This document shows positions 1 through 64,000 of a DNA stretch of 64,000 nucleotides, in pieces. Position 1 is the stretch's first letter, and every line of letters begins with the position of its first letter. Under the pieces are notes generated by a model. The model did not search any database. It was not told the origin of the DNA and saw only the letters and a list, made by a program, of their open reading frames with translations. The stretch covers positions 1 through 64,000 of the forward strand of contig PHFX01000154.1 of assembly GCA_007618135.1 (NCBI GenBank). The letters run 5' to 3'. A program made the translations under genes and the position numbers. The stretch is from Candidatus Brocadia sp. WS118. Lineage in GTDB: Bacteria; Planctomycetota; Brocadiia; Brocadiales; Brocadiaceae.

Positions 1-152
1 CCATTCCTTTCTGTTTGTTATGAAGAATAGAATGGCTATAGTATACGTTGAATTTCAAATCGATTACGTCCTTTTTCCCTTGTATCTCTCTTGAATTATA
101 ATACTTACAACAAATATTTATTTAAACATCCGGACAGTAGTGAGGCAGGATA

Positions 153-190
153 ATTACCTGAATCTTGTACGAGTGCAAGATTCAGGTAAT
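153..190 (-). terminator. Long hairpin downstream of the HD-GYP gene
   Basis: A 15-base stem (ATTACCTGAATCTTG and its exact complement) closes an 8-base loop about 50 bases past the stop of the HD-GYP gene. There is no clear T-tract on the minus strand, so intrinsic termination is only a suggestion. A near-copy of the same hairpin follows the helicase gene at 32882-32915. The rest of 1-240 is AT-rich and holds no gene that I can see. Confidence 0.45.
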
Positions 191-240
191 AAATTTAAAT
201 ACATCAAACGGATATCTTAAAAATAGCATATCCATTGTAT

Positions 241-1203
241 TTATCTTATTTGATTGAGAAATAATATGAACTCTGTAAATACTTTTTCATCAAAACTACC
301 TCGTATCTCATCTCTCATAATTTTTAATGCCTCAAATGGTTTCCGGGCATCACAATAAGGCCTTCTTGTTGTTAACGCATCATATACGTCTATAATAGCC
401 GCTATCTTACCATATTGATGAATGGCATTACCTCTTAATCCTTGCGGATAACCCTTACCATTATTTTTTTCATGATGTTGCATTACAGGGAGAAAAGATG
501 CTTCTTCGATACCACCCGTCTGCGACAGAATCTTCGTGCCAAGTTCTACATGCATTTTTACCTTCACAAATTCTTTGTCCGTTAGCTTTCCTTTTTTGTT
601 TAATATATCATAACCAATATGAGTTTTGCCTACGTCATGCAACAATAACCCTAATCCAAACTCATTTATACGCTCTAATTTCAGATCTAAATACTTCGAA
701 AACAACAAACCTAATACAGCCACATTCACCGAATGCGTATAGGTATAGTAATCAAAAGAAAGTATATCTATTAATGGTAAGGGATGCACATCGCGTATGA
801 TCGTATCTGCAACAGTACTTACCCAGTTCTTAATACGTCCTACAGGCACACCAGAACGTGGGTCGCAAAATAAATCTTCCATAATATTTTTCGCAATATC
901 GTACACTATCTTTGCTTTAGCTACACTGCCTATACCATCATTTTCAATAATCTCTTTCAGACAAGGTTCAAGATATTTTGAATAGATTTTGAGATCCTGT
1001 TTACGTATATATAAGGATTCTATTTTATTCTTTATTAACCCTGAAATTTTATCCTGGTTAAATACTTTTTTTTCATCACAATATAATATATAATTAATTT
1101 CCTTGTTTTCCCAAGATTTCAGATAAAGATCACAACCTACCTTCGTATCAACTATAATTGTACTTAACGGTACAGACATGTACTCCTTTGACATATGCTT
1201 CAT
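241..1203 (-). CDS. HD-GYP domain protein, probable cyclic di-GMP phosphodiesterase
   Basis: The 320-residue protein carries a C-terminal HD-GYP domain. H157 sits in YTHSVN, H189-D190 in LLLHDVGK, H243-H244 in MQHHE, and an intact GYP lies at 251-253. These are the metal- and c-di-GMP-linked motifs of the family, which hydrolyses c-di-GMP in the cytoplasm. The N-terminal 110 residues resemble the alpha/beta regions that precede HD-GYP domains in many bacteria and contain no receiver domain. The ATG has an AGAGG upstream and follows the stop of the preceding small gene by one base, so the two are surely co-transcribed. It is the last gene of the flagellar run after fliA, so a role in switching between swimming and attachment is a reasonable inference. 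Confidence 0.9.
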   Translation of the reverse strand: MKHMSKEYMSVPLSTIIVDTKVGCDLYLKSWENKEINYILYCDEKKVFNQDKISGLIKNKIESLYIRKQDLKIYSKYLEPCLKEIIENDGIGSVAKAKIVYDIAKNIMEDLFCDPRSGVPVGRIKNWVSTVADTIIRDVHPLPLIDILSFDYYTYTHSVNVAVLGLLFSKYLDLKLERINEFGLGLLLHDVGKTHIGYDILNKKGKLTDKEFVKVKMHVELGTKILSQTGGIEEASFLPVMQHHEKNNGKGYPQGLRGNAIHQYGKIAAIIDVYDALTTRRPYCDARKPFEALKIMRDEIRGSFDEKVFTEFILFLNQIR

Positions 1204-1204
1204 C

Positions 1205-1468
1205 CTATGCCTCTATATCAATGATATCTCCGCATTGATCTTCAGTTTTATATATATTATGATCCTTTTGCTCTTTTGTTTCTTGTTTGTCAATTGTTGA
1301 TTCATGTTTTATATGTGCAACCATTTTTCCCTGCGCCTTACGATCCTGCTTTTCTTTCTTATCTTTATCAAATTTAAAAAAACTCTCGCCTTTGTGTTTT
1401 CTAACAACATGCTGCACAGAAGTACACCGCAAAGGACCTTCTTCCCGCACCAACTTTATATCATCCAT
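1205..1468 (-). CDS. Small hydrophilic protein between fliA and the HD-GYP gene
   Basis: This 87-residue, highly charged protein has no membrane segment and I do not recognise its family. The middle (about residues 25-60) is Lys/Glu/Asp-rich and probably disordered or helical. The ATG is preceded by a good GAGGTGG ribosome-binding site at 8 bases, and the gene sits between fliA and the HD-GYP gene with minimal spacing, which supports a real gene. In other flagellar clusters this place often holds a small protein of the DUF6115/FlhX type, but no sequence match can be claimed. Confidence 0.6.
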   Translation of the reverse strand: MDDIKLVREEGPLRCTSVQHVVRKHKGESFFKFDKDKKEKQDRKAQGKMVAHIKHESTIDKQETKEQKDHNIYKTEDQCGDIIDIEA

Positions 1469-1502
1469 AATATTTCCACCTCTAGACAGACCGATGGGGT
1501 AT

Positions 1503-2267
1503 TTAGCAAGTATTCAATGATATTTTATTCATTTTTGCCCGAAGCATGAATAAAGCCCTGTGATGAAGTTGAGATATTCTTGATTCTGAGATACCCATTA
1601 TCTCGCTTATTTCTCTTAACATGAGATCTTCGAAGTAATATAAACTAATTACCAACCGTTCTTTTTTAGGAAGCTCTGCTATGGCATTTGCTAACAGAGT
1701 TTTTTCTTCTTTTGTTTCTAAATCTCTTAACGGATCGTGAGACTTAGGGTCACTAATTTCCTGACATCTGTTTCCAGCTTTGTTATTTTCTGATTTTTGA
1801 TAATACTCTTCCAGCGAAAAAAAAGTGCCCAAACTGATCCCCGTCAGTAATTTTTCCCATTCTACAGGATCCATTTTGAGCTCTGCAGCAATCTCTTCTG
1901 ACCTTGGAGGTCTATTCAGTTTTTGTCCTAAAGATATATATGCTTCCTTCGCCATCGATGCTTTATCCCGCATGGAGCGTGGCAACCAATCCTGAGACCG
2001 TAAATGGTCTAAAATTGCACCGCGTATACGGGATATGGCATAAGTTCCAAACTTTGTATTATTCTTCGGATCATACTTTTCTGCAGCTTCCATAAGTCCA
2101 AGGATGCCGTATTCTATGATGTCTTCTTTATCAACAAAAGAAGGCAAATAAATCATGATTTTACCTACCACATACTTGACCAATGAAAGGTTTTCAATAA
2201 TTAATTTATCACGTCTTATTAAGTTTTCACTTACGTAACCTGATTTACCTTTATTTACCGCACCCAT
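1503..2267 (-). CDS. fliA: RNA polymerase sigma-28 factor for flagellar genes
   Basis: The 254-residue protein is a group 3 (FliA/WhiG) sigma factor. It lacks region 1. Region 2 is seen around residues 25-95 (LVKYVVGKI, DIIEYGILGLMEAAEKYD, FGTYAISRIRGAILDHLRS), region 3 around 100-150, and region 4 near the C terminus (KKERLVISLYYFEDL with the helix-turn-helix EISEIMGISESRISQ). It directs transcription of late flagellar genes and is held by FlgM, whose gene is in this same window at 31506-31832. The ATG has an AAAGGA site 7 bases upstream. The gene follows a small membrane-protein gene and flhG. Confidence 0.95.
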   Translation of the reverse strand: MGAVNKGKSGYVSENLIRRDKLIIENLSLVKYVVGKIMIYLPSFVDKEDIIEYGILGLMEAAEKYDPKNNTKFGTYAISRIRGAILDHLRSQDWLPRSMRDKASMAKEAYISLGQKLNRPPRSEEIAAELKMDPVEWEKLLTGISLGTFFSLEEYYQKSENNKAGNRCQEISDPKSHDPLRDLETKEEKTLLANAIAELPKKERLVISLYYFEDLMLREISEIMGISESRISQLHHRALFMLRAKMNKISLNTC

Positions 2268-2290
2268 TTTCGTTTTCCTTTATAAAAACT

Positions 2291-2557
2291 TTAGTTTTTA
2301 TGTTGATCTTTTATATGCTCACCTTTCTGATGAATGGAATCCTGCATTTGCTCAGATTTTGTTGGCGAAACCGTTTTTGACACATTTACGATATATCTGA
2401 TAAATAAATTACTTAAAATACCTATGATACAGACAATTATCAGGCTTCTCATGGCTAGCATTGGCATGGATACACCTGACATCAGCCCCATAAAACAAGA
2501 AGAAAAAAATACCACCACCATAAGATAGATACGCGCTTTGGCTAAATTATTCTCCAT
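2291..2557 (-). CDS. Small membrane protein between flhG and fliA
   Basis: I place the start at the ATG at 2557 (88 residues), because GGAGG lies 7 bases upstream; a longer reading from 2683 has no such site and runs into the flhG stop. The protein has two predicted membrane helices (about residues 9-29 and 36-58) and a polar C-terminal tail rich in Lys, Gln and His. I do not recognise the family. Its place between flhG and fliA suggests an accessory flagellar or regulatory membrane protein, but the sequence does not prove this. Confidence 0.65.
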   Translation of the reverse strand: MENNLAKARIYLMVVVFFSSCFMGLMSGVSMPMLAMRSLIIVCIIGILSNLFIRYIVNVSKTVSPTKSEQMQDSIHQKGEHIKDQHKN

Positions 2558-2689
2558 CCAAAACCTCCGCAGAAGCGGTATAATGTTTATAGATTTATAC
2601 TTACCATTACACGCCCAACGTAAATCTCCTGACATTACTTTTTTGCAAGTTATCTGTATTAAAAATGTAATGTACAGGTTCACAGAATA

Positions 2690-3508
2690 CTACAATACTC
2701 CATCTGCAATCCTTTTAAAATATCCTTCAATTCCCAATGCCAAAGTCCCATCATCATTTTTTAAAAATAATGATGCAATGTTATTCAGACAACTGGTTGC
2801 TATGGTGTTGGGATATTCTTTTACAAAGGATTTTTGAAGCCGGGCGGCAATAGGAACGTTTGGATCCTGAAGCAGATATCCAAAGTATTCAATATTTACA
2901 TCCAAAAACCGTCGGCTTACCGATGAAATTTTTTTCACAGTCAACTCTGCTTCTTCTCTGCTACAAGAGAGATTAACAAGTAATTTTATATTTAAATTAT
3001 TCTTTTTTTTAGAAAGGACTTTGATCATAGCATAAGCGTCCGTTATTGCCGTTGGCTCAGGCGTAGTTACAAGCAATATCTCATTTGACGCAAGGACAAA
3101 ACTTACCACATTTGATGATATGCCAGCACCTGTATCCACAATAACAATATCCACCTCTTCATCCAGTCCGCTAAATCCATTTAGAAGCTGCTCTTTTTGT
3201 ATTTTAGTTAAATTAGTGAGTTCCTCCATACCAGAACTAGCAGGAACCACCATTATTCCATCCGGACCGTGAAGTATAATATCCTTGATTTTTTTGTGGC
3301 CGGCTATAACATCATGCAAGGTATACTCTGCATGGAAACCGAGCAACACATCAACGTTTGCAAGCCCTAAATCAAGGTCTACTAATAAAACTCTCTTTTT
3401 ATACTTTTTAAAGAGCATCGCCAGGTTTGTGGCAATATTCGTTTTTCCCACCCCACCTTTACCACTCGTTACAGCAATCGTTCTTACTTTAGAAAATCCA
3501 AATGCCAT
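2690..3508 (-). CDS. flhG: MinD/ParA-family ATPase, flagellar number regulator
   Basis: The 272-residue protein has the deviant Walker A box SGKGGVGKT at residues 15-23, followed by the DLDLGLANVD motif of FlhG/FleN/YlxH proteins (about residues 44-53) and the switch region VDTGAGIS. FlhG controls flagellar number and placement, normally by stimulating the GTPase FlhF and interacting with FliM/FliN and transcription regulators. Here it directly follows flhA with a 160-base gap and no flhF between, which is unusual. The start has GGAG upstream. The assignment as FlhG rather than MinD is from context and the 272-residue length. Confidence 0.9.
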   Translation of the reverse strand: MAFGFSKVRTIAVTSGKGGVGKTNIATNLAMLFKKYKKRVLLVDLDLGLANVDVLLGFHAEYTLHDVIAGHKKIKDIILHGPDGIMVVPASSGMEELTNLTKIQKEQLLNGFSGLDEEVDIVIVDTGAGISSNVVSFVLASNEILLVTTPEPTAITDAYAMIKVLSKKKNNLNIKLLVNLSCSREEAELTVKKISSVSRRFLDVNIEYFGYLLQDPNVPIAARLQKSFVKEYPNTIATSCLNNIASLFLKNDDGTLALGIEGYFKRIADGVL

Positions 3509-3668
3509 TTTATATTTATCTCCAGCAACGTCTCAGATTGATTGAATCAATTACCATATGAACAATATTTCCTCAACTCATGAAAAAAATACCATACCCA
3601 GTATTTACAAATATATTCCGGGAGAAAAAATCTTTTCACATATCAACATATAATCTGTTATATGTTTC

Positions 3669-5753
3669 TTATAATTTCACCATCCCTAACGAATCGATCT
3701 TAACACCCGCTGCGACCTCTTTATAAGACAATACTGCCACTTGTGGCAATGCATTTTCAATGAGGTGACGAACATGGCTTCTTATGTTAGAAGAAGTTAA
3801 GAGAACTACCTCATAGCCAGTAGCTAGAGAACCCTTTACGACTTCAATTAATTTATCGATCAATTTTTGTGCCATATGCGGTTCTAAAGCTAATAGATTT
3901 CCCCGATCTGTTTTATGAATTGCATTAGCAATGGTCTGCTCAAGTTGAGGATCAAAAGAAATAACCCCCATCTTCCCTTCCACATTCTGATATTTCTGAC
4001 AAATAGTTCTCGACAATCTTTGTCTCACGTATTCTGTCAGCGACTCAGCATCCTTTGTCGTTGTTACGTAATCCGCAATGGTTTCAAGTATGGTTGCCAT
4101 ATCACGAATTGGTACCTGCTCTTTCAATAAATTTTTCAAAATCTCTTGCACACTACCTAAAGGCATTATGTTAGGTGTCAATTCCTCAACAACTGAAGGC
4201 GACTCTTTCTTTAAATTTTCAATAAGCTTCTGTACATCTTCTCGACATAGAATTTCATATGCATGACTTTTTATAATTTCTGTAAGATGAGTAATCATAA
4301 CTGAGACCGGATCAACGATTGTATATCCGGAAGCCTCCGCCTCATCTTTTACTGCACCCGTTATCCACAGGGCAGATAAGCCATAAGCGGGATCCACTGT
4401 TTTCATCCCCTCGATAGGTTTTGTAGTTGCCCCTGAATCTATAGCAAGATAGGAGTCAGGAAACAAATCACCCTTTGCAACGTCTTGTCCCCGTATTTTA
4501 ATTACATATTGATTTGCGTCCAAGTGTAAGTTGTCCCTTACTCTGATGGGGGGGACAATCATACCCATATCTCCTGCCATTTGTCTCCGTAATGAGTTAA
4601 TTCTCTCTAAAATACCTCCGTTCCGCTGTGGATCAACCAGCGGCACTATCTTATACCCCACCTCGATTCCCATGCGGTCTACGTGAAGCAGTTTTCCGAC
4701 ATCCTCTTCAGATTGTGATTCCTGTGCATTCTTTTTTATCCCCCTTTCCTTCGACTCTTCAATTGTCAATTTCTTACTTGATTTTTTAAGTAAGAAAAAC
4801 AGCACTCCAAAAAACCCCGCTAGAACCATGAAAGGAAATTTAGGTAAACCAGGAATTATACAGAATACCGTAAGAATTCCCGATGCAAAGGCCACCGCAT
4901 TTGGTTGACTAAGCATTTGGCACGATAAATCTCTGCCTAAATTTTCACTCGATGATGTTTTTGTAATAATAACAGCAGAGGCGGTGGCGATGATAAAGGA
5001 TGGAATTTGTGACACAAGCCCGTCACCCACCGTTAAGATTGTGTAATGTTGCATCGCTTCGGTTACTGACATTCCGTTACGCACACCCATAACAATTCCA
5101 CCAACAATATTAATTAGTACGATAACAATACCTGCAATAGCATCACCACTAACAAATTTGCTAGCGCCATCCATTGCTCCATGGAACTCTGCCTCTCTAG
5201 AAATCAATTCTCTTCGTTTCCGAGCTTGTTCTTCTGTAATGAGACCGGCATTTAGGTCCGCATCAATACTCATTTGCTTTCCAGGCATGGCATCAAGCGT
5301 AAACCTTGCAGCCACTTCTGAAATTCTTGTTGCACCTTTTGTTATAACTATAAATTGAATAACAATAATAATTAAAAAAACAACCATTCCAACGACAATA
5401 TTTCCACCTACCACGAACTCACCAAATGATGCAATCACCTTGCCACCATATCCCTGTAACAAAATCTGTCGAGTAGACGCAACGTTAAGCGCCAGTCGGA
5501 ATAGTGTTAAGAATAACAATATGGAAGGAAATGTGGACAAATCAAGCGGACCCTTTGCATGAAGAGTAACCAATAACAATAACAGGGTTGCAGAAATGTT
5601 TAACGTAATTAGTAAATCGAGAATAAATGGCGGAATAGGTATAATAAGCACAACAAAAATACCTATTACACCTGCTATTAGTGCAATTTCTCCTTGTGTT
5701 AATAATTTACTAATAGAGTTTCTTACCATAGGATTCGTTTTGTCTGATACCAT
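3669..5753 (-). CDS. flhA: Flagellar export gate protein FlhA
   Basis: The protein has 694 residues, the usual FlhA length. About eight membrane helices occupy residues 20-340. The family signature is seen in the cytoplasmic loop (HGAMDGASKFVSGDAIAGI, about residues 192-210). The large soluble C-terminal domain (about 350-694) ends in the region that docks export chaperones. FlhA forms the nonameric ring of the type III export gate in the inner membrane and couples proton motive force to secretion. It follows flhB by 33 bases in an unbroken export-gene run. Confidence 0.97.
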   Translation of the reverse strand: MVSDKTNPMVRNSISKLLTQGEIALIAGVIGIFVVLIIPIPPFILDLLITLNISATLLLLLVTLHAKGPLDLSTFPSILLFLTLFRLALNVASTRQILLQGYGGKVIASFGEFVVGGNIVVGMVVFLIIIVIQFIVITKGATRISEVAARFTLDAMPGKQMSIDADLNAGLITEEQARKRRELISREAEFHGAMDGASKFVSGDAIAGIVIVLINIVGGIVMGVRNGMSVTEAMQHYTILTVGDGLVSQIPSFIIATASAVIITKTSSSENLGRDLSCQMLSQPNAVAFASGILTVFCIIPGLPKFPFMVLAGFFGVLFFLLKKSSKKLTIEESKERGIKKNAQESQSEEDVGKLLHVDRMGIEVGYKIVPLVDPQRNGGILERINSLRRQMAGDMGMIVPPIRVRDNLHLDANQYVIKIRGQDVAKGDLFPDSYLAIDSGATTKPIEGMKTVDPAYGLSALWITGAVKDEAEASGYTIVDPVSVMITHLTEIIKSHAYEILCREDVQKLIENLKKESPSVVEELTPNIMPLGSVQEILKNLLKEQVPIRDMATILETIADYVTTTKDAESLTEYVRQRLSRTICQKYQNVEGKMGVISFDPQLEQTIANAIHKTDRGNLLALEPHMAQKLIDKLIEVVKGSLATGYEVVLLTSSNIRSHVRHLIENALPQVAVLSYKEVAAGVKIDSLGMVKL

Positions 5754-5786
5754 ATTTAATCCTCACCAGTTTTGCCTTTTCTGCAT

Positions 5787-6866
5787 TTATAACCGTTTGT
5801 TTTCTTTCTTTAGCTGATATACATACGATAATACTTTTGCTACCGCATAGTACAACTTTTGCGGTATCTCTCTTCCCACTTCAACGGTTTTATACAATGT
5901 TTGTGCAAGAAGTTTATCTTCTACCAGCGGTACCTTGTGTTTCTTTGCAATTTCTTTTATGCGCTTTGCGATAAGGTCAGCTCCTTTTGCAACTACTGTG
6001 GGCGCTTTCATCTCCGCACCATCATATTTCAAAGCAACGGCAAAATGGCTTGGATTTGTTACCACAACATCCGCTTTAGGAATTGACGACATCATACGTT
6101 TCATAGCCATTTGGCGCTGTATCGACCTGATTTTTGACTTGATTAAGGGGTCTCCATCCATTTGTTTTCTTTCTTCTTTTACCTCTTCCTTAGTCATCCG
6201 TAAATTTCGTTTATACTGCCATTTTTGGTAAAAATAATCCAAAACTGCCAGAATTATCAACGCTGTTGATACACGCAATGCAAGACCATACATTAATTTC
6301 ATACTTATCGCAAATATTGAGGAAAGACTTGTATCCATTAGGTCTATAATCTCTTTACTTCTAAATTCTTTTCTTACATATAAAAAAGAGACACAGCCAA
6401 CTATTATAAGTTTCAATACTGAAAAGATAAGTTTTGCAAATGATTTCGCGGAAAAAAGATTTTTTATTCCTGAGATAATGTTAAGTTTACTGAGATTGGG
6501 TTTTAACAATCCAAAATTAAACATAAAACCAACTTGAAGATAAGACATGGCTAATCCAATCAGTAATAGCCCTCCAAAAAAAGGAGAAAGTATTTTCATC
6601 AACACATAAACATGCGACACCATAATATTTGTTATGGAATCTGTTGTAAAATCCTTATATGTAAGATTCACAAAAGATACCTTCATTGTTTTGTAGAGAC
6701 TGTTATAAAGATTCACACCCAAGGCATACAATAATATAAAACCAAACAATAAGCTTGCTGCACTATTCAAGTCAGGACTAAATGCAACGTTCCCTTTACT
6801 ACGTGCATCACCCAAACGTTTGCCGGTAGGTTGTTCTGTTTTTTGCGTGTCCGATCCAAATGACAT
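5787..6866 (-). CDS. flhB: Flagellar export switch protein FlhB
   Basis: The 359-residue protein begins with the charged segment typical of FlhB (TEQPTGKRLGDARSKGN), then has four membrane helices within residues 35-215 and a soluble C-terminal domain. The self-cleavage site reads NPSH at residues 271-274 instead of the usual NPTH; the Asn-Pro bond that is cut is intact, and Thr to Ser is a mild change. FlhB switches export from hook to filament substrates. It follows fliR by only a few bases. Confidence 0.97.
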   Translation of the reverse strand: MSFGSDTQKTEQPTGKRLGDARSKGNVAFSPDLNSAASLLFGFILLYALGVNLYNSLYKTMKVSFVNLTYKDFTTDSITNIMVSHVYVLMKILSPFFGGLLLIGLAMSYLQVGFMFNFGLLKPNLSKLNIISGIKNLFSAKSFAKLIFSVLKLIIVGCVSFLYVRKEFRSKEIIDLMDTSLSSIFAISMKLMYGLALRVSTALIILAVLDYFYQKWQYKRNLRMTKEEVKEERKQMDGDPLIKSKIRSIQRQMAMKRMMSSIPKADVVVTNPSHFAVALKYDGAEMKAPTVVAKGADLIAKRIKEIAKKHKVPLVEDKLLAQTLYKTVEVGREIPQKLYYAVAKVLSYVYQLKKENKRL

Positions 6867-6872
6867 CTTAAC

Positions 6873-7661
6873 TTAACCTCGCATAACAGATAATAATGAC
6901 GTCATACCGTTTTCCAGAGGAATCAAATAAGATTTCATGGCATTAATTACCAGTGGAAGTGACACAAGAAGTATCAAAAAACCGATTAATATTTTTATAG
7001 GAAATGCAATTATAAACACATTAATTTCCTGCGCTACCTTTGCCATTAATCCAAGAACAACCACAGTTAACAATAAAACCACTAATGAGGGAGCCGATAT
7101 CTTAATCCCCATTACAAGAAACGTTTTAAAAATGGTGAGTATCTTTGTGAGCGTCACTGCAGTATATTGAAAATTTCCAAGAGGAATCTTTTCAAAACTT
7201 TGTACCGTTGTTTTAATAAACCAATGATGACCGTTGATTGTCAAAAATATCAGAAGGGCAATCATGTTGTAAAATATTGATATTGATTGTTCTTCTTCTC
7301 CTGTCTCTGAAGATGGATCTACAATAGCTGCGGTGTCAAGCCCCATTTGGTTACTTATTAAATATCCTGCCGTAGTAAACGCTGCAAATATAATTGAGGC
7401 AGCAAAACCAATTACAGCACCGATTGCAACCTCTTTAATGACAATAATCGTATACGATATAATATCAGAAGGGAATGTAGATGAACTTTTAATTACCGTG
7501 GGATAGAGGATAAATGTAAACATCAGAGAGATTGCAACCCTAATTTGCAAGGGTATATTGGCATTCCCAAAGACTGGAGCGAAAAGAAGCATCCCCCCTA
7601 CACGGAAAAAAACCATCATAAAGAAGGGTATGTCATTGATAAAATATAAAAGACATTCCAT
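6873..7661 (-). CDS. fliR: Flagellar export gate protein FliR
   Basis: This 262-residue, strongly hydrophobic protein has about six membrane helices, the normal size and layout for FliR. The conserved QMGLDTAAIVDP-like segment (about residues 100-115) matches the family's conserved loop. It forms the export gate core with FliP and FliQ in the inner membrane within the MS ring. It lies between fliQ and flhB with very short spacers. Confidence 0.96.
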   Translation of the reverse strand: MECLLYFINDIPFFMMVFFRVGGMLLFAPVFGNANIPLQIRVAISLMFTFILYPTVIKSSSTFPSDIISYTIIVIKEVAIGAVIGFAASIIFAAFTTAGYLISNQMGLDTAAIVDPSSETGEEEQSISIFYNMIALLIFLTINGHHWFIKTTVQSFEKIPLGNFQYTAVTLTKILTIFKTFLVMGIKISAPSLVVLLLTVVVLGLMAKVAQEINVFIIAFPIKILIGFLILLVSLPLVINAMKSYLIPLENGMTSLLSVMRG

Positions 7662-7667
7662 ATATAT

Positions 7668-7937
7668 TTATTGACAAAATCTGTTCAGATTCCCCAATAA
7701 ATTTACGGTATATGAGGTCATCATGCGCAGCATCCATGGCAAACATAACAAAAATATTCCCATGACGGCAAATATTTTTGGTAAAAAAGTAATCGTCTGT
7801 TCATGGACACTTGTAACAGTTTGAAATATACCAATAATCAAACCAACTACCATTGCAACTATAAGCAAAGGTGCCATAAGGATAACAGTTATTTGTAATA
7901 AATCTTTTCCAATATTTGTAACTACCTCTGGAGTCAT
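7668..7937 (-). CDS. fliQ: Flagellar export gate protein FliQ
   Basis: The protein has 89 residues with two membrane helices (about 15-40 and 52-75) and the GLIIGIFQTVTSVHEQT loop found in FliQ/SctS proteins. Four copies assemble around the FliP/FliR core of the export gate. Its length and its place between fliP and fliR leave little doubt. Confidence 0.97.
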   Translation of the reverse strand: MTPEVVTNIGKDLLQITVILMAPLLIVAMVVGLIIGIFQTVTSVHEQTITFLPKIFAVMGIFLLCLPWMLRMMTSYTVNLLGNLNRFCQ

Positions 7938-7999
7938 AGAATCACCATTAGTAATCTCTTATGAAACAGTACCCAAAAGAACCTCAGCGCCCACAGTAT

Positions 8000-8764
8000 T
8001 TACGCTACGCTTGATATTAAAGACTGAATAATTAACTGCCATCCATCTACCAGCACAAAAAGAATCAACTTAAATGGCATTGAAATCATTGCAGGCGGTA
8101 GCATAACCATACCCATAGCTGTCAGTACACAAGCGACAACCATATCAATTACGAGAAATGGGAGAAATAAAAGAAAACCCATTTGAAATGCTGTTTTAAG
8201 TTCACTGGTGATAAATGCCGGAATCATTATGTGGATCGGAACATCATTCACCGACTTAGGTCTTTCCATTTTTGCAATTTTCATAAACAAGGCAATGTCT
8301 TTTTCACGGGTCTGCTTGAGCATGAATTTTTGAAACGGCACAAGTCCCTTTATGAAAGCCTCATTCTGTGTGATTTCTTCTTTAAGATATGGTTGAAGTG
8401 CCTCAGAATTTACCTGCTTCCATACAGGTGACATTACAAATATTGTTAAAAAAAGTGAAATACCAATAAGTATCTGATTTGGTGGTAGTGTTTGAAATGA
8501 TAGCGCTTTCCGAACAAAAGAAAGGACAATAATGATTCTCGTAAATGATGTCATAGTCAATAATAATCCTGGCAATAATGAGAGTGCGGTTAAAAAAAGT
8601 ACAATCTTTAAGGTACTGGCTATCTCTTTTGGTTTGCCAACATTGTCGATACTCATAGTTAATTTCAATGGTGCTGATACCTCATTAGCAGCTTGAGTTA
8701 TATCCACAAAGCCAAATATTGATATAAGTCCACAAACTCCCAAAATTTTTAACCATCTTTTCAT
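8000..8764 (-). CDS. fliP: Flagellar export gate protein FliP
   Basis: I choose the ATG at 8764 (254 residues), which has AAGGA about 8 bases upstream; a TTG 21 bases earlier lacks one. A signal peptide covers about residues 1-24. The FliP signature LTMTSFTRIIIVLSFVRKA (about residues 65-85) is followed by three more membrane helices and the GMVMLPPAMISMPFKL segment. Five FliP subunits form the export gate pore. fliO lies just upstream and fliQ downstream. Confidence 0.96.
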   Translation of the reverse strand: MKRWLKILGVCGLISIFGFVDITQAANEVSAPLKLTMSIDNVGKPKEIASTLKIVLFLTALSLLPGLLLTMTSFTRIIIVLSFVRKALSFQTLPPNQILIGISLFLTIFVMSPVWKQVNSEALQPYLKEEITQNEAFIKGLVPFQKFMLKQTREKDIALFMKIAKMERPKSVNDVPIHIMIPAFITSELKTAFQMGFLLFLPFLVIDMVVACVLTAMGMVMLPPAMISMPFKLILFVLVDGWQLIIQSLISSVA

Positions 8765-8789
8765 ATCATAATCCTTGCGAAACAATGGA

Positions 8790-9272
8790 TTAGGTCCCTG
8801 TATGAGTACGCTTAAAAATCTTCATAAATTCACTACCTTTTGATTCCGATACGATGGAATCAACAATCTCTTTTTCTGTTATTTCAGAAAGTGATTGAAT
8901 TCGTTCATTCGTGATACCTATTAACAATACTTTCCCTGGCACTTTGACTAAGTGGAAGTATTTCCTCGAGCCTAATGATACTGAATCAACAATATTAATA
9001 TATCTCTTTCTTCCTATTATGCTTGATTTAATTCCTAACTTTTTACGTAAGAATAAAACTGCGACAATAATTATGATAATTACCAACCCGAGGGCTTTTA
9101 TCACCTTAGTAATTTGTGGAAAATCAATAGGCGATGAGATGCCAATGCTATCTATCTGTGGAGTTGTAGTCCCACATATTTCTTTCTTTTCCACGAGTTC
9201 TGGTACACAATATCCATTATTGCAAGTAACCAGTAATAAGAAGAAAATTACCAATAACCACTTCTTGCTCAT
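8790..9272 (-). CDS. fliO: Flagellar assembly protein FliO
   Basis: The 160-residue protein has an N-terminal signal-like segment (about 1-22), a strong membrane helix (about 58-75, ALGLVIIIIIVAVLFL) and a cytoplasmic domain that begins with the IVDSVSLGSRKYFHLVKV motif of FliO. FliO is an assembly chaperone for the FliP pore. It is the least conserved export gene, but its size, topology and place before fliP fit. A 365-base gene-free gap separates it from fliN. Confidence 0.88.
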   Translation of the reverse strand: MSKKWLLVIFFLLLVTCNNGYCVPELVEKKEICGTTTPQIDSIGISSPIDFPQITKVIKALGLVIIIIIVAVLFLRKKLGIKSSIIGRKRYINIVDSVSLGSRKYFHLVKVPGKVLLIGITNERIQSLSEITEKEIVDSIVSESKGSEFMKIFKRTHTGT

Positions 9273-9637
9273 TTCATTGTGCCCAAAAAATATTATTGTT
9301 TTATAAAAGCTTTATAGATTTTCAGTTATTTGCAAGCCAACAAGATATCTTATATTCAAACGCAAATAAGATGCCTTGTTTGGTTAAAGCATTATTTAAG
9401 AACAACAGAACAAAACCTATTGGAGAATTCAATACATACAAACAAATCAGATGTCTCTTATTGAAGAAATAATTAATTCTTTTCCTATTAAAGCGACTCA
9501 GAAATACTTATTTATCTCAAACTTTTTGTAGTTGTTGTGGAAATATTAAACAACACCTTACAAATCTTCATCTCAATTAATAATTTACAATTTATTAAAT
9601 AAATTCTTGAAAAGACCTAACAATACGATTAATTACG
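9273..9637. other. Gene-free AT-rich gap between fliN and fliO
   Basis: No credible reading frame is present on either strand. The clearest structure is an imperfect hairpin at about 9343-9386 (AACAAG..ATCTTAT pairing with ATAAGAT..CTTGTT across a 12-base loop). This could be an attenuator or processing site inside the flagellar operon. I see no convincing promoter for fliO. Confidence 0.5.
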
Positions 9638-10015
9638 CTATCCAAGATTTCTAATCCGTTCCTCAGAACCACAGATATTTGTAATCTTCAAGCCAAAATT
9701 TTCGTCAACAACCACAACCTCTCCTTGGGCAAGTAATTTTCCTCGAACGAGCAAATCAACAGGTGTGCCTGCTATTTTATCTAACTCTACAATAGATCCT
9801 TGTGATAAGGATAAAATATCTTTCACAAGCATAGTGGTATGTCCTAGCTCAACTGAAACAGGCACCGGTATGTCTACTATCAGGTCTAGATTACGTTTCC
9901 CTTCATCTCTAAGAGCCGTAGTATTACTAGGGTTCAGTTGGCTAAATTGGATTGATTGTATTTGCGCCTCGTTTCCAATACTTGCATTCTCGTTAATCTC
10001 TTTTACCTGTTCCAT
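9638..10015 (-). CDS. fliN: Flagellar motor switch protein FliN
   Basis: The protein has 125 residues, with a variable N-terminal third and a C-terminal SpoA (surface presentation of antigens) domain from about residue 45 (IVDIPVPVSVELGHTTMLVKDILSLSQGSIVELDK ... VVDENFGLKIT). FliN forms the lower C ring with FliM. The start has a good purine-rich site (AAAGGGATG). It follows fliM by about 30 bases. Confidence 0.95.
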   Translation of the reverse strand: MEQVKEINENASIGNEAQIQSIQFSQLNPSNTTALRDEGKRNLDLIVDIPVPVSVELGHTTMLVKDILSLSQGSIVELDKIAGTPVDLLVRGKLLAQGEVVVVDENFGLKITNICGSEERIRNLG

Positions 10016-10045
10016 ATTTCATCCCTTTCCAATAGACCCACTCAA

Positions 10046-11002
10046 TTACATAACTGATGACGATACTTGAAATGCCAATTTATTTCCGATCACACCTGGT
10101 TTCCCGTAATATTTAGTTTTTTCCTCTATCGCCATGCCCACATCTTCAGTAATTTTATTATCTAATCTTAGTACATCACCAACTTTTAGGTTAATGAGCT
10201 CATTCAGTACCACCTGGGTAGAACCTAAAATCACAGAAGTAGTTAATTCTGTCTCTCTAAGAACGCCTTCAATAATTGCCAATTCATCTTTTCTCTCAAT
10301 TTTTTTTGCCCTTGACTTTACCATTATCATTTCAAGGCTTGTAACCGGAATACACAAAATAATTGTTCCGTTACCCAAATCACCATTTACTGCAAAGTTA
10401 ATTGCCAGAACAAGCTCTGTTGGAGGAGCTATTTGCAACGATTTTATATCCATATCCATTTTTTCGATCTTCCATTCCGGTTGCAACAATTTAAGCCAAC
10501 AGGGCTTCATATCTTCCACAATATTTGATAACACAACACCTATTACAGACTCCTCGATTAGCGTAAGAGGTCTTATCTTCTGTGGTGTCTTTCCAGGGCC
10601 TCCTAATCCTCTATCCACAATTGAAAGACAGAAACCTACGTCAACGGTCAAACAACCATAACCATTGAGAGGTTTTAGACTCAATGCGTTTGCGCATATA
10701 CGGTCAGTAAATGAATTTAAGAAAACTTCGTAACTGAATTCTTCAATAGCAATAAGTTCGACGTCTATAGACACTCTTAAAAACCTGGATAGGGTAGCTC
10801 CTGTTGCTTTCGCCATTTCTTCACTGATTTTTTGCAAGCGACGTTTTTGTTCTCTCGGAAACCTATCAGGGCGTTTAAAATCATAATGCTGTATTTTTCT
10901 TTCTTTTTTTGGTTCAATCTTTTGTCCTACTAATACTTGTCCATTTTCAATTGCTGACAGAAGAGCTTCCACTTCCTGGTTGGTTAGTATTGCATTTGAC
11001 AT
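10046..11002 (-). CDS. fliM: Flagellar motor switch protein FliM
   Basis: The 318-residue protein starts with the CheY-binding type motif (ILTNQEVEALLSAIENG, residues 4-20), followed by the CheC-like middle domain (about 45-230) and a C-terminal SpoA domain (about 245-318). FliM links the MS-ring/FliG to FliN and receives the chemotaxis signal. The presence of the N-terminal motif suggests that the motor responds to a CheY-like protein encoded elsewhere. Confidence 0.96.
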   Translation of the reverse strand: MSNAILTNQEVEALLSAIENGQVLVGQKIEPKKERKIQHYDFKRPDRFPREQKRRLQKISEEMAKATGATLSRFLRVSIDVELIAIEEFSYEVFLNSFTDRICANALSLKPLNGYGCLTVDVGFCLSIVDRGLGGPGKTPQKIRPLTLIEESVIGVVLSNIVEDMKPCWLKLLQPEWKIEKMDMDIKSLQIAPPTELVLAINFAVNGDLGNGTIILCIPVTSLEMIMVKSRAKKIERKDELAIIEGVLRETELTTSVILGSTQVVLNELINLKVGDVLRLDNKITEDVGMAIEEKTKYYGKPGVIGNKLAFQVSSSVM

Positions 11003-11025
11003 TTAAACATCCCCAACGTACATGG

Positions 11026-11658
11026 TCATTGTATAACAAATTCAGTAAAATATACTTGTAATATGCCATCTTCCATCTTTAGCATCATATCTGCCGCGTC
11101 TTTTATCTCTCTTCTTAGGCTTTCCTGTCCCTCGAATCCCTCGATATCCTCTAATGTCTTTGATGAAAGGATAGAAATTAATCTATCCTTTATTGGCACC
11201 AATTTGGCTTCAATTTTATGCTTCACTTTTCCATCCTTTGCCTCCAAATTTATTAATACCTTCAGATATCTCCTGCCACCAGAACCACTCAAATTAACAA
11301 TAACAGGATCAAAAGGAACGATTGTCGATTCCTCTTCGATATCGCTATTTTCCTCTTTTCCTTTTTCCCCCTTTTTTTTAGATGCGGATTTTGGAACCTC
11401 TTCCATTTCAGCTGGTTTTGCTGTTTGTATTTCTATACCATTTTCTCCCGGTTTTTTCTCCTCGTGCACAGCATCAAGTTGAACATTTCCATGTAAAGAA
11501 GGGTACACTTTCGAAACAAACACAAACGCACACCCCACGGAAATTAAAACCACACTTCCCATCATTACAAGAGTTTTGTTTGCCTTCCTTCGTTTAACTG
11601 ATGGATCTGAAACTTCATTTACCGGTATTTTTTCATTTTTATCTGCATTATTTTCCAT
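11026..11658 (-). CDS. fliL: Flagellar basal body protein FliL
   Basis: The 210-residue protein has a cytoplasmic stub, one membrane helix (about residues 30-51), a long charged Glu/Lys linker (about 70-110) and the FliL domain proper (about 110-210, with VIVNLSGSGGRRYLKVLINLE). FliL surrounds the stator and supports torque. The linker is longer than usual. The gene lies directly upstream of fliM. Confidence 0.93.
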   Translation of the reverse strand: MENNADKNEKIPVNEVSDPSVKRRKANKTLVMMGSVVLISVGCAFVFVSKVYPSLHGNVQLDAVHEEKKPGENGIEIQTAKPAEMEEVPKSASKKKGEKGKEENSDIEEESTIVPFDPVIVNLSGSGGRRYLKVLINLEAKDGKVKHKIEAKLVPIKDRLISILSSKTLEDIEGFEGQESLRREIKDAADMMLKMEDGILQVYFTEFVIQ

Positions 11659-11801
11659 AAATTTATACCTCTGCTTTCTCCCTGTTTTAAAAAAAACATT
11701 TCAATACCATCATAAACAAGAACTATTTATTAATACTGCCTTTTGTTGTCATTCCATTGTGGTCATACCTATAACTATTCCTTGTCAGAAATACGAAATA
11801 T

Positions 11802-12551
11802 TTATTTTTTCCCAGATTTAAAATCGGTCTTTAATAGCTTTAATCTTTCACTTAATTTAACGGCAACGTTAAGATCAACAGACTCTAATATTTTGGCAGA
11901 ACTCTTACCATCCATCATCGTTAACAATTTAACTGCTGTTTCCTCATCCATTTCTTTTATAATCATAGCTGCTTTTTCTGGCTTCATGCCACTATAGACA
12001 GTTGCTAATTTTTTAATATTCTTAGATTCTGCTTCATCTAGTTGAACAGATTCTTTTTTTAGTTCTACCTTTTGTGTAGAAACGACATCCAGCATTCTAT
12101 TTAATTCCTGTTTTAGAGCGTTAAGTTCTTTCCTTTCTATTTCCAGATCGGTACGCAAAGACTCCAAAACCTTTTCCTTTAAATTTAACAAGTCGTTCCT
12201 TTTCTCATATTCAAACTTTTCTGTCTTTATTTCTTCAAGCATATGTGCTATTTCATTTGAAGAAAGCGGTTTAAATATTGTTTTTGCGTTTTGTTTATAT
12301 ACAGCAGGTAATTTTGTAGTTAATCTGTCTTTTTTGTCTTTTATCGGCTTTGTAATACCTGTAGTTGATGTCCCTATCTGTTTCGTGTTCACATCATCTT
12401 CATTCTCCTCTTTAGGTTCGGAATGAAGTGCCTGCGCAGGTATCGGAGGTTTTGGCTCTTTCATAAAAAGCATTCCCATTACAGAAATACCAAAAACAGA
12501 AATCCCTATTAAAGGAAGCATCATCATTTTTTTATTTATTGGAAGCTTCAT
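11802..12551 (-). CDS. MotE/MgtE-N domain flagellar protein
   Basis: The 249-residue protein has one N-terminal membrane helix (about residues 9-29), a linker, a long coiled coil (about 105-175) and an MgtE-N/FliG-like helical domain at the C terminus (about 175-245, VYSGMKPEKAAMIIKEMDEETAVKLLTMM). This layout matches MotE, a periplasmic chaperone for the stator protein MotC in some bacteria, and related proteins often encoded between fliJ and fliL. The name MotE is from architecture and position, not from a database hit. The 140-base gap to fliL holds nothing obvious. Confidence 0.8.
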   Translation of the reverse strand: MKLPINKKMMMLPLIGISVFGISVMGMLFMKEPKPPIPAQALHSEPKEENEDDVNTKQIGTSTTGITKPIKDKKDRLTTKLPAVYKQNAKTIFKPLSSNEIAHMLEEIKTEKFEYEKRNDLLNLKEKVLESLRTDLEIERKELNALKQELNRMLDVVSTQKVELKKESVQLDEAESKNIKKLATVYSGMKPEKAAMIIKEMDEETAVKLLTMMDGKSSAKILESVDLNVAVKLSERLKLLKTDFKSGKK

Positions 12552-12572
12552 TACAAAATTCTCCAGGAACTT

Positions 12573-13031
12573 CTAACCAATATCATCTTTTTTGCGTTTG
12601 TGATAAAACCTGGACGTTGCAATCTCATCATAATGTTTATTTTCTAATCGCAACGTCTGCTCTTTATATTCTTTTTCTTGACGTTCACGTAATTTTTCGA
12701 GTATCTTTCTCTTTTTAAATACATTTAAGAGTGTGTTCTGAACAGAATACATCTTCTTGAAAGCGTTTTTTACTCTGCCCTCTTGTATCGCAATATCATG
12801 GTTAAGCTTAAAAAAATATGATTCAAATAATACAAATACATTTGCCGTTCCCTGAGTATGCAATTTTTTTTCCATTTCCGATTGTTGTAATGATAAAACT
12901 GATTGCAAGAATACGAGCAATTTTTCTTCGTCGTGTAATTTATTTTTTAAGACGCTTAACTCTTTTATGAGATCTTTTTCTCGATATTTCTCAATATCCA
13001 ACAACTTTTGAAACTTAAAATGAAATCTCAT
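12573..13031 (-). CDS. fliJ: Flagellar export chaperone FliJ
   Basis: The 152-residue protein is almost entirely alpha-helical coiled coil, beginning with FHFKFQKLLDIEKYREKD as FliJ proteins do. FliJ sits in the centre of the FliI hexamer and recycles export chaperones. The primary sequence is poorly conserved, so the call rests on length, helicity and its place directly after fliI. Confidence 0.88.
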   Translation of the reverse strand: MRFHFKFQKLLDIEKYREKDLIKELSVLKNKLHDEEKLLVFLQSVLSLQQSEMEKKLHTQGTANVFVLFESYFFKLNHDIAIQEGRVKNAFKKMYSVQNTLLNVFKKRKILEKLRERQEKEYKEQTLRLENKHYDEIATSRFYHKRKKDDIG

Positions 13032-13043
13032 ACCAGGATAATA

Positions 13044-14414
13044 TCAGACTTGTTTTTCTATTTTAGATGTAGTGTTCTTTTTTAGTCCTTCATTATTGAT
13101 AAATAAATTTGTTAGTCTAGCAACAGCATCATCAAACTTGCTTTCTTCCATTACATCTTGTTTAAGGTAATCTTTTATTCGTTCAATCATCGATATGGAA
13201 TAATCAACTTTTTGGTTACTTCCTTTGGCATATGCCCCTATATTAATTATGTCTTCTGATTCTTTGTACGTTGCGTAAATTGCTTTAAGTTCTGTTGCGG
13301 CCTTCTTATGCTCTAATGCAACGATGTCGTCCATACACCTGCTAATACTTTCCAAAATATCAATTGCAGGAAAGTGATTTTGATTGGCTAGTGCTCTTGA
13401 CAACACAATATGACCATCCAGAATACCTCTAACAGCATCTGCAATGGGTTCATTCATATCATCACCATCCACCAGCACAGTATATAATCCGGTGATGTTC
13501 CCTTTTAAACTAGTCCCTGATCTTTCTAAAAGTTTCGGTAATAAGGCAAACACAGAAGGGGGATACCCTTTTATCGTAGGAGGTTCACCTATCGCTAATC
13601 CAATTTCCCGCTGTGCATTGGCAAATCGTGTAACAGAGTCCACCAGTAGCATTACCTGCATTCCCTGGTCCCTAAAATATTCTGCAATAGTAGAAGCTAT
13701 GTATGCCCCTTTTACTCTAAGCAAAGCTGGCTTATCAGAAGTTACAGAAATTACGACAGATTTTTTTAGTCCGTCTGAACCTAGATTTTTTTCAACAAAT
13801 TCACGGACTTCTCTACCCCTTTCACCAATAAGGGCAATAACATTTACATCAGCCTCAGAATTTCTTGCAATCATTCCCATTAGTGTGCTTTTTCCTACAC
13901 CACTACCAGCAAATATGCCTAATCTCTGTCCTTTACCACAGGCAAATAATCCATCTAACACACGGATTCCCGTCCATAACGGTTCTTTGATTCTATTTCG
14001 GCTTAATGGGTCTGGCGGAGAATTGTAGATCGAGCGATACTCTCCGGCATCTATTAAACCCTTTCCGTCTATTGGCTCGCCAAGTCCGCCGATAATACGT
14101 CCCATCAGATTAATTCCTACCTTTACCCCCAGAGGTGATCCGGAAGCAGTAACTTTCGCTCCTTGGCTGATTTTATCTAATTCACCTATAGGCATTAAAA
14201 GCATCTTCTTCTCTTTAAAACCAACGACTTCTGCCGGTATCGGCGCATGCCTATTGTTGATATGAACATAACATAAATCTCCTATAGGCACGGATGGACC
14301 ATTTGATTCAATTACCAAACCAGCAACGTGAACCACTCTTCCTGTGTGTCTAACGAGAGCCGCGTTAGACAATTTATTTTGATATTGTTGAAAGTTAATG
14401 GTTTGTTGTTTCAT
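13044..14414 (-). CDS. fliI: Flagellar export ATPase FliI
   Basis: The protein has 456 residues, normal for FliI. The Walker A box GSGVGKST is at about residues 170-177, the Walker B region MLLVDSVTRFANAQREIGLA follows, and the catalytic Glu lies in ALIGERGREV. It is a hexameric ATPase related to the F1 beta subunit that prepares export substrates at the gate. Its start overlaps the end of fliH by 20 bases, which implies translational coupling. Confidence 0.97.
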   Translation of the reverse strand: MKQQTINFQQYQNKLSNAALVRHTGRVVHVAGLVIESNGPSVPIGDLCYVHINNRHAPIPAEVVGFKEKKMLLMPIGELDKISQGAKVTASGSPLGVKVGINLMGRIIGGLGEPIDGKGLIDAGEYRSIYNSPPDPLSRNRIKEPLWTGIRVLDGLFACGKGQRLGIFAGSGVGKSTLMGMIARNSEADVNVIALIGERGREVREFVEKNLGSDGLKKSVVISVTSDKPALLRVKGAYIASTIAEYFRDQGMQVMLLVDSVTRFANAQREIGLAIGEPPTIKGYPPSVFALLPKLLERSGTSLKGNITGLYTVLVDGDDMNEPIADAVRGILDGHIVLSRALANQNHFPAIDILESISRCMDDIVALEHKKAATELKAIYATYKESEDIINIGAYAKGSNQKVDYSISMIERIKDYLKQDVMEESKFDDAVARLTNLFINNEGLKKNTTSKIEKQV

Positions 14415-15069
14415 TGTTATTACCTGACAATGCCTTAATAATTTCTTCCCAGCGTGTTTCTATGCGGCTATCTATGCTTCCAATATTCGTATCAATAACA
14501 CATCCGCCGGAAGAAATCGTTTTATCTTCCACAAACTTTATGCTTTGATCTGTTATTTGTACGTCATCCAGCTCATTCATTTTTTTTGCATCATCAGCTG
14601 AAAGTCGTATAACAATAACTTTCTTCTCTTTAACATAGGACAGTGCATCTCTAATTACGTGTCTTACAACATTTACGGAATTATTACTAACTTCATACCC
14701 GACCACCTTGCTTGCAATAGCCAAAATGAGTTTAGCAATCTCAGACTCGCTTTCTTGCCAGATTCTCTCTCTTTTATCTGTCAAATGTTTAACGGCATCT
14801 TGGAACATGGCTACCAGCGACTCATATCGGTTTTTTATTTCTCTAAGTTTCTGCTCAAAATTATTCTCAGCATCTACTCTCTCATTTTCGCATGCTTCAT
14901 CTTGTGCAACCGTAAGCTCTTTTGTTCTATTTTTATCTTCCGATTCTCTTTCTTCTAATTCCCTTTTCTTTTTATAATCCTCTATAGAGGGATCATTTTG
15001 ACATAAAATAGATTGCAAAACATAAACACCCTTTACATTCGGTGATACGTAAACTTTTTTGTTTTTCAT
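14395..15069 (-). CDS. fliH: Flagellar export regulator FliH
   Basis: The 224-residue protein has a charged, coiled-coil N-terminal half (about 30-110) and the FliH/V-type ATPase subunit E-like C-terminal domain (about 110-210, including ILAIASKVVGYEVSNN and GGCVIDTNIGSIDSRIETRW). FliH anchors and inhibits FliI at the C ring. It overlaps fliG by 4 bases at its start and fliI by 20 bases at its end. Confidence 0.93.
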   Translation of the reverse strand: MKNKKVYVSPNVKGVYVLQSILCQNDPSIEDYKKKRELEERESEDKNRTKELTVAQDEACENERVDAENNFEQKLREIKNRYESLVAMFQDAVKHLTDKRERIWQESESEIAKLILAIASKVVGYEVSNNSVNVVRHVIRDALSYVKEKKVIVIRLSADDAKKMNELDDVQITDQSIKFVEDKTISSGGCVIDTNIGSIDSRIETRWEEIIKALSGNNNETTNH

Positions 15070-16082
15070 ACAAATTTATCGACACTCCCTTTTGCACCCT
15101 TCTTTTTCAAAACTGTTTCTCCTTTTGCTTCGAGTCGTTTTATTGCCTCAACAATCTGTTGTTGTGCCGCTTCTACTTCAGATAAAAGCCTTGGTCCTAA
15201 TAAATCCTTTACCTCTCGCACCGAATCTCCAACACGTTTAGACATATTCTTAAAGAACTTTTCTTCAACCTCTGGATTTGCAGTTTTCAGTGCTAGGGCA
15301 ATTGCGTTGTTGTCCACCTCTGCAAGAATTTTCCTAAGCGCTTCATCCTGTACATTGACAACATCATCAAAAGTAAATAATAATTTTTTAATCTCATCCG
15401 CAAGTTCAGGATTCTTAGAACTTATTTGCTCTATAACATTTTTATCGGCGGTTCCTTCCATATTGCCAATTATTTCAGAAGCAATTTTATATTTTTTCTT
15501 TGCAGGTGTTTTTTTACGTCGGTCTTCATTTTTTATCTTTGATACAACAACTTCATTTACCTGCAATAATAATTTTGTAGGAGGTGTTTCCATCGTGGCT
15601 ATCCTCATTATGATTTCTGACTGGAGTTCGGTCGGGAAATTTGACAATATTTTTGCCGCACGCTGTGAATCAATATAGGACAATACTAATGCAATTGTTT
15701 GCGGATGTTCTCCTACTAGTATGCGCAATACATCTTCATCATTCAGCTCTCTTAATGCATAAAAAGGCGCGGGAAACAGAGCTCCTTCCTCGACGCTGTT
15801 TATAATTTCTTCGCTTTTTTGTACTCCTATAGCCTTTTCAAGAAGTTTCTTAAAGGAATTATTGTCATATTTTACAACCTTTTCATTTGATTTTAACTCA
15901 CTTGATAAATCACAGAGCACCTTCACAACGACTTCTTTATCAACCCGTTCAATCTCAGTCATTGCTGCAGTAATAGCCGCAATTTGCTCATCATTAAATT
16001 CTTTAATTACTTCTGATGCTGTATCGGTATCAAGAGTCGATAATAGAATTGCTACTTTTTGTATTCCGTTTATATTCACCAT
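15066..16082 (-). CDS. fliG: Flagellar motor switch protein FliG
   Basis: The 338-residue protein has the three FliG domains: the N-terminal domain that binds FliF (about 1-100), the middle domain with the EHPQ motif (GEHPQTIALVLSYI, about 120-133) and the C-terminal torque domain. FliG transmits stator force to the MS ring. It starts three bases after the stop of fliF. The C-terminal tail is unusually lysine-rich. Confidence 0.96.
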   Translation of the reverse strand: MVNINGIQKVAILLSTLDTDTASEVIKEFNDEQIAAITAAMTEIERVDKEVVVKVLCDLSSELKSNEKVVKYDNNSFKKLLEKAIGVQKSEEIINSVEEGALFPAPFYALRELNDEDVLRILVGEHPQTIALVLSYIDSQRAAKILSNFPTELQSEIIMRIATMETPPTKLLLQVNEVVVSKIKNEDRRKKTPAKKKYKIASEIIGNMEGTADKNVIEQISSKNPELADEIKKLLFTFDDVVNVQDEALRKILAEVDNNAIALALKTANPEVEEKFFKNMSKRVGDSVREVKDLLGPRLLSEVEAAQQQIVEAIKRLEAKGETVLKKKGAKGSVDKFV

Positions 16083-16084
16083 AC

Positions 16085-17728
16085 TTATTTATTTCCGGTT
16101 GCCAGGTCTGCAACTATCCATTTTTTCAACGAATTAGCCGTTAAGCCCGGATCTTTTCTTATATCGCTAATAATCTGTGAACGTAATTCTGCATGTTGCA
16201 CATTATTATTGTTTTCTTTCACTACCCCGTGTTTTTTTCCATGTTCCAATGTATTTGGATTTTGAGTTGATGCGGGAAAATTAGACCCTTGTACTTCCAT
16301 CTTTTTGCTATTTTTCAGTTTTTTCATGTTTCTCATCACAAACATTAAAAATGCTAACACTGTAATTGCAAGTGACCCATTTTTTGCCATTTTCAACATA
16401 AATTCTTTTTGCTGTTCTTTTTTTATTGTCGCTTCTTCCTGTTCATATGATGGTTCATAAAATTGTACATTCTGCATCTCAAATCCATCATTTCGAGTAC
16501 CTGATTCATCAATTCCAATTGCCTGCTTTACTAGTGCTGCAATTCGTGACATGTCATCCTTGCTTCTAGGAATATAATTTTTTTGAATTTTACCATCTGC
16601 TGATTTATTTTCTTCATAGGTACCATCCACAAGAACGGCAACCGACAATCTTTTTAAGCTTGCACCATGGTTAGCAATGATTCGTTCTGTTTTACTTAAT
16701 TCATATTGTGTTTGCGCTGTTTCTTCTTCTTCCGAAGATCCTACAGATTGAATAATTCCTGATTGAGAAAGATTAAGATTTGCCTGCATTCCTGGCATGC
16801 CTCCTCCGGAGAATGGTGCACCACCTGATACCCTAGTAGTCACTGTTTGAACTTTTGGCACTCTACGCTCCGGATCATAATCGACCAGCTTTTCGTCTAT
16901 ATGCTTAAAGTCCAAATCTGCACTGACACGCACAACTGACTTGCCAGTACCAACAATTCTTTCTAATAAATCTTGAGCTTTAGCAACAAAATATTCCTCA
17001 ATTTTTTTCTTAACTTCTAATTGATCATTACTAACACCAGCATGTGATGAAGATGGTTCTTTTTTTGAAAGTAAATTCCCACGAGTATCTGTAATGGTTA
17101 CATTTTCAGGTTTAAGACCTTCAATACTTGAACTCACAAGGTGAGTAATACTAGATACTTGTTCGGGCCTTAAGCTACCACCACTCTTTGTTTTCAGCTT
17201 TAAAACGACAGAAGCTGTAGGCGATTTTTCTTCCTCCACAAAAAGAGAAGTTTCCGGCATAGCAATATGTACTTGTGCCCAGTCTATGTAATCAAGATGT
17301 CTAATCGTTTTTGCAAGTTCCCCCTGAATTGCTCTGCGATAATTAATTCGCTGTACAAAATCGGACGTACCAAAACCAACCTTGTCAAGTAACTCATAAC
17401 CAGATTCTTCTCGTGGTAACCCTTTACTTGCAAGCTTCAATCTAACCTCATGTATCTTTTCTGTAGGAATTAAGACCGTCGTTCCATTTCCATTTATTTG
17501 ATAAGGAATATTTTCTTCCTTAAGCAATGTTATAATTTCTCCACTCTCTTTTGGATTCAGTTCCCCATATAACAAACCGAAGTCGGGTTTTCTTGCCCAC
17601 TGGGTTACCCCAACTATGCCTCCTATAAACCCAATAGTCATCATTATCATAATAAATTTGTGCGAAAAACTAATTTCATTCCAGATGTTCCCAAATTGAT
17701 TCATTGTCTTTTTTAAATCAAAATTCAT
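16085..17728 (-). CDS. fliF: Flagellar MS-ring protein FliF
   Basis: The protein has 547 residues, normal for FliF. The first membrane helix is at about 24-43, a large periplasmic region carries the YscJ-type ring-building motifs (LLYGELNPKESGEIITLL, VRLKLASKGLP), the second helix is at about 449-467, and a basic cytoplasmic tail binds FliG. FliF is the base on which the flagellum assembles. The start has GGAGGGG 8 bases upstream, and a 414-base gene-free gap separates it from fliE, so it may have its own promoter. Confidence 0.97.
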   Translation of the reverse strand: MNFDLKKTMNQFGNIWNEISFSHKFIMIMMTIGFIGGIVGVTQWARKPDFGLLYGELNPKESGEIITLLKEENIPYQINGNGTTVLIPTEKIHEVRLKLASKGLPREESGYELLDKVGFGTSDFVQRINYRRAIQGELAKTIRHLDYIDWAQVHIAMPETSLFVEEEKSPTASVVLKLKTKSGGSLRPEQVSSITHLVSSSIEGLKPENVTITDTRGNLLSKKEPSSSHAGVSNDQLEVKKKIEEYFVAKAQDLLERIVGTGKSVVRVSADLDFKHIDEKLVDYDPERRVPKVQTVTTRVSGGAPFSGGGMPGMQANLNLSQSGIIQSVGSSEEEETAQTQYELSKTERIIANHGASLKRLSVAVLVDGTYEENKSADGKIQKNYIPRSKDDMSRIAALVKQAIGIDESGTRNDGFEMQNVQFYEPSYEQEEATIKKEQQKEFMLKMAKNGSLAITVLAFLMFVMRNMKKLKNSKKMEVQGSNFPASTQNPNTLEHGKKHGVVKENNNNVQHAELRSQIISDIRKDPGLTANSLKKWIVADLATGNK

Positions 17729-18142
17729 AGTTCCATCCCCTCCATTTTAAGATCATTTTAATGTTTTTAGTCAAAATCAATATGAGCAATTATAATACCA
17801 AGAAAAAACATTAAATCAGTCATGACAAAATATCTATAACTCTTAGAACAAAAAGGAATTAGAAATTAATTTAAAATTATATTTTTCACAATAACTCCCA
17901 TACAAAAACTAAAAGTCTAGAATTCCAATATAACACACGATTCTCTGTACATTATTTTAACGATGTACCGCATATATCATTTAGTGTTTGTCACAAAGGT
18001 GCAGAAAGATTAATTTAAGAAAGGTCTACAACTAGCGTAGAAAAAAATTGGATTTGGGTTTTACCAATTTAAAGGAAGAATTATGAATCGAAGGATTTAA
18101 GAATGATATCGAAGTGGGATATGTTATTTTTATTAGGAAACA
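17729..18142. other. Gene-free gap between fliE and fliF
   Basis: This AT-rich stretch has no credible coding frame. It divides the flgB-flgC-fliE group from the fliF-flhA group, so a promoter for fliF may lie here, but I find no clear sigma-54 or sigma-28 match. Confidence 0.5.
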
Positions 18143-18445
18143 TTAAATCTGCATGCGCATAACTTCTTTGTATGTTTCCACAAGTTTATTACGTGTTTCC
18201 ATCATAAATTTAAAACTGACTTCTGCCTTTGCCATCGCAATCATAACTTCATGAACATTTTCAACCTTTCCTGTCGCAAGATTTTCAATACTTTCATTCG
18301 CTTTTGTCTGGAGATCGTTTACCTCATCGAGAAAACTACTTAAAGTCTTTTTAAATGATGCACCTTGTTCTTGTACTTCTATTGAGTTTACAAGTTCTCT
18401 GTTTGTTGGATTCGCCCCTTTACTTTTGATGTTCATAATATCCAT
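18143..18445 (-). CDS. fliE: Flagellar hook-basal body protein FliE
   Basis: The protein has 100 residues, the usual FliE length, with the conserved C-terminal block (VMIAMAKAEVSFKFMMETRNKLVETYKEVMRMQ). FliE joins the MS ring to the rod and is an early export substrate. It follows flgC by 11 bases. Confidence 0.96.
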   Translation of the reverse strand: MDIMNIKSKGANPTNRELVNSIEVQEQGASFKKTLSSFLDEVNDLQTKANESIENLATGKVENVHEVMIAMAKAEVSFKFMMETRNKLVETYKEVMRMQI

Positions 18446-18456
18446 AGATATTACTC

Positions 18457-18900
18457 CTATTTCCCAATAATTGACAAGGCTCGACTGCTCATATCCTTTG
18501 AAGAATTTATTACCGCAAGATTTGCTTCATATGACCTTGTTGCTGTAACGAGATCTACCATCTCCATCATAACACTTACATTAGGCATATCGACAAAACC
18601 TTTTGCATCGGCCTTAGGATGTCCCGGAATATATACCTTATTAAATGGCTCATCACTTCTAACAATTCGTTGAACTTTAACACCACCCAGCCTTTCTGCA
18701 CCTTTGATGTCACTATTCTTCATTGCTTTATTAAACATTGAGGAAAATTCCACTTGCTCTCTCCGATATGGTCCACCTTCCGGTGTCTCTGTAGCATTTG
18801 CATTTGCAATATTATTAGCAATTACGTTCATCCGTATTCTTTCAGCAGATAGTCCTGATCCACTAATTTCATATATTGAAAGCATGTTGTCTATTCCCAT
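18457..18900 (-). CDS. flgC: Flagellar rod protein FlgC
   Basis: The 147-residue protein has the N-terminal rod signature (SAERIRMNVIANNIANANAT) and the C-terminal FlgC motif (MMEMVDLVTATRSYEANLAVIN). It is part of the proximal rod. The ATG has AAAGGAG upstream, and the gene follows flgB by 13 bases. Confidence 0.97.
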   Translation of the reverse strand: MGIDNMLSIYEISGSGLSAERIRMNVIANNIANANATETPEGGPYRREQVEFSSMFNKAMKNSDIKGAERLGGVKVQRIVRSDEPFNKVYIPGHPKADAKGFVDMPNVSVMMEMVDLVTATRSYEANLAVINSSKDMSSRALSIIGK

Positions 18901-18913
18901 TTCATTACTCCTT

Positions 18914-19291
18914 TTAAACTCTAGAATTCTCGATTGCAGATTTTACTAGTTCCATCTTTTTTGCCAGTAATTGTGAATAGATATTATAGGAAAGTGTATT
19001 TTTCATTAAAGATGAAATTTCTTTATCTATATCAACATTATTACCATCATTCCGAACAGTTTCGTCTTTGCCTTTTTCCGCAATAACGATTTTTGGTTGG
19101 AGAGTATCAAATTTGTTCGTGGAAGTGTCTTTTATTACCTTTTCAAGCTGATCTGAAAAGCTAACCTCCATCCTTTTGTATCCTGGCGTATTAATGTTTG
19201 CTATATTGTTCGCAATGACTTTGTGTTTTATTGCAGAAACATCCAACATCTTCGCTAACATATTAATACTTTTTTCCGTACCTGTAATCAT
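18914..19291 (-). CDS. flgB: Flagellar rod protein FlgB
   Basis: I choose the ATG at 19291 (125 residues), which has GGAGG 6 bases upstream; a longer frame to 19330 has no such signal. The rod signature NIANINTPGYKR is at about residues 27-38, and the C-terminal helix is typical. FlgB is in the proximal rod with FlgC, FlgF and FliE. It is the first structural flagellar gene after the regulator at 19429-20823. Confidence 0.95.
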   Translation of the reverse strand: MITGTEKSINMLAKMLDVSAIKHKVIANNIANINTPGYKRMEVSFSDQLEKVIKDTSTNKFDTLQPKIVIAEKGKDETVRNDGNNVDIDKEISSLMKNTLSYNIYSQLLAKKMELVKSAIENSRV

Positions 19292-19428
19292 ATAAACCTC
19301 CAATGAGCAACAAATATACCATAACATCAAAATTCAATCACATAGTGAATTGTATTTGTTAAATATAGGCAATACCATACGTTATCATCACACATATAAC
19401 AATTGCTATAAACGGATATACAAAATAT

Positions 19429-20823
19429 TCATCTTACACAGGAAATTATTTCCCGTTGACACGAAGATTTATCTGTTGCATCATATCTGTTAAGTTTGTT
19501 TCGCAATGTCCTTGTTGTAATTTTAAGTAACTCAGCCGCCTTAGTTTTATTCCCACCTGTTTTTTCTAACGTACTGTAAATCAAGTCTCTTTCAACATCC
19601 TCAATAGCTTTCCCACCAGTCATTATACCTTCAGACCTCTTCGTGTCCTGATGGATAAAAAGATCGTTCAACTGCTCTGTTTGAAGTCTATCGGAGGAAC
19701 TCATAACCACGGCTCTTTGTATAACATTTTTTAATTCTCTCACATTTCCTGGCCAATTGTATTGGTAAAAATAATCCATGATCGCCGTATCTATTGACTT
19801 AACAGATACGTTATTTTCGATACTATATTTTTTAAGATAGTAGTCAACTAGTATCGGTATATCCTCACGTCTTTCGCGCAAGGGTGGCAAATATATGGGT
19901 ACAACATTCAGTCTATAAAAAAGATCTTCACGAAATGCACCTTTATGAATTTCTTCTATTAAGTTCCTATTTGTCGTTGCTACAATCCTCACATCAATCT
20001 TTATCGTTTTTTCTCCACCTACTCGCTCAAACTCTTCCTCTTCAAGCACCCTAAGTAATTTAGCTTGTATATTGGGCGATATTTCACTGATCTCATCAAG
20101 CAGCAAGGTACCTTCGTTTGCTAACTCAAAACGTCCCAAGTGCTTTGAAATTGCTCCAGTATAAGCACCACGTTCATGCCCAAACAGTTCGCTCTCCAGG
20201 AGTGTTTCGGTCAAAGCTGCGCAATTAACCCGAATGAAAGGCCTTTCGTATCTGTTGCTATGAAAATGTATCGCACGTGCAACAAGTTCTTTTCCGGTAC
20301 CACTCTCCCCTTGAATAAGAATACTCGCCTTGCTTTGCGCAATTCTTTTAATCTGCTCGTATATTTGGAACATCTTAGAATTTTTGCTAAAAACGGGATT
20401 CATTTTTTCATCAATATTCGAATTGGACCTCCAATATCTGTTTTCCATAATCAACTTTTGCCGTTCATTAACCCTTGCTATTACAAGCTCTACCTGATCA
20501 GGAGAAAATGGTTTTATAATATAATCATATGCGCCTTTTTTCATGGCTTCTACAGCAGTTTCTATTGTTCCATAAGCTGTCATCAAAACAACGACTGTTT
20601 CAGGAGAAAGAGTCTTTACCTTTTCAAGAACTTCCATACCGCCCATTTCAGGCATCTTCATATCGAGAAAGACTAGATCATATCCCTCCTTACTAACTCC
20701 GGCAAGTGCCTGTTGCCCATCACTTGCAGATACCACTTCATAGCCATTTCTTATTAATGTTTCTGATAAATATTCACGACCTAACAGGTCATCATCTACT
20801 ACCAACACCTTTTCTACACTCAT
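19429..20823 (-). CDS. Sigma-54 dependent response regulator (NtrC/FlgR type)
   Basis: The start is set at the ATG at 20823 (464 residues) with AGAGG upstream. Domains are a receiver (about 1-120; DLVFLDMKMP phospho-acceptor region), an AAA+ sigma-54 activation domain (about 140-375; Walker A GESGTGKE, sigma-54 loop GAYTGA, a Phe to Tyr change tolerated in many activators) and a C-terminal Fis-type helix-turn-helix (GGNKTKAAELLKITTRTLRNKL). It lies between a soluble histidine kinase and flgB, the arrangement of FlgS/FlgR-like pairs that activate rod and hook genes through RpoN. The target promoters were not located. Confidence 0.93.
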   Translation of the reverse strand: MSVEKVLVVDDDLLGREYLSETLIRNGYEVVSASDGQQALAGVSKEGYDLVFLDMKMPEMGGMEVLEKVKTLSPETVVVLMTAYGTIETAVEAMKKGAYDYIIKPFSPDQVELVIARVNERQKLIMENRYWRSNSNIDEKMNPVFSKNSKMFQIYEQIKRIAQSKASILIQGESGTGKELVARAIHFHSNRYERPFIRVNCAALTETLLESELFGHERGAYTGAISKHLGRFELANEGTLLLDEISEISPNIQAKLLRVLEEEEFERVGGEKTIKIDVRIVATTNRNLIEEIHKGAFREDLFYRLNVVPIYLPPLRERREDIPILVDYYLKKYSIENNVSVKSIDTAIMDYFYQYNWPGNVRELKNVIQRAVVMSSSDRLQTEQLNDLFIHQDTKRSEGIMTGGKAIEDVERDLIYSTLEKTGGNKTKAAELLKITTRTLRNKLNRYDATDKSSCQREIISCVR

Positions 20824-20891
20824 TTTATTCCTCTTTAAAATGCCCAAGTGACCATACACATAAACCATCTACCCCGATAAGAACCATACCT

Positions 20892-22214
20892 TTATAAATA
20901 CTGCGATATTAAGAATTCATTATTTTCCCACCTACTACCAAAGGTATCACTTTCATAATTACATTTCACTGGTAAATTAATATAGAACGATGTCCCTTTA
21001 TTTTCTTGACTTTCAACAGAAATCTTACCGTTGTGGGCCTCAACAATCTTATTCACAATTGCTAACCCTAAACCAGTCCCTTCTTGTTTAGTCGTAAAGA
21101 ACGGGTCAAATATTTTATGAACAACTTCCTTCTTTATACCCATTCCTGTATCCATAATTCCAACCTGAATACCTTCAGATTCATCGTTTCCAAACGAACG
21201 TGTAAATACAATTAAATTACCCCCAGACGGCATAGATTGAATTGCATTTAAACAAAGATTTAAAAATGCCTGTTGTAATTTTTCAGGATCACACTTTAAA
21301 CTATCTATATCTAAATCGTATTCTTTTCGTATAATAACATTCTGTATACTCTTCTGTTTTATTTCCTCTGTCACAAAAAAAAGCGTCTTATCCAAAATCC
21401 CTGAAATACTACTGTTTTTTAAATTCAATCTGAATGGACGGGCAAATACCAGCAGTTCAGTTACTGTTTTATTTAAATTCTTTGTACCGTGAATTATATT
21501 TTTTACCAATTTTTTTCTAGGATCCGAGTCATCTAAATCCCGCCCAAGCAAAGCAGAAAATCCCTCTATTCCGTTGAGGGGATTTCGAATTTCATGGGCA
21601 ATGGATGCAGCCATAGCACCAAGTGCAGCTAATTTATCAGCACTTCTCAGTCGTGTCTCCAGTTCTCTAATTTCAGACAAATCTCTAAATACCTCCACTG
21701 CACCTATCGTGTTCTCACTTGTATCTTTAATCAATGACACACTACTTTCAACCCATTTTACCATTCCTTGATTTGTTACTATTTTCCGTTCTACGTCTAT
21801 AAAATTTTTTTTCTTTTCGAGTGCTAACAATAACAACGAAGTGCCACCGTCACTGTTTTTAAAAATCTCCCCCACTCTTGTTCCCATTACATTTGATTTA
21901 ATCACCTTTAATATTTTTTCTGCTGCCATATTAATAGTCGATACTTTTCCTTCTAAGTTTACAGCTATAACTCCGCTATGAATGCTGCTTAAAAGGCTGT
22001 TTAAATATATTGTTAAACTATCCAACTGCTGTACTTTGTCTTTTAAACGTGCATTAGCCAATGCCATTTCCCTATCAATCTCTTTAACTCTATTTTGAAG
22101 TTGATTATAAGATTCTTCCAAGCGCCTTGTGTACTGATTAAATGTATGAAAAGCCGCAGTAAGGTCAGTATCCCACTTCATTGCCAATTTGTTTATAGAT
22201 GGGGTTTCTATCAT
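20892..22214 (-). CDS. Cytosolic PAS sensor histidine kinase (NtrB/FlgS type)
   Basis: The 440-residue protein lacks membrane helices. It has an N-terminal coiled coil (about 25-70), a PAS domain (about 72-185), a HisKA box with H207 (SIAHEIRNPLNG) and a HATPase domain (N box LCLNAIQ, G1 DTGMGI, F box FDPFFTTK, G2 GTGLGLAI). It should phosphorylate the sigma-54 regulator encoded 68 bases downstream. As in FlgS of epsilonproteobacteria, the cytosolic location suggests that it senses assembly of the export gate or another internal cue; this is an inference. Confidence 0.92.
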   Translation of the reverse strand: MIETPSINKLAMKWDTDLTAAFHTFNQYTRRLEESYNQLQNRVKEIDREMALANARLKDKVQQLDSLTIYLNSLLSSIHSGVIAVNLEGKVSTINMAAEKILKVIKSNVMGTRVGEIFKNSDGGTSLLLLALEKKKNFIDVERKIVTNQGMVKWVESSVSLIKDTSENTIGAVEVFRDLSEIRELETRLRSADKLAALGAMAASIAHEIRNPLNGIEGFSALLGRDLDDSDPRKKLVKNIIHGTKNLNKTVTELLVFARPFRLNLKNSSISGILDKTLFFVTEEIKQKSIQNVIIRKEYDLDIDSLKCDPEKLQQAFLNLCLNAIQSMPSGGNLIVFTRSFGNDESEGIQVGIMDTGMGIKKEVVHKIFDPFFTTKQEGTGLGLAIVNKIVEAHNGKISVESQENKGTSFYINLPVKCNYESDTFGSRWENNEFLISQYL

Positions 22215-22229
22215 TTCACACTACCTCTT

Positions 22230-23180
22230 TTATTCTGATTTAACGCCGTTTGATAACTCAGGCATACCGCTATTGACTAACGAATTCTTTTCGTACCAGG
22301 ATTTCCACCAAATAACGTCATCTATATACCACTTTGCCGGTTCTATTAAGTCACCACTTGGATATTGATTGATAAAACGCTGGTATTCACCAAGGGCAAG
22401 ATCAAATTCTTTCATGTTTCTATAACAATTTGCTATCTGATATTGAGCCCATATATATTGATTTAATGGCGTATCCGTTGGAGTAATTAATTTATATGTT
22501 TGCAATGCGTTATTGTACTCACATAATTTATAAAAACACTCCGCAAGATCTAGTAACCTTCCATTTCCAGTTAACTTCGATAACAGATGGCTTATATCCT
22601 CTTTTGAATCTATTTCTTGTTCTCTTCTGTTTTTTGTTGTACGTTGTTGAGTGGTTGAACTACCAGCTCGTGAAACCACGTTTTTCACCGAGTTCATCTT
22701 TTCCAGTTGAGTAGAGGCAGGGCCTTCGACAGATTTCCTACCACCTTTCAACCTGTCGTCACCAAAGGAGGCTGATATCAATTTGGTATCCTTAATCCTA
22801 CCTAAATCAGCATTATTTTTATCATCTCTTTTTATTAGTTCTTTTTCTAGTTTTTTATATTTATCCTCTAATTCGTAAAGTTTCTTTCTCTCAGAACTGA
22901 GAATTGATGTTATACCATCTATACTTTGCTCTGTTTCTGGGTTAAACAAAGGATACACCGATTTCAAATTGGATGTATTTACATCTTCTTTTTCTAATTT
23001 AATCGGCCTAAGTAGTAGTCTTTCAATATCATTACTCGTTTCCGCTTTATTAATGATTTTCTTTGATTCCGAAGAAAGAAAATCACCTATTTCACCAGAA
23101 TCAACATGATTATTAGTAATAATAAACGGTATACATGACATGACAAACCAAATGTATATAAATCCTTTTTTCATTAACAT
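22230..23180 (-). CDS. Secreted TPR (YbgF/CpoB-like) protein
   Basis: This 316-residue protein has a signal peptide (about residues 1-28), a low-complexity charged middle with a coiled coil (about 85-120) and a C-terminal TPR region (about 205-295; LAECFYKLCEYNNALQTYKLI, YQIANCYRNMKEFDLALGEYQRFINQYP). The family is found in envelope scaffolds such as the Tol-Pal associated CpoB. It stands 15 bases upstream of the histidine kinase, so it is probably in the same transcript. Its role is unknown; an envelope part linked to the flagellum is plausible. Confidence 0.7.
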   Translation of the reverse strand: MLMKKGFIYIWFVMSCIPFIITNNHVDSGEIGDFLSSESKKIINKAETSNDIERLLLRPIKLEKEDVNTSNLKSVYPLFNPETEQSIDGITSILSSERKKLYELEDKYKKLEKELIKRDDKNNADLGRIKDTKLISASFGDDRLKGGRKSVEGPASTQLEKMNSVKNVVSRAGSSTTQQRTTKNRREQEIDSKEDISHLLSKLTGNGRLLDLAECFYKLCEYNNALQTYKLITPTDTPLNQYIWAQYQIANCYRNMKEFDLALGEYQRFINQYPSGDLIEPAKWYIDDVIWWKSWYEKNSLVNSGMPELSNGVKSE

Positions 23181-23572
23181 GAATCACCTGATTATCTGTA
23201 TCGGAATTACTATTTAAAACGATTTTACGCAATCTAGAACAGAGCAAGCATTATGCCGCTATAATAATTTTGCTAACAGATCGATAAATCTAAATATTTT
23301 TTACAAAGGGGAAAGATGCCTTAACTGATGAATAAAAGGAAGGTTAGAACAATATGCTTTGAGTTAAAAAGAAAAGATGGCTGTCGTGTAATTGGTATGA
23401 TTTCAGAGAAAAATATTTTACTAGAATAACCTCAATTATACAAAATAGACATTTTATTGAATTTTCAGTCGAAAATCCAAACATAAACGAATAACAGAAG
23501 AAATGTTTATGGTAATTTTTTGGTAGATATGCCCAAATGCATGCCCCAGTTCCTGATGTTAATTTGTTATTG
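23181..23572. other. Gene-free gap between two TPR genes
   Basis: The stretch is AT-rich without a supported gene. A minus-strand frame of 83 codons reaches into the end of the next TPR gene but has no ribosome-binding site and protein-like composition is poor, so I leave it out. Confidence 0.45.
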
Positions 23573-25345
23573 CTACATATTGGTGTTTCCTTCACTACCC
23601 AAACTTAGCCGATATACCTTTATTGCCTCTTTTAACTTTCCCATGTTATTATAACATTCACCAACACGATTAAATATATAGCGTTTTGTCTGATCTTTAT
23701 TGACTGTTTTTAGTAACCCAAAATAATTGTCGATTGCTTCTGCGTACTTTTTGTCCTTAAAAAGTGAATCAGCTACCCCAATCAGCCCATCAACTACGAA
23801 CTCGTCATCAGGATACTCTTTTACAAAATTATCAAATGCATTATATGCTAGCCAATAGTCTTCCTTGTCAAAATAACATCTCCCAATCTCTAATGCCATT
23901 TTAGCAGCATATACATCTGCGGGATTTGATTGTATTCCATCACGAAACACTTTTATGGCAGACTCGGTCATGTTCATTGCCCTGAGACATTTCCCCATAT
24001 AGTACATTCCATAGGGTATCTTGTCGCTAACAGGATAACTCTCAATTGTCTTTTTAAATATTTGAAACGCACCCAAATAGTTATTCTGTTTGTAAAAACA
24101 ATCACCAAGTAGAAATCCTGCATTTTCTCCAAATTCTCCTTCCTGACCGCTCACCAAATAATTTCCAAATACATTACCAGCATCCTGATATTCATTTAGT
24201 AGATACAGGCAATTGCCAATTTGGTATTCAATTTCTGATCTCGTTTGTTCCGAAGAATGTTTCCATCTTACTTTCAAAAACAACTGTATTGCATCCCTAT
24301 AATCACCCATGAGCATATAAGTCCTTGCCATTCGAAATTGGGCATCGGCACTAGCACCAGATACGTCTTCGGCATGTTCATAAACAATCTTCTTGTAAAT
24401 ATCTATTGCTTTATGGTAAAAACCTTGCTCTGTTAATGAATCACCTATTGACAGAAGCACCTCACTAACCAAGGGATCTTTTGGATAACTCCGCAAAAAT
24501 TGAAAATAAGCTCGCCTTGCACTTTCTGAATCTTTTAGTTTGTCATAGCACCGACCTATTTTGAATAATGCCTCTTTTGCTTCTTGACGACCTCTATATT
24601 TCTCCACAATAATTTGATATTCCTGCAAAGCAAGAAAATAAAAACTAAGATCATAATAATAATTCCCTAACTCAAAATATGCCTTCACAATCCTCTGGTC
24701 GTTAGGGTATTTTAGCTGTGCTTTTTGATATAATTGAACGCTCTTATCCCTATAATATTCAAAGGTTGTTTCAAGATTGAGTTTCGCCAAAGATGTAACA
24801 AATATAGCGTCCTCATCCTGAATAAATTCCAAACCGCGCATTCCCAACACCACTTCTAATATATCTTGTAAAGGACTTTTTTTAACTGAAATATTTACAT
24901 AAGACGCTAAATAGGTAGGATCTATTTCATCATCCACAAGAATACTTTTCCCAAAACTCGCGGACAATGCCTGTAATACATCTGATATTTTTACTTGAGT
25001 TGCATCGATTGAGTATACAGGGACATCATACTCTCCTAATTCTTTTGTAACCATAATATTGTCATTCAGATTAATCACAACCGGTAGTTTATTATCCTGT
25101 TTGCCATTTTTTTGCTCACGAGCTCGAATATCCGCTCTTCGCCCAAGCTTTTCCTCTTTAGTATTTGTCTCAAGGATTTGTAATTGAGTCCGAAGTTTAT
25201 CCAAATTATGCTTTTCAATAGTTAGCTTCTCTTGTATATTATGTACATTATTCTCACTTTGTTCCCCTTGTACGTAAGAAACACTAAATGTCATCAACAA
25301 AACGTACAAAAAGAAACGGGCTTTAATTAACAACCTTCTCTTCAT
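23573..25345 (-). CDS. Secreted protein with STN-like domain and many TPR repeats
   Basis: The 590-residue protein has a signal peptide (about 1-27), a coiled coil (about 35-60), a domain resembling the STN (secretin/TonB N-terminal) fold at about 105-180 (VPVYSIDATQVKISDVLQALSASFGKSILVDD) and about ten TPR units to the C terminus (for example YDLSFYFLALQEYQIIVEKY, YLLNEYQDAGNVFGNY). STN domains line secretins and outer-membrane receptors; TPRs bind proteins. No secretin beta-barrel domain follows. It may be a periplasmic scaffold for the flagellum or another envelope machine. The domain call is by pattern only. Confidence 0.7.
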   Translation of the reverse strand: MKRRLLIKARFFLYVLLMTFSVSYVQGEQSENNVHNIQEKLTIEKHNLDKLRTQLQILETNTKEEKLGRRADIRAREQKNGKQDNKLPVVINLNDNIMVTKELGEYDVPVYSIDATQVKISDVLQALSASFGKSILVDDEIDPTYLASYVNISVKKSPLQDILEVVLGMRGLEFIQDEDAIFVTSLAKLNLETTFEYYRDKSVQLYQKAQLKYPNDQRIVKAYFELGNYYYDLSFYFLALQEYQIIVEKYRGRQEAKEALFKIGRCYDKLKDSESARRAYFQFLRSYPKDPLVSEVLLSIGDSLTEQGFYHKAIDIYKKIVYEHAEDVSGASADAQFRMARTYMLMGDYRDAIQLFLKVRWKHSSEQTRSEIEYQIGNCLYLLNEYQDAGNVFGNYLVSGQEGEFGENAGFLLGDCFYKQNNYLGAFQIFKKTIESYPVSDKIPYGMYYMGKCLRAMNMTESAIKVFRDGIQSNPADVYAAKMALEIGRCYFDKEDYWLAYNAFDNFVKEYPDDEFVVDGLIGVADSLFKDKKYAEAIDNYFGLLKTVNKDQTKRYIFNRVGECYNNMGKLKEAIKVYRLSLGSEGNTNM

Positions 25346-25500
25346 TTCCGTGTAGATATAATTTTATATGGTTATCCGCTTGTTTGACATTTTTGCTATA
25401 TCTAGCACCATTCTATGCCAAAAATATAATACATATTGTGAGTATTGTATTCGAACGTATAGACATATAATTTTATTTTAATAATTTTAAATTAAGGACT

Positions 25501-26391
25501 TTATTTCGAGGTAAGCAATAACTGATTTGTGCTATCAGTTCCTTCCGTGCTTATTTTAAGAAGTCGTTTGGCCTCTTCCATATAATAATCTGCTATCTTA
25601 AAATAAGAATCTGCAACTATCGACTTATCGTCTTCAGAAGAGCATTTTCCCTCTTGTGCCATAATCGTGTAAAGTGATTTCCGTGCCTTATTAAATTCGC
25701 CTATTCTTGCGTAACATTCCCCTATTTTCAACCGACTTTTAAATTGATAGGGGCTATCTATATAATCACTTGTCAATTCGTGAAACACCTTTAACGCATC
25801 TTGGTATCGTCCGGATAATAAATAGCTATCTCCCAATCGATACATAATAAAATCTTCATTTAAGAAGTGCATTGACTTATTTAATCCTTCTTCATAAAAA
25901 GCTGCTGCATTTTCATAGTAACCCTGTTCATAGAATCTATTCGCTTCTATCACATATTTTGAACTGTCAATATGAATCTCCTTTAGTCCCTTTCTAAAAG
26001 CCAATGCTTCCACATTATTTTTATTATGTACTAAATCCTCATCTCTCTTATTTTTCTCAGAAATGTTGATCCTGGCATCATTTAAAGATACATTTTTCTT
26101 GATGGTTTCCGCCACCTTTTCTTCTATAATACGCCCAATGTCTTTATTCCCACAATTCATCCAATTCTTTTGCATTAAGAATAAAGCACAAACTATCCCT
26201 AATATAAAAAAGTTAATAACGATTGAAATTCCATATTGCCTGAATACTAAGGCTATTCGATAAAAATTGAAGCTAGGAATTATACTTCTTCTTTTTTCTG
26301 ATTTCTTATCTATGTCAAGCAATACCTCTGAAGAATGTTGACAAACTTCCATTGAAGCAGTTGATTCATCCCGTTTAGTAGAATCCGACAT
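25501..26391 (-). CDS. Membrane-anchored TPR protein
   Basis: The 296-residue protein has a cytoplasmic N-terminal tail (about 1-52), a single membrane helix (about 53-73, ISIVINFFILGIVCALFLM) and a TPR region outside (about 145-275; RFYEQGYYENAAAFYEEGLNKS, YLLSGRYQDALKVFHELTSDY, YARIGEFNKARKSLYTIM). I do not recognise a named family. It lies between the STAS gene and the STN/TPR gene in the regulatory part of the flagellar block. Confidence 0.7.
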   Translation of the reverse strand: MSDSTKRDESTASMEVCQHSSEVLLDIDKKSEKRRSIIPSFNFYRIALVFRQYGISIVINFFILGIVCALFLMQKNWMNCGNKDIGRIIEEKVAETIKKNVSLNDARINISEKNKRDEDLVHNKNNVEALAFRKGLKEIHIDSSKYVIEANRFYEQGYYENAAAFYEEGLNKSMHFLNEDFIMYRLGDSYLLSGRYQDALKVFHELTSDYIDSPYQFKSRLKIGECYARIGEFNKARKSLYTIMAQEGKCSSEDDKSIVADSYFKIADYYMEEAKRLLKISTEGTDSTNQLLLTSK

Positions 26392-26421
26392 ACTTGTATT
26401 TACCTTGAATCAATTAAGATT

Positions 26422-26808
26422 TTAATCAACACATTCTTTAGACCACAAAAGGTTTTTTTCTAGTTTCCCAACCTGCGGACCAATACATGTTACAACTTCA
26501 TTTTCATTTTCATAAATTGAGATAACTTTTATAATACCAGTAATATCAAACAACTTCATTATATTCTTATTCACATTAACAAATTTCAAGTCTCTTCGCA
26601 TGGCCCGAAAGTTTTTTACGTACTCTACTATTATAGTTATTGCCTTTGCAGAGAGGTATTTTGTAAACGTAAGGTCGATTATTATATAACGGGTTTCATC
26701 AGCCAATCCTTTTAAAAGAGTTTCAAGTTCTTCTATTCCTTCATATACTAAATCACCTAAAGGTAATAATATAACAGCCTTTTCATCTTCTTGTTTTTCA
26801 ATTTTCAT
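26422..26808 (-). CDS. STAS domain protein (anti-sigma factor antagonist type)
   Basis: The 128-residue protein has a STAS fold (about 8-110; IIIDLTFTKYLSAKAITIIVEYVKNF). In the SpoIIAA/RsbV family the phosphorylated Ser lies in this place (DxSxxxxxD); here the segment reads TKYLSAKA, so Ser is present but its context is altered. STAS proteins bind RsbW-like kinases to release a partner. The start overlaps the upstream REC/HATPase gene by 11 bases, a strong sign that the two work together as a partner-switching pair. Confidence 0.83.
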   Translation of the reverse strand: MKIEKQEDEKAVILLPLGDLVYEGIEELETLLKGLADETRYIIIDLTFTKYLSAKAITIIVEYVKNFRAMRRDLKFVNVNKNIMKLFDITGIIKVISIYENENEVVTCIGPQVGKLEKNLLWSKECVD

Positions 26809-28345
26809 TACAATTTACTCGCTTTGCCATGTGAACAGTAGTTCCTGTCTTTTTTGACGATTGTATTATTACCCTATCCATTAAATGTTTCATAAGAAAT
26901 ATCCCTCTGCCATTTTTTTCTGACGAGTCTGTATAGATAGTCACGTCAGGCTCTTTATAATTTTTTATATCAAACCCGCACCCACGATCACAAACCTCAG
27001 TAATAATTTCATCTCCTAATTTAATAAATTTTATGAAGACTTCTCCGTATTTATTTTTGTCATATGCAAAAGTTACTGCATTTAAAACAGCCTCATTGAC
27101 TGAAGTAATAATTTGATGCCTTTTAATATTATCTACAACCACAGATGATAATATCGTTTCAAATCGTTCTAAAATCTTTTCATACTTGTCAATAGGCATT
27201 ATTATGGAAATCATTTCCTCCCAGCAGGATTTATTTGTCTCACATGCCATATCTGAAACCATTACAGCAATATCTTTTTCATGACCAATTACCTTTCCAA
27301 ATCTTTCTATTTGAAGCTTTACACCTTTTGCCATATGCTCACAGTTGCTAATATCACCGTCAGCCATGACTTCTTTTAATTTATCAATATACCTTGTAAT
27401 TTCCCCGTTTTTGATAGCCATCGACAAAGAACTATCCTCTATCAGAATAATTTTGCTACCTGAAGTAAAAGAAACAGTACTTTGTAAAATCGTTGTCCCA
27501 GGAAACATGTTTAATGGGAAAGGGTGCGATTCCAACACCACTACTTCTTTGTTAGGAATACATAAAAGACTTATTAATTCTTCTCCATACCCAGAAAAGC
27601 AAAGCGTTTGACTTTGCGTATCTAACACAGCACAAAATAATGAAACCGGAAAACGTTGGAAAATATTTTCACAAAAATATTGATTAATATTTTTTAACAA
27701 AGAAGCGGGAGATTTATCCATTCCTGTCATATAGCTATAACGGAAAATTGCCCTAACTACACTATCAAAATTACCTGAACTCATCTTATTAGAAACACTA
27801 CCAAAGATAAATGCTCTTAAGTTCCCCAATGCAACATAATCATAAAACCTATGATTTGTAACTTCTTGAAGATTCTTTGCAAGAAAAAAAGTGTTTGTCT
27901 GCTCACATGTATCATCATGCCTGGTTTTAATACCTTCACGACTCGTAACATCGCCGCTATCAGTATTTGTCATTAAAGAATCATTTAAAACCTTATGAAT
28001 AACACCCTTTATATATTCAATTTTAAATGGTTTTGTCACAAAATCCGATACACCAATATGCATAGCTTCTATTACGGTCTCTATTGAACCGTAAGCGGTG
28101 ATAATAATAGATTTGGCCTTTGGACGTATTTTTTTAATTTCAGAAATCAATTGTATCCCACTCATCGTAGGCATTCTTAAATCACTAATCACTAAATCGT
28201 AACTGGTATTCCTAGCAAGTTCTAATGCTTTAACGCCATCGTTAATATTTTCAATATCATAACCTTCTTCTGTTAGGGCTTCGTGTAATGCCCATCGTAG
28301 TGTTTCCTCGTCGTCAACTAATAAAATCTTTTTTTTCATGTCCAT
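26798..28345 (-). CDS. Response regulator with degenerate PP2C and RsbW-like kinase domain
   Basis: The 515-residue protein has a receiver (about 4-122; DDEE acidic pocket, DLVISDLRMP, K in TKPF), a SpoIIE/RsbU-like PP2C region (about 160-385) and a C-terminal RsbW-type HATPase (about 395-505; N box NEAVLNAV, G1 DRGCGFD, G2 GRGIFLM). The PP2C domain looks inactive or altered: the first metal motif GDVSGKG is replaced by GSVSNKM. The fusion of phosphatase-like and anti-sigma-kinase-like domains to one receiver, with the STAS partner next door, points to a phosphorelay-controlled partner switch. Its output target is unknown. Confidence 0.85.
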   Translation of the reverse strand: MDMKKKILLVDDEETLRWALHEALTEEGYDIENINDGVKALELARNTSYDLVISDLRMPTMSGIQLISEIKKIRPKAKSIIITAYGSIETVIEAMHIGVSDFVTKPFKIEYIKGVIHKVLNDSLMTNTDSGDVTSREGIKTRHDDTCEQTNTFFLAKNLQEVTNHRFYDYVALGNLRAFIFGSVSNKMSSGNFDSVVRAIFRYSYMTGMDKSPASLLKNINQYFCENIFQRFPVSLFCAVLDTQSQTLCFSGYGEELISLLCIPNKEVVVLESHPFPLNMFPGTTILQSTVSFTSGSKIILIEDSSLSMAIKNGEITRYIDKLKEVMADGDISNCEHMAKGVKLQIERFGKVIGHEKDIAVMVSDMACETNKSCWEEMISIIMPIDKYEKILERFETILSSVVVDNIKRHQIITSVNEAVLNAVTFAYDKNKYGEVFIKFIKLGDEIITEVCDRGCGFDIKNYKEPDVTIYTDSSEKNGRGIFLMKHLMDRVIIQSSKKTGTTVHMAKRVNCNEN

Positions 28346-28430
28346 TAGATATCATCAAAATTACAAAAACAAACACCACAGATATTTCTTCCTTTTACAA
28401 CACATAACCATTTTTATTTTCATCATCCAA

Positions 28431-29828
28431 TTATAATGGACAAAGACCGTATTCTTTTATTTTATTATATAATGTTGTTCTATTAATGCCCAGTATCTTG
28501 GCTGCCTCGGTTCTTCGCCAAGAAGTTTCATTAAGGACTTTCTGAATATGTTGTCTTTCAATATTAGCCAATGAACGAATATTTAGTGCTTCATTATTTT
28601 CTACATTACTCATACCATTAGTATTTACAGCACATCCTTTTCTTAAATCAATAGTAACTCCTATTTCTGGGTGTAATATACCGTTGCCTGCAATCAATAC
28701 AGCTCGCTCAATTACATTTTTCAACTCACGAATGTTTCCAGGCCATTTATATTCCAAAAGCATTTTCTCTGTTTCTGGAGGTATGTGATAAACATTCTTA
28801 TTAAATTCATTATTGTATTTATGCACAAAATGTTTCACCAAAAGCATAATATCATCTTTTCTTTCCCTCAATGGTGGAATATAAATCGGTAAAACCTTCA
28901 ATCTATAATAAAGATCTTTTCTAAAATTATCAGATTCAACTTCTTCTTCCAAATTTCTGTTTGTTGACGCAATAACTCTAACATCGATCTTAATATCATT
29001 AATTCCACCAACCCTTTTAAATTGTCGTTCTTGTAAAATTCTTAAAAGTTTTGCTTGTAACGTAACACCCATCTCGCCTATTTCATCCAAAAAGATAGTT
29101 CCTTTATCAGCAACTTCAAACAAACCAGGCTTTCCTGCTGTAATTGCACCCGTAAAGGAACCTTTTTCATACCCAAATAATTCCGCTTCAAGAAGACTCT
29201 CTGTCAAGGCTGCACAATTAATATCTACAAAACGACCGTTTTTCCTCGAACTTAAATGATGGACAGCCCTAGCTACGAGCTCCTTTCCTGTCCCACTTTC
29301 TCCTTGTATTAATACCGTTGTGGACGGACTCTTTGCTACCTGTTTAATAAGATTATAAATCGCTCTCATCTGATAACTATTCCCTATAATTACTGCCCCA
29401 GGCTCATCAGCAAAAGTGCACTGTTGTGCCCGCAGTTCAAGCACCTCCCTTCTTAATGCCTGGGTTCCTAGTGCCTTTTCCACAACTAACCTTAAATGTT
29501 CTGTTTTAAAAGGCTTTTCTAAATAGTCATAAGCCCCCATTTTCATCGCCTCTACCGCAGAATCAATACTTCCATATCCAGTCATAACAATTATCAAAGC
29601 ATTAGGATCTTTTGTTTTTACTTTTTCTAGAAGCTCTATTCCACACATATTAGGTAATCGTAAATCCAACAATACTAAGTCTGGTAAAAATTCATTTATC
29701 TTTTCCAATGCCTGCTCACTAGTTTCTGCTACAATAACGTCATACCCTAATCCCGATAAAAACTCCTTTATTGAAAAACGAATCGTTTCCTCATCGTCCA
29801 CAATAAGAATTATCGCTTTTGACGACAT
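28431..29828 (-). CDS. Second sigma-54 dependent response regulator
   Basis: The 465-residue protein has a receiver (about 5-122; DLVLLDLRLP, K in EKPF), an AAA+ domain (about 145-375; Walker A GESGTGKE, loop GSFTGA with Ala to Ser at the second position) and a Fis-like DNA-binding domain (TSWRRTEAAKILGINRTTLYNKI). The Phe that contacts sigma-54 is retained, so activity through RpoN is likely. It has no kinase gene beside it; the PAS kinase at 20892-22214 or an unlinked kinase may serve it. Together with the regulator at 19429-20823 it makes two RpoN activators in one block. Confidence 0.92.
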   Translation of the reverse strand: MSSKAIILIVDDEETIRFSIKEFLSGLGYDVIVAETSEQALEKINEFLPDLVLLDLRLPNMCGIELLEKVKTKDPNALIIVMTGYGSIDSAVEAMKMGAYDYLEKPFKTEHLRLVVEKALGTQALRREVLELRAQQCTFADEPGAVIIGNSYQMRAIYNLIKQVAKSPSTTVLIQGESGTGKELVARAVHHLSSRKNGRFVDINCAALTESLLEAELFGYEKGSFTGAITAGKPGLFEVADKGTIFLDEIGEMGVTLQAKLLRILQERQFKRVGGINDIKIDVRVIASTNRNLEEEVESDNFRKDLYYRLKVLPIYIPPLRERKDDIMLLVKHFVHKYNNEFNKNVYHIPPETEKMLLEYKWPGNIRELKNVIERAVLIAGNGILHPEIGVTIDLRKGCAVNTNGMSNVENNEALNIRSLANIERQHIQKVLNETSWRRTEAAKILGINRTTLYNKIKEYGLCPL

Positions 29829-29986
29829 TTATACCCCCTTTTCTACAAAAACAACATATCAAACCATTAAAATATTGTCCAAAATTTAGACGAACACATA
29901 GAAAACCACAATAATGTGTTGAATATTTCAACATGTCCAGATGATATACTTTATTTTTTAGAATAGCAAACAATATTCCATCTGCA

Positions 29987-31165
29987 TCATTTCTCATACG
30001 CACCTTTTGATGACTGCAATCGTTTAATCGCCTCTTTTACTTTAGAATTTTCCATTATATTCTTTGTATATTTCAGGCTATACTGATATTGCTCAATAGC
30101 GCCTAAGATGTCACCACTAGCCTCATATACAGAAGCAAGATTTAATCTCGTCTCATTATCAGCCTGATTAGTGCTTAAAACCCGGCTAAATGCGCTAATA
30201 GCCAATTCATTTTTGCCTTTAAGTTTATACAATTCCCCCAGATGCTTATAGTATTTTATCTGGTTTACGGGATAGATCGGGATTACTCGATTATAAACAT
30301 CAATAGCATCATCAAACCGCTTCATGGCACAATAAATATTAGCCAGTTCATAAAAAGGATCTATTCCTAAAGACGATAAACAACGGATATCTTCCTCATT
30401 AGCAGTAAACAAGTTTAATAGCACTTTACCTTCTTCAATTAAATGGTTCCTCATTTCTTGATGTCCCAAATAATGTGAAAATAAAATACAATGAATTAAA
30501 AATGAGCAAGGTATCTCAGAAGAAAGATTTCTTAATCTTTCAGTCGCTTCTTCATAGGTAAAATTTCCTTGTTGATAGTTGCATTGTATATAGTCAATTT
30601 CCGTTTGCACATTTGCGCCTTTACATACATTAACAATTTGTTGCGAGAGCTGCTCTATCAGTTCCAATATTTTTTCCTTTGATTCACATTCACCAACTAA
30701 GACGCTTAGCGTTTCTTTTGCTTTCACATGTATAACCTCAATATCGGCCCGAAACATGTCTCCAAACTGGTTTAAAGTTCCTTTAAGAGCAAAACCTGCC
30801 TTTATTTTTTCCGCAACCCGAATGATTATCTTTGGATCAACTTTAGCAAATAAATCAACAATATTTGCCTTTGTCAGTCCATTTTTCACATCCGCATTCT
30901 CAATTTTAATAATATTATACAACATGGCTTCTTGCATGAATTCATATGTACGCTCTTGTTCCGTCACTGTAAAATATCCAGAACGAATTAATTCAGTCCG
31001 CATTACATCATCAACTCCTAGGATAAAACTATTTGGATCACAATTGTACCTAAAGGGAAAAACAACGATCTTTACCTTTCTTTCGTTTCCGGAAATACTA
31101 CCAAGAAAACTAATAGAAAATATGAACAACAATGCAAGAAGTTTATAAAATATCTTCAAACGCAT
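29987..31165 (-). CDS. Secreted protein with TolB-N-like domain and TPRs
   Basis: The ATG at 31165 (392 residues) is preferred over an upstream TTG because AGGG lies 7 bases before it. A signal peptide (about 1-25) precedes a TolB N-terminal-like or CsgG-like domain (about 30-160; VVFPFRYNCDPNSFILGVDDVMRTELIRSGYFTVTE), which in such proteins forms an alpha/beta envelope module. TPR units follow in the C-terminal half (about 250-385). Similar TPR proteins recur in this block. It is probably periplasmic; the function is unknown. The gene begins just past the flgM operon terminator, so it must have its own promoter or depend on read-through. Confidence 0.7.
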   Translation of the reverse strand: MRLKIFYKLLALLFIFSISFLGSISGNERKVKIVVFPFRYNCDPNSFILGVDDVMRTELIRSGYFTVTEQERTYEFMQEAMLYNIIKIENADVKNGLTKANIVDLFAKVDPKIIIRVAEKIKAGFALKGTLNQFGDMFRADIEVIHVKAKETLSVLVGECESKEKILELIEQLSQQIVNVCKGANVQTEIDYIQCNYQQGNFTYEEATERLRNLSSEIPCSFLIHCILFSHYLGHQEMRNHLIEEGKVLLNLFTANEEDIRCLSSLGIDPFYELANIYCAMKRFDDAIDVYNRVIPIYPVNQIKYYKHLGELYKLKGKNELAISAFSRVLSTNQADNETRLNLASVYEASGDILGAIEQYQYSLKYTKNIMENSKVKEAIKRLQSSKGAYEK

Positions 31166-31204
31166 TTGGAGCCCTACCAAAATTTATAATCACAAATGTA
31201 TTTA

Positions 31205-31257
31205 AAATAAAAAAAGCCCGCTAATTTGTATTTCAATATTATACAAACTGACAGGCT
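31205..31257 (-). terminator. Rho-independent terminator of the flgM operon
   Basis: On the minus strand a 17-base-pair stem with one mismatch and a few G-T pairs (31257-31241 pairing with 31231-31215) closes a 9-base loop and is followed directly by a run of seven T and more AT. It lies 44 bases past the stop of the small zinc-ribbon gene and separates flgM from the TolB/TPR gene. Confidence 0.88.
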
Positions 31258-31300
31258 CTATAGTAATCATAACTAAACAGTTATTTTACAGAACACACAT

Positions 31301-31495
31301 TTAAATTGCCGAAAAAAACCTACAATTTACACCATCCTTATGTATCTTGATACATATCGTTCTCATGCATTTTGGGCATCTACCTTCGTACGCTGTTTCT
31401 TCTTTATTCGTATAAACCCTTGTATATATGTTACAACAATCGAATTTGACACCAATATACCGTTTTGGAATATCTGTTGTCCTATTTTCTACCAT
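31301..31495 (-). CDS. Small zinc-ribbon-like protein downstream of flgM
   Basis: The ATG at 31495 (64 residues) is chosen for the AGAGG site 5 bases upstream. The sequence has a CC pair (residues 19-20), then RCPKC further on, and ends in a hydrophobic, basic tail; the Cys spacing suggests a small zinc ribbon. I do not recognise a named family. It starts 11 bases after flgM stops and shares its terminator, so it is co-expressed with the anti-sigma factor. Confidence 0.6.
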   Translation of the reverse strand: MVENRTTDIPKRYIGVKFDCCNIYTRVYTNKEETAYEGRCPKCMRTICIKIHKDGVNCRFFSAI

Positions 31496-31505
31496 AAATA
31501 CCTCT

Positions 31506-31832
31506 TCACTTCTTATTACCAAAGATATCTATGATCTTTTCTGCTACCTGCAAAATCACTTCAGGCCTCTCATAAAAACCATCTTTTATTTTTGCTTTAA
31601 ATTCCTCAATCTTTTCAGATCTTACATCAGGCATCTCACTTACAAGTGTCTTCAGATTAGTCATCGTCTGGACTAGTTTTCTTGCTTCTTTGGAGATATC
31701 GACAGAATCATTTTTTTTATCTTCAGAATAATCTTCCTTGTTGGTTTTTATTTGCAATTGATTTTCCTCAACATAATTCGAATTAACACCTTTGGTATGC
31801 GGAGAAGCATTAGTAACATCTTTTATTGTCAT
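31506..31832 (-). CDS. flgM: Anti-sigma-28 factor FlgM
   Basis: The 108-residue protein has a disordered polar N-terminal half and the FlgM C-terminal half: DSVDISKEARKLVQ (about 47-60) and PDVRSEKIEEFKAKIKDGFY (about 74-93), which binds FliA. FlgM is secreted through the finished hook so that FliA is freed. A strong AGGAGG lies 5 bases before the ATG, and a sigma-28-like promoter is at 31954-31980. Confidence 0.92.
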   Translation of the reverse strand: MTIKDVTNASPHTKGVNSNYVEENQLQIKTNKEDYSEDKKNDSVDISKEARKLVQTMTNLKTLVSEMPDVRSEKIEEFKAKIKDGFYERPEVILQVAEKIIDIFGNKK

Positions 31833-31953
31833 ATTACCCTCCTAAAAAAGTCATATTAACTTTGTACATTATAAAGAGTTTATTTAATCTAAATCGAATA
31901 ATAACATAGAAACACCTTACTACGGTGCATTATTAAACATTGTTTATTTTTAT

Positions 31954-31980
31954 ATATCGGAATATTTTATAAATAATTTA
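31954..31980 (-). promoter_or_regulatory. Sigma-28-like promoter upstream of flgM
   Basis: On the minus strand TAAA, 15 bases, then TCCGATAT matches the FliA consensus TAAA-N15-GCCGATAA at 10 of 12 positions with exact spacing. The start point would lie near 31944, giving a leader of about 110 bases before flgM. A FliA-driven flgM is the usual feedback loop. Confidence 0.6.
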
Positions 31981-31989
31981 AATCTTTTC

Positions 31990-32392
31990 AACCCGAATCC
32001 CGAGACAACATATTCGTAATATATCATAAATATTTGTTCAATAATAAGATAAGACTAAAACAAATAAGGCCTATGGCTCACTATTAAAAAAGGCAAATAT
32101 ATTCATAAAACCTTTTATTTAAAGGCCTTATCCGTGAATATTAACAAAAACATTTGAAAAGAAATTAATCCGAAAACTACAAAAGCAATTTGACTACAAG
32201 CGCGCCCATTATACACCTTTAACAATGATATAGTAATATTGTCTGGACTTTATCCATTTTTTGTAAACTTTATGAGTTTGATCGGCTTAAAAGATATTCC
32301 CACCACCAACGTTCAGTTACAACGTAAATGGTAATTATACTCAAATATGGATATATTCCATATGATTTTTACAGCATCTTCCATTAAATTCT
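31990..32392. other. Gene-free AT-rich stretch upstream of flgM
   Basis: No coding frame is supported on either strand between the flgM promoter and the end of the TIR pseudogene. No repeat of the families seen elsewhere in the window was found here. Confidence 0.5.
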
Positions 32393-32847
32393 TTATCGGT
32401 TGAAACGTAACTTTATTTTGAGGACACTTCCCTCATTTATTTGTTCTTTTGGGCACATTTTCTCAACTGGTTCAATACCGGCTTTCTGACTACTGTCGAC
32501 TTCCTGCTCTCTCAGTATCTTATTGATTTGTTCAAAATGATAAAACACTTCATCCTGCCCCCCGGCTCATGCCCATCACAGTACCTTACTCATGGATTTA
32601 CCGCCTGATATTTAGACAGACTCGCATTTTCCTCGAACGAGGAACGACTGACGATCACCGGGAGGATGACGGCATCTTTCCTTTCTGCTCGGCCAGCAGG
32701 GGAGGCAATTCGCCGTTAACAATAAAATCGCAGGTCTATTACCCATTTCCGCTCCAAAGGCTTCAAACAGACCTTCAGTTTGTCCAGCCATGGCTTATCG
32801 GCATAACAATAGGAGATGAGTACGTTTTTCCTCTGAGATTGAGTCAT
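32393..32847 (-). pseudogene. Decayed TIR-domain gene
   Basis: From the ATG at 32847 the frame reads a TIR-like start (NVLISYCYADKPWLDKLKVCLKPLER, then VIDL) and hits a stop near 32719. In other frames the same gene continues: DFIVNGELPPLLAEQK, then after another shift DAVILPVIVSRSSFEENASLSKYQAVNP, then after more damage DEVFYHFEQINKILREQE to a stop at 32393. About 35 residues between VIDL and DFIV seem to be deleted. The order and phrases match TIR-domain proteins that act as NAD-degrading defence effectors or signalling modules. At least three lesions make it a pseudogene. It abuts the helicase gene. Confidence 0.8.
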
Positions 32848-32881
32848 TAGTATTTTATTTGTCGATAAAAGTCTGATGTAT

Positions 32882-32915
32882 TTCCTGAAACTTGCACTCG
32901 TGCAAGTTTCAGGAA
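32882..32915 (-). terminator. Perfect hairpin at the end of the helicase gene
   Basis: A 16-base stem (TTCCTGAAACTTGCAC and its complement) with a minimal loop begins one base after the stop codon of the helicase. There is no strong T-tract. It closely resembles the hairpin at 153-190, including the CACTCGTG-type centre, so it is a repeated element and may protect or end the transcript. Confidence 0.5.
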
Positions 32916-35900
32916 TCAAATCGATACTGCCTTACCTACCCTAAGGAAGACGAGCTTGAATTCAGGGTTGTCTCTGTTAAGACAGCGCTTGACGGCTTCA
33001 ACATAAATTTCTTTCTGCCGACGATATTTCTCTGTATGCTGTGCTATGTCACATGATATTACCCGCTCTGTCTTATAATCGGCGATGATAATGCGGTCGT
33101 CTGTTTTATACAGGATATCGATTGTGCCTCTCATGATCTCCCCGTTCCACTTGAGTAGAATGGGTACTTCTCGTCCGAGTATCTCTGCGTCCTGTAGCTC
33201 CCTGTAAGCCTCTGAGTCAATGAAGTCGGACAATATCTTTAATGACTCTGCTTTTATTTGTTCTGTGTCTTGAATTTGCAAGGGAGTAAATAGAGGAAAA
33301 TGTGGTTTTGCAACCACCCCTTTTTCCCTTCCTTCGTAAGGAGGGAATTTTGGAAGGAATTCTCCTTTATACATGGAATCGTCCATTTGCTGTTGAATAA
33401 CAGTCCCTCCATTATTTTTTTCATTGGTGAGTGCCCATTTTATGGCCGAATCGACCAATTTTTCTAATCTTTCTTTTTTCCCTTGAAAATCCCATCCTTC
33501 CAATACTCTGTGGCAAACAGAGCCAACTATTGCAGCATAGCTTAAACCAAACTCCGTCACCTTCTCAACCTCACGCACAACTACAAGAGGTTCTCTTGGA
33601 ATTGCCTCTTTCTTGGAAATGGCCGATGGAGAGACAAAGAGTGGCTTCTTGATCGTTTCAGTCATTGTAGCCTCTCTTTTTTTCCATATTTCGATAAAGG
33701 CTGACCAGTCGACATCCCAGGCCTTTTCTTTCAGCGCCTTTTGCGGGCGATGTGTCCCATCAAACCTGAAATACTCAACAAAGACATCTGCTTTTCCTAA
33801 AGAAAACTTCCCTTTGGAGGGTAATGCATTTTCACCCTCTTTTGAGTAACCAGGGTTTTTGAATGTTTCGTCTCCAAGATTTACACCGGCTGCGCCTCTT
33901 AGCGATTGCGCAACGAGTCCCATGTAAGATTTATCGTCGTCTTTTCGTAACCCCGTAAGGATCAACCGCTCCTTTGCCCTGGTCAAAGCCACATACAAAA
34001 CACGCTTTTCTTCTTCCCACGAACGGTCATTGAGTTTCTTTTCAATCACAATACTTTGCAGATTCCTCACTTGCTGATCTCTCTGACCAATCACAATGCC
34101 TGTCGTGGACGCAGACCAATCAAATACCGCACCGTCTAACACCTCCCGGTCATTTTTTACTTGACCGTGCAGATTGCCCAAGATAACAACGGGAAATTCA
34201 AGCCCCTTCGATTTATGAATGGACAAGATTTTCACGACGTCCAATGTCTCATCTGAAAGCGGGCTTTCCCCTTCTTCCCTAGCTTCTTTTATCCGTACCG
34301 TGATGCGGTTGATAAAGTTTTTCAGTGAAATACCCTCGGACTGTTCCATATCGCAAGCCATCTGGTAAAGTTTCCAGAGGTTGGCCAGCTTCTGTTCACC
34401 ATGCCAGGCACTGGCGGTAATCTCGGCAAGATGGGTGCTGTCCAAAATCTCTGCGACAAGTTGAGAAACGGGGATTATGCCTGTCCGTGCATGGGTTTTT
34501 CTTAAAAAATGGTAGAAAGGCTCTACAATAGCTTTATAATAAGGTGTAAATTTCTCCGTTTCCCCCTTGCTAATCCCTCTTAGTTCCCCTTTACCAAAGG
34601 GGAATTTAGGAGGATTAGCTTTATTGTCCTTTGTGTCATGATGAGACATAGATGTTTCGTCTGAGATTGATTTGCAGTAGTCCAATAGGTGATTTTCTTT
34701 CAATTCATATATCTCGCGGTCAGTTAAGCCTACAATAGGTGAGCGCAGTACACCCACCAATGCAATCAGATCGTGAGGATTCTCGATTATGCGCAGGAGG
34801 TTTATAAAATCGAGGATTTCCTGGGTGGTATAGAAGTATTTTTCACCTTCCACGATATAAGGGATGCCGTATCTTTTGAGCGCCTCAACATAAGGCCTCA
34901 CCTGCGTAAATGCCCGCAATAACAGCACAACGTCCTTGTATGCAAGCTTGCGAATCCCGTTTTCAGCCAGTGGATCTTCCATGGTTTCATGATTCACGTG
35001 TCTGATAATCCATCGTGCAATCCACTCTGCCTCTGCCTCCCTTGCCTCATCTGCCTTGAGTTCTTCGCCTTCCTTATCAGAAACCAGGACCAGCTCAACT
35101 TTCTGGAAAGGGCGTCTCTTAAGTCTATTCGCATGGATAGGAATATAGTGTGGTTGTAAGCCCGGCTGTTCCACCATGATTCTTCCGTCAAACAGCTGGT
35201 TTATCACCTCGATAATACCGGAATGACTCCTGAAATTTTCTTGTAATTTCAACGGCTCGTCCTGTCCGCACACCTGTTTAACCACATATTCATAAGCCTC
35301 AATATCCGCCCTGCGGAAGGCATAAATGGACTGCTTGGGATCACCTACAATAAAGAGTTTTCCCTGCTCAAGAATTACCTTTCGAGCATTTGTGTTGTAA
35401 TGTTCCAATGCCTCAGAGAGAAAAAGGACGATTTCATATTGGATAGGATCGGTATCCTGAAACTCATCGACAAGCATCGTTCGGAAATCGTTTTTCAGTT
35501 TTTCGCGAATATAACGGTACTCTTTCTTTTGCAGTAAATCCCTGGTAAGGGTAAGCAGTCCGTCAAAAGAGACATATCCCTGCGACAGATACGTTTGCCG
35601 GAAGGCCTTTGCAAACGGAAGGATAAGGTCAATCGTGACCGTAATAAAGGCATCATCAACGTTTTTTAATTTCTTTAATACGGCATGACACTCTTTTGCA
35701 AGTTCCTGTGCGGTTACAAACCCTTCGTCCGTCCAACCGGTCTTTGCTTCAGAAGGTTTTTTATCGAGATCGTACTCTAACGTATGCAGATACCCGATAC
35801 CCTGCTTTTTTATTGCATTCAGAATTTTCGATAGTTCCTGTAATTGCGAGAGGAGTTTGTTATTGGGCTTTTCACAGTATGGAACAATCTTGATAATTCC

Positions 35901-36617
35901 ATGAGAAATGGAATCGATCAGAGCTTGGACTTTGTATGCATTGTCTATTTCTGACAAAAGGGTATCCAGAGGAATAGAAAACTCTGACATTTTCTTTGTC
36001 AGGTCTTTGAGATATGCAAGGTCTAATCGTCTCAATATCTCCTTCCAGCGATGCGCGTTAGGAGAAGTTAGTGCAAGTTCTTTCTCGACCCATGTATTCC
36101 ATTCTTTATCAAAGAGTTCCTCAAATGCATCGCCTTCATCCACAGTAAATCCAGGCACTACCCCTGATTCGATGGGATAGAGACGTAATATATAGGCTGC
36201 AAAGCTATGAATCGTCCCGATAAGGGCATTGTCCATATCCTCCAGAGACTTCCTTGCACGGCGTTCAATCTCGGCATGAGTTGTTTGATACGTATCGCGG
36301 ATATGCGCAAGAAATTTCTCTCTCTTTCTCTGTTCTTCTGATGGGGCATTTCCATTAATGACAGCAACAATCTTTTCCAGCTCCCCCATCAGCCTCACCT
36401 TCATATCGCTGGCAGCCTTTTCCGTAAAGGTCATGGCCACAATCCTGAGGATGGGACTCTCTTCTTTTTGAAACCTCTTATGACCCAAAAGCAGGTGCAA
36501 CATCCGATTCACCAGGAGCGTGGTCTTACCCGTGCCAGCCCCGGCGATCACAACGATATTTCTGTCCAGTTCGGATACGGCAATTTCTCGTATTTCGTTA
36601 TCGATAGGTTTTTGCAT
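32916..36617 (-). CDS. AddA/RecB-like helicase-nuclease
   Basis: From the ATG at 36617 the protein has 1233 residues. The N-terminal UvrD/SF1 helicase has Walker A AGAGTGKT (about 25-32), DEFQDTD (motif II), GDPKQSIYAFR (motif III) and late motifs KILSIHKSKGLEFPVV and VALTRAKERL. The C terminus holds a PD-(D/E)XK nuclease (about 1150-1210; GTIDILYK ... IIADYKTE). This is the AddA layout, for double-strand-break repair with AddB; no addB lies nearby. Two segments (about residues 660-685 and 1085-1115) look like palindromic repeats read in frame (see 33300-33370 and 34560-34620). No good ribosome-binding site is visible. Confidence 0.9.
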   Translation of the reverse strand: MQKPIDNEIREIAVSELDRNIVVIAGAGTGKTTLLVNRMLHLLLGHKRFQKEESPILRIVAMTFTEKAASDMKVRLMGELEKIVAVINGNAPSEEQRKREKFLAHIRDTYQTTHAEIERRARKSLEDMDNALIGTIHSFAAYILRLYPIESGVVPGFTVDEGDAFEELFDKEWNTWVEKELALTSPNAHRWKEILRRLDLAYLKDLTKKMSEFSIPLDTLLSEIDNAYKVQALIDSISHGIIKIVPYCEKPNNKLLSQLQELSKILNAIKKQGIGYLHTLEYDLDKKPSEAKTGWTDEGFVTAQELAKECHAVLKKLKNVDDAFITVTIDLILPFAKAFRQTYLSQGYVSFDGLLTLTRDLLQKKEYRYIREKLKNDFRTMLVDEFQDTDPIQYEIVLFLSEALEHYNTNARKVILEQGKLFIVGDPKQSIYAFRRADIEAYEYVVKQVCGQDEPLKLQENFRSHSGIIEVINQLFDGRIMVEQPGLQPHYIPIHANRLKRRPFQKVELVLVSDKEGEELKADEAREAEAEWIARWIIRHVNHETMEDPLAENGIRKLAYKDVVLLLRAFTQVRPYVEALKRYGIPYIVEGEKYFYTTQEILDFINLLRIIENPHDLIALVGVLRSPIVGLTDREIYELKENHLLDYCKSISDETSMSHHDTKDNKANPPKFPFGKGELRGISKGETEKFTPYYKAIVEPFYHFLRKTHARTGIIPVSQLVAEILDSTHLAEITASAWHGEQKLANLWKLYQMACDMEQSEGISLKNFINRITVRIKEAREEGESPLSDETLDVVKILSIHKSKGLEFPVVILGNLHGQVKNDREVLDGAVFDWSASTTGIVIGQRDQQVRNLQSIVIEKKLNDRSWEEEKRVLYVALTRAKERLILTGLRKDDDKSYMGLVAQSLRGAAGVNLGDETFKNPGYSKEGENALPSKGKFSLGKADVFVEYFRFDGTHRPQKALKEKAWDVDWSAFIEIWKKREATMTETIKKPLFVSPSAISKKEAIPREPLVVVREVEKVTEFGLSYAAIVGSVCHRVLEGWDFQGKKERLEKLVDSAIKWALTNEKNNGGTVIQQQMDDSMYKGEFLPKFPPYEGREKGVVAKPHFPLFTPLQIQDTEQIKAESLKILSDFIDSEAYRELQDAEILGREVPILLKWNGEIMRGTIDILYKTDDRIIIADYKTERVISCDIAQHTEKYRRQKEIYVEAVKRCLNRDNPEFKLVFLRVGKAVSI
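33305..33366. repeat. Palindromic repeat inside the helicase gene (C-terminal part)
   Basis: The stretch holds TTCCCTCCTTACGAAGGAAGG-like inverted halves (CCCTTCCTTCGTAAGGAGGGAA on the plus strand) followed by GGAAGGAATTC. In protein it gives a Pro/Gly-rich segment (LPKFPPYEGREKG) of the kind made by intergenic palindromes, out of character with the flanking domain. The frame stays open. Confidence 0.55.
34562..34617. repeat. Palindromic repeat inside the helicase gene (middle)
   Basis: Plus-strand TTCCCCTTTACCAAAGGGGAA forms a hairpin flanked by CTAATCC and GGATTAG, an outer inverted repeat. In protein it reads NPPKFPFGKGELRGISKG, typical of repeat-derived coding inserts. The insertion is in frame and lies in a variable part of the helicase (residues about 665-682). 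Confidence 0.65.
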
Positions 36618-36629
36618 GATGAAAAACAA

Positions 36630-37067
36630 AAGGCAGGTTATTGGAATAAAAAACGAAATGAATACATCAAATTATGGGTAAGGATAGCTTAAATCTTTCT
36701 CTGCGTCCTCAGCGTACTCTGCGGTGAACTACGTCTCTTTGCGGCTTCGTGTCTTTGTGTGATTACAAAAGTTTGAAATTTCTGAACACGAAAAGAGATT
36801 CTTCGCTTCGCTCAGAATGACAAATCTTCATGCCCTTTTGTGAGCCTTTGATTCATGGGTTGAGTAAGGTTGGGTTTAAATTAGGCCCTCGGCTACTTTC
36901 CCCCCATAATCCCCCCGTTTACGGGGGGATTATGGGGGGGGGGTAATTGAAATTCCTACACATGAACGTAAGTGAAACCCAACATCAACCTACGTCCCGT
37001 TATTACATTATTTTGCCGGCATGAGAAACAATACAGAAATTTATTCCTCTCTTTTTTACTCAGTTTT
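36630..37067. other. Intergenic stretch of dispersed repeat pieces
   Basis: No gene is supported. The stretch holds a CTTTGCGG-type repeat fragment (about 36700-36770, related to pieces at 59346-59365 and 62255-62270), a copy of the AAAAGAGATTCTTCGCTTCG element (36791-36825, second copy at 63940-63972) and a complete modular palindromic repeat (36878-36963). It separates the helicase from the bat operon. Confidence 0.7.
36878..36963 (+). repeat. Modular palindromic repeat, copy 1
   Basis: Left end AAATTAGGCCCTCGGCTAC, a core with C-runs and G-runs around CCCCCCGTTTACGGGGGG, and right end AATTGAAATTCCTACACAT. Both ends recur at 42003-42273, 48611-48692, 55016-55161 (inverted) and 61028-61361. 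Confidence 0.85.
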
Positions 37068-37193
37068 CTATTTGTGAGAAGCTGTTTTATCATCCCTTCT
37101 TCCAACGACTATACACAGGACAATAAAACCCAGCATAACGGTAATGAATGCGATATATGCCGCAATCAACATCTTTCCATAGATCCCGCCCAT
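37068..37193 (-). CDS. 41-residue membrane protein at the end of the bat operon
   Basis: The ATG at 37193 has GGAG about 8 bases upstream and starts 9 bases after the batE stop. The product begins MGGIYGKMLIAAYIAFITVM, has one strong membrane helix (residues about 8-31) and a short charged tail (GRRDDKTASHK). No family is recognised, but spacing, ribosome-binding site and hydrophobicity support a real small gene of the bat operon. Confidence 0.65.
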   Translation of the reverse strand: MGGIYGKMLIAAYIAFITVMLGFIVLCIVVGRRDDKTASHK

Positions 37194-37202
37194 TTCATAC
37201 TC

Positions 37203-38111
37203 CTACATCATGTCTACATATTTTTTTTGCAGCCACCCTCTCCTCACATCACTGCTTATCTTTTCACCGGGGCTTGCATCCGAACCCTTATCCTGCTTTA
37301 CTCCTACCTTGACATAAACCCGGTACCAATCGTCTTTTTCACCTTCAATCAAGCATTCCGAGCCATTGTGTATTTCAAATTTCGGTTCATACTCTTCCCC
37401 GGGCCCATAGCGCACTTCGCATTTTGAAGTAACAATCACGCCACGGCTCACACCTTGTTCAAGATAGATTTTAATACCGAGAGATACCACTGCAACAAAC
37501 AGGGCGGAAGAAAAACCGATGAAGACCCTTCTAAACCACGCATATTTACGGATATTCGAAACAAATAACACGATCATCAATGCAACGTACAGCGACACTG
37601 CGACTATCGATAATTCATTCCGGTTTAATAAAAACAACCAAAAGAATATCCGCTTCACCACAACGGGAATTTCCGTTGACAATTCTTTGTCTTCTGTAAC
37701 GCCTTTTACCAATCTCAGGTTTGCATTGAGATCTGCATTTCTCGGCATGAACCGCGCTGCCCTTCGATAGTTTACAATCGCCTTTCCCAATTCTCCGCGG
37801 CGATAATAGGTATTTCCGAGATTATAATAGACTTGCCCGTTTTTGAATCCGCCGGCCAGTATTGCCTCATATTGCACTGTTGCTTCTCTGAGATGCTGGT
37901 CTGCTTCTGCGGTGTTTTTTGAGGCAATCAGCTTCATTGCCTGCAGATAGTTTTCATTCGCATCAGCGAATAATTTCACCGCCTCATCCTTTGGTATTTT
38001 GGATTTTGGATTTCGGATTTCGGATTTCGGCGATTCGCAATGTGCATTCGGTATTCCGAAGTTTAGACAGGGAATGAGCAATAAGTAGAGAACCCATAAA
38101 CGTATCTTCAT
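37203..38111 (-). CDS. batE: BatE-like protein with TPR and SH3 domains
   Basis: The 302-residue protein has a signal peptide (about 1-25), TPR units (about 60-135; YYNLGNTYYRRGELGKAIVNYRRAARFMP), two membrane helices (about 155-175 and 190-210) and a C-terminal bacterial SH3-like domain (about 225-300; YGPGEEYEPKFEIHNGSE). This is the layout of BatE of the Bacteroides aerotolerance operon. Its start overlaps batD by 4 bases. Residues about 26-41 (SPKSEIRNPKSKIPK) come from a short tandem DNA repeat of GGATTTCG units (about 37993-38035) placed in frame just after the signal peptide. Confidence 0.85.
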   Translation of the reverse strand: MKIRLWVLYLLLIPCLNFGIPNAHCESPKSEIRNPKSKIPKDEAVKLFADANENYLQAMKLIASKNTAEADQHLREATVQYEAILAGGFKNGQVYYNLGNTYYRRGELGKAIVNYRRAARFMPRNADLNANLRLVKGVTEDKELSTEIPVVVKRIFFWLFLLNRNELSIVAVSLYVALMIVLFVSNIRKYAWFRRVFIGFSSALFVAVVSLGIKIYLEQGVSRGVIVTSKCEVRYGPGEEYEPKFEIHNGSECLIEGEKDDWYRVYVKVGVKQDKGSDASPGEKISSDVRRGWLQKKYVDMM

Positions 38112-39952
38112 GACAATTGTCTCTCCATTTTTGTAATGAGTTCTTCAGCGAGTTTTAAGGCGTGCTCCATCTCGTCCAATGTCCCGCTTTCTTGTGAGAA
38201 TCGCCGGTGATCAAAATCAGTCAGAAGGCGGGAAACCTCTCCTCTGATATCATCTCCAACCCCGCGCTGTTTTAACAGGTCGGCTACTTTATCTTCGGTA
38301 GCGCTTGCCGGAGTGACATTAAATTTATCCGCCAGGTAATCGGACATTGCCCTGGAAAGACAAGCATAAAATTCTCCGGGCTGATTCTGACGAAGCACGG
38401 TTCGCGCCCCTTCCAGTCTTTTTTTTGCCACCGCATGCGCCCGTCTTGCCCTGGCATACCCAATATCAGAAGCCAATCTTTCTTTGTGCCGGCTTAACAA
38501 AAAGGAGGCAATAACTGCAACGGCAGGGAGAAAAAGACACCCAATGATGAATGGATTGCGGTATATATCATTTCCCTGATTTCGCAGTGCGGACAGATTC
38601 GTCATAATAGGGAGGATGTCTTCCGTTAATAGCTGCACCTGTTGTTTCATCGGCAACGTTTTATCGTGAGAAAGCGTCAACTGAATTGGTACTTCGTGTT
38701 CTCCGGCCTCTACCGTAATGGGAATCGGCTCTTTGGTAATCGTCTTATATTGCCCTGCACGCGGGTCGAAAAAGCTGAATACAATTGCGGGGGTAAATTT
38801 CAGTTCCGGCTTTTGAGGCTCAATGACCTTACTAAACACTTTTCTGCCCCGTATCACATCTTCCCTGCTCGTAATTTGTGTGTTAGATTCGGCCGGATAC
38901 AGTTTAAAATCGCTTTCCTTGTCTACGGCGAGCACCGGTTCATGAATTGTCTGGATATTCCCTTCGCCGTATACCGACATGGAAAGGGTGATCGGGTCGC
39001 CGACCTTTACGCGCTGTGCCTGTGTGGACACTTCCATATTAAAGGTACCTACCGCGCCTTTAAACTCTTTAGGTTTCCCTTGCTCAGGCAAGGGTTTCAC
39101 CCTGAGGGTGATCGATTCTGTTGCCCTTTCAACGGGATATCGTTTCTGGTCCCTCCCGAAAAAGTCATCGAAGAAGGCATCGCCAAATAAACTATCGGAA
39201 GGAGCATTTCGGCCTCTCCGCTGTTGCACAATCAAATTACATTTCACTTTGGCCGGCGATACCGTTAGTTCGCCTGACACCATCGGAAAAAGCGCCGTAC
39301 GCAGTTCGAGGACGTTATATATGATTCCGTCCCTGATTTCCTCATATTGTCTCTGGTCGCCAAGTTTCTCTTCCATGAAATTTTTGGTAGACGGCGCGTC
39401 ATAATCGATATCACCAACCGGCAATCCTTTTTGAAAATAGAATGTAAAGGATAGGATGACCTGTTCATAGACATATGCCTCATTTTTATCCACGCTCAAT
39501 TCAACAAAGACAAGCTTTTCCAGGTTAGGAGCCTGCGAGGCAGATTGACGAGGCGCATCAACCACTTCCACGGATAATGGTTGAGAAGAATACTTTTCCC
39601 CTTTGTATTCCACCACGGATGGGCCAATCGTAAATTTGCCTTTTGCAGTAGGCTGCAACGCATAGGTATACGCTTTACTGACCGCGACCTCTCCATTAAT
39701 AATCCGTGTCTGTGCAGAGATGCTTGGGCCATACAGGAGGGTAAATCCCTCAATGGTGGGAAATGACGGGTGTGCGGTGTCCTGTGTGCCATGGATAGTC
39801 AATGTCAATTCCAGCCGATCCTGTAAGGTCAGGATATTTTGATCGACGGTTGCCGTTAAACGAATATCCCGCGCGAATATTTTCCCCATGCATCCGAAGA
39901 ATATCATGGCAGATATGACCATACAAAAATAGACGTTATATACTCTCATCAT
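38108..39952 (-). CDS. batD: BatD-like membrane protein
   Basis: From the first ATG of the ATG-ATG pair near 39952 (AAGG about 5 bases upstream) the protein has 614 residues. It has a signal peptide, repeated beta-rich oxygen-tolerance (BatD) domains (about 30-450; VDQNILTLQDRLELTLTI, KVGDPITLSMSVYGEGN), a membrane helix (about 480-500) and a helical C-terminal cytoplasmic part. In the Bat system it is thought to present a large periplasmic region to the VWA partners. It follows batC by about 20 bases. Confidence 0.88.
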   Translation of the reverse strand: MMRVYNVYFCMVISAMIFFGCMGKIFARDIRLTATVDQNILTLQDRLELTLTIHGTQDTAHPSFPTIEGFTLLYGPSISAQTRIINGEVAVSKAYTYALQPTAKGKFTIGPSVVEYKGEKYSSQPLSVEVVDAPRQSASQAPNLEKLVFVELSVDKNEAYVYEQVILSFTFYFQKGLPVGDIDYDAPSTKNFMEEKLGDQRQYEEIRDGIIYNVLELRTALFPMVSGELTVSPAKVKCNLIVQQRRGRNAPSDSLFGDAFFDDFFGRDQKRYPVERATESITLRVKPLPEQGKPKEFKGAVGTFNMEVSTQAQRVKVGDPITLSMSVYGEGNIQTIHEPVLAVDKESDFKLYPAESNTQITSREDVIRGRKVFSKVIEPQKPELKFTPAIVFSFFDPRAGQYKTITKEPIPITVEAGEHEVPIQLTLSHDKTLPMKQQVQLLTEDILPIMTNLSALRNQGNDIYRNPFIIGCLFLPAVAVIASFLLSRHKERLASDIGYARARRAHAVAKKRLEGARTVLRQNQPGEFYACLSRAMSDYLADKFNVTPASATEDKVADLLKQRGVGDDIRGEVSRLLTDFDHRRFSQESGTLDEMEHALKLAEELITKMERQLS

Positions 39953-39972
39953 AAAAACCTTTTTGAAACAAA

Positions 39973-40878
39973 TCACCAATCCTTTTCAACGGACTTATGT
40001 TGCAGACGTTGTTTATCCCGCATCAACTGTCTTGTCTCTTTTTCGGCGTGATCTAACGCATCAAGAAGCCGCTCGGCTTCTTCTTTTGACATTTGCCTCT
40101 GTCCATGAGGTTGCTGCGGCTGAGGCTGTTCTGAATGCTGGCTTTCCTGTTTATCCTTTTCTTGTTCATCCTTTTCTTGTTTATCTTTATCCGGTTGCTC
40201 CTGGCTACGCTCTTTTTTCTGCTCATCGCTTTTCGGGGTGGGTTCCGGCGTGGGTTCCTGTTTATCATTTTGTGGTTCTTGTTTTTCTTTCTCTTCGTCC
40301 TTGTCTTCTTTAGGGCGTTGATCTTCCTTTTTGTCCTCGTTCTCTTGCTTTTGCTGTTGTTCGTTCTGCTCCTGATTCTGCTGCTTCTGTTGGTTCTCTT
40401 TCATCTTTCGTTCGACGTATTCGTAGTTATATCGGGCATCGTTTTTCAGGGTATCGATCGCCGGATCATCCGAGGATTCTATCTCGTCGGCATAATCCAC
40501 TGCCTTCTTATAGCATTCCATAGACTCCTTCATCTTCCCCTGCCGGTACAGGGTATTACCCATATTGAAGCTTGCTTTCGCTTTCAGCTCCGGGTCGTCT
40601 GATTTTACGACCTTCTCAAACAATTGGGCAGCCTCATCGTATTTTTTTCTCTGGTATTGGGTATCGGCGATATTAAAGTCCAGTTGGGTGGTTTGAGGAG
40701 AGTTTATCTGTGCATTCACATATTTATCCAGGGCATCTTCGTACGCACCACGATGGTACAGCTCATTTCCTTCTCTTACCTTGTCAGCCATAGGGTCTAT
40801 CCATCCTATGGAAACCAATCCAAGGAATACCGTCACGAAAAAACCGAATTTGCACATCTTACCTTTTTTGTTAACCAT
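39973..40878 (-). CDS. batC: BatC-like TPR protein
   Basis: The 301-residue protein has a signal peptide or anchor (about 8-27), TPR units (about 32-150; ELYHRGAYEDALDKYVNAQ, IADTQYQRKKYDEAAQLFEKVV, NMGNTLYRQGKMKESMECY) and a long low-complexity Gln/Lys/Glu tract (about 160-270). BatC proteins have the same TPR plus charged tail. It follows batB by 13 bases and precedes batD. Confidence 0.87.
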   Translation of the reverse strand: MVNKKGKMCKFGFFVTVFLGLVSIGWIDPMADKVREGNELYHRGAYEDALDKYVNAQINSPQTTQLDFNIADTQYQRKKYDEAAQLFEKVVKSDDPELKAKASFNMGNTLYRQGKMKESMECYKKAVDYADEIESSDDPAIDTLKNDARYNYEYVERKMKENQQKQQNQEQNEQQQKQENEDKKEDQRPKEDKDEEKEKQEPQNDKQEPTPEPTPKSDEQKKERSQEQPDKDKQEKDEQEKDKQESQHSEQPQPQQPHGQRQMSKEEAERLLDALDHAEKETRQLMRDKQRLQHKSVEKDW

Positions 40879-40891
40879 ACCCGTCAGCTAC

Positions 40892-41935
40892 TTAACGAAA
40901 CCTCGCACTCGTTACCTTTCTCCTATCCAACAAAAAACCCTCCAGGGTGATAAGAACCATTGCAAATAAAAGAGGAATTTGATATCGGTTCACGTACCTT
41001 TTCACCCGTTGGGTTTTATAGATAGACTCCTCTATTGCAGCGATACTATCCCGGTAAATCTTTTCTAACCCCCACCTGGTATCGTATGCCGGCGTATACA
41101 GCCCACCGGTCTCCAGGGCAATTTTGTTTAAGGTAATTTCATCCAGTCTTGACTTAACAACCTGACCTTGCCTGTCTTTCAGTAATCTCTCCTGGCCACT
41201 TTCATCCTTGATCCTGATATAGGAACCGTCCTTCTTTCCCACCCCCACCGTGTAAATAACAATGCCCTGCTCTTTGGCGGCAGCGGCTGCTTTCAACGGA
41301 TCGTCGTCGTGACTCTCTCCGTCGGTAATCAGGATCATAGCCTTGTGATTTTTTGAATTTGCTTCAAACGCAGCAATTCCTTTTCTGATCGCCTCCGACA
41401 AGGCAGTGCCCCCCAGCGGAATGATATTCGTATTTACGTCATGCAAGAAGAGGCGAAAAGCTCCATAATCAGACGTTAGCGGACAGTAAGGAAATGCTGA
41501 GCCTGCAAATACGACGAGGCCGATCCGGTCCCCCTCCAGGACGTTCAGCAAATCTTCAATCTCCCTTTTTGCCAGTTCCAGCCGATTGGGTTTCACATCA
41601 TCAGCCAGCATGCTTCGCGAAGTGTCCACGGCAATGACAATATCAATCCCCTTTTTCTCAACTTCTTCCCAATGGTAACCCCACTTGGGCTCAATCAGTG
41701 CAACAATTAAAAAAAGGATGCCAACAATCACGAGCGTAGCCTTAAGCCACAGTCTTTTCTTGTTAACGAAGAGACCAGCCTTCTGTAATAGTTCGAGACT
41801 TGCAAAGGTATTGAGATCACGCATCTTCTTTTTGAAAAGAAAAAGGTATCCAAGACTCAATACCGGAATAATGGCAAGCAGGTAAAGGTAACTAAGATTC
41901 CCGTATTTCATATTCGCAATAGAGGACGCAGACAA
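40892..41935 (-). CDS. batB: BatB-like VWA membrane protein
   Basis: The 347-residue protein has two N-terminal membrane helices (about 16-35 and 63-82), a von Willebrand A domain with the MIDAS motif DTSRS (104-108) and a C-terminal membrane helix (about 322-340). VWA domains bind a divalent metal and partner proteins. Unusually, it is split from batA by about 500 bases of repeats. Confidence 0.9.
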   Translation of the reverse strand: MSASSIANMKYGNLSYLYLLAIIPVLSLGYLFLFKKKMRDLNTFASLELLQKAGLFVNKKRLWLKATLVIVGILFLIVALIEPKWGYHWEEVEKKGIDIVIAVDTSRSMLADDVKPNRLELAKREIEDLLNVLEGDRIGLVVFAGSAFPYCPLTSDYGAFRLFLHDVNTNIIPLGGTALSEAIRKGIAAFEANSKNHKAMILITDGESHDDDPLKAAAAAKEQGIVIYTVGVGKKDGSYIRIKDESGQERLLKDRQGQVVKSRLDEITLNKIALETGGLYTPAYDTRWGLEKIYRDSIAAIEESIYKTQRVKRYVNRYQIPLLFAMVLITLEGFLLDRRKVTSARFR

Positions 41936-42002
41936 AAGAGACTTGTAAAAATTTAAACGACACTTGTCGCTTTCTCTGTACTATCTCTTGCTATCACTGT
42001 CT

Positions 42003-42190
42003 GAATTAGGCTGCCTTCGGCAACGACTTTAAATCTCCCCTCATTGGTAGGACAAGCGTCCCCGCTTGTCATTATGATGTCAACCGGGACGGTTGACCTA
42101 CCATAGGAGACTTGGGTGTGTTACGATCGAACACACCCCTTAATCCCCTCTTTCTAGAGGGGAAAATATCTGTTTGAAAATCCTTAACAT
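42003..42190 (+). repeat. Modular palindromic repeat, copy 2 (double-hairpin core)
   Basis: Left end GAATTAGGCTGCCTTCGGC and right end TTTGAAAATCCTTAACAT flank a core with two hairpins (GACAAGCG with CGCTTGTC; GTCAACCG with CGGTTGAC, 42046-42102), a GTGTGTT/AACACAC palindrome and CCCCTC/GAGGGG. The double hairpin recurs, inverted, at 61265-61322. Confidence 0.85.
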
Positions 42191-42273
42191 TAAATTAGGC
42201 CTTTGGCTACTTTCCCCCCCCTGTTTCCCCCCGTTTACGGGGGATTATGGGGGGTAATTGAAATTCCTATACA
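42191..42273 (+). repeat. Modular palindromic repeat, copy 3
   Basis: It starts where copy 2 ends: TAAATTAGGCCTTTGGCTAC, then a C-rich/G-rich hairpin core around CCCCCGTTTACGGGGG, then AATTGAAATTCCTATACAT. Confidence 0.88.
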
Positions 42274-42436
42274 TTTTAGATTATGGTGGGGCTTAAAAGA
42301 CAAAAAACCGATAGCTTTTTACCCACCCCTCAATCCCCTCCCAAGAGGGGACTTCTCAAATTCCCCTCTTGAGAGGGGTAGGGGGTGTGTTTATTCATAG
42401 CATAACTGAAAAAGATTGAAATTCCTGTATATTTAA
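42274..42436 (+). repeat. Partial modular repeat with a different core
   Basis: A set of CCCCTC/GAGGGG palindromes (about 42326-42385) ends in GATTGAAATTCCTGTATAT (42414-42432), the right end of the family; no clear left end is seen. With copies 2 and 3 it fills the batA-batB gap, where no gene is supported. Confidence 0.7.
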
Positions 42437-43432
42437 TTAAGGTATTTTTCTTAATTTTGTTTTCTTTAAACCTAATTCGATTAATAACAATCCAAGGGCC
42501 GGCAATAAAAAATAATGAAACAATTCATTGTATTCCGTATACTGTGTTACCTCTGTTTCTGTTTTTTCAAGTTTATCGATCTGACTATAAATTTCTTTCA
42601 ATGATTCGGTATCGGTTGCCCGGTAATACTTGCCGTCGGTAATCTTTGCAATTTCTCTCAGGGCATCGTCGTCAATATCAATCTTCACCTGTTTCATTAC
42701 CCTGTTCCCAAATATATCCATCGCCGGATATGGAGCAAGCCCCTTCGTACCGGCGCCTATCGTATAAATCTTAATTCCAAAGGTCCTGGCTATTTCTGCA
42801 GCGGTAAAGGGATCAATTTCACCTGCGTTGTTTCTCCCGTCTGTCAAAAGGATAATTACCTTGCTCTTCGCCTTCGTATCTTTCAGCCGTTCAATGGATG
42901 AACCAAGTGCAGAACCAATAGCAGTGCCGTCTTCAACCATCCCGATCTCCACCTTTTCCAGAAGTTGCAACAACATACCGTAATCGAGTGTCATCGGGCA
43001 CTGGGTATATGGCCGTCCGGCAAAAACAACCAGACCAATACGGTCATTCGTGCGTTTCATAATGAAATCTTTCACCACTGGCTTAACGACATGAAGCCGG
43101 TTATATCGCTGGCCACCGATTTCAAAATCCTCTGCCAACATGCTCCCGGACACGTCCACGGCAAGGACAATATCAATCCCTTCTGTCGTTACCTTCGTTT
43201 GTTCGTTTCCGTACTGAGGTCGTGCCAAGGCAATCACAAGCAGGATAATAGCCGTAGATCTGAGGACAATGAGTATGTGTCGGTACCTCTGGGAAAATGA
43301 GGGTTTTATCTTTTTTAACGCACCCAGAGAAGGAAAGACAACCTGATTGGTACCCTTGCTTCGAAAGTAAATATAGATTAAGGGTGGAACAACAATAATA
43401 AATAACAGTACGAAAGGGTCACGAAAGATCAT
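42437..43432 (-). CDS. batA: BatA-like VWA membrane protein
   Basis: The 331-residue protein has two N-terminal membrane helices (about 6-23 and 52-70), a VWA domain with MIDAS motif DVSGS (93-97) and further ligands (T in ILLTDGRNN), and a C-terminal membrane helix (about 308-325). The ARPQYG segment before the VWA is typical of BatA. It follows the small gene at 43439 by 6 bases. Confidence 0.92.
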   Translation of the reverse strand: MIFRDPFVLLFIIVVPPLIYIYFRSKGTNQVVFPSLGALKKIKPSFSQRYRHILIVLRSTAIILLVIALARPQYGNEQTKVTTEGIDIVLAVDVSGSMLAEDFEIGGQRYNRLHVVKPVVKDFIMKRTNDRIGLVVFAGRPYTQCPMTLDYGMLLQLLEKVEIGMVEDGTAIGSALGSSIERLKDTKAKSKVIILLTDGRNNAGEIDPFTAAEIARTFGIKIYTIGAGTKGLAPYPAMDIFGNRVMKQVKIDIDDDALREIAKITDGKYYRATDTESLKEIYSQIDKLEKTETEVTQYTEYNELFHYFLLPALGLLLIELGLKKTKLRKIP

Positions 43433-43438
43433 TGATAC

Positions 43439-43954
43439 TTATAGCATATGAAAAGAAATCTGTACTTGCTCCCCTTTTGAGATGGCATTCCAGATATCTG
43501 TTTCCGGAATTTCCTTATCGATGAGCACATCTACAAGAGCCTGGAGCGCTTCATTGGCCGACTTGAGAAGGTCTTCCGCCCCTGTTTCATAAGTAAAATA
43601 CCGGTTGAGATTCATCACTGCCTGCTTGTATATTTGTGCTCCCGCAAGCTCTTTCCTGAATCCCATATCCACCTCATATTCCATGTAAATGCCCTTATTG
43701 ACATAACTCAACCTGACAGTGGCCTTATCACTCTCTATACGAAAAAAACGAATTTCATGTTCTCTTGAGAGGATTTCTTTAATCTCCGGAGTGCCATAGA
43801 TATCCCATAAAGTCTGTAAATTCCTTTTAAGCCTTGCAGCTTCTTCATCCGAAACCTTGCGCACGGGTGCTGATGATTTTTTACCAGCCTTACCCCCCAA
43901 ACCTTTTTCATGACTTAAATATTCATCCAAAAATTTTTCTGGCGCTTTTACCAT
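43439..43954 (-). CDS. Unrecognised soluble protein in the bat operon
   Basis: The 171-residue protein has no signal or membrane helix. Residues about 10-45 are basic and flexible; the rest looks like a compact alpha/beta domain (IRFFRIESDKATVRLSYVNKGIYMEYEVDMGF). I do not know the family. It lies between the BatD-like gene and batA with a purine-rich site before the ATG, so it belongs to the operon. Confidence 0.6.
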   Translation of the reverse strand: MVKAPEKFLDEYLSHEKGLGGKAGKKSSAPVRKVSDEEAARLKRNLQTLWDIYGTPEIKEILSREHEIRFFRIESDKATVRLSYVNKGIYMEYEVDMGFRKELAGAQIYKQAVMNLNRYFTYETGAEDLLKSANEALQALVDVLIDKEIPETDIWNAISKGEQVQISFHML

Positions 43955-44085
43955 TTTTCTTTCCCTTTTAAAAAAGGTTTACCATACTGAGAACAATGTA
44001 TTTCCAAACCACACCAGCGAAAAATGATCATCTTTGGTTATTATACGCAACCGATAAACTTTCAACCTGCAACAATCAATAATTT

Positions 44086-45114
44086 TTATGCAGGAACCAC
44101 CTCCTTTTCTTCCAAACGTTCTCTTGTCTCATCGATTAATCGTTTTGCTGCATCATAGGTTTCCTGAATTTCTATCTTAGATGGACCGTACGTTGCGTAT
44201 TTTACCATATCGCACTGCTCAAGAAAATCATGAATCAATCGTTTGTGGGTATCGTCCAATTTGTTGGTATGCGCCATTTCTGCCAGAAATTCCTCTGTTG
44301 TGCGCTCAGGCGCCAATAAACCAAACCGATTTTCTATATAATGTCGCACGATACCGGTTAAGCGGTAATAATATTCTTTAATAAGTCCTCTTGTTATCAG
44401 ATCCTCTTTTAATAACCCTTCCAGCAATTCGTAGGCAATTTCATGAGGCAATCGTATCTTAAATTCACCTTCCTGCCCTTTTTCTCTTTTCTTCCGCTTT
44501 TTGATTAGCCAGGCGATAATTCCCGACATTAAAATTACTGCGCATACACCACCGATCCACGGAAACAACCTCTTGAAACTAACAGGCACGCTACCCGGTG
44601 GGATAATGTCCTTTATATCGCCGGCAATTTCTCCTTCCTGCAAAACTCCCTTGACATCAATAGGTATCTCATGGGTAATAATTTCTCCCTCGCCTTGTAT
44701 ACCTCCATATTTTATTTTTAATGACGGAATCGTTTGGCTGCCAATTTCATATGAACTCAGCACATAGTAGCATTCGACCGTTGAGCGGCCGCCTTTTTCT
44801 CTTTTTGGTCCTTCAGCAATTCCCGTTTTTTTTACCGCAAATACCCCAAGCTGCTGATCTAATTCAGGAAACTGTACAACCATGCCGTCCTTATACGTTA
44901 CACGAATTCCAAATTTTAGCTTATCGCCAATCGTTATTTCATTTCTATCAACATGTGCGGTTGCTTCGATTGGTAGTACGCGTTCTGTATCCCGATTCTC
45001 CAACGCAAAGACGCCATTTTTCCTTTCACCTAGTGTATAGACTACCACGGCCAAAAGCAATAGGATATTTGGCAATGAGCGGTACCTTTTTATAACCATT
45101 TTCAACCAAACCAT
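44086..45114 (-). CDS. BatD/DUF4381-like membrane protein
   Basis: The 342-residue protein has a signal-like helix (about 15-32), a beta-rich outer domain (about 45-155; VDRNEITIGDKLKFGIRVTY), a membrane helix (about 187-207) and a helical cytoplasmic domain (about 215-340; LLKEDLITRGLIKEYYYRLTGIVRHYIENRFG). The second half is typical of small BatD-related/DUF4381 proteins in VWA operons. It starts 5 bases after the DUF58 stop; an alternative ATG lies 15 bases on. Confidence 0.72.
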   Translation of the reverse strand: MVWLKMVIKRYRSLPNILLLLAVVVYTLGERKNGVFALENRDTERVLPIEATAHVDRNEITIGDKLKFGIRVTYKDGMVVQFPELDQQLGVFAVKKTGIAEGPKREKGGRSTVECYYVLSSYEIGSQTIPSLKIKYGGIQGEGEIITHEIPIDVKGVLQEGEIAGDIKDIIPPGSVPVSFKRLFPWIGGVCAVILMSGIIAWLIKKRKKREKGQEGEFKIRLPHEIAYELLEGLLKEDLITRGLIKEYYYRLTGIVRHYIENRFGLLAPERTTEEFLAEMAHTNKLDDTHKRLIHDFLEQCDMVKYATYGPSKIEIQETYDAAKRLIDETRERLEEKEVVPA

Positions 45115-45119
45115 GGCAA

Positions 45120-45995
45120 TTAATATCTCTTTTCCCTTAACCTGAAGAAACGGACAATCGGTTCAACATAATGCCGGTCGGTACCGATGACAATCTCGTC
45201 GACGCCCATTGACCGAAACAATCTTGACCTTTCCTGTTTTTGTCTGGCATGGAGCGCGCCAAATTCCTTTCGTGCCAGCGGATTTGCCGTATCCACCAGG
45301 AGTATCTCATCTGACTCAGCATCTCTCAATTCAATAAAACCCACGTTCGGCAATTCCTGTTCCCGGGGATCAACAATAGGAATCGCAATCACATCGTGCC
45401 TCTTATTTGCAATGCGAAGTGCATGCGCATAATCATTTGCTATAAAATCTGAGACCACAAAACAAATCGCACGCCGGGTGGAAATCTTGTCCATATATTC
45501 CAGCGCAACAGAAATATTTGTCCTTTTCCCCGCAGGCTCTGCGCACAAAAGTTCCCGGATGACCCGCAATACATGTTTCGTCCCCTTTTTGGGGGGAATA
45601 AATTTTTCAATTCTATCCGTAAACACAATCATGCCCACTTTGTCATTATTCTTTATGGCAGAAAATGCAAGCAGGGCACAGACCTCGATAGCAACTTCAT
45701 TCTTCAATTGCCTGACCGACCCAAAGTTTCCGGAAGCGCTTACGTCCACAAGGAGCATCACCGTTAATTCCCGTTCTTCTACATAGCGCTTAATAAAGGG
45801 ACGACCCATGCGTGCCGTTACATTCCAGTCGATCGTCCTGATTTCATCTCCTGGTTGATATTCCCTCACCTCATCAAACTCCATCCCCCTCCCCTTGAAA
45901 ACACTGTGATACTCACCAATAAACGCCTCATTGACAAGGCGGCGGGTATGAATCTCTATCTGCTGAATTTTTTTCAGGATGTCTTTCGTAATCAT
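45120..45995 (-). CDS. DUF58 family protein
   Basis: The 291-residue protein carries the DUF58 signature (GRGMEFDEVREYQPGDEIRTIDW, about 35-57) followed by a VWA-like fold (VDVSASG, about 84-90). DUF58 proteins are almost always paired with a MoxR ATPase, as here. The function is probably in assembling or activating the membrane VWA complex; it is not known in detail. Confidence 0.93.
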   Translation of the reverse strand: MITKDILKKIQQIEIHTRRLVNEAFIGEYHSVFKGRGMEFDEVREYQPGDEIRTIDWNVTARMGRPFIKRYVEERELTVMLLVDVSASGNFGSVRQLKNEVAIEVCALLAFSAIKNNDKVGMIVFTDRIEKFIPPKKGTKHVLRVIRELLCAEPAGKRTNISVALEYMDKISTRRAICFVVSDFIANDYAHALRIANKRHDVIAIPIVDPREQELPNVGFIELRDAESDEILLVDTANPLARKEFGALHARQKQERSRLFRSMGVDEIVIGTDRHYVEPIVRFFRLREKRY

Positions 45996-46067
45996 AAGAA
46001 CCGACTATAGCTCTGTCGTGTCAGCTGGATCATTTCATTAACGCTCTAAACCGCTTGATCTGCTACT

Positions 46068-47057
46068 TCATGGAACCTCTACCGTATCAAATATCTTTTG
46101 CACAATATCTTCGGCGCGCATGTCCTCCGCTTCTGCCTCATACGTGATAATTACCCGATGACGAAGCACATCCATCCCTATCGATTTTACATCCTGAGGC
46201 GTGACAAACCCCCTGCCCTTGATAAAGGCGTGCGCCTTGGCAGCAAGGGTAAGAAAGATCGTGGCGCGCGGAGACGCGCCGTATTCGATGAATTCTTCCA
46301 GCTTCAGATTATACGCCTTTGGATCCCTTGATGCGAATACAATATCAATAATATAATCCTTGATTTTATCATCGATATAAATTTCATCAACGATGGCGCG
46401 CAAACGCAGGATGTCCGCAGGAGAGATAACGGGGGTCACCTTGAAATCTTGCCTGGTCAATGCCATACGATCCAGAATCTCCCGTTCTTCCTTTTTGTCA
46501 GGATACGTGATGTGTAATTTTAGCATAAACCGGTCTACCTGCGCCTCAGGCAAAGGATAGGTGCCTTCATGCTCGATAGGATTTTGGGTAGCCAGCACGA
46601 GAAACGGATCCTCTAATTTAAATGTCTGATCCCCTATGGTAACCTGTCTGTCCTGCATCGCCTCCAGGAGTGCGCTTTGCACCTTAGCGGGAGCACGGTT
46701 GATCTCATCGGCAAGAACAATATTGGTAAAAATGGGACCTTTACGCACGGTAAAATCGCCGTTCTTGGGATTATAAATAAGGGTGCCAATAAGATCGGCC
46801 GGGAGTAAATCCGGCGTAAACTGGATCCTCTGAAACCCGGCTTGCATTGCCCTGGCAAGGGTCATAACAGACATGGTTTTCGCAAGTCCCGGTACACCTT
46901 CTAATAATACATGGCCGTTAGAGAGAATGCCAATGAGCAATCTTTCTATTAAATATTTCTGGCCCACAATCACTTTCCCAACCTCATACATCAGGGTATT
47001 CACAAAATCACTTTCACGCTTCACCCTTTCAGTAATCTTTTTAACGTCTGATTCCAT
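46068..47057 (-). CDS. moxR: MoxR-family AAA+ ATPase
   Basis: The ATG at 47057 (329 residues) has GGAGGG about 5 bases upstream. The AAA+ domain has Walker A GVPGLAKT (about 54-61), Walker [11 protein letters not shown] (about 109-118), sensor 1 LATQNP and the winged lid C-terminal. MoxR proteins act as chaperones that load metal or mature partner proteins, together with DUF58 and VWA proteins. It is the first gene of the bat operon. Confidence 0.95.
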
Positions 47058-47399
47058 CACTCCCTCCACGACAATTGTTCAGTTAATTACTCAAATTAGG
47101 TATCTTATATACGAAAGTCCCCACATGCTTATCATCAAAAAATACCCTGCCTGACAGGTGTTATCGAGACCAACATTTTTATTACCTATTTTTTTGTTTA
47201 ACAGCAAACAGCTCTAAATTTGTTCCATTTGCATAAATTAGATCGTTTCGTTACGTGCGAAGCAATCTTCAACTTTAAAATTCCTTGTATGTTAAAATAG
47301 CGGACGCCAAATATTGCTGCACAAACGGCTAAATATTATATAGCAAATTTTCTGAATTTAAAATACTCATTTCAGAAATTCTGCCGGGAAGGAAAGTCC
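47058..47399. other. Divergent intergenic region between moxR and mobB
   Basis: No gene is supported; a plus-strand frame of 66 codons at 47400-47600 has no good start signals. The region is AT-rich and must hold the moxR promoter on the minus strand, which I cannot pin down. Confidence 0.45.
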
Positions 47400-47428
47400 T
47401 TGACACCGTATGCAAGAGATGCTACGAT
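47400..47428 (+). promoter_or_regulatory. Candidate sigma-70 promoter for mobB
   Basis: TTGACA, 17 bases, then TACGAT: a perfect -35 box and 4 of 6 in the -10 box with optimal spacing, about 170 bases before the mobB start. No other better candidate was seen in the gap. Confidence 0.45.
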
Positions 47429-47603
47429 TTTTTTTGATCAGAACCATCTGAAAGCTCTTGTTATCATGATGCCGTTTTGGATAGACAACATAAAGAGCTT
47501 TCATTCATTAAATTTTTGTAAAATAATAAAAATCCTTGCCGGTTCTCATCAGAAAAAGCATCGGATGCCTGGGGTTATTTTCAGAATACCGGATAAATAA
47601 ACC

Positions 47604-48104
47604 TTGTCAAAAGCTATTCCCGTTGTTTCGATCATTGGCAAACAAAATACCGGCAAGACGACCCTCATTGAGATTCTTATACCTTTATTAAAGAAGAAGG
47701 GATATCGGGTCGGAACCATTAAATATAATATCCCCTCCTTTCTCATTGATTACGAAGGGAAGGACACACACCGGCACTATGAGGCGGGGGCAGACGTAGT
47801 TTCTATATCATCGCCGGAAAAACTGGCGATTGTAAAAAGGATGAACGGAAAATCACCGCCGATAAAAACTCTTATTGAAAGTAATTACCGTGAGGTTGAT
47901 ATCATACTTGTTGAAGGGTACAGGCATTGGAATTACCCTTCTATTGAAATCCAAAATAACCACCCGTACGCAAAACCAAAAAACAGACCATGTAAACACC
48001 GTTTGAGGATTACCAGTACTACAAAAATACCGTCTCATATACCTACTTTCACCCACGATGATTTAGATAATGTTATTCATTTCATAGAATCCATGATAAA
48101 GTAA
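47604..48104 (+). CDS. mobB: MobB-type molybdopterin-guanine dinucleotide GTPase
   Basis: The 166-residue protein has a P-loop GKQNTGKTT (about 12-20), the KYNIPSFLIDYEGKDTHRHYEAGAD block of MobB (about 43-66) and LVEGYRH (about 100-106). MobB is a GTP-binding helper of MobA in molybdenum cofactor maturation. The start is TTG without a clear ribosome-binding site. The gene is alone on the plus strand, ahead of the cytochrome. Confidence 0.87.
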   Translation: MSKAIPVVSIIGKQNTGKTTLIEILIPLLKKKGYRVGTIKYNIPSFLIDYEGKDTHRHYEAGADVVSISSPEKLAIVKRMNGKSPPIKTLIESNYREVDIILVEGYRHWNYPSIEIQNNHPYAKPKNRPCKHRLRITSTTKIPSHIPTFTHDDLDNVIHFIESMIK

Positions 48105-48175
48105 ACCCGACAGGAGGTGATACAAAGGCCAGAAAAAGACCGAGAATGTGTGTTACAATAACATACTTTTTAACA

Positions 48176-48187
48176 AAACGTACGTTT
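48176..48187. promoter_or_regulatory. 12-base palindrome upstream of the cytochrome gene
   Basis: AAACGTACGTTT is a perfect palindrome about 47 bases before the start of the cytochrome gene, a position and shape consistent with an operator. No regulator can be named. Confidence 0.3.
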
Positions 48188-48233
48188 CGTAAGAGTTATA
48201 TATTCGGATACTTTTTAAGAGGAGGAAATTTCG

Positions 48234-48581
48234 TTGAAAAAGATCTTAACTTATTGCGCAATTCCCATTGTAACGATGTTTGGTGCATATTTAGGTTACC
48301 CCGGTTTTACGGCACATGCCGGTGACGTAAAAAAGATTTACAAGGACACCTGTGAACTCTGCCATGGCGCGGACGGGAAAGGCAGTGAAGCAGGGAAGCA
48401 ATTTCAAGTGCCAGACTTCACAAATCCGGAATACCAGAAGTCGAGAACTGATGCAGATATGAAAAAATCAATGACTGAAGGCACCAAAAACCCAAATTAT
48501 GTAAAACTCTCTGACCTTGGAGTTGATGCTGCGGATCTTGAACCACTCATCAAGTTGGTCCGGGAATTTGGTGGTAAGTAA
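48234..48581 (+). CDS. Small periplasmic c-type cytochrome
   Basis: The 115-residue protein has a signal peptide (about 1-29, cut after HAG or nearby) and one haem c motif CELCH (40-44). The fold follows class I cytochromes, but the loop that usually carries the distal Met (MPAF-like) reads NPNY at 86-89, so the sixth ligand is missing or taken by another residue such as Met76 or Met80. The start is TTG with a very strong AAGAGGAGG. It could be an electron carrier with altered potential or a ligand-binding cytochrome. Confidence 0.88.
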   Translation: MKKILTYCAIPIVTMFGAYLGYPGFTAHAGDVKKIYKDTCELCHGADGKGSEAGKQFQVPDFTNPEYQKSRTDADMKKSMTEGTKNPNYVKLSDLGVDAADLEPLIKLVREFGGK

Positions 48582-48610
48582 ATAATTTAATCTGCATACA
48601 GGATTTATTT

Positions 48611-48692
48611 GAATTAGGCCTTCGGCGACTTTCCCCCCTGTTTCCCCCCGTAAACGGGGGGATTATGGGGGGTGATTGAAATTCTTATACAT
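48611..48692 (+). repeat. Modular palindromic repeat, copy 4
   Basis: GAATTAGGCCTTCGGCGACT, a C-run/G-run hairpin core around CCCCCCGTAAACGGGGGG, and GATTGAAATTCTTATACAT. It lies between the cytochrome and rtcA and may act as a transcript end. Confidence 0.88.
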
Positions 48693-48746
48693 CAAACAGT
48701 ATAAGGGTAGGACGTCCCATGTCCTACCCTTTTCTTTTCAGCGCCT

Positions 48747-49790
48747 ATGAAGAAGGATATTATTGCCATCGACGGTTCCTTTGGCGAGGGCGGAGGACAA
48801 ATCCTGCGCACGGCCCTTTCGCTGTCTGCCATTACCCAAAAACCTTTTGAAATATATAAGATACGGGCGAATAGAAAAACGCCAGGACTCAGTCATCAGC
48901 ACCTGCAATCAGTCAATGCCACTGCCAGCATCTGCAACGCGGAAGTGATGGGGAACCGGTTGCGGTCCACCGGTCTCAAATTTTTCCCTGGGGAGATACA
49001 AGCCGGCGACTATCATTTTGATATTAGGACGGCAGGCTCTGTTTCGCTCGTTTTACAGACCATATTTTATCCACTCAGTCTGGCGAATAAACCTTCTTCG
49101 ATTGCCATTACGGGAGGCACACACGTCAGTCACAGTCCCTGTGTAGATTACCTCACGCAACAGTGGCTGTACTTTCTCAAGAAAATTGGCTTTATTGCTG
49201 AGATACAAACCCTGCGGGCAGGATTCTATCCGCGAGGTGGAGGTGAGGTCATCGTCACAATAGATCCAAAATGCCCGCAACATCCGGTACGCCTGGAAAA
49301 CAGAGGAAAACTCCTCATGGTACATGGGTTATCCACGGTAAGCAATCTAGATAGTAAGATTGCCCAGCGACAGCAAACCCAGGCAAAGAAGAACTTTTTA
49401 GAGCGAAACATTCCTCACGAAATAGGCATTGCAGAAATACCGGCAGCCGGAAAGGGTACGATGCTGCTTCTTGTGGGACAATTTGAGCAAAGCCAATGCT
49501 GCTATTTTAGTCTGGGTGCCATTGGCAAGCGCGCAGAAACCGTTGCAGACGAGGCTTGCAATCAGTTCTTCTCCTTTCTTGAAACCACAGGCGTCATCGA
49601 TGAGTACCTGGCAGACCAACTCATCATTCCCCTTGCCCTTACCAAAGAGATGTCACACTATATCACCCCGAGAATTACCCAACATCTGCTTACCAATATT
49701 GAAATTGTAAAATTGTTCTTGCCGGTAACGGTCGAAGTTGTTGGGAATCTGGCTGAAGAAGGAGTGATAAAAATAACGAGTCCTCGTTAA
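48747..49790 (+). CDS. rtcA: RNA 3'-terminal phosphate cyclase
   Basis: The 347-residue protein spans the whole RtcA family: [19 protein letters not shown] (about 9-27), [14 protein letters not shown] (about 123-136) and the catalytic His in TQHLLTNI (about 312). It converts RNA 3'-phosphate ends to 2',3'-cyclic phosphates through an adenylylated histidine. The HLADQ motif of many homologues reads YLADQ here. No rtcB is next to it. Confidence 0.93.
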
Positions 49791-49807
49791 GGGAGATTTT
49801 TTACCTT

Positions 49808-50848
49808 TTATATCCGAACCGGTATCAACGCTGCCACTGATTCGATAGTCTTTCTAAAAGGTGTATTCCGGACATATCTCCATTTTTCATCTACCAGCCC
49901 GTGCTCCGGTGAGGTAATATTGTTGATCAGGGGAAATCCTTTAAACCCTTTTTTGAAGGTAATCGCCCGCGCCCTGCAACCTGCCTCACCCATGGGGATG
50001 ATATCGGTAACAAAATCCACCAATACCTGCGCGTCATCAAAGACCTCTGTCGTTATTTCCTGTCCTTTCTTATAATTACCTATGGTTGCATCGGGGACTA
50101 CTTCTGCAAGATTGATGCAGGCAAATACCGCATCTTCACCCACATGGATAGCGCTTCTTGGTATACCCACTACGATATCTTTAAAGAGGGCATCCACAAA
50201 TATCTTCTTAAAGAAATGCTTTGTGGCTTCTAATGCGTTGGCTGGGCGTTTTTCACCGTTTGGGGCATAGGTACCTAACGTCATTCCCTCCGCCATATCT
50301 TTGAAAAAACTCACCACCGTGCCCCCTAACCCAACCTTTTTTCCTTCCTGAATAAGACCGTCTTTATCAATATATTTAAATGTTGCACCAGGACCCATAT
50401 CCTTAAAGACATTCATGATATTTTCTCCGGCATCCTTTAAATCTTTCCCAACTCTTACTGTAAATTGCGATTGGTCCTCGCGACAATCTACTCCTTTCGC
50501 ACCTTTTTTCAGGTCAAAGGAATCTCCCCCAGGGTTTGACAACAGCTGGTCCTCTTTATATTTCTGAAACTGATTTTTCAATGATAAGGGTTGCACATTG
50601 TTCTTTCCCTCTGCATAGGTTACTGATGTCTCAAACGTACTACGTTCAATCAGAGATAATGCCCCCCCATCTATCCTGGTGGTAATGGTATCAAAGCGAT
50701 GTGCATTATCTACCCCCTGATCGTGCCTCTTTAATTCATCATAGATCACTTCCCGAAAAGAAGAAGTTTCCCTGCTACTATAAGCCCCAAATTGAACATC
50801 AAAATCTATCTGCTTACCAATCTTTGATGCCTTTGAAGTTTCTATCAT
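49808..50848 (-). CDS. Unrecognised 346-residue protein
   Basis: The protein has no signal peptide. The N-terminal half is polar; the C-terminal half has Gly-rich and amphipathic stretches (MGPGATFKYIDKDGLIQEGKK, ALFKDIVVGIPRSAIHVGED) and resembles no family I can name. It ends 17 bases from the convergent rtcA. The frame is clean and codon use fits the neighbours, so it is likely real. Confidence 0.65.
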   Translation of the reverse strand: MIETSKASKIGKQIDFDVQFGAYSSRETSSFREVIYDELKRHDQGVDNAHRFDTITTRIDGGALSLIERSTFETSVTYAEGKNNVQPLSLKNQFQKYKEDQLLSNPGGDSFDLKKGAKGVDCREDQSQFTVRVGKDLKDAGENIMNVFKDMGPGATFKYIDKDGLIQEGKKVGLGGTVVSFFKDMAEGMTLGTYAPNGEKRPANALEATKHFFKKIFVDALFKDIVVGIPRSAIHVGEDAVFACINLAEVVPDATIGNYKKGQEITTEVFDDAQVLVDFVTDIIPMGEAGCRARAITFKKGFKGFPLINNITSPEHGLVDEKWRYVRNTPFRKTIESVAALIPVRI

Positions 50849-51241
50849 GAACGTTCTTTCAGAAAAATAGTTATTAGTTTCTTACGCTTATCAAGGTATG
50901 CAGCAAACTATGTACCTTCATAACTCATTTTAGCTCCATTGCGCATGAAAAAATTTATGTAGCTCTAACTCTTATTAATTATGAGACGTCAGGATACTAT
51001 TCAGATGAGCTTTGCTATAAGGCGTAGAAGGATGAAATCTGACACGAGGAATCTATTTCCGGCTTCATAATTCCCCATCGGAAATTTTTTCCTGCTATTC
51101 TAAGTATTCCTTAGACAACGACTCTTGTAACCGCAGTCTTTAACCTGCGGCTGCCAGTTTTGAGATTTCTTAGCCATCAAGTTATTACCATTTTTAGAAA
51201 TTCGTCTTTCATTTCTGAAAAATTTTTTTATACTGGAGTAT
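50849..51241. other. Divergent gap without genes
   Basis: No gene is supported. A small hairpin (ACCGCAG with CTGCGG, about 51130-51155) is the clearest structure; TATACTGGAGTATATG just before 51242 supplies the ribosome-binding site of the next gene. Confidence 0.45.
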
Positions 51242-52144
51242 ATGAAAATTGAACTGAGCAGCATGTGTTTTCGTCAGGACGATATTCCAGCAAAGGCGGA
51301 TCGATGCAGAGATGTCATTGAATCACAAGGTTTTGAATTTGGCATTCAGTTGCATAATTCTATTTCGGAGAACTTGTACAATAAAATCAAAGACCTCGAT
51401 GTTGCGTTTACTATTCACGCCCCGGTACTCTCAGACTATTTTATCAATCTGGCAAATAACGATTTTCAACCTGCCCTGGCGGCATTTGAAAACACGGCGC
51501 ATGTAATGCAGTCTCTGAAGTGTACGGTGGTATTATTTCACGGGTTTTTTATGACGTCAAAACCGATCAAAAACGATCCTAATAACTACAACAAGGTATT
51601 GCGGGAAGCTATTGACAGTAAATACCGCCTCCATGATACACGGGTCATGGATCCAAAATTCCTGGAGACGGAAGAGTTCAAAAAGTATCAAAACACCATG
51701 AAAACCCATATGAAACAGTTGCGGGAAAGGTATCCATACTACACCCTTTGCATGGAAAACGATTTTCCCGGCATAGGAAATGGCAACCAGACACCAGAAC
51801 ATATGATGTACCTCGATTGCCCAATCTGGCTTGATACCGGTCATCTCTGGGCATCCGCCATTTTAAATAAGTTCGATTTTTACCAGGGGCTGGAATCGCT
51901 TTGTAAAAACTGCCAGATAATTGGTGTCCATTTGAATACCAACAGAACCCCGCTCAACTGGAATCTGAAATACCCGGACGGCGACACGCACTCGCATTTC
52001 TCTAAAAAATACGACATGAATATGGACAAAATTATTTCGATTCTGAAAAAGAACCATATCAGCCACTTTACCATTGAAATCATAGATGGAGATGTGGAAG
52101 ATATAAACTTTCTGATCGAAACGCATCAATCAATCAGTCAATAA
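51242..52144 (+). CDS. Xylose isomerase-like TIM-barrel protein
   Basis: The 300-residue protein has the pattern of the AP endonuclease family 2/sugar-phosphate isomerase barrel: strand ends FTIHAPV (about 56-62), VVLFHGF (about 95-101), CMENDFP with a metal-type Glu (about 170-176), WLDTGHLWAS (about 196-205) and IGVHLN (about 225-230). The family isomerises or epimerises sugars with divalent metal. The substrate is unknown. CTGGAG lies 5 bases before the ATG. Confidence 0.8.
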   Translation: MKIELSSMCFRQDDIPAKADRCRDVIESQGFEFGIQLHNSISENLYNKIKDLDVAFTIHAPVLSDYFINLANNDFQPALAAFENTAHVMQSLKCTVVLFHGFFMTSKPIKNDPNNYNKVLREAIDSKYRLHDTRVMDPKFLETEEFKKYQNTMKTHMKQLRERYPYYTLCMENDFPGIGNGNQTPEHMMYLDCPIWLDTGHLWASAILNKFDFYQGLESLCKNCQIIGVHLNTNRTPLNWNLKYPDGDTHSHFSKKYDMNMDKIISILKKNHISHFTIEIIDGDVEDINFLIETHQSISQ

Positions 52145-52265
52145 GCTTGACAAAATAAAAATTATTTGTATGATTTTGTACTTATAACCGTAATGAACTT
52201 ATTGTTTTCTCTTTTACACCTTTGATTATTGCGGAGCAAGTATCCACGGATCTTGAATTTTTACC

Positions 52266-53285
52266 TTGAAACCTTTTCATAAAATCCTGATTGCTTCGGC
52301 GATCGCTACTTTTACCTTTTTAGTTATTATGGGACCCCTGACATACAGAACCCTTGTTCCCTCATTTCGAAACGAGTTCATTAACCATTTAATTTCCGTC
52401 CGTGAAATTAAAAAATTGCAAATTCATAATTTTTTCCACGAGAGATACGGGGATGTCCATGTCCTGTCGAAAAATCCCATCGTTGTTCAAAGTCTGCCAC
52501 GGTTCTCAAATGCCTTTAAGTCAGGCGGTTTAGATGACTCTGAATACAAACAAGTAGACACCTATTTTGGACCTCTGCTTGAACATTTCCTCAGACAATA
52601 TGGATATAATAACATATTCTTAATAGATACCGACGGGAATGTCGTCTTCGGAGTGAGAAGAGACGAATATATCGGGACTAATTTATATAGCGGAGATTAC
52701 AGTTCATTTACTATTGGTGAGGTATTTAAGGAAGGGTTAAACAATGTAAAATTCTCTGATTTAACGTGGTGCGAAGAGACAAAAGATTTTATACTCTTAG
52801 GCGCCGCACCGGTATATGACGTTACCAATAAGCTTCTGGGTGTCGTTGTTGCAGAAACTCCCTACTCTTCTATTGATATCTTCATATCCCAGAAGGATGG
52901 ACTGGGAGAGACCGGGGAGATTTACATCGTAGGTGATGACTATTTTATGCGATCGAAATCGAGATTTTTGACCCAAAATACTATTCTAAAACTCGAAATC
53001 AATACCGAAGGTGTAAAAGATGCACTGCGTGGAAACACCGACGTGAGAATCGTAAAGGACTATCGAAATATCCCGGTACTCAGCGCCTATACACCGCTCG
53101 ATAACCTGAAAGATGTTACCTGGGTACTCTTGGTAAAGATTGATGTGAAAGAGGCATTTTACCCTATCCTCGTCCTTAAAACTGATTTGATTATTATTGG
53201 TGCTGTTATTGGAAGCATTACGGGTATCTATATTTATTTTATCATCAGAAGACGTGCAAAAAATAATCCTTTAATATATTCATAG
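52266..53285 (+). CDS. Truncated sensor with dCache-like domain
   Basis: The 339-residue protein has a membrane helix (about 8-30), a periplasmic double-Cache-like domain (about 35-300; LIDTDGNVVFGVRRDEYIGTNLYSG, KLLGVVVAETPYSSID) and a second helix (about 305-330), then ends within a few basic residues. HAMP and signalling domains usual for such chemoreceptors and kinases are absent. Its end overlaps the convergent gene by 41 bases, so the downstream part was lost or never present. The start is TTG with a weak ribosome-binding site. Confidence 0.8.
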   Translation: MKPFHKILIASAIATFTFLVIMGPLTYRTLVPSFRNEFINHLISVREIKKLQIHNFFHERYGDVHVLSKNPIVVQSLPRFSNAFKSGGLDDSEYKQVDTYFGPLLEHFLRQYGYNNIFLIDTDGNVVFGVRRDEYIGTNLYSGDYSSFTIGEVFKEGLNNVKFSDLTWCEETKDFILLGAAPVYDVTNKLLGVVVAETPYSSIDIFISQKDGLGETGEIYIVGDDYFMRSKSRFLTQNTILKLEINTEGVKDALRGNTDVRIVKDYRNIPVLSAYTPLDNLKDVTWVLLVKIDVKEAFYPILVLKTDLIIIGAVIGSITGIYIYFIIRRRAKNNPLIYS

Positions 53286-54978
53286 GATAGAGATAAAGGG
53301 GATATTCACGAAATTGAACTACTTCATTGTAGGAAAGTTTGCTATGAGCTGAATCTATCTCTTTCTTTTTCGCTTGAAGTTCCCCACCTATATGAGCCAG
53401 ATTTAATGTATTCAATTCTCCGACCCGAATAAAACAACGTCTTTTTTCGTCACGGTTACAAGCTGCCATCGTCTTCAGCAGTCTCCGTTTTTCTTTAACC
53501 CGACTGACAAATTCCTCATCATTACAGCTCTCTCCCGATGCATACCGCTCCGGATTATAGCTCATATCCTTCAATTCGCGGTGAAGGGTTTGTACCGCAC
53601 CCGCATCCACATCGAAGGCCTCCAATGGCAAAAACAGGGTAGTAGAGACGGTAACAAAAGACGGGGGATCAATACCAAAGAACTCCCTGATAATTTCATC
53701 GGTAATGGTATCGTATTTTGCCCCTCCAATCCCATGAATAAATATGTCCGAAAAGAGGAGCCGAGAAAAGATCGTTGCGGTAATTGCCCGCGGACGTAGC
53801 TTAACATGGGCATCCTTCAAATCTCTTAATTTCGGCATATTTGACCTGAAATCTTTGCTTTTTTCAAGAGCCGTGAAAACATTCGATCCGTCAGTAAGTT
53901 TTATAGACTCCCCTTCCTTCATCAGGTAACACTTTCCCCTCTTTCCCCCTGCTTTCCATATCCAAAAGGGCAGCTCAACTGCATCCCCGGCAATCTTCAG
54001 GTCGGGAAGTGGATTTGCCTTTGAACGAATCTTGTGGAGAGTACGGTATTCAGCTAATTTTTCGTTATAGATGTGAGCAAACCGTTCCGCGTCATTAATA
54101 AGATGTAACAAGAACTGATAAAAACCATCGGTATTACTCATCCAGGAAACGGGAACTTCCAGATTATCCATACCAAAGTCTGCCTCTAAGGAACACCGTG
54201 CAGCACTTAATAAACCCACCATATCGGTACAACCTGCCTGATAGCATATCTCAACGCAGTTCATGAAATCCTCAAAGGTGGACTGCATCGATTCCATCGT
54301 GGTTGTTGTCGTTTCATCCAGCAGATTTTTCTTAAAGACGTTTATAACTTCTTCCCGGAGCCGGAGTATCCTTTCAACATTATCAAAAATGATCTCTTCG
54401 TACGCAACGTCGTCCATGCCTTCCACCAATGCAATCTTCCGGATATTTGCCGGTATTTCTGACAAAACCGGCATGTGCATGAAACCCATCTTGCAGGCAT
54501 CGTTGTCTACAATCATATTTATCCCAATACCGCCCATCTTTGTGGCTAAATATTGTGCAAGATGATTCTTTATCCATACCCCGGGATAATACAAAATGGG
54601 CTCGTGTCCGGTCTGGATAATTGGAATATCCTTGATTGCCTCAGAATCCAGGTTCCGCCCCTTCATGGATAACGTTTCCGGCACTCTACTCTGAGATACC
54701 TCTTTCCGGCTGCCATCCCGCACATAACGGCTCGAAGCAAGTGGATCTTTTTGAATCAGGGATCGAATCCCTTCGGTGTAACGAACCGCAATACGCAACA
54801 ATTCATCCCGGGCATTGTCTCGCAATACCGGTAAGGGTATGCCGTTGATTTCACCGGTATAACGACCTATTTTATGCTTATTTGCCAGGATCATTTCAGG
54901 AATACGGTGTATCGCCGGATCAATAAAGACCTCCTTGTTGCTCTTTGGTACGGCATAGGCAATATTTTTCATTGTCAT
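53245..54978 (-). CDS. Large conserved-looking protein, possibly BshC-related
   Basis: The 577-residue soluble protein has a GHEPILYYPGVWIKNHL block (about 121-137) that resembles the TGQQ-type start of BshC bacillithiol synthase and related planctomycete proteins, plus a coiled-coil stretch (about 440-470 and 530-560). I am not sure of the family; the reaction is unknown. Codon use is even and the frame clean. It overlaps the convergent sensor gene by 41 bases. Confidence 0.6.
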   Translation of the reverse strand: MTMKNIAYAVPKSNKEVFIDPAIHRIPEMILANKHKIGRYTGEINGIPLPVLRDNARDELLRIAVRYTEGIRSLIQKDPLASSRYVRDGSRKEVSQSRVPETLSMKGRNLDSEAIKDIPIIQTGHEPILYYPGVWIKNHLAQYLATKMGGIGINMIVDNDACKMGFMHMPVLSEIPANIRKIALVEGMDDVAYEEIIFDNVERILRLREEVINVFKKNLLDETTTTTMESMQSTFEDFMNCVEICYQAGCTDMVGLLSAARCSLEADFGMDNLEVPVSWMSNTDGFYQFLLHLINDAERFAHIYNEKLAEYRTLHKIRSKANPLPDLKIAGDAVELPFWIWKAGGKRGKCYLMKEGESIKLTDGSNVFTALEKSKDFRSNMPKLRDLKDAHVKLRPRAITATIFSRLLFSDIFIHGIGGAKYDTITDEIIREFFGIDPPSFVTVSTTLFLPLEAFDVDAGAVQTLHRELKDMSYNPERYASGESCNDEEFVSRVKEKRRLLKTMAACNRDEKRRCFIRVGELNTLNLAHIGGELQAKKKEIDSAHSKLSYNEVVQFREYPLYLYPMNILKDYFLHVF

Positions 54979-55015
54979 TTTTTATCAATTCTGTTTAAGT
55001 ATCACAAGTAAATTT

Positions 55016-55161
55016 ATGTTAAGGAATTTCAAAGTATATTGTTTTTAGTATGTCATTCCCACGAAAGTGGGAATCCAGGCACCTTTTTGAAGAATCTGGA
55101 TTCCCCTTTACACGGGAATGACAAAATAACGCAAAGTTGCTGCCAAAGGCAGCCTAATTTA
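55016..55161 (-). repeat. Modular palindromic repeat, inverted copy with a foreign core
   Basis: Read on the minus strand, TAAATTAGGCTGCC (55161-55148) opens and CTTTGAAATTCCTTAACAT (55034-55016) closes the element, the same ends as the other copies. The core is quite different: GTCATTCCCACGAAAGTGGG (from 55051) paired with GGGAATGAC (55114-55122) and GGAATCCAG with CTGGATTCC. The same ends thus carry an unrelated palindrome. Confidence 0.85.
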
Positions 55162-55329
55162 TGCATAGTTTTGCAGTGAATTAAAGATACCAATACAATA
55201 TTTAGGATACATGATACTGAATGCATAACACAGGGCGCAAGTTAATAAGGGCAAAGGTAAAAATTGTATCATTTGGCTTGTACAAAATGTCCGGTATAAG
55301 ACTTTATTATTGCCTGGAGAACAACAAGA

Positions 55330-55605
55330 TTGCCCGTGAATCTTCGTGAAATCCTGTTCTGGTCTGAAAGAGACGACTTGGAAAATGACGAAATGTCTGG
55401 CAGAGACCCTCTCGGAATTGAAACGTTTGCAGGTCAGCTTGCAGAGTTAATATTTCCAGGACTTACAACAATAACAAGGAGGGTTCGATACTTAACGATT
55501 ATTTGTTTATGGTTAAAGTTTACCAAAGGGGAACTGCAAAAAGATACTGCTGATAATGTTCTTGCCGGTTTTAGTGGGAAAAAAAGCCGTAAAAGATTTG
55601 AATGA
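55330..55605 (+). pseudogene. Remnant of an unrecognised gene at the edge of the integron
   Basis: A TTG-initiated frame gives 91 residues; the first about 60 (LENDEMSGRDPLGIETFAGQ, ELIFPGLTTITRRVRYL) look like a conserved N terminus of a larger protein, after which the sequence turns unlike protein and stops. A second frame (55556-55750) picks up plus-strand coding-like sequence and stops inside attC. I read the stretch as a truncated or decayed gene cut by the integron. The family is unknown. Confidence 0.5.
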
Positions 55606-55744
55606 CCGATTTGCGGTTGAAGATGCTTTGCAAGATAAAAACATATCTGTTATTGCTTCTGGTAATATTCAGGACAAAAGAACATTTTATGGATACAACC
55701 TTATTCCATACCATGGAATCCAACATAGCAAAATTGCATTACTG

Positions 55745-55804
55745 GCCTAACGCAGTAAATCATCGGCGCTGCTTTATCGCGTCCGATGGATTTAATTGTT
55801 ATGC
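55745..55804 (-). other. Integron attC site of the toxin-antitoxin cassette
   Basis: On the minus strand R'' is GCATAAC (55804-55798) and R' is GTTAGGC (55751-55745). Between them is a 46-base imperfect inverted repeat (CCATCGG near one end and CCGATG near the other). The toxin's TAA stop is inside R''. The cassette's own first bases, TTATGC (56404-56399), give GTTATGC on closing, which is the exact complement of this R''. Confidence 0.85.
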
Positions 55805-56098
55805 CTTCCTTTCCCTCTTTTTCCAATAGTTGGGTTCTCTGCTGAGGTGCATCACAGCGATTATATACACCTCTTTATCTGCAATTTGATATATAACCCC
55901 GTAAGGGAAACGATTTGTCAAACATCTCCTGGTATTTGCAGAAAGTGTACCCCAAGCATCAGGAAAAGAAAGAATGTTCTGGATTGCCAAGTAGACTTCT
56001 TTAGCGAACTCTAAACCGAGACCTTTTTGGCACCCGTTATAGTAAACAATAGCCTCATCTAACTCCTTTTCAGCATCAGGATGAAAAGAATAATGCAA
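55799..56098 (-). CDS. RelE/ParE-type toxin in integron cassette 2
   Basis: The 99-residue protein has the RelE/ParE fold pattern: FHPDAEKELDEAIVYYN, then GLEFAKEVYLAIQNIL, FPYGVIYQI and VYIIAVMHLSREPNYW. Proteins of this type cut mRNA on the ribosome or poison gyrase and are neutralised by the antitoxin encoded just upstream. The ATG follows the antitoxin stop by 5 bases. Its stop codon is the TAA of the attC R'' box, as is common in cassettes. Confidence 0.88.
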   Translation of the reverse strand: MHYSFHPDAEKELDEAIVYYNGCQKGLGLEFAKEVYLAIQNILSFPDAWGTLSANTRRCLTNRFPYGVIYQIADKEVYIIAVMHLSREPNYWKKRERKA

Positions 56099-56103
56099 GA
56101 GTT

Positions 56104-56322
56104 CTACCTGCCAAATATTTTCTTAAAGACTTTATCGCCTGGTACTGTTTTTACTTTACCGCTTTTTATTTCTTCAACCCTCTTTTCTGCCTCTGCTGCC
56201 CATAATTCGTCTATTTCTTTCTGAACGGGATGAAGGCTTCGGAGAAGTTTGTCCACAAGTTGTGCTCTTATCTCGACTGGCAGAGAAACTGCTTCGTCAA
56301 AAAGTTCCCGGGTCTTTATCAT
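56104..56322 (-). CDS. Antitoxin of the cassette toxin-antitoxin pair
   Basis: The 72-residue protein matches the short addiction-module antitoxins paired with RelE/ParE: ELFDEAVSLPVEIRAQLVDKLLRSLHP, then IDELWAAEAEKRVEEIKSGKVKTVPGDKVFKKI. The first part should bind DNA or dimerise and the tail should wrap the toxin. GGAGG lies before the ATG. It is the first gene of cassette 2, whose left edge is at 56404. Confidence 0.88.
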   Translation of the reverse strand: MIKTRELFDEAVSLPVEIRAQLVDKLLRSLHPVQKEIDELWAAEAEKRVEEIKSGKVKTVPGDKVFKKIFGR

Positions 56323-56398
56323 GTTTACCTCCGTATAGAATATTAGTTTTGCTTTAGTATTTCATGTTCCACTGTTGGAGATGTATCTTTTTTGTGTG

Positions 56399-56522
56399 GC
56401 ATAACGACCCAAGCTCAGCAACGGCCTCGGCGGCGCGGGTGGAGCGCACGGTGCGCTCACGAACTCCCACGACGCTCGGACGGAGGGCGGAGAGGCCGTT
56501 CGCTGCAGCGCCCTTGTTAGGC
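56399..56522 (-). other. Integron attC site of cassette 1 (124 bases)
   Basis: On the minus strand R'' is GCCTAAC (56522-56516) and R' is GTTATGC (56405-56399). The inner boxes are GCGCTGCAG/CCGTTGCTGAGC-like, and a long GC-rich inverted repeat fills the middle (GGCCTC..GAGGCC, GCGCAC..GTGCGC). The cassette's own first bases TTAGGC (57074-57069) would close to GTTAGGC, the perfect complement of this R''. The composition is much richer in GC than the chromosome around it. Confidence 0.9.
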
Positions 56523-56535
56523 GGCGGTCGTGTTT

Positions 56536-57015
56536 CTACTGTTCGTATTCAATACCATACTCTCCCTCAACCGTTGTGCCGCCTTCTGTCTTGTAGGTTA
56601 CCTTCACTTTGGCGGTTTGTTTGCACTTATTCGTAATTCCGGGGTAGAGGGTTGCGAGCCTAGCGACCAGACCTTTTGCGGTCACCTTGCACGTTCCTGC
56701 CAGCAGCGCCTTGCCACGCTCGTTGTAGATAGAAAGACCCAGCTGCCCATCGCCAATAGGCTCGGCTTCCACCTTCCAATCGATCTTTGGAACTCTTCCG
56801 ACCACTCGACCGATCGTAGAAGGCTTCTTTAGTAATTCGGAATCGCCAAAGATTCGCTCGTCTAGGAAGACAAACGCGCTCACCTTGTTTGCGACCACGA
56901 CTGTAAACCCTGACTTCTGCGAATAAGATGATCCCCACTCCGGAGAGGGCTTTATATTAGCAGGAATCTTCCCACCTCCCTTTGCTTTTCCTTGGACTTT
57001 GATGACTGTTGGCAT
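56536..57015 (-). CDS. Unknown protein in integron cassette 1
   Basis: The 159-residue protein is soluble, basic and beta-rich (VTYKTEGGTTVEGEYGIEYE at its end). It starts PTVIKVQGKAKGGGKIPAN. No family is recognised. AAGGAG lies 8 bases before the ATG; the stop is 14 bases before attC. GC content is visibly higher than in the flanking chromosome, consistent with transfer. Being closest to attI, it is the most recently gained cassette if insertion follows the usual rule. Confidence 0.72.
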   Translation of the reverse strand: MPTVIKVQGKAKGGGKIPANIKPSPEWGSSYSQKSGFTVVVANKVSAFVFLDERIFGDSELLKKPSTIGRVVGRVPKIDWKVEAEPIGDGQLGLSIYNERGKALLAGTCKVTAKGLVARLATLYPGITNKCKQTAKVKVTYKTEGGTTVEGEYGIEYEQ

Positions 57016-57068
57016 GTTCTACTCCTTTCTTGTTTGTTTACTGCAACTTCGAGAAACTGGTTCGAGCC

Positions 57069-57145
57069 GCCTAACAATGTTATTAACAAGTTTTCTCCAC
57101 TCCAACAAAAAGCGTAGCGCATGTCAAGCAAAAAAAACACTTATG
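57069..57145 (-). promoter_or_regulatory. attI region with possible cassette promoter
   Basis: The first recombination point is GTTAGGC on the minus strand (57075-57069). About 50 bases upstream TTGACA (57127-57122, minus) with a weak TGGAGT box 17 bases on could be the cassette promoter. The region lies between intI and cassette 1, as attI must. Confidence 0.6.
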
Positions 57146-57174
57146 TTGACATATGAAGTCATCATAAATATAAT
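57146..57174 (+). promoter_or_regulatory. Perfect consensus sigma-70 promoter for intI
   Basis: TTGACA, exactly 17 bases, TATAAT: 12 of 12 matches with optimal spacing, about 55 bases before the intI ATG. Transcription would start near 57181. No LexA-like CTGT-N8-ACAG box overlaps it. Confidence 0.85.
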
Positions 57175-57229
57175 TTCTAACTCGTTAGCAACTCATATTG
57201 AGTGATAACAGGAAATAGGATAAGTATTC

Positions 57230-58609
57230 ATGGTCAATATCCCTACCGCTTTATTCACTAAATACAGCATACTACTGAGTAAAAAATCGGTTCCGGTTTC
57301 CGTTCATAATAATTACAAGAAGTGGTTGCGGTATTACCTCGATTTTTGCCATAACTACTGTTACGGGTATGCTGAAATGGAATCTCTGAAACATTTTATG
57401 GTCAAATTGCATGAGAAACACCAATCTCCTGCAATGCAAGAGGAGGCAGCACAGGCAGTGTCCCTTTATTATGAGATGCTGCAGGCCGCCCCTCACCTTC
57501 CCGTAAACCCTTCAGGAGCAGGCTCTGCCCCGCTCCCCGTAAGGGGTGAGGGGAATGTTAAACCGGAGGACTGTTCCGATTCTCTGACTTCTCCCGCCCC
57601 ATTCCTCAGCAAAGAGGGAGCTACGAAATCGGGGACGTTGTCAGGAAAAGAGTGGGTCAAGGTTTACTCAGACCTGTTTGCGGAGATTAAGGTAAGGCAT
57701 TATTCCCCGAAGACATTGAGATCGTATTCTACATGGGTGCGGAAGTTTCAAGCCTTTACTAAAAGCAAGAAACCTTCTGATTTGAATCCTTCCGATGTGA
57801 AGGATTTCATACGCTTTCTGGCTGTGCAATGCCGCGTCTCGGCTTCTTCCCAGAATCAGGCGTTTAATGCCCTTTTGTTTTTATATAGGCAAGTACTAAA
57901 AACCGATTTTGGCGACCAGAGCGATAATGTGAGGGCCAGGCGGACCAGATATATACCTGTTGTGCTGTCCCGGGCGGAAGTGGATTCGGTAATAGGCAAC
58001 CTTAATTATCCTTATGACCTTGTGGTCAGGCTTTTGTACGGTTGCGGCCTCCGGTTGTTTGAGTGCATGAAGCTCAGGCTGCACAATTTCAATTTAGATG
58101 CAGGGATATTGACGGTGCATGACGGGAAGGGGAAGAAAGACAGGACTGTGCCGCTTCCAAGATCTATCATTCCGCAGATTAAAACCCATATTACCTATGT
58201 GACGGAACTGCATCAAAAAGACCTCGATGCCGGTTATGCGGGAGCATTTGTTGACGGACTTCTTGAAAAGAAGTATAAAAACATCGGGAAGGATCTGATC
58301 TGGCAGTGGTTCTTTCCGGCCAAGACGTTGACGCTTGTCCCCGATGAGGGCAAATACAGGAGGTATCATCTCCATGAAACCCATGTGAATAAGGCGATAC
58401 GGCGGGCTGTGAGGAAGGCAAAAATATTGAAGAGGGTGTCATCCCACACCTTTCGGCATAGTTTCGCAACCCATCTGTTGCAAGCCAACTACGATATCCG
58501 CACTATTCAGGAGATGCTGGGACACAGTGATGTAAGGACGACCATGATATATACTCATACGATCAAAAGCCAGACCGTCAAAGAGGTAAAAAGCCCACTT
58601 GATTTCTGA
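57230..58609 (+). CDS. intI: Integron integrase (tyrosine recombinase)
   Basis: The 459-residue protein contains a complete tyrosine recombinase: Arg275 (GCGLRLFE), Lys near 300-302, His406 and Arg409 (HTFRHSF), His432 (LGHSD) and Tyr441 (MIYTH). Between the second and third boxes is the integron-specific insert (about 327-364; ELHQKDLDAGYAGAF, LEKKYKN, WQWFFPA), which handles folded attC hairpins. The core N-terminal domain starts near residue 140. Residues 1-85 are an extra N-terminal domain and 86-137 a Pro/Ser/Gly stretch that looks like palindromic repeats read in frame; usual integrases have 320-340 residues. It is divergent from the cassettes. Confidence 0.95.
   Translation: MVNIPTALFTKYSILLSKKSVPVSVHNNYKKWLRYYLDFCHNYCYGYAEMESLKHFMVKLHEKHQSPAMQEEAAQAVSLYYEMLQAAPHLPVNPSGAGSAPLPVRGEGNVKPEDCSDSLTSPAPFLSKEGATKSGTLSGKEWVKVYSDLFAEIKVRHYSPKTLRSYSTWVRKFQAFTKSKKPSDLNPSDVKDFIRFLAVQCRVSASSQNQAFNALLFLYRQVLKTDFGDQSDNVRARRTRYIPVVLSRAEVDSVIGNLNYPYDLVVRLLYGCGLRLFECMKLRLHNFNLDAGILTVHDGKGKKDRTVPLPRSIIPQIKTHITYVTELHQKDLDAGYAGAFVDGLLEKKYKNIGKDLIWQWFFPAKTLTLVPDEGKYRRYHLHETHVNKAIRRAVRKAKILKRVSSHTFRHSFATHLLQANYDIRTIQEMLGHSDVRTTMIYTHTIKSQTVKEVKSPLDF
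57489..57645. repeat. Repeat-derived insert inside intI
   Basis: The stretch holds CCCCTCACCTTCCC against GGGTGAGGGG (plus-strand palindrome) and further C-rich pieces. In protein it gives NPSGAGSAPLPVRGEGNV and PAPFLSKEGATKSG, low-complexity segments that separate the extra N-terminal domain from the recombinase core. The frame is kept. Confidence 0.6.
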
Positions 58610-58868
58610 TCCCGGGATAACCCCCCTGGAGGAATTAAGGGTCGCCATATCTAAGTTTTAATTCAAAAATCATTACCACCTGCATAGCGGACGGCAATGA
58701 CATTTTGCCTGGAACAGGGAAGCGACTCTCTGATGATAAACGGAGAATATGCAGACTTTGGTGAAGCAGAAAAAGAGGAAAAAATGTTTCCATTACCAGA
58801 AAATGTGATAAGATTACTAACGATGAATTTAGGGGTATCAGATAAAAACTTAGAGGAGGCAAAGAATA

Positions 58869-59084
58869 ATGGGCACGAAAACTTTAAATAAATTAATCGA
58901 AGATTTTAGCCAGTTACCATTAGAGGATAAGGAGTATGCGATAGATATTATAAAGAAACAGTTAGCGGAGGCTAAAAGGGATGTAATTGCGAAAAGAGCT
59001 AAAGAGGCTATGTCTAATCTCAAGAAGGGACTGATTAAAAGAGGAAACGTAAAAGATTTATATAAGGACATAGAAGGTGATTAG
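58869..59084 (+). CDS. Antitoxin of a second toxin-antitoxin locus
   Basis: The 71-residue protein has an N-terminal helical part (IEDFSQLPLEDKEYAIDIIKKQLAEAKRD) and a basic C-terminal part, in the manner of short antitoxins coupled to RelE/YafQ toxins. AGAGGAGG lies 9 bases before the ATG. Its end overlaps the toxin start GTG by 8 bases. No attC flanks the pair, so it is not a cassette of the integron next door. Confidence 0.75.
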   Translation: MGTKTLNKLIEDFSQLPLEDKEYAIDIIKKQLAEAKRDVIAKRAKEAMSNLKKGLIKRGNVKDLYKDIEGD

Positions 59085-59345
59085 AATAACATGGGATCAG
59101 GGGTTCAAACGGATTTACAAAAAGAAAGTAAAATATAATGACAAATTTAAAAAGAAATTCTGGAAGCTATAATGTTATTTTCAAAAAACCCTTGTAATCC
59201 ACGATTAAAAACACATAAATTGGTAGGAAAACTTGATGGCCTCTGGGCATTTAGCGTTGGCTATGATTACAGAGTGGTTTTTAGGTTTATAGATGCTGAA
59301 GAAGTCTTGCTAATCGATATTGGAACTCACGATGAAGTTTATTAA
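59077..59345 (+). pseudogene. Frameshifted RelE/YafQ-like toxin
   Basis: From GTG at 59077 the frame reads IRITWDQGFKRIYKKKVKYN and FKKKFW and then stops at 59172. One base up, the same protein goes on: EILEAIMLFSKNPCNPRLKTHKLVGKLDGLWAFSVGYDYRVVF to DIGTHDEVY and a stop at 59345. A single missing base near 59161-59166 explains the break. The total fits a toxin of about 89 residues. It is either inactivated or a sequencing error. Confidence 0.82.
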
Positions 59346-59429
59346 TTCACCGCAAAGACGCAAAGAAAGACCTTAAAACTATAATCAGGAATTCTACAAC
59401 TACTACTACTTTACGTTCAGGAACATGGA

Positions 59430-60980
59430 ATGACCGAAGAAAATAGAGAAAAAATTTTAATCCTCGATTTCGGCTCTCAATATGCCCAACTCATTGCACG
59501 TCGGGTAAGGGAGCATAACGTCTACAGCGAAATCGTCTCACACACGATTACCGCACAAGAGATACAAAAGACCAATCCAAAGGGTATTATCCTCAGCGGA
59601 GGTCCTGCCAGCGTATACACAAAGAATGCCCCACAATGTGATGAAACAATAGCTACCTTGGGGATCCCCATATTAGGCATCTGCTACGGGATGCAACTGG
59701 GATGTCAGATGCTGGGAGCCACAGTACAACCCACGACGGCACGGGAATACGGAAGAACCACCTGCACGCTTAACAACGAAAGCAAGTTATTCAAATCCAT
59801 GGGCAAAGATATTACCGTCTGGATGAGTCATGGCGACCAGGTTGTTGAATTGCCTCAAGATTTTGAGTCGCTTGCTTGTACCAGAAACTGCCCGTATGCA
59901 GCCGTAAAGCACAGGAAAAAGGCATTCTATGGGGTGCAATTTCATCCAGAAGTTACTCATACTCCACAGGGAAGCCAGATCATCCGCAATTTTCTGTATG
60001 AAATTTGTGGTTGTACCGGTGACTGGAAGATGCATTCGTATATAGAAAATGCTTTGACAGATATCCGGAGACAGGTCGGCAAAGGAAGGGTCGTATGTGG
60101 GCTCTCCGGCGGAGTCGATTCGGCAGTAACGGCAGCCCTTATCCATAAGGCTATCGGCAACCACCTGTCCTGTATCTTTGTTGATAACGGACTTTTGAGA
60201 AATTATGAAGCCGATGAAGTTATTACCACGTTTAAAGAACATTTTACCGTAGACCTGCACGCCATCGATGCGCGGGACCGATTTTTAGACAAATTAAAGG
60301 GCGTATTGGATCCTGAAAAAAAGCGCAAGATTATCGGCCACGAATTCATTGAGATTTTTAAGGAAGAGGCAAAGAAGATATCTCAGGCAAAGTTTCTGGC
60401 ACAGGGTACGTTGTATCCTGACGTCATTGAAAGCATCCCCGTGCACGGTGGCCCGACAGTTACCATTAAGAGCCATCACAATGTGGGCGGTTTACCGGCT
60501 GAATTGGGATTTGAACTCGTGGAACCCCTGCGATTTTTATTTAAGGACGAGGTGAGAAACATAGGAGAGGAACTCGGATTGCCGGAAAAATTAGTCTGGC
60601 GCCACCCCTTTCCCGGCCCGGGACTCGCCATCCGGATTATCGGTGAGGTAACAAACCGCCGTTTGGAAATCCTTCGCAATGCAGACAGGATTGTTATTGA
60701 GGAGATACGCAAGGCGGGGTTATATCGCTCTATTGCCCAGTGTTTTGCCGTGCTCTTGCCACTCAGCACGGTGGGGGTCATGGGAGATGAAAGGAGTTAT
60801 GAAAACGTCATCGCCATCCGCGCTGTGGAAACAACCGACTTTATGACCGCTGACTGGTGTCGCATCCCCCATGAAGTGATGGGAATCATTTCCAGCCGGA
60901 TTATTAATGAGGTCAAGGGCGTCAATCGTGTGGTTTATGACATCAGCACGAAACCACCGAGTACAATCGAATGGGAATAG
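59430..60980 (+). CDS. guaA: GMP synthase (glutamine-hydrolysing)
   Basis: The protein has 516 residues. The N-terminal glutaminase has the catalytic Cys in GICYGMQLG (about 86-94) and His/Glu in FHPEVTHT (about 171-178). The ATP pyrophosphatase domain has the P-loop [10 protein letters not shown] (about 225-234), and the C-terminal dimerisation domain ends in [11 protein letters not shown]. It makes GMP from XMP. The start ATG lies in the GGAATGACC context; a TATAAT box occurs at about 59383. Confidence 0.97.
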
Positions 60981-61027
60981 TTTCACTGATGTATGGGGGG
61001 ACCAGACGTTTGTCTTGCCTTGTTATT

Positions 61028-61108
61028 AATTAGGCCTTCGGCGACTTTCCCCCCTGTTTCCCCCCGTAAACGGGGGGATTATGGGGGGTAATTGAAATTC
61101 CTGAACAT
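61028..61108 (+). repeat. Modular palindromic repeat, copy 5
   Basis: AATTAGGCCTTCGGCGAC, a C-run/G-run hairpin core around CCCCCCGTAAACGGGGGG and AATTGAAATTCCTGAACAT. It is nearly identical to copy 4 at 48611-48692. Confidence 0.88.
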
Positions 61109-61361
61109 TAAATTAGGTTGCCTTCGACAGTGACTTTAAACTCCCCTCATTGTAAGGCGACCAGACTGGTCGCTCTATCTGAGCTGGAGGGTGTTTCTTC
61201 CCTCTCCACCAAAAAGAGGGACCGGGGAATATTATGGCAGGAGTACACACCCCTTTATACCTGAGGTAGGTCAACCGTCCCCGGTTGACATCATAATGAC
61301 AAGCGGGGACGCTTGTCCTGCCGATAGAGGGGAATTAAGAAAGTTTGAAATTCCGTAACAT
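61109..61361 (+). repeat. Modular palindromic repeat, copy 6 with inverted core
   Basis: Left end TAAATTAGGTTGCCTTCGAC and right end GTTTGAAATTCCGTAACAT are in the same orientation as copy 2, but the double-hairpin core (61265-61322) is the reverse complement of the core at 42046-42102. The stretch 60981-61413 holds no gene. Confidence 0.85.
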
Positions 61362-61419
61362 GTAACATTGAATTGAACATGCACTATAACACAAAAACCT
61401 TTTCACAAGGAATATGAGA

Positions 61420-62082
61420 ATGAAATGTCCGCACTGTTTGGAATCATTTCACGACTTTTATGAAGTAATCCCCGTTGGCAACGATGCACATGGTGATTGG
61501 GGTGTTATTAGCAGGAAATGCCCATCCTGCGAACGCGTGGTACTGGTTTTAGGGAGCGGGAAAATTGGCAGTATCGGGGGACGGCACATCCTTGAGTACA
61601 TCAAGGATGAACGTCTTATTTACCCCCGAGCGCCGAGTCGTGTGCCGCTTTCGAAGGAAGTCCCTGAGGCATTTGCAAAGGAATATCGGGAGGCATGCAC
61701 CGTCCTGGCTGATAGCCCAAAAGCAAGTGCAGCCCTGAGCCGCCGGTGCTTGCAACACCTGTTGCGGGAAAGGGCGCAGGTTAAGCCATCCAATCTTGCA
61801 GATGAAATCAAACAAGTAATCGACAGCGGTACTTTACCGGCATACATAGCAGAGTCGATTGACGACGTCCGGAATGTTGGCAACTTTGCAGCCCATCCGA
61901 TCAAGAGTGAAAGGACAGGTGAGATTGCTGACGTTGAGCCAGGCGAGGCAGACTGGAATCTCGACGTACTGGAGGCGCTTTTCAATTTTTATTTTGTCCA
62001 GCCGGCAATCATCAAAAAGAAGCGGGAAATCCTGAACCTGAAGCTGAAGGAAGTTGATAAAAAGGGGATAAAAAAGGTTTAG
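61420..62082 (+). CDS. Zinc-ribbon and DUF4145-like protein
   Basis: The ATG at 61420 (220 residues) is preferred to one 6 bases earlier because AAGGA then lies 8 bases upstream. The N terminus has a zinc ribbon (CPHC and CPSC); the C-terminal half resembles the HEPN-like DUF4145 domain (SRRCLQHLLRERAQV, IDDVRNVGNFAAHP). Such proteins are often near restriction or toxin systems, but also stand alone. Function unknown. Confidence 0.8.
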   Translation: MKCPHCLESFHDFYEVIPVGNDAHGDWGVISRKCPSCERVVLVLGSGKIGSIGGRHILEYIKDERLIYPRAPSRVPLSKEVPEAFAKEYREACTVLADSPKASAALSRRCLQHLLRERAQVKPSNLADEIKQVIDSGTLPAYIAESIDDVRNVGNFAAHPIKSERTGEIADVEPGEADWNLDVLEALFNFYFVQPAIIKKKREILNLKLKEVDKKGIKKV

Positions 62083-62600
62083 GCGCTTACAAAATAAACT
62101 TTCATGAATAAGAAGAGTAATCACACAGAGCTAAGGTAGCGGAGATATAAACAGAAGGTGAGAAACTGTGAAGATTAACATTTCAGCCTCTCAACCTCCC
62201 GGCTTCTTTACGCCCTCTGCAGTAAAATACCTTCAATAAATCTTCTTGCCTTTGCGCCTTTGCGTAACAAACATCTTTCCTCAATCGTCCTGCATGGGGT
62301 TGTTAGTATTTGCCAAACGTATTGCTCAGAGTTGTCTTATTTTCAGGCATTTACACACGACTCAGGATTCTCAGAAGAAAGATTCAAATAATTCAAAACC
62401 TTTACAAAGACCTTTGTTTTTTCATATAGCTTCGCTTTCATCATGAAAAGTCAGACCAATTCCTTGAATCTTCTTTAACAAGAAAAAATGAGGATTTGAT
62501 TAATCGCCAAAAGATGGTATAGTGTTGGGAATCTGGATTTTCTATGTTCGCTTTATCATGTTACCATGTACCTACTTCTTTTCGTGCAAGATTATTTACC
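62083..62600. other. Intergenic stretch with repeat fragments
   Basis: No gene is supported. A CTTTGCGCCTTTGCG fragment (about 62256-62270) belongs to the same family as pieces at 36700-36770 and 59346-59365. Plus-strand frames of 66-76 codons here lack start signals. Confidence 0.45.
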
Positions 62601-63842
62601 ATGAATGTTATCAGGAGTCTCATCCGCCCTGTTTTTCTAAAAAGTTTTGGAAGCATCGCTTTATTCCTTTTATTTTCACTCACTCTTTTACCCATGCATG
62701 CCTTTTCAGAAGCAGACAGACTAAAGATTTTTCCCGAGCAGGTGGCCATTGACGATATCATTCATATACCCACCGGTGAAAAGGTGCAGTTCCTTCATTT
62801 ACAAAGTTTCCTGGATTGCGTCCATGTCATCTATGTCGGGGAAATTCATGCAAATAAGGCGTCGCATCAGGTTCAATTGAAGGTGCTCAAGGCCTGCTAT
62901 GAGAAATTTGGAAACACGATTACCGTTGGGATGGAGATGTTTACAAGGCTATATCAGCCTTTTTTGGACCAATGGGTTACAGGAGAAATTGACGAACAAA
63001 AATTCCTGGAAGAGATCAAATGGGACAAGGAATGGGGATACGATTACCTCTTGTACAAAGACATCTTTGACTTTGTCCGCGAAAAGAAGATCCCCCTCCT
63101 CGCTTTAAATGCGCCAAAGGACGTGGTGCGCATGGTGAGTAAAAAGGGTCTGAAGAATTTAAGCGAAGATGAAAAAAAGCTGCTCCCTGAAATTGATACC
63201 TCTGATTATTTTCACCGTGTCTATCTGGAACGGGCAGTCCGTGAACATGTGGACCATTCGGCCGGATTGGAAAGATATAATGACGTCCAGTGTTTATGGG
63301 AAGAGCACATGGCTCAGACGGTTGCAACCTATCTATCCTCGTGGGAGGGTAAAGACAAAAAGGTGCTCGTATTTGCCGGAAACGGGCATATCATATATGA
63401 TTTTGGTATTCCCAAAAGGGTATTTCGGCGCAATTTCCTGCCGTATTACACGATTTATCCAGCCGAATTCCAGGGAAACAAACCCACCTCCGACCAAAAC
63501 CTGTTTTTGCCAGATATTCCCCTGGAACCTGCTGATTTTGTATGGGTTATTCCCCCTCAGACAACACAAGAAAAGAGGATCTATTTAGGGGTTCAGATAC
63601 AAAAAACCAGCGATAATAAATTGATCATAGAATCATTAACCCCGGAAAGTCCCGCTCAAAAGGCTGGGTTTCAGACAGGCGATGCTATTCTTTCCATTGA
63701 TGGGAAAATGGTAAAAAGCGTTATGGAGCTGGTTCATTATCTCCAGACGAAGCAGTTTGGAGACACCTGTACGGTGGTAATCGAACGGAACGGAAACACG
63801 ATTTCTTGTGAAGTTACCCTTTTTGAAATAAAACATCCATGA
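62601..63842 (+). CDS. ChaN-like haem-binding protein with PDZ domain
   Basis: I prefer the ATG at 62601 (413 residues) because a signal peptide follows at once (about 1-36); an ATG at 62544 would add 19 residues. The ChaN/DUF399 domain (about 60-280) shows YVGEIHANKASHQVQL, GMEMFTRLYQPFLDQW, WGYDYLLYKDIFDF and VFAGNGHIIYDFGIPKR. A PDZ domain follows (about 325-410; YLGVQIQKTSD, PESPAQKAGFQTGDAILSIDG). ChaN proteins bind haem in the envelope; the PDZ fusion suggests a protease-linked or scaffold role. Confidence 0.88.
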   Translation: MNVIRSLIRPVFLKSFGSIALFLLFSLTLLPMHAFSEADRLKIFPEQVAIDDIIHIPTGEKVQFLHLQSFLDCVHVIYVGEIHANKASHQVQLKVLKACYEKFGNTITVGMEMFTRLYQPFLDQWVTGEIDEQKFLEEIKWDKEWGYDYLLYKDIFDFVREKKIPLLALNAPKDVVRMVSKKGLKNLSEDEKKLLPEIDTSDYFHRVYLERAVREHVDHSAGLERYNDVQCLWEEHMAQTVATYLSSWEGKDKKVLVFAGNGHIIYDFGIPKRVFRRNFLPYYTIYPAEFQGNKPTSDQNLFLPDIPLEPADFVWVIPPQTTQEKRIYLGVQIQKTSDNKLIIESLTPESPAQKAGFQTGDAILSIDGKMVKSVMELVHYLQTKQFGDTCTVVIERNGNTISCEVTLFEIKHP

Positions 63843-63939
63843 ATCTCTGGCCAGCATAGGACAGGGAAAAATGTCACCCTGCACCGAAGTCGAATGATCT
63901 TGCTAAACGAGATTCTTTGCAGAGTTTACCCTGAGCAAT

Positions 63940-63972
63940 AAAAGAGATTCTTCGCTTCGTTCAGAATGACAA
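63940..63972 (+). repeat. Dispersed 33-base repeat, second copy
   Basis: AAAAGAGATTCTTCGCTTCG followed by TTCAGAATGACAAA matches 36791-36825 with one base changed. It contains the GATTCTTCGCTTCG core found in many environmental genomes. Confidence 0.75.
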
Positions 63973-64000
63973 AAAACGAAGGGGCAGAATGACGGCATTG

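Follow-up and report, generated by a model that had tools for sequence, protein, structure and literature searches.

Two overlapping genes lie within a flagellar gene block of the window (the whole 64,000-nucleotide stretch of Candidatus Brocadia sp. WS118 DNA analysed here), one encoding a 515-residue protein in which a receiver, a PP2C-like region and an RsbW-like ATPase are joined, and the other a 128-residue STAS protein. These and the other genes discussed below are as follows.

26798..28345 (-), 515-residue protein: receiver, degenerate PP2C (SpoIIE-like) and RsbW/SpoIIAB-like ATPase (Pfam, 18 orthologs, residue table)
28007..28327 (-), receiver domain, residues 7-113, with acidic pair D11/D12, phospho-acceptor D55, T83 and K105 present (Pfam, residue table)
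27236..27868 (-), PP2C-like domain, about residues 160-370, with Arg166, Ser183, D304 and D358 (hhalign, residue table)
26822..27181 (-), HATPase_c_2 domain (RsbW/SpoIIAB-like), residues 389-508, with E418, N422, D453, G455, G457 and G479 invariant (Pfam, alignment, PDB match)
26422..26808 (-), STAS protein, 128 residues (Pfam, alignments)
26798..26808 (-), overlap of the two reading frames, 11 bases
28431..29828 (-), NtrC-type sigma-54 response regulator (Pfam, relatives' loci, NtrC tree)
31506..31832 (-), FlgM, anti-sigma-28, candidate downstream target
1503..2267 (-), FliA, sigma-28, candidate final target (C36:1530-2195, 246.7 bits, above cut-off)
20892..22214 (-), PAS-HisKA-HATPase_c histidine kinase (FlgS-like), candidate input to the receivers of the block (Pfam)

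The domains of the 515-residue protein are matched by the Pfam profiles Response_reg (E 1.1e-28), SpoIIE (E 2.1e-9) and HATPase_c_2 (E 1.6e-17), the SpoIIE match beginning only at profile position 25 and missing the N-terminal metal motifs of the PP2C region; the small protein matches STAS (E 2e-11). The RsbW-like domain is by a wide margin the top HATPase_c_2 match in the genome, and STAS is matched by just two other proteins there, a longer STAS-containing one and a MlaE-like permease. Both the order of receiver, PP2C and RsbW-like domains in one polypeptide and the single-domain STAS partner adjoining the large gene are as found in the HsbR/CrsR-type response regulators. The start of the STAS gene overlaps the stop of the large gene, the overlap having an identical length of 11 bases in all 15 loci compared, and the coordinates, strand, domain order and overlap given for this gene pair in an earlier note were borne out on re-examination. 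PADLOC gives only a weak match, to the receiver region, and AlphaFold models of the 515-residue protein (from a two-row alignment, mean pLDDT 35) and of the STAS protein alone (mean pLDDT 43) were set aside.

The surroundings had also been described as a flagellar block, and FliE, rod proteins, FliF, FlgM and FliA are indeed all found in the window. The gene order is flgM, a TPR protein, the NtrC-type regulator, the 515-residue gene and STAS, followed by three TPR proteins and then by the histidine kinase, a second NtrC-type regulator, rod genes, fliE and fliF; the window's family preserves most of this order from flgM to fliF, with the NtrC-type regulator directly upstream of the large gene wherever the contig extends so far. 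The flgM gene, three genes upstream of the large gene, encodes the sole FlgM found in the genome. When proteins with both receiver and PP2C parts are counted in 59 related genomes, they are present in 25 of the 32 that are FliF-positive and in none of the 27 that are FliF-negative (Fisher p 1e-10, a value that ignores shared descent). Scanning the window for sigma-54 promoters revealed no signal (three near-matches, 1.7 expected), and a literature search on flagellar control in anammox bacteria found no paper. The TPR gene is split in one relative (G005, L051:9680-10571), reflecting either sequencing error or decay.

Active sites kept and lost in the large protein

A search of the 59 related genomes yielded 18 full-length homologues including the window's own, at 80 to 37% identity (alignment A1), and all 18 orthologs are in anammox-type relatives; the nearest named genome is that of Candidatus Brocadia pituitae, 72% identical across the large protein. 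The same search found shorter receiver-PP2C proteins in another family, f4. In 294 genomes sampled evenly across the phylum, the PP2C-HATPase part recovers the window's own family only (E <= 1e-25), and the matches in plasmid records are limited to a SpoIIAB and a distant SpoIIE-family protein of Streptomyces.

Receiver residues D11, D12, D55 and K105 are kept in 21 of 21 proteins, and T83 in all but one, which has a Ser; dN/dS in the receiver is 0-0.13 (NG86, close pairs, as for all such values given here). The ATPase domain has a Bergerat ATP site with E/N box, DxGxG, GxG and GT motifs whose residues are invariant or nearly so, E418, N422, D453, G455 and G479 being kept in 18 of 18 orthologs; its dN/dS is 0.06-0.30, and its best PDB match is SpoIIAB 1til (E 1.4e-15).

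For the PP2C domain alone, a profile search of the PDB gave chance matches only, after which seven intact SpoIIE domains from the window's and related genomes were used for comparison; hhalign aligns the region with these over 194 columns (probability 98.5, E 3.4e-15), and the PP2C fold is thus recognisable by profile, as it is in Pfam, where the match is above the cut-off. In SpoIIE-type PP2C enzymes the N-terminal Asp residues of the GGD and GD motifs are metal ligands. Neither of these constituents of the phosphatase site, including that of HsbR and CrsR, is present here. In the window protein GGD has become NHR, so that Arg166 stands where the first metal Asp would be (the other homologues have R, I, T, L, V, S or A there), and GD has become GS, with Ser183 in the second (S, G, I, C or N in the others). 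Both residues are lost in 21 of 21 homologues (the 18 orthologs and three shorter receiver-PP2C relatives), and the GD to GS change first noted from the sequence of the window is therefore real, and the first metal Asp has gone with it; as the loss is common to 21 loci, sequencing error, artefact and chance can be discarded as explanations. The third PP2C Asp (D304) is kept only in the window protein and its nearest relative, having been lost in most relatives, and the last motif is partly kept, with one Asp (D358) in the window protein, while many relatives have lost theirs. A PP2C-HATPase fusion in Treponema has intact motifs, and fusion alone therefore does not predict loss. We note that dN/dS in the PP2C part is 0.17-0.36, so the dead domain is still selected as a protein, under purifying selection that is weaker than on the receiver. 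The 18 orthologs together back the proposal of a receiver-controlled partner switch with a dead PP2C and an intact RsbW-like domain.

The STAS partner

HMMER aligns the STAS protein with SpoIIAA and RsbV without gaps across the loop, FMDSSGLG pairing with YLSAKAIT, such that SpoIIAA Asp57 corresponds to Ser53 and SpoIIAA Ser58 to Ala54. The phosphosite is Ser58 in SpoIIAA (PMC8256260), Ser56 in HsbA (PMC5085249) and Ser56 in SypA (PMC4517449), and we infer that in STAS proteins of the SSAG class it is the second Ser. Ser53-Ala54 is invariant in a 16-row STAS alignment and L047, L117 and L118 likewise have it, so that all 19 of 19 genomes have an Ala aligned with Ser58, where an HsbR/CrsR-type partner has its conserved phosphorylatable serine. 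A control STAS protein on contig 139 of genome G030 reads YISSAGLR, with a Ser at the phosphosite position in a gap-free alignment. Judged from its sequence, the STAS partner is not phosphorylatable at the usual place, Ala54 replacing the phosphosite, and the 'STAS Ser' that the earlier note had assumed to be phosphorylated is not there. The STAS gene has a dN/dS of 0.13-0.34, and its family (E <= 1e-46) is confined to genomes that encode the HATPase-fused protein, with the exception of one fragmented assembly; at this threshold there is none in f4.

It is conceivable that the RsbW-like domain is instead an active kinase, acting on Ser53 of the STAS protein or on another protein. With the phosphatase of the same polypeptide dead, a separate PP2C or turnover would have to do the resetting, or there would be none, such that the receiver would set a one-way switch. 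We regard this as unlikely overall, and as the main rival to the interpretation given below, since neither the catalytic Glu nor Ser53 varies (E418, together with N422, in 18 of 18 orthologs and Ser53 in 19 of 19 genomes). The window's assembly also contains two intact SpoIIE proteins elsewhere, although these are on short contigs and may be foreign to the organism, and most module-bearing relatives have no other SpoIIE match; moreover, Ser53 falls one residue before SpoIIAA Ser58 in the gap-free alignment.

The STAS protein extends past the STAS fold in a C-terminal tail, VGKLEKxLLW (residues 110-128, window 26425-26481), which is conserved in nearly all relatives and is a possible docking motif. 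Stops interrupt the STAS reading frame in G004 (L047:9107-9340), by sequencing error or decay. The G030 contig with the control STAS protein (L116:784-3563) carries a canonical partner-switch set of intact PP2C, separate HATPase and STAS with an SSAG motif, and G030 is an anammox-family genome with both this set and the altered flagellar module.

Comparison with known systems and a proposed mechanism

By its architecture and from published descriptions we liken the anammox protein to HsbR and CrsR. HsbR/HsbA of Pseudomonas aeruginosa (with HptB, FlgM and FliA) likewise consists of a receiver-PP2C-RsbW-like protein beside a single-domain STAS protein, and adjoins flgM and flagellar genes (PMC6482189, PMC5085249). 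However, according to published descriptions HsbR is an active phosphatase, and HsbA is phosphorylated on Ser56, whereas the anammox pair has neither the PP2C metal site nor the phosphoserine; in addition, the neighbours of this pair are sigma-54 regulators and TPR proteins, with no HptB-like gene adjoining. CrsR/CrsA of Shewanella oneidensis has the identical three-domain order and a STAS partner (PMC6482189), but is phosphatase-dependent and targets RpoS. In SypE/SypA of Vibrio fischeri, a STAS protein is likewise the target of a response regulator whose output domains are a kinase and a phosphatase (PMC4517449); unlike here, SypE is active as both kinase and phosphatase and SypA is phosphorylated on Ser56. 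Among solved structures, the ATPase domain and the STAS protein are best matched by the Bacillus pairs SpoIIAB/SpoIIAA and RsbW/RsbV, but these are separate proteins with an intact phospho-cycle and without a receiver. Finally, Escherichia coli RssB, in which a receiver is fused to an inactive PP2C-type domain, illustrates that such a combination can be a functional regulator (PMC12143880), although RssB has neither an RsbW-like domain nor a STAS partner, and its PP2C is C-terminally truncated whereas the anammox fold is full length with its metal ligands substituted. What the earlier note took for a new regulatory logic is thus partly familiar, the three-domain architecture being known from HsbR and CrsR and the receiver with a dead PP2C from RssB. 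Each component has precedent and the double loss is what is new; the module would work like a partner switch while lacking two defining HsbR-type features.

The third domain of HsbR and CrsR binds RpoS (PMC6482189), and the closest solved relatives of the ATPase domain, SpoIIAB and RsbW, are anti-sigma factors. The RsbW-like domain might therefore itself be the anti-sigma factor, binding FliA or another sigma, with the STAS protein as a non-phosphorylated antagonist and FlgM uninvolved. We think this quite improbable, as no sigma gene adjoins the gene pair and FlgM is already available in the genome to control FliA.

The textbook account of partner switching is a cycle of phosphorylation at a single STAS serine. 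In the anammox module the phosphatase site (21 of 21) and the substrate site (Ala in 19 of 19) are both gone, in two separate proteins, and this co-loss is useful as evidence because the two have lost matching halves of one chemistry. Since both are lost in all relatives examined, the module probably acts by binding rather than by adding phosphate to its partner or removing it, and with Ala54 in the STAS protein an imbalance of kinase and phosphatase on that serine is not the likely logic.

Our preferred reading, which we hold tentatively, is that this is an HsbR/HsbA-type switch of anammox bacteria without the STAS phospho-cycle, in which receiver and nucleotide gate the release of STAS, most likely onto FlgM, freeing FliA. 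Building on the domain make-up, the two site losses, the conserved receiver and ATP sites, the conserved gene pair and the flagellar co-occurrence, the switch might run as follows. A histidine kinase would phosphorylate the receiver, and the non-catalytic PP2C domain could serve as a linker or dimerisation scaffold passing on the receiver state, which would decide whether the RsbW-like domain holds the STAS protein, probably together with bound ATP or ADP. Because it has Ala at the phosphosite, the STAS protein resembles the locked-unphosphorylated S58A and S56A forms, and we note that SypE, in the view of its authors, still binds SypA-S56A (PMC4517449). The STAS protein would thus be released rather than dephosphorylated, and when free would most likely bind FlgM and liberate FliA. 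In P. aeruginosa unphosphorylated HsbA binds FlgM (PMC6482189), and by analogy FlgM is a likely next partner; with flgM nearby and the HsbA/FlgM precedent (PMC6482189, PMC5085249), FliA/FlgM is a reasonable idea for the output. The fuller proposition, that with phosphosite and phosphatase lost a response regulator of anammox bacteria controls an anti-sigma antagonist by sequestration alone, gated by nucleotide and receiver, and thereby acts through FlgM on FliA, is one we advance with more hesitation. Counting against pure binding, the ATPase retains an E/N catalytic box that a mere binding module would perhaps not need, and the invariant Ser53 adjoins the phosphosite position and could be an alternative acceptor. 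If the binding reading is correct, a natural module that keeps its receiver, RsbW-like ATP site and STAS protein would show switching by binding alone, and would open flagellar control in anammox bacteria to experimental test.

Related loci in other families

In f4 the corresponding slot is occupied by a receiver-dead PP2C protein whose neighbours are NtrC and a HisKA-only protein; HATPase and STAS are both absent. These relatives (L062-L064) have no further output domain and are closer to RssB in domain content than is the window protein with its RsbW-like C-terminus. Together with the precedent of RssB as a receiver-pseudo-PP2C adaptor (PMC12143880), they are consistent with the receiver and dead PP2C being an RssB-like adaptor or NtrC partner to which HATPase and STAS are a lineage-specific addition, the output being sigma-54-dependent genes or protein turnover; we consider this very doubtful for the window's family, in which HATPase and STAS are kept under selection. 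The HisKA-only gene of f4 (L062:8420-8917, L063:8416-8922, L064:9293-9787), positioned between the NtrC and receiver-dead PP2C genes, encodes a free-standing HisKA phospho-acceptor protein without an ATPase domain, which may be a phosphotransfer protein.

The slot is variable in other genomes. In the f5 genome G039 it contains a complete histidine kinase (f5 L106:3912-5099), G046 retains the receiver alone, and G056 and G021, with f4-type loci, have no receiver-PP2C gene. The absences in G046, G056 and G021 and the missing metal sites could suggest that the module is the decaying, now functionless relic of a former HsbR-type switch. However, the frames are open in 18 genomes, the active-site residues are invariant, and dN/dS stays well under 1 throughout, in each of the three domains as in the STAS gene; the idea has very little to recommend it and we reject it on the dN/dS values.

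For the preferred binding switch, the f4 and G039 blocks bear on the choice of target: FlgM is present in these blocks without HATPase and STAS. A neighbouring flgM is therefore no distinguishing mark of the partner switch, and is weak evidence for FlgM as its target.

In a tree of the NtrC proteins, f4 is grouped with strong support, and the block of G021 (L108), an f1 genome belonging to the window's family, nests inside f4. This position suggests that G021 acquired its flagellar block by horizontal transfer.
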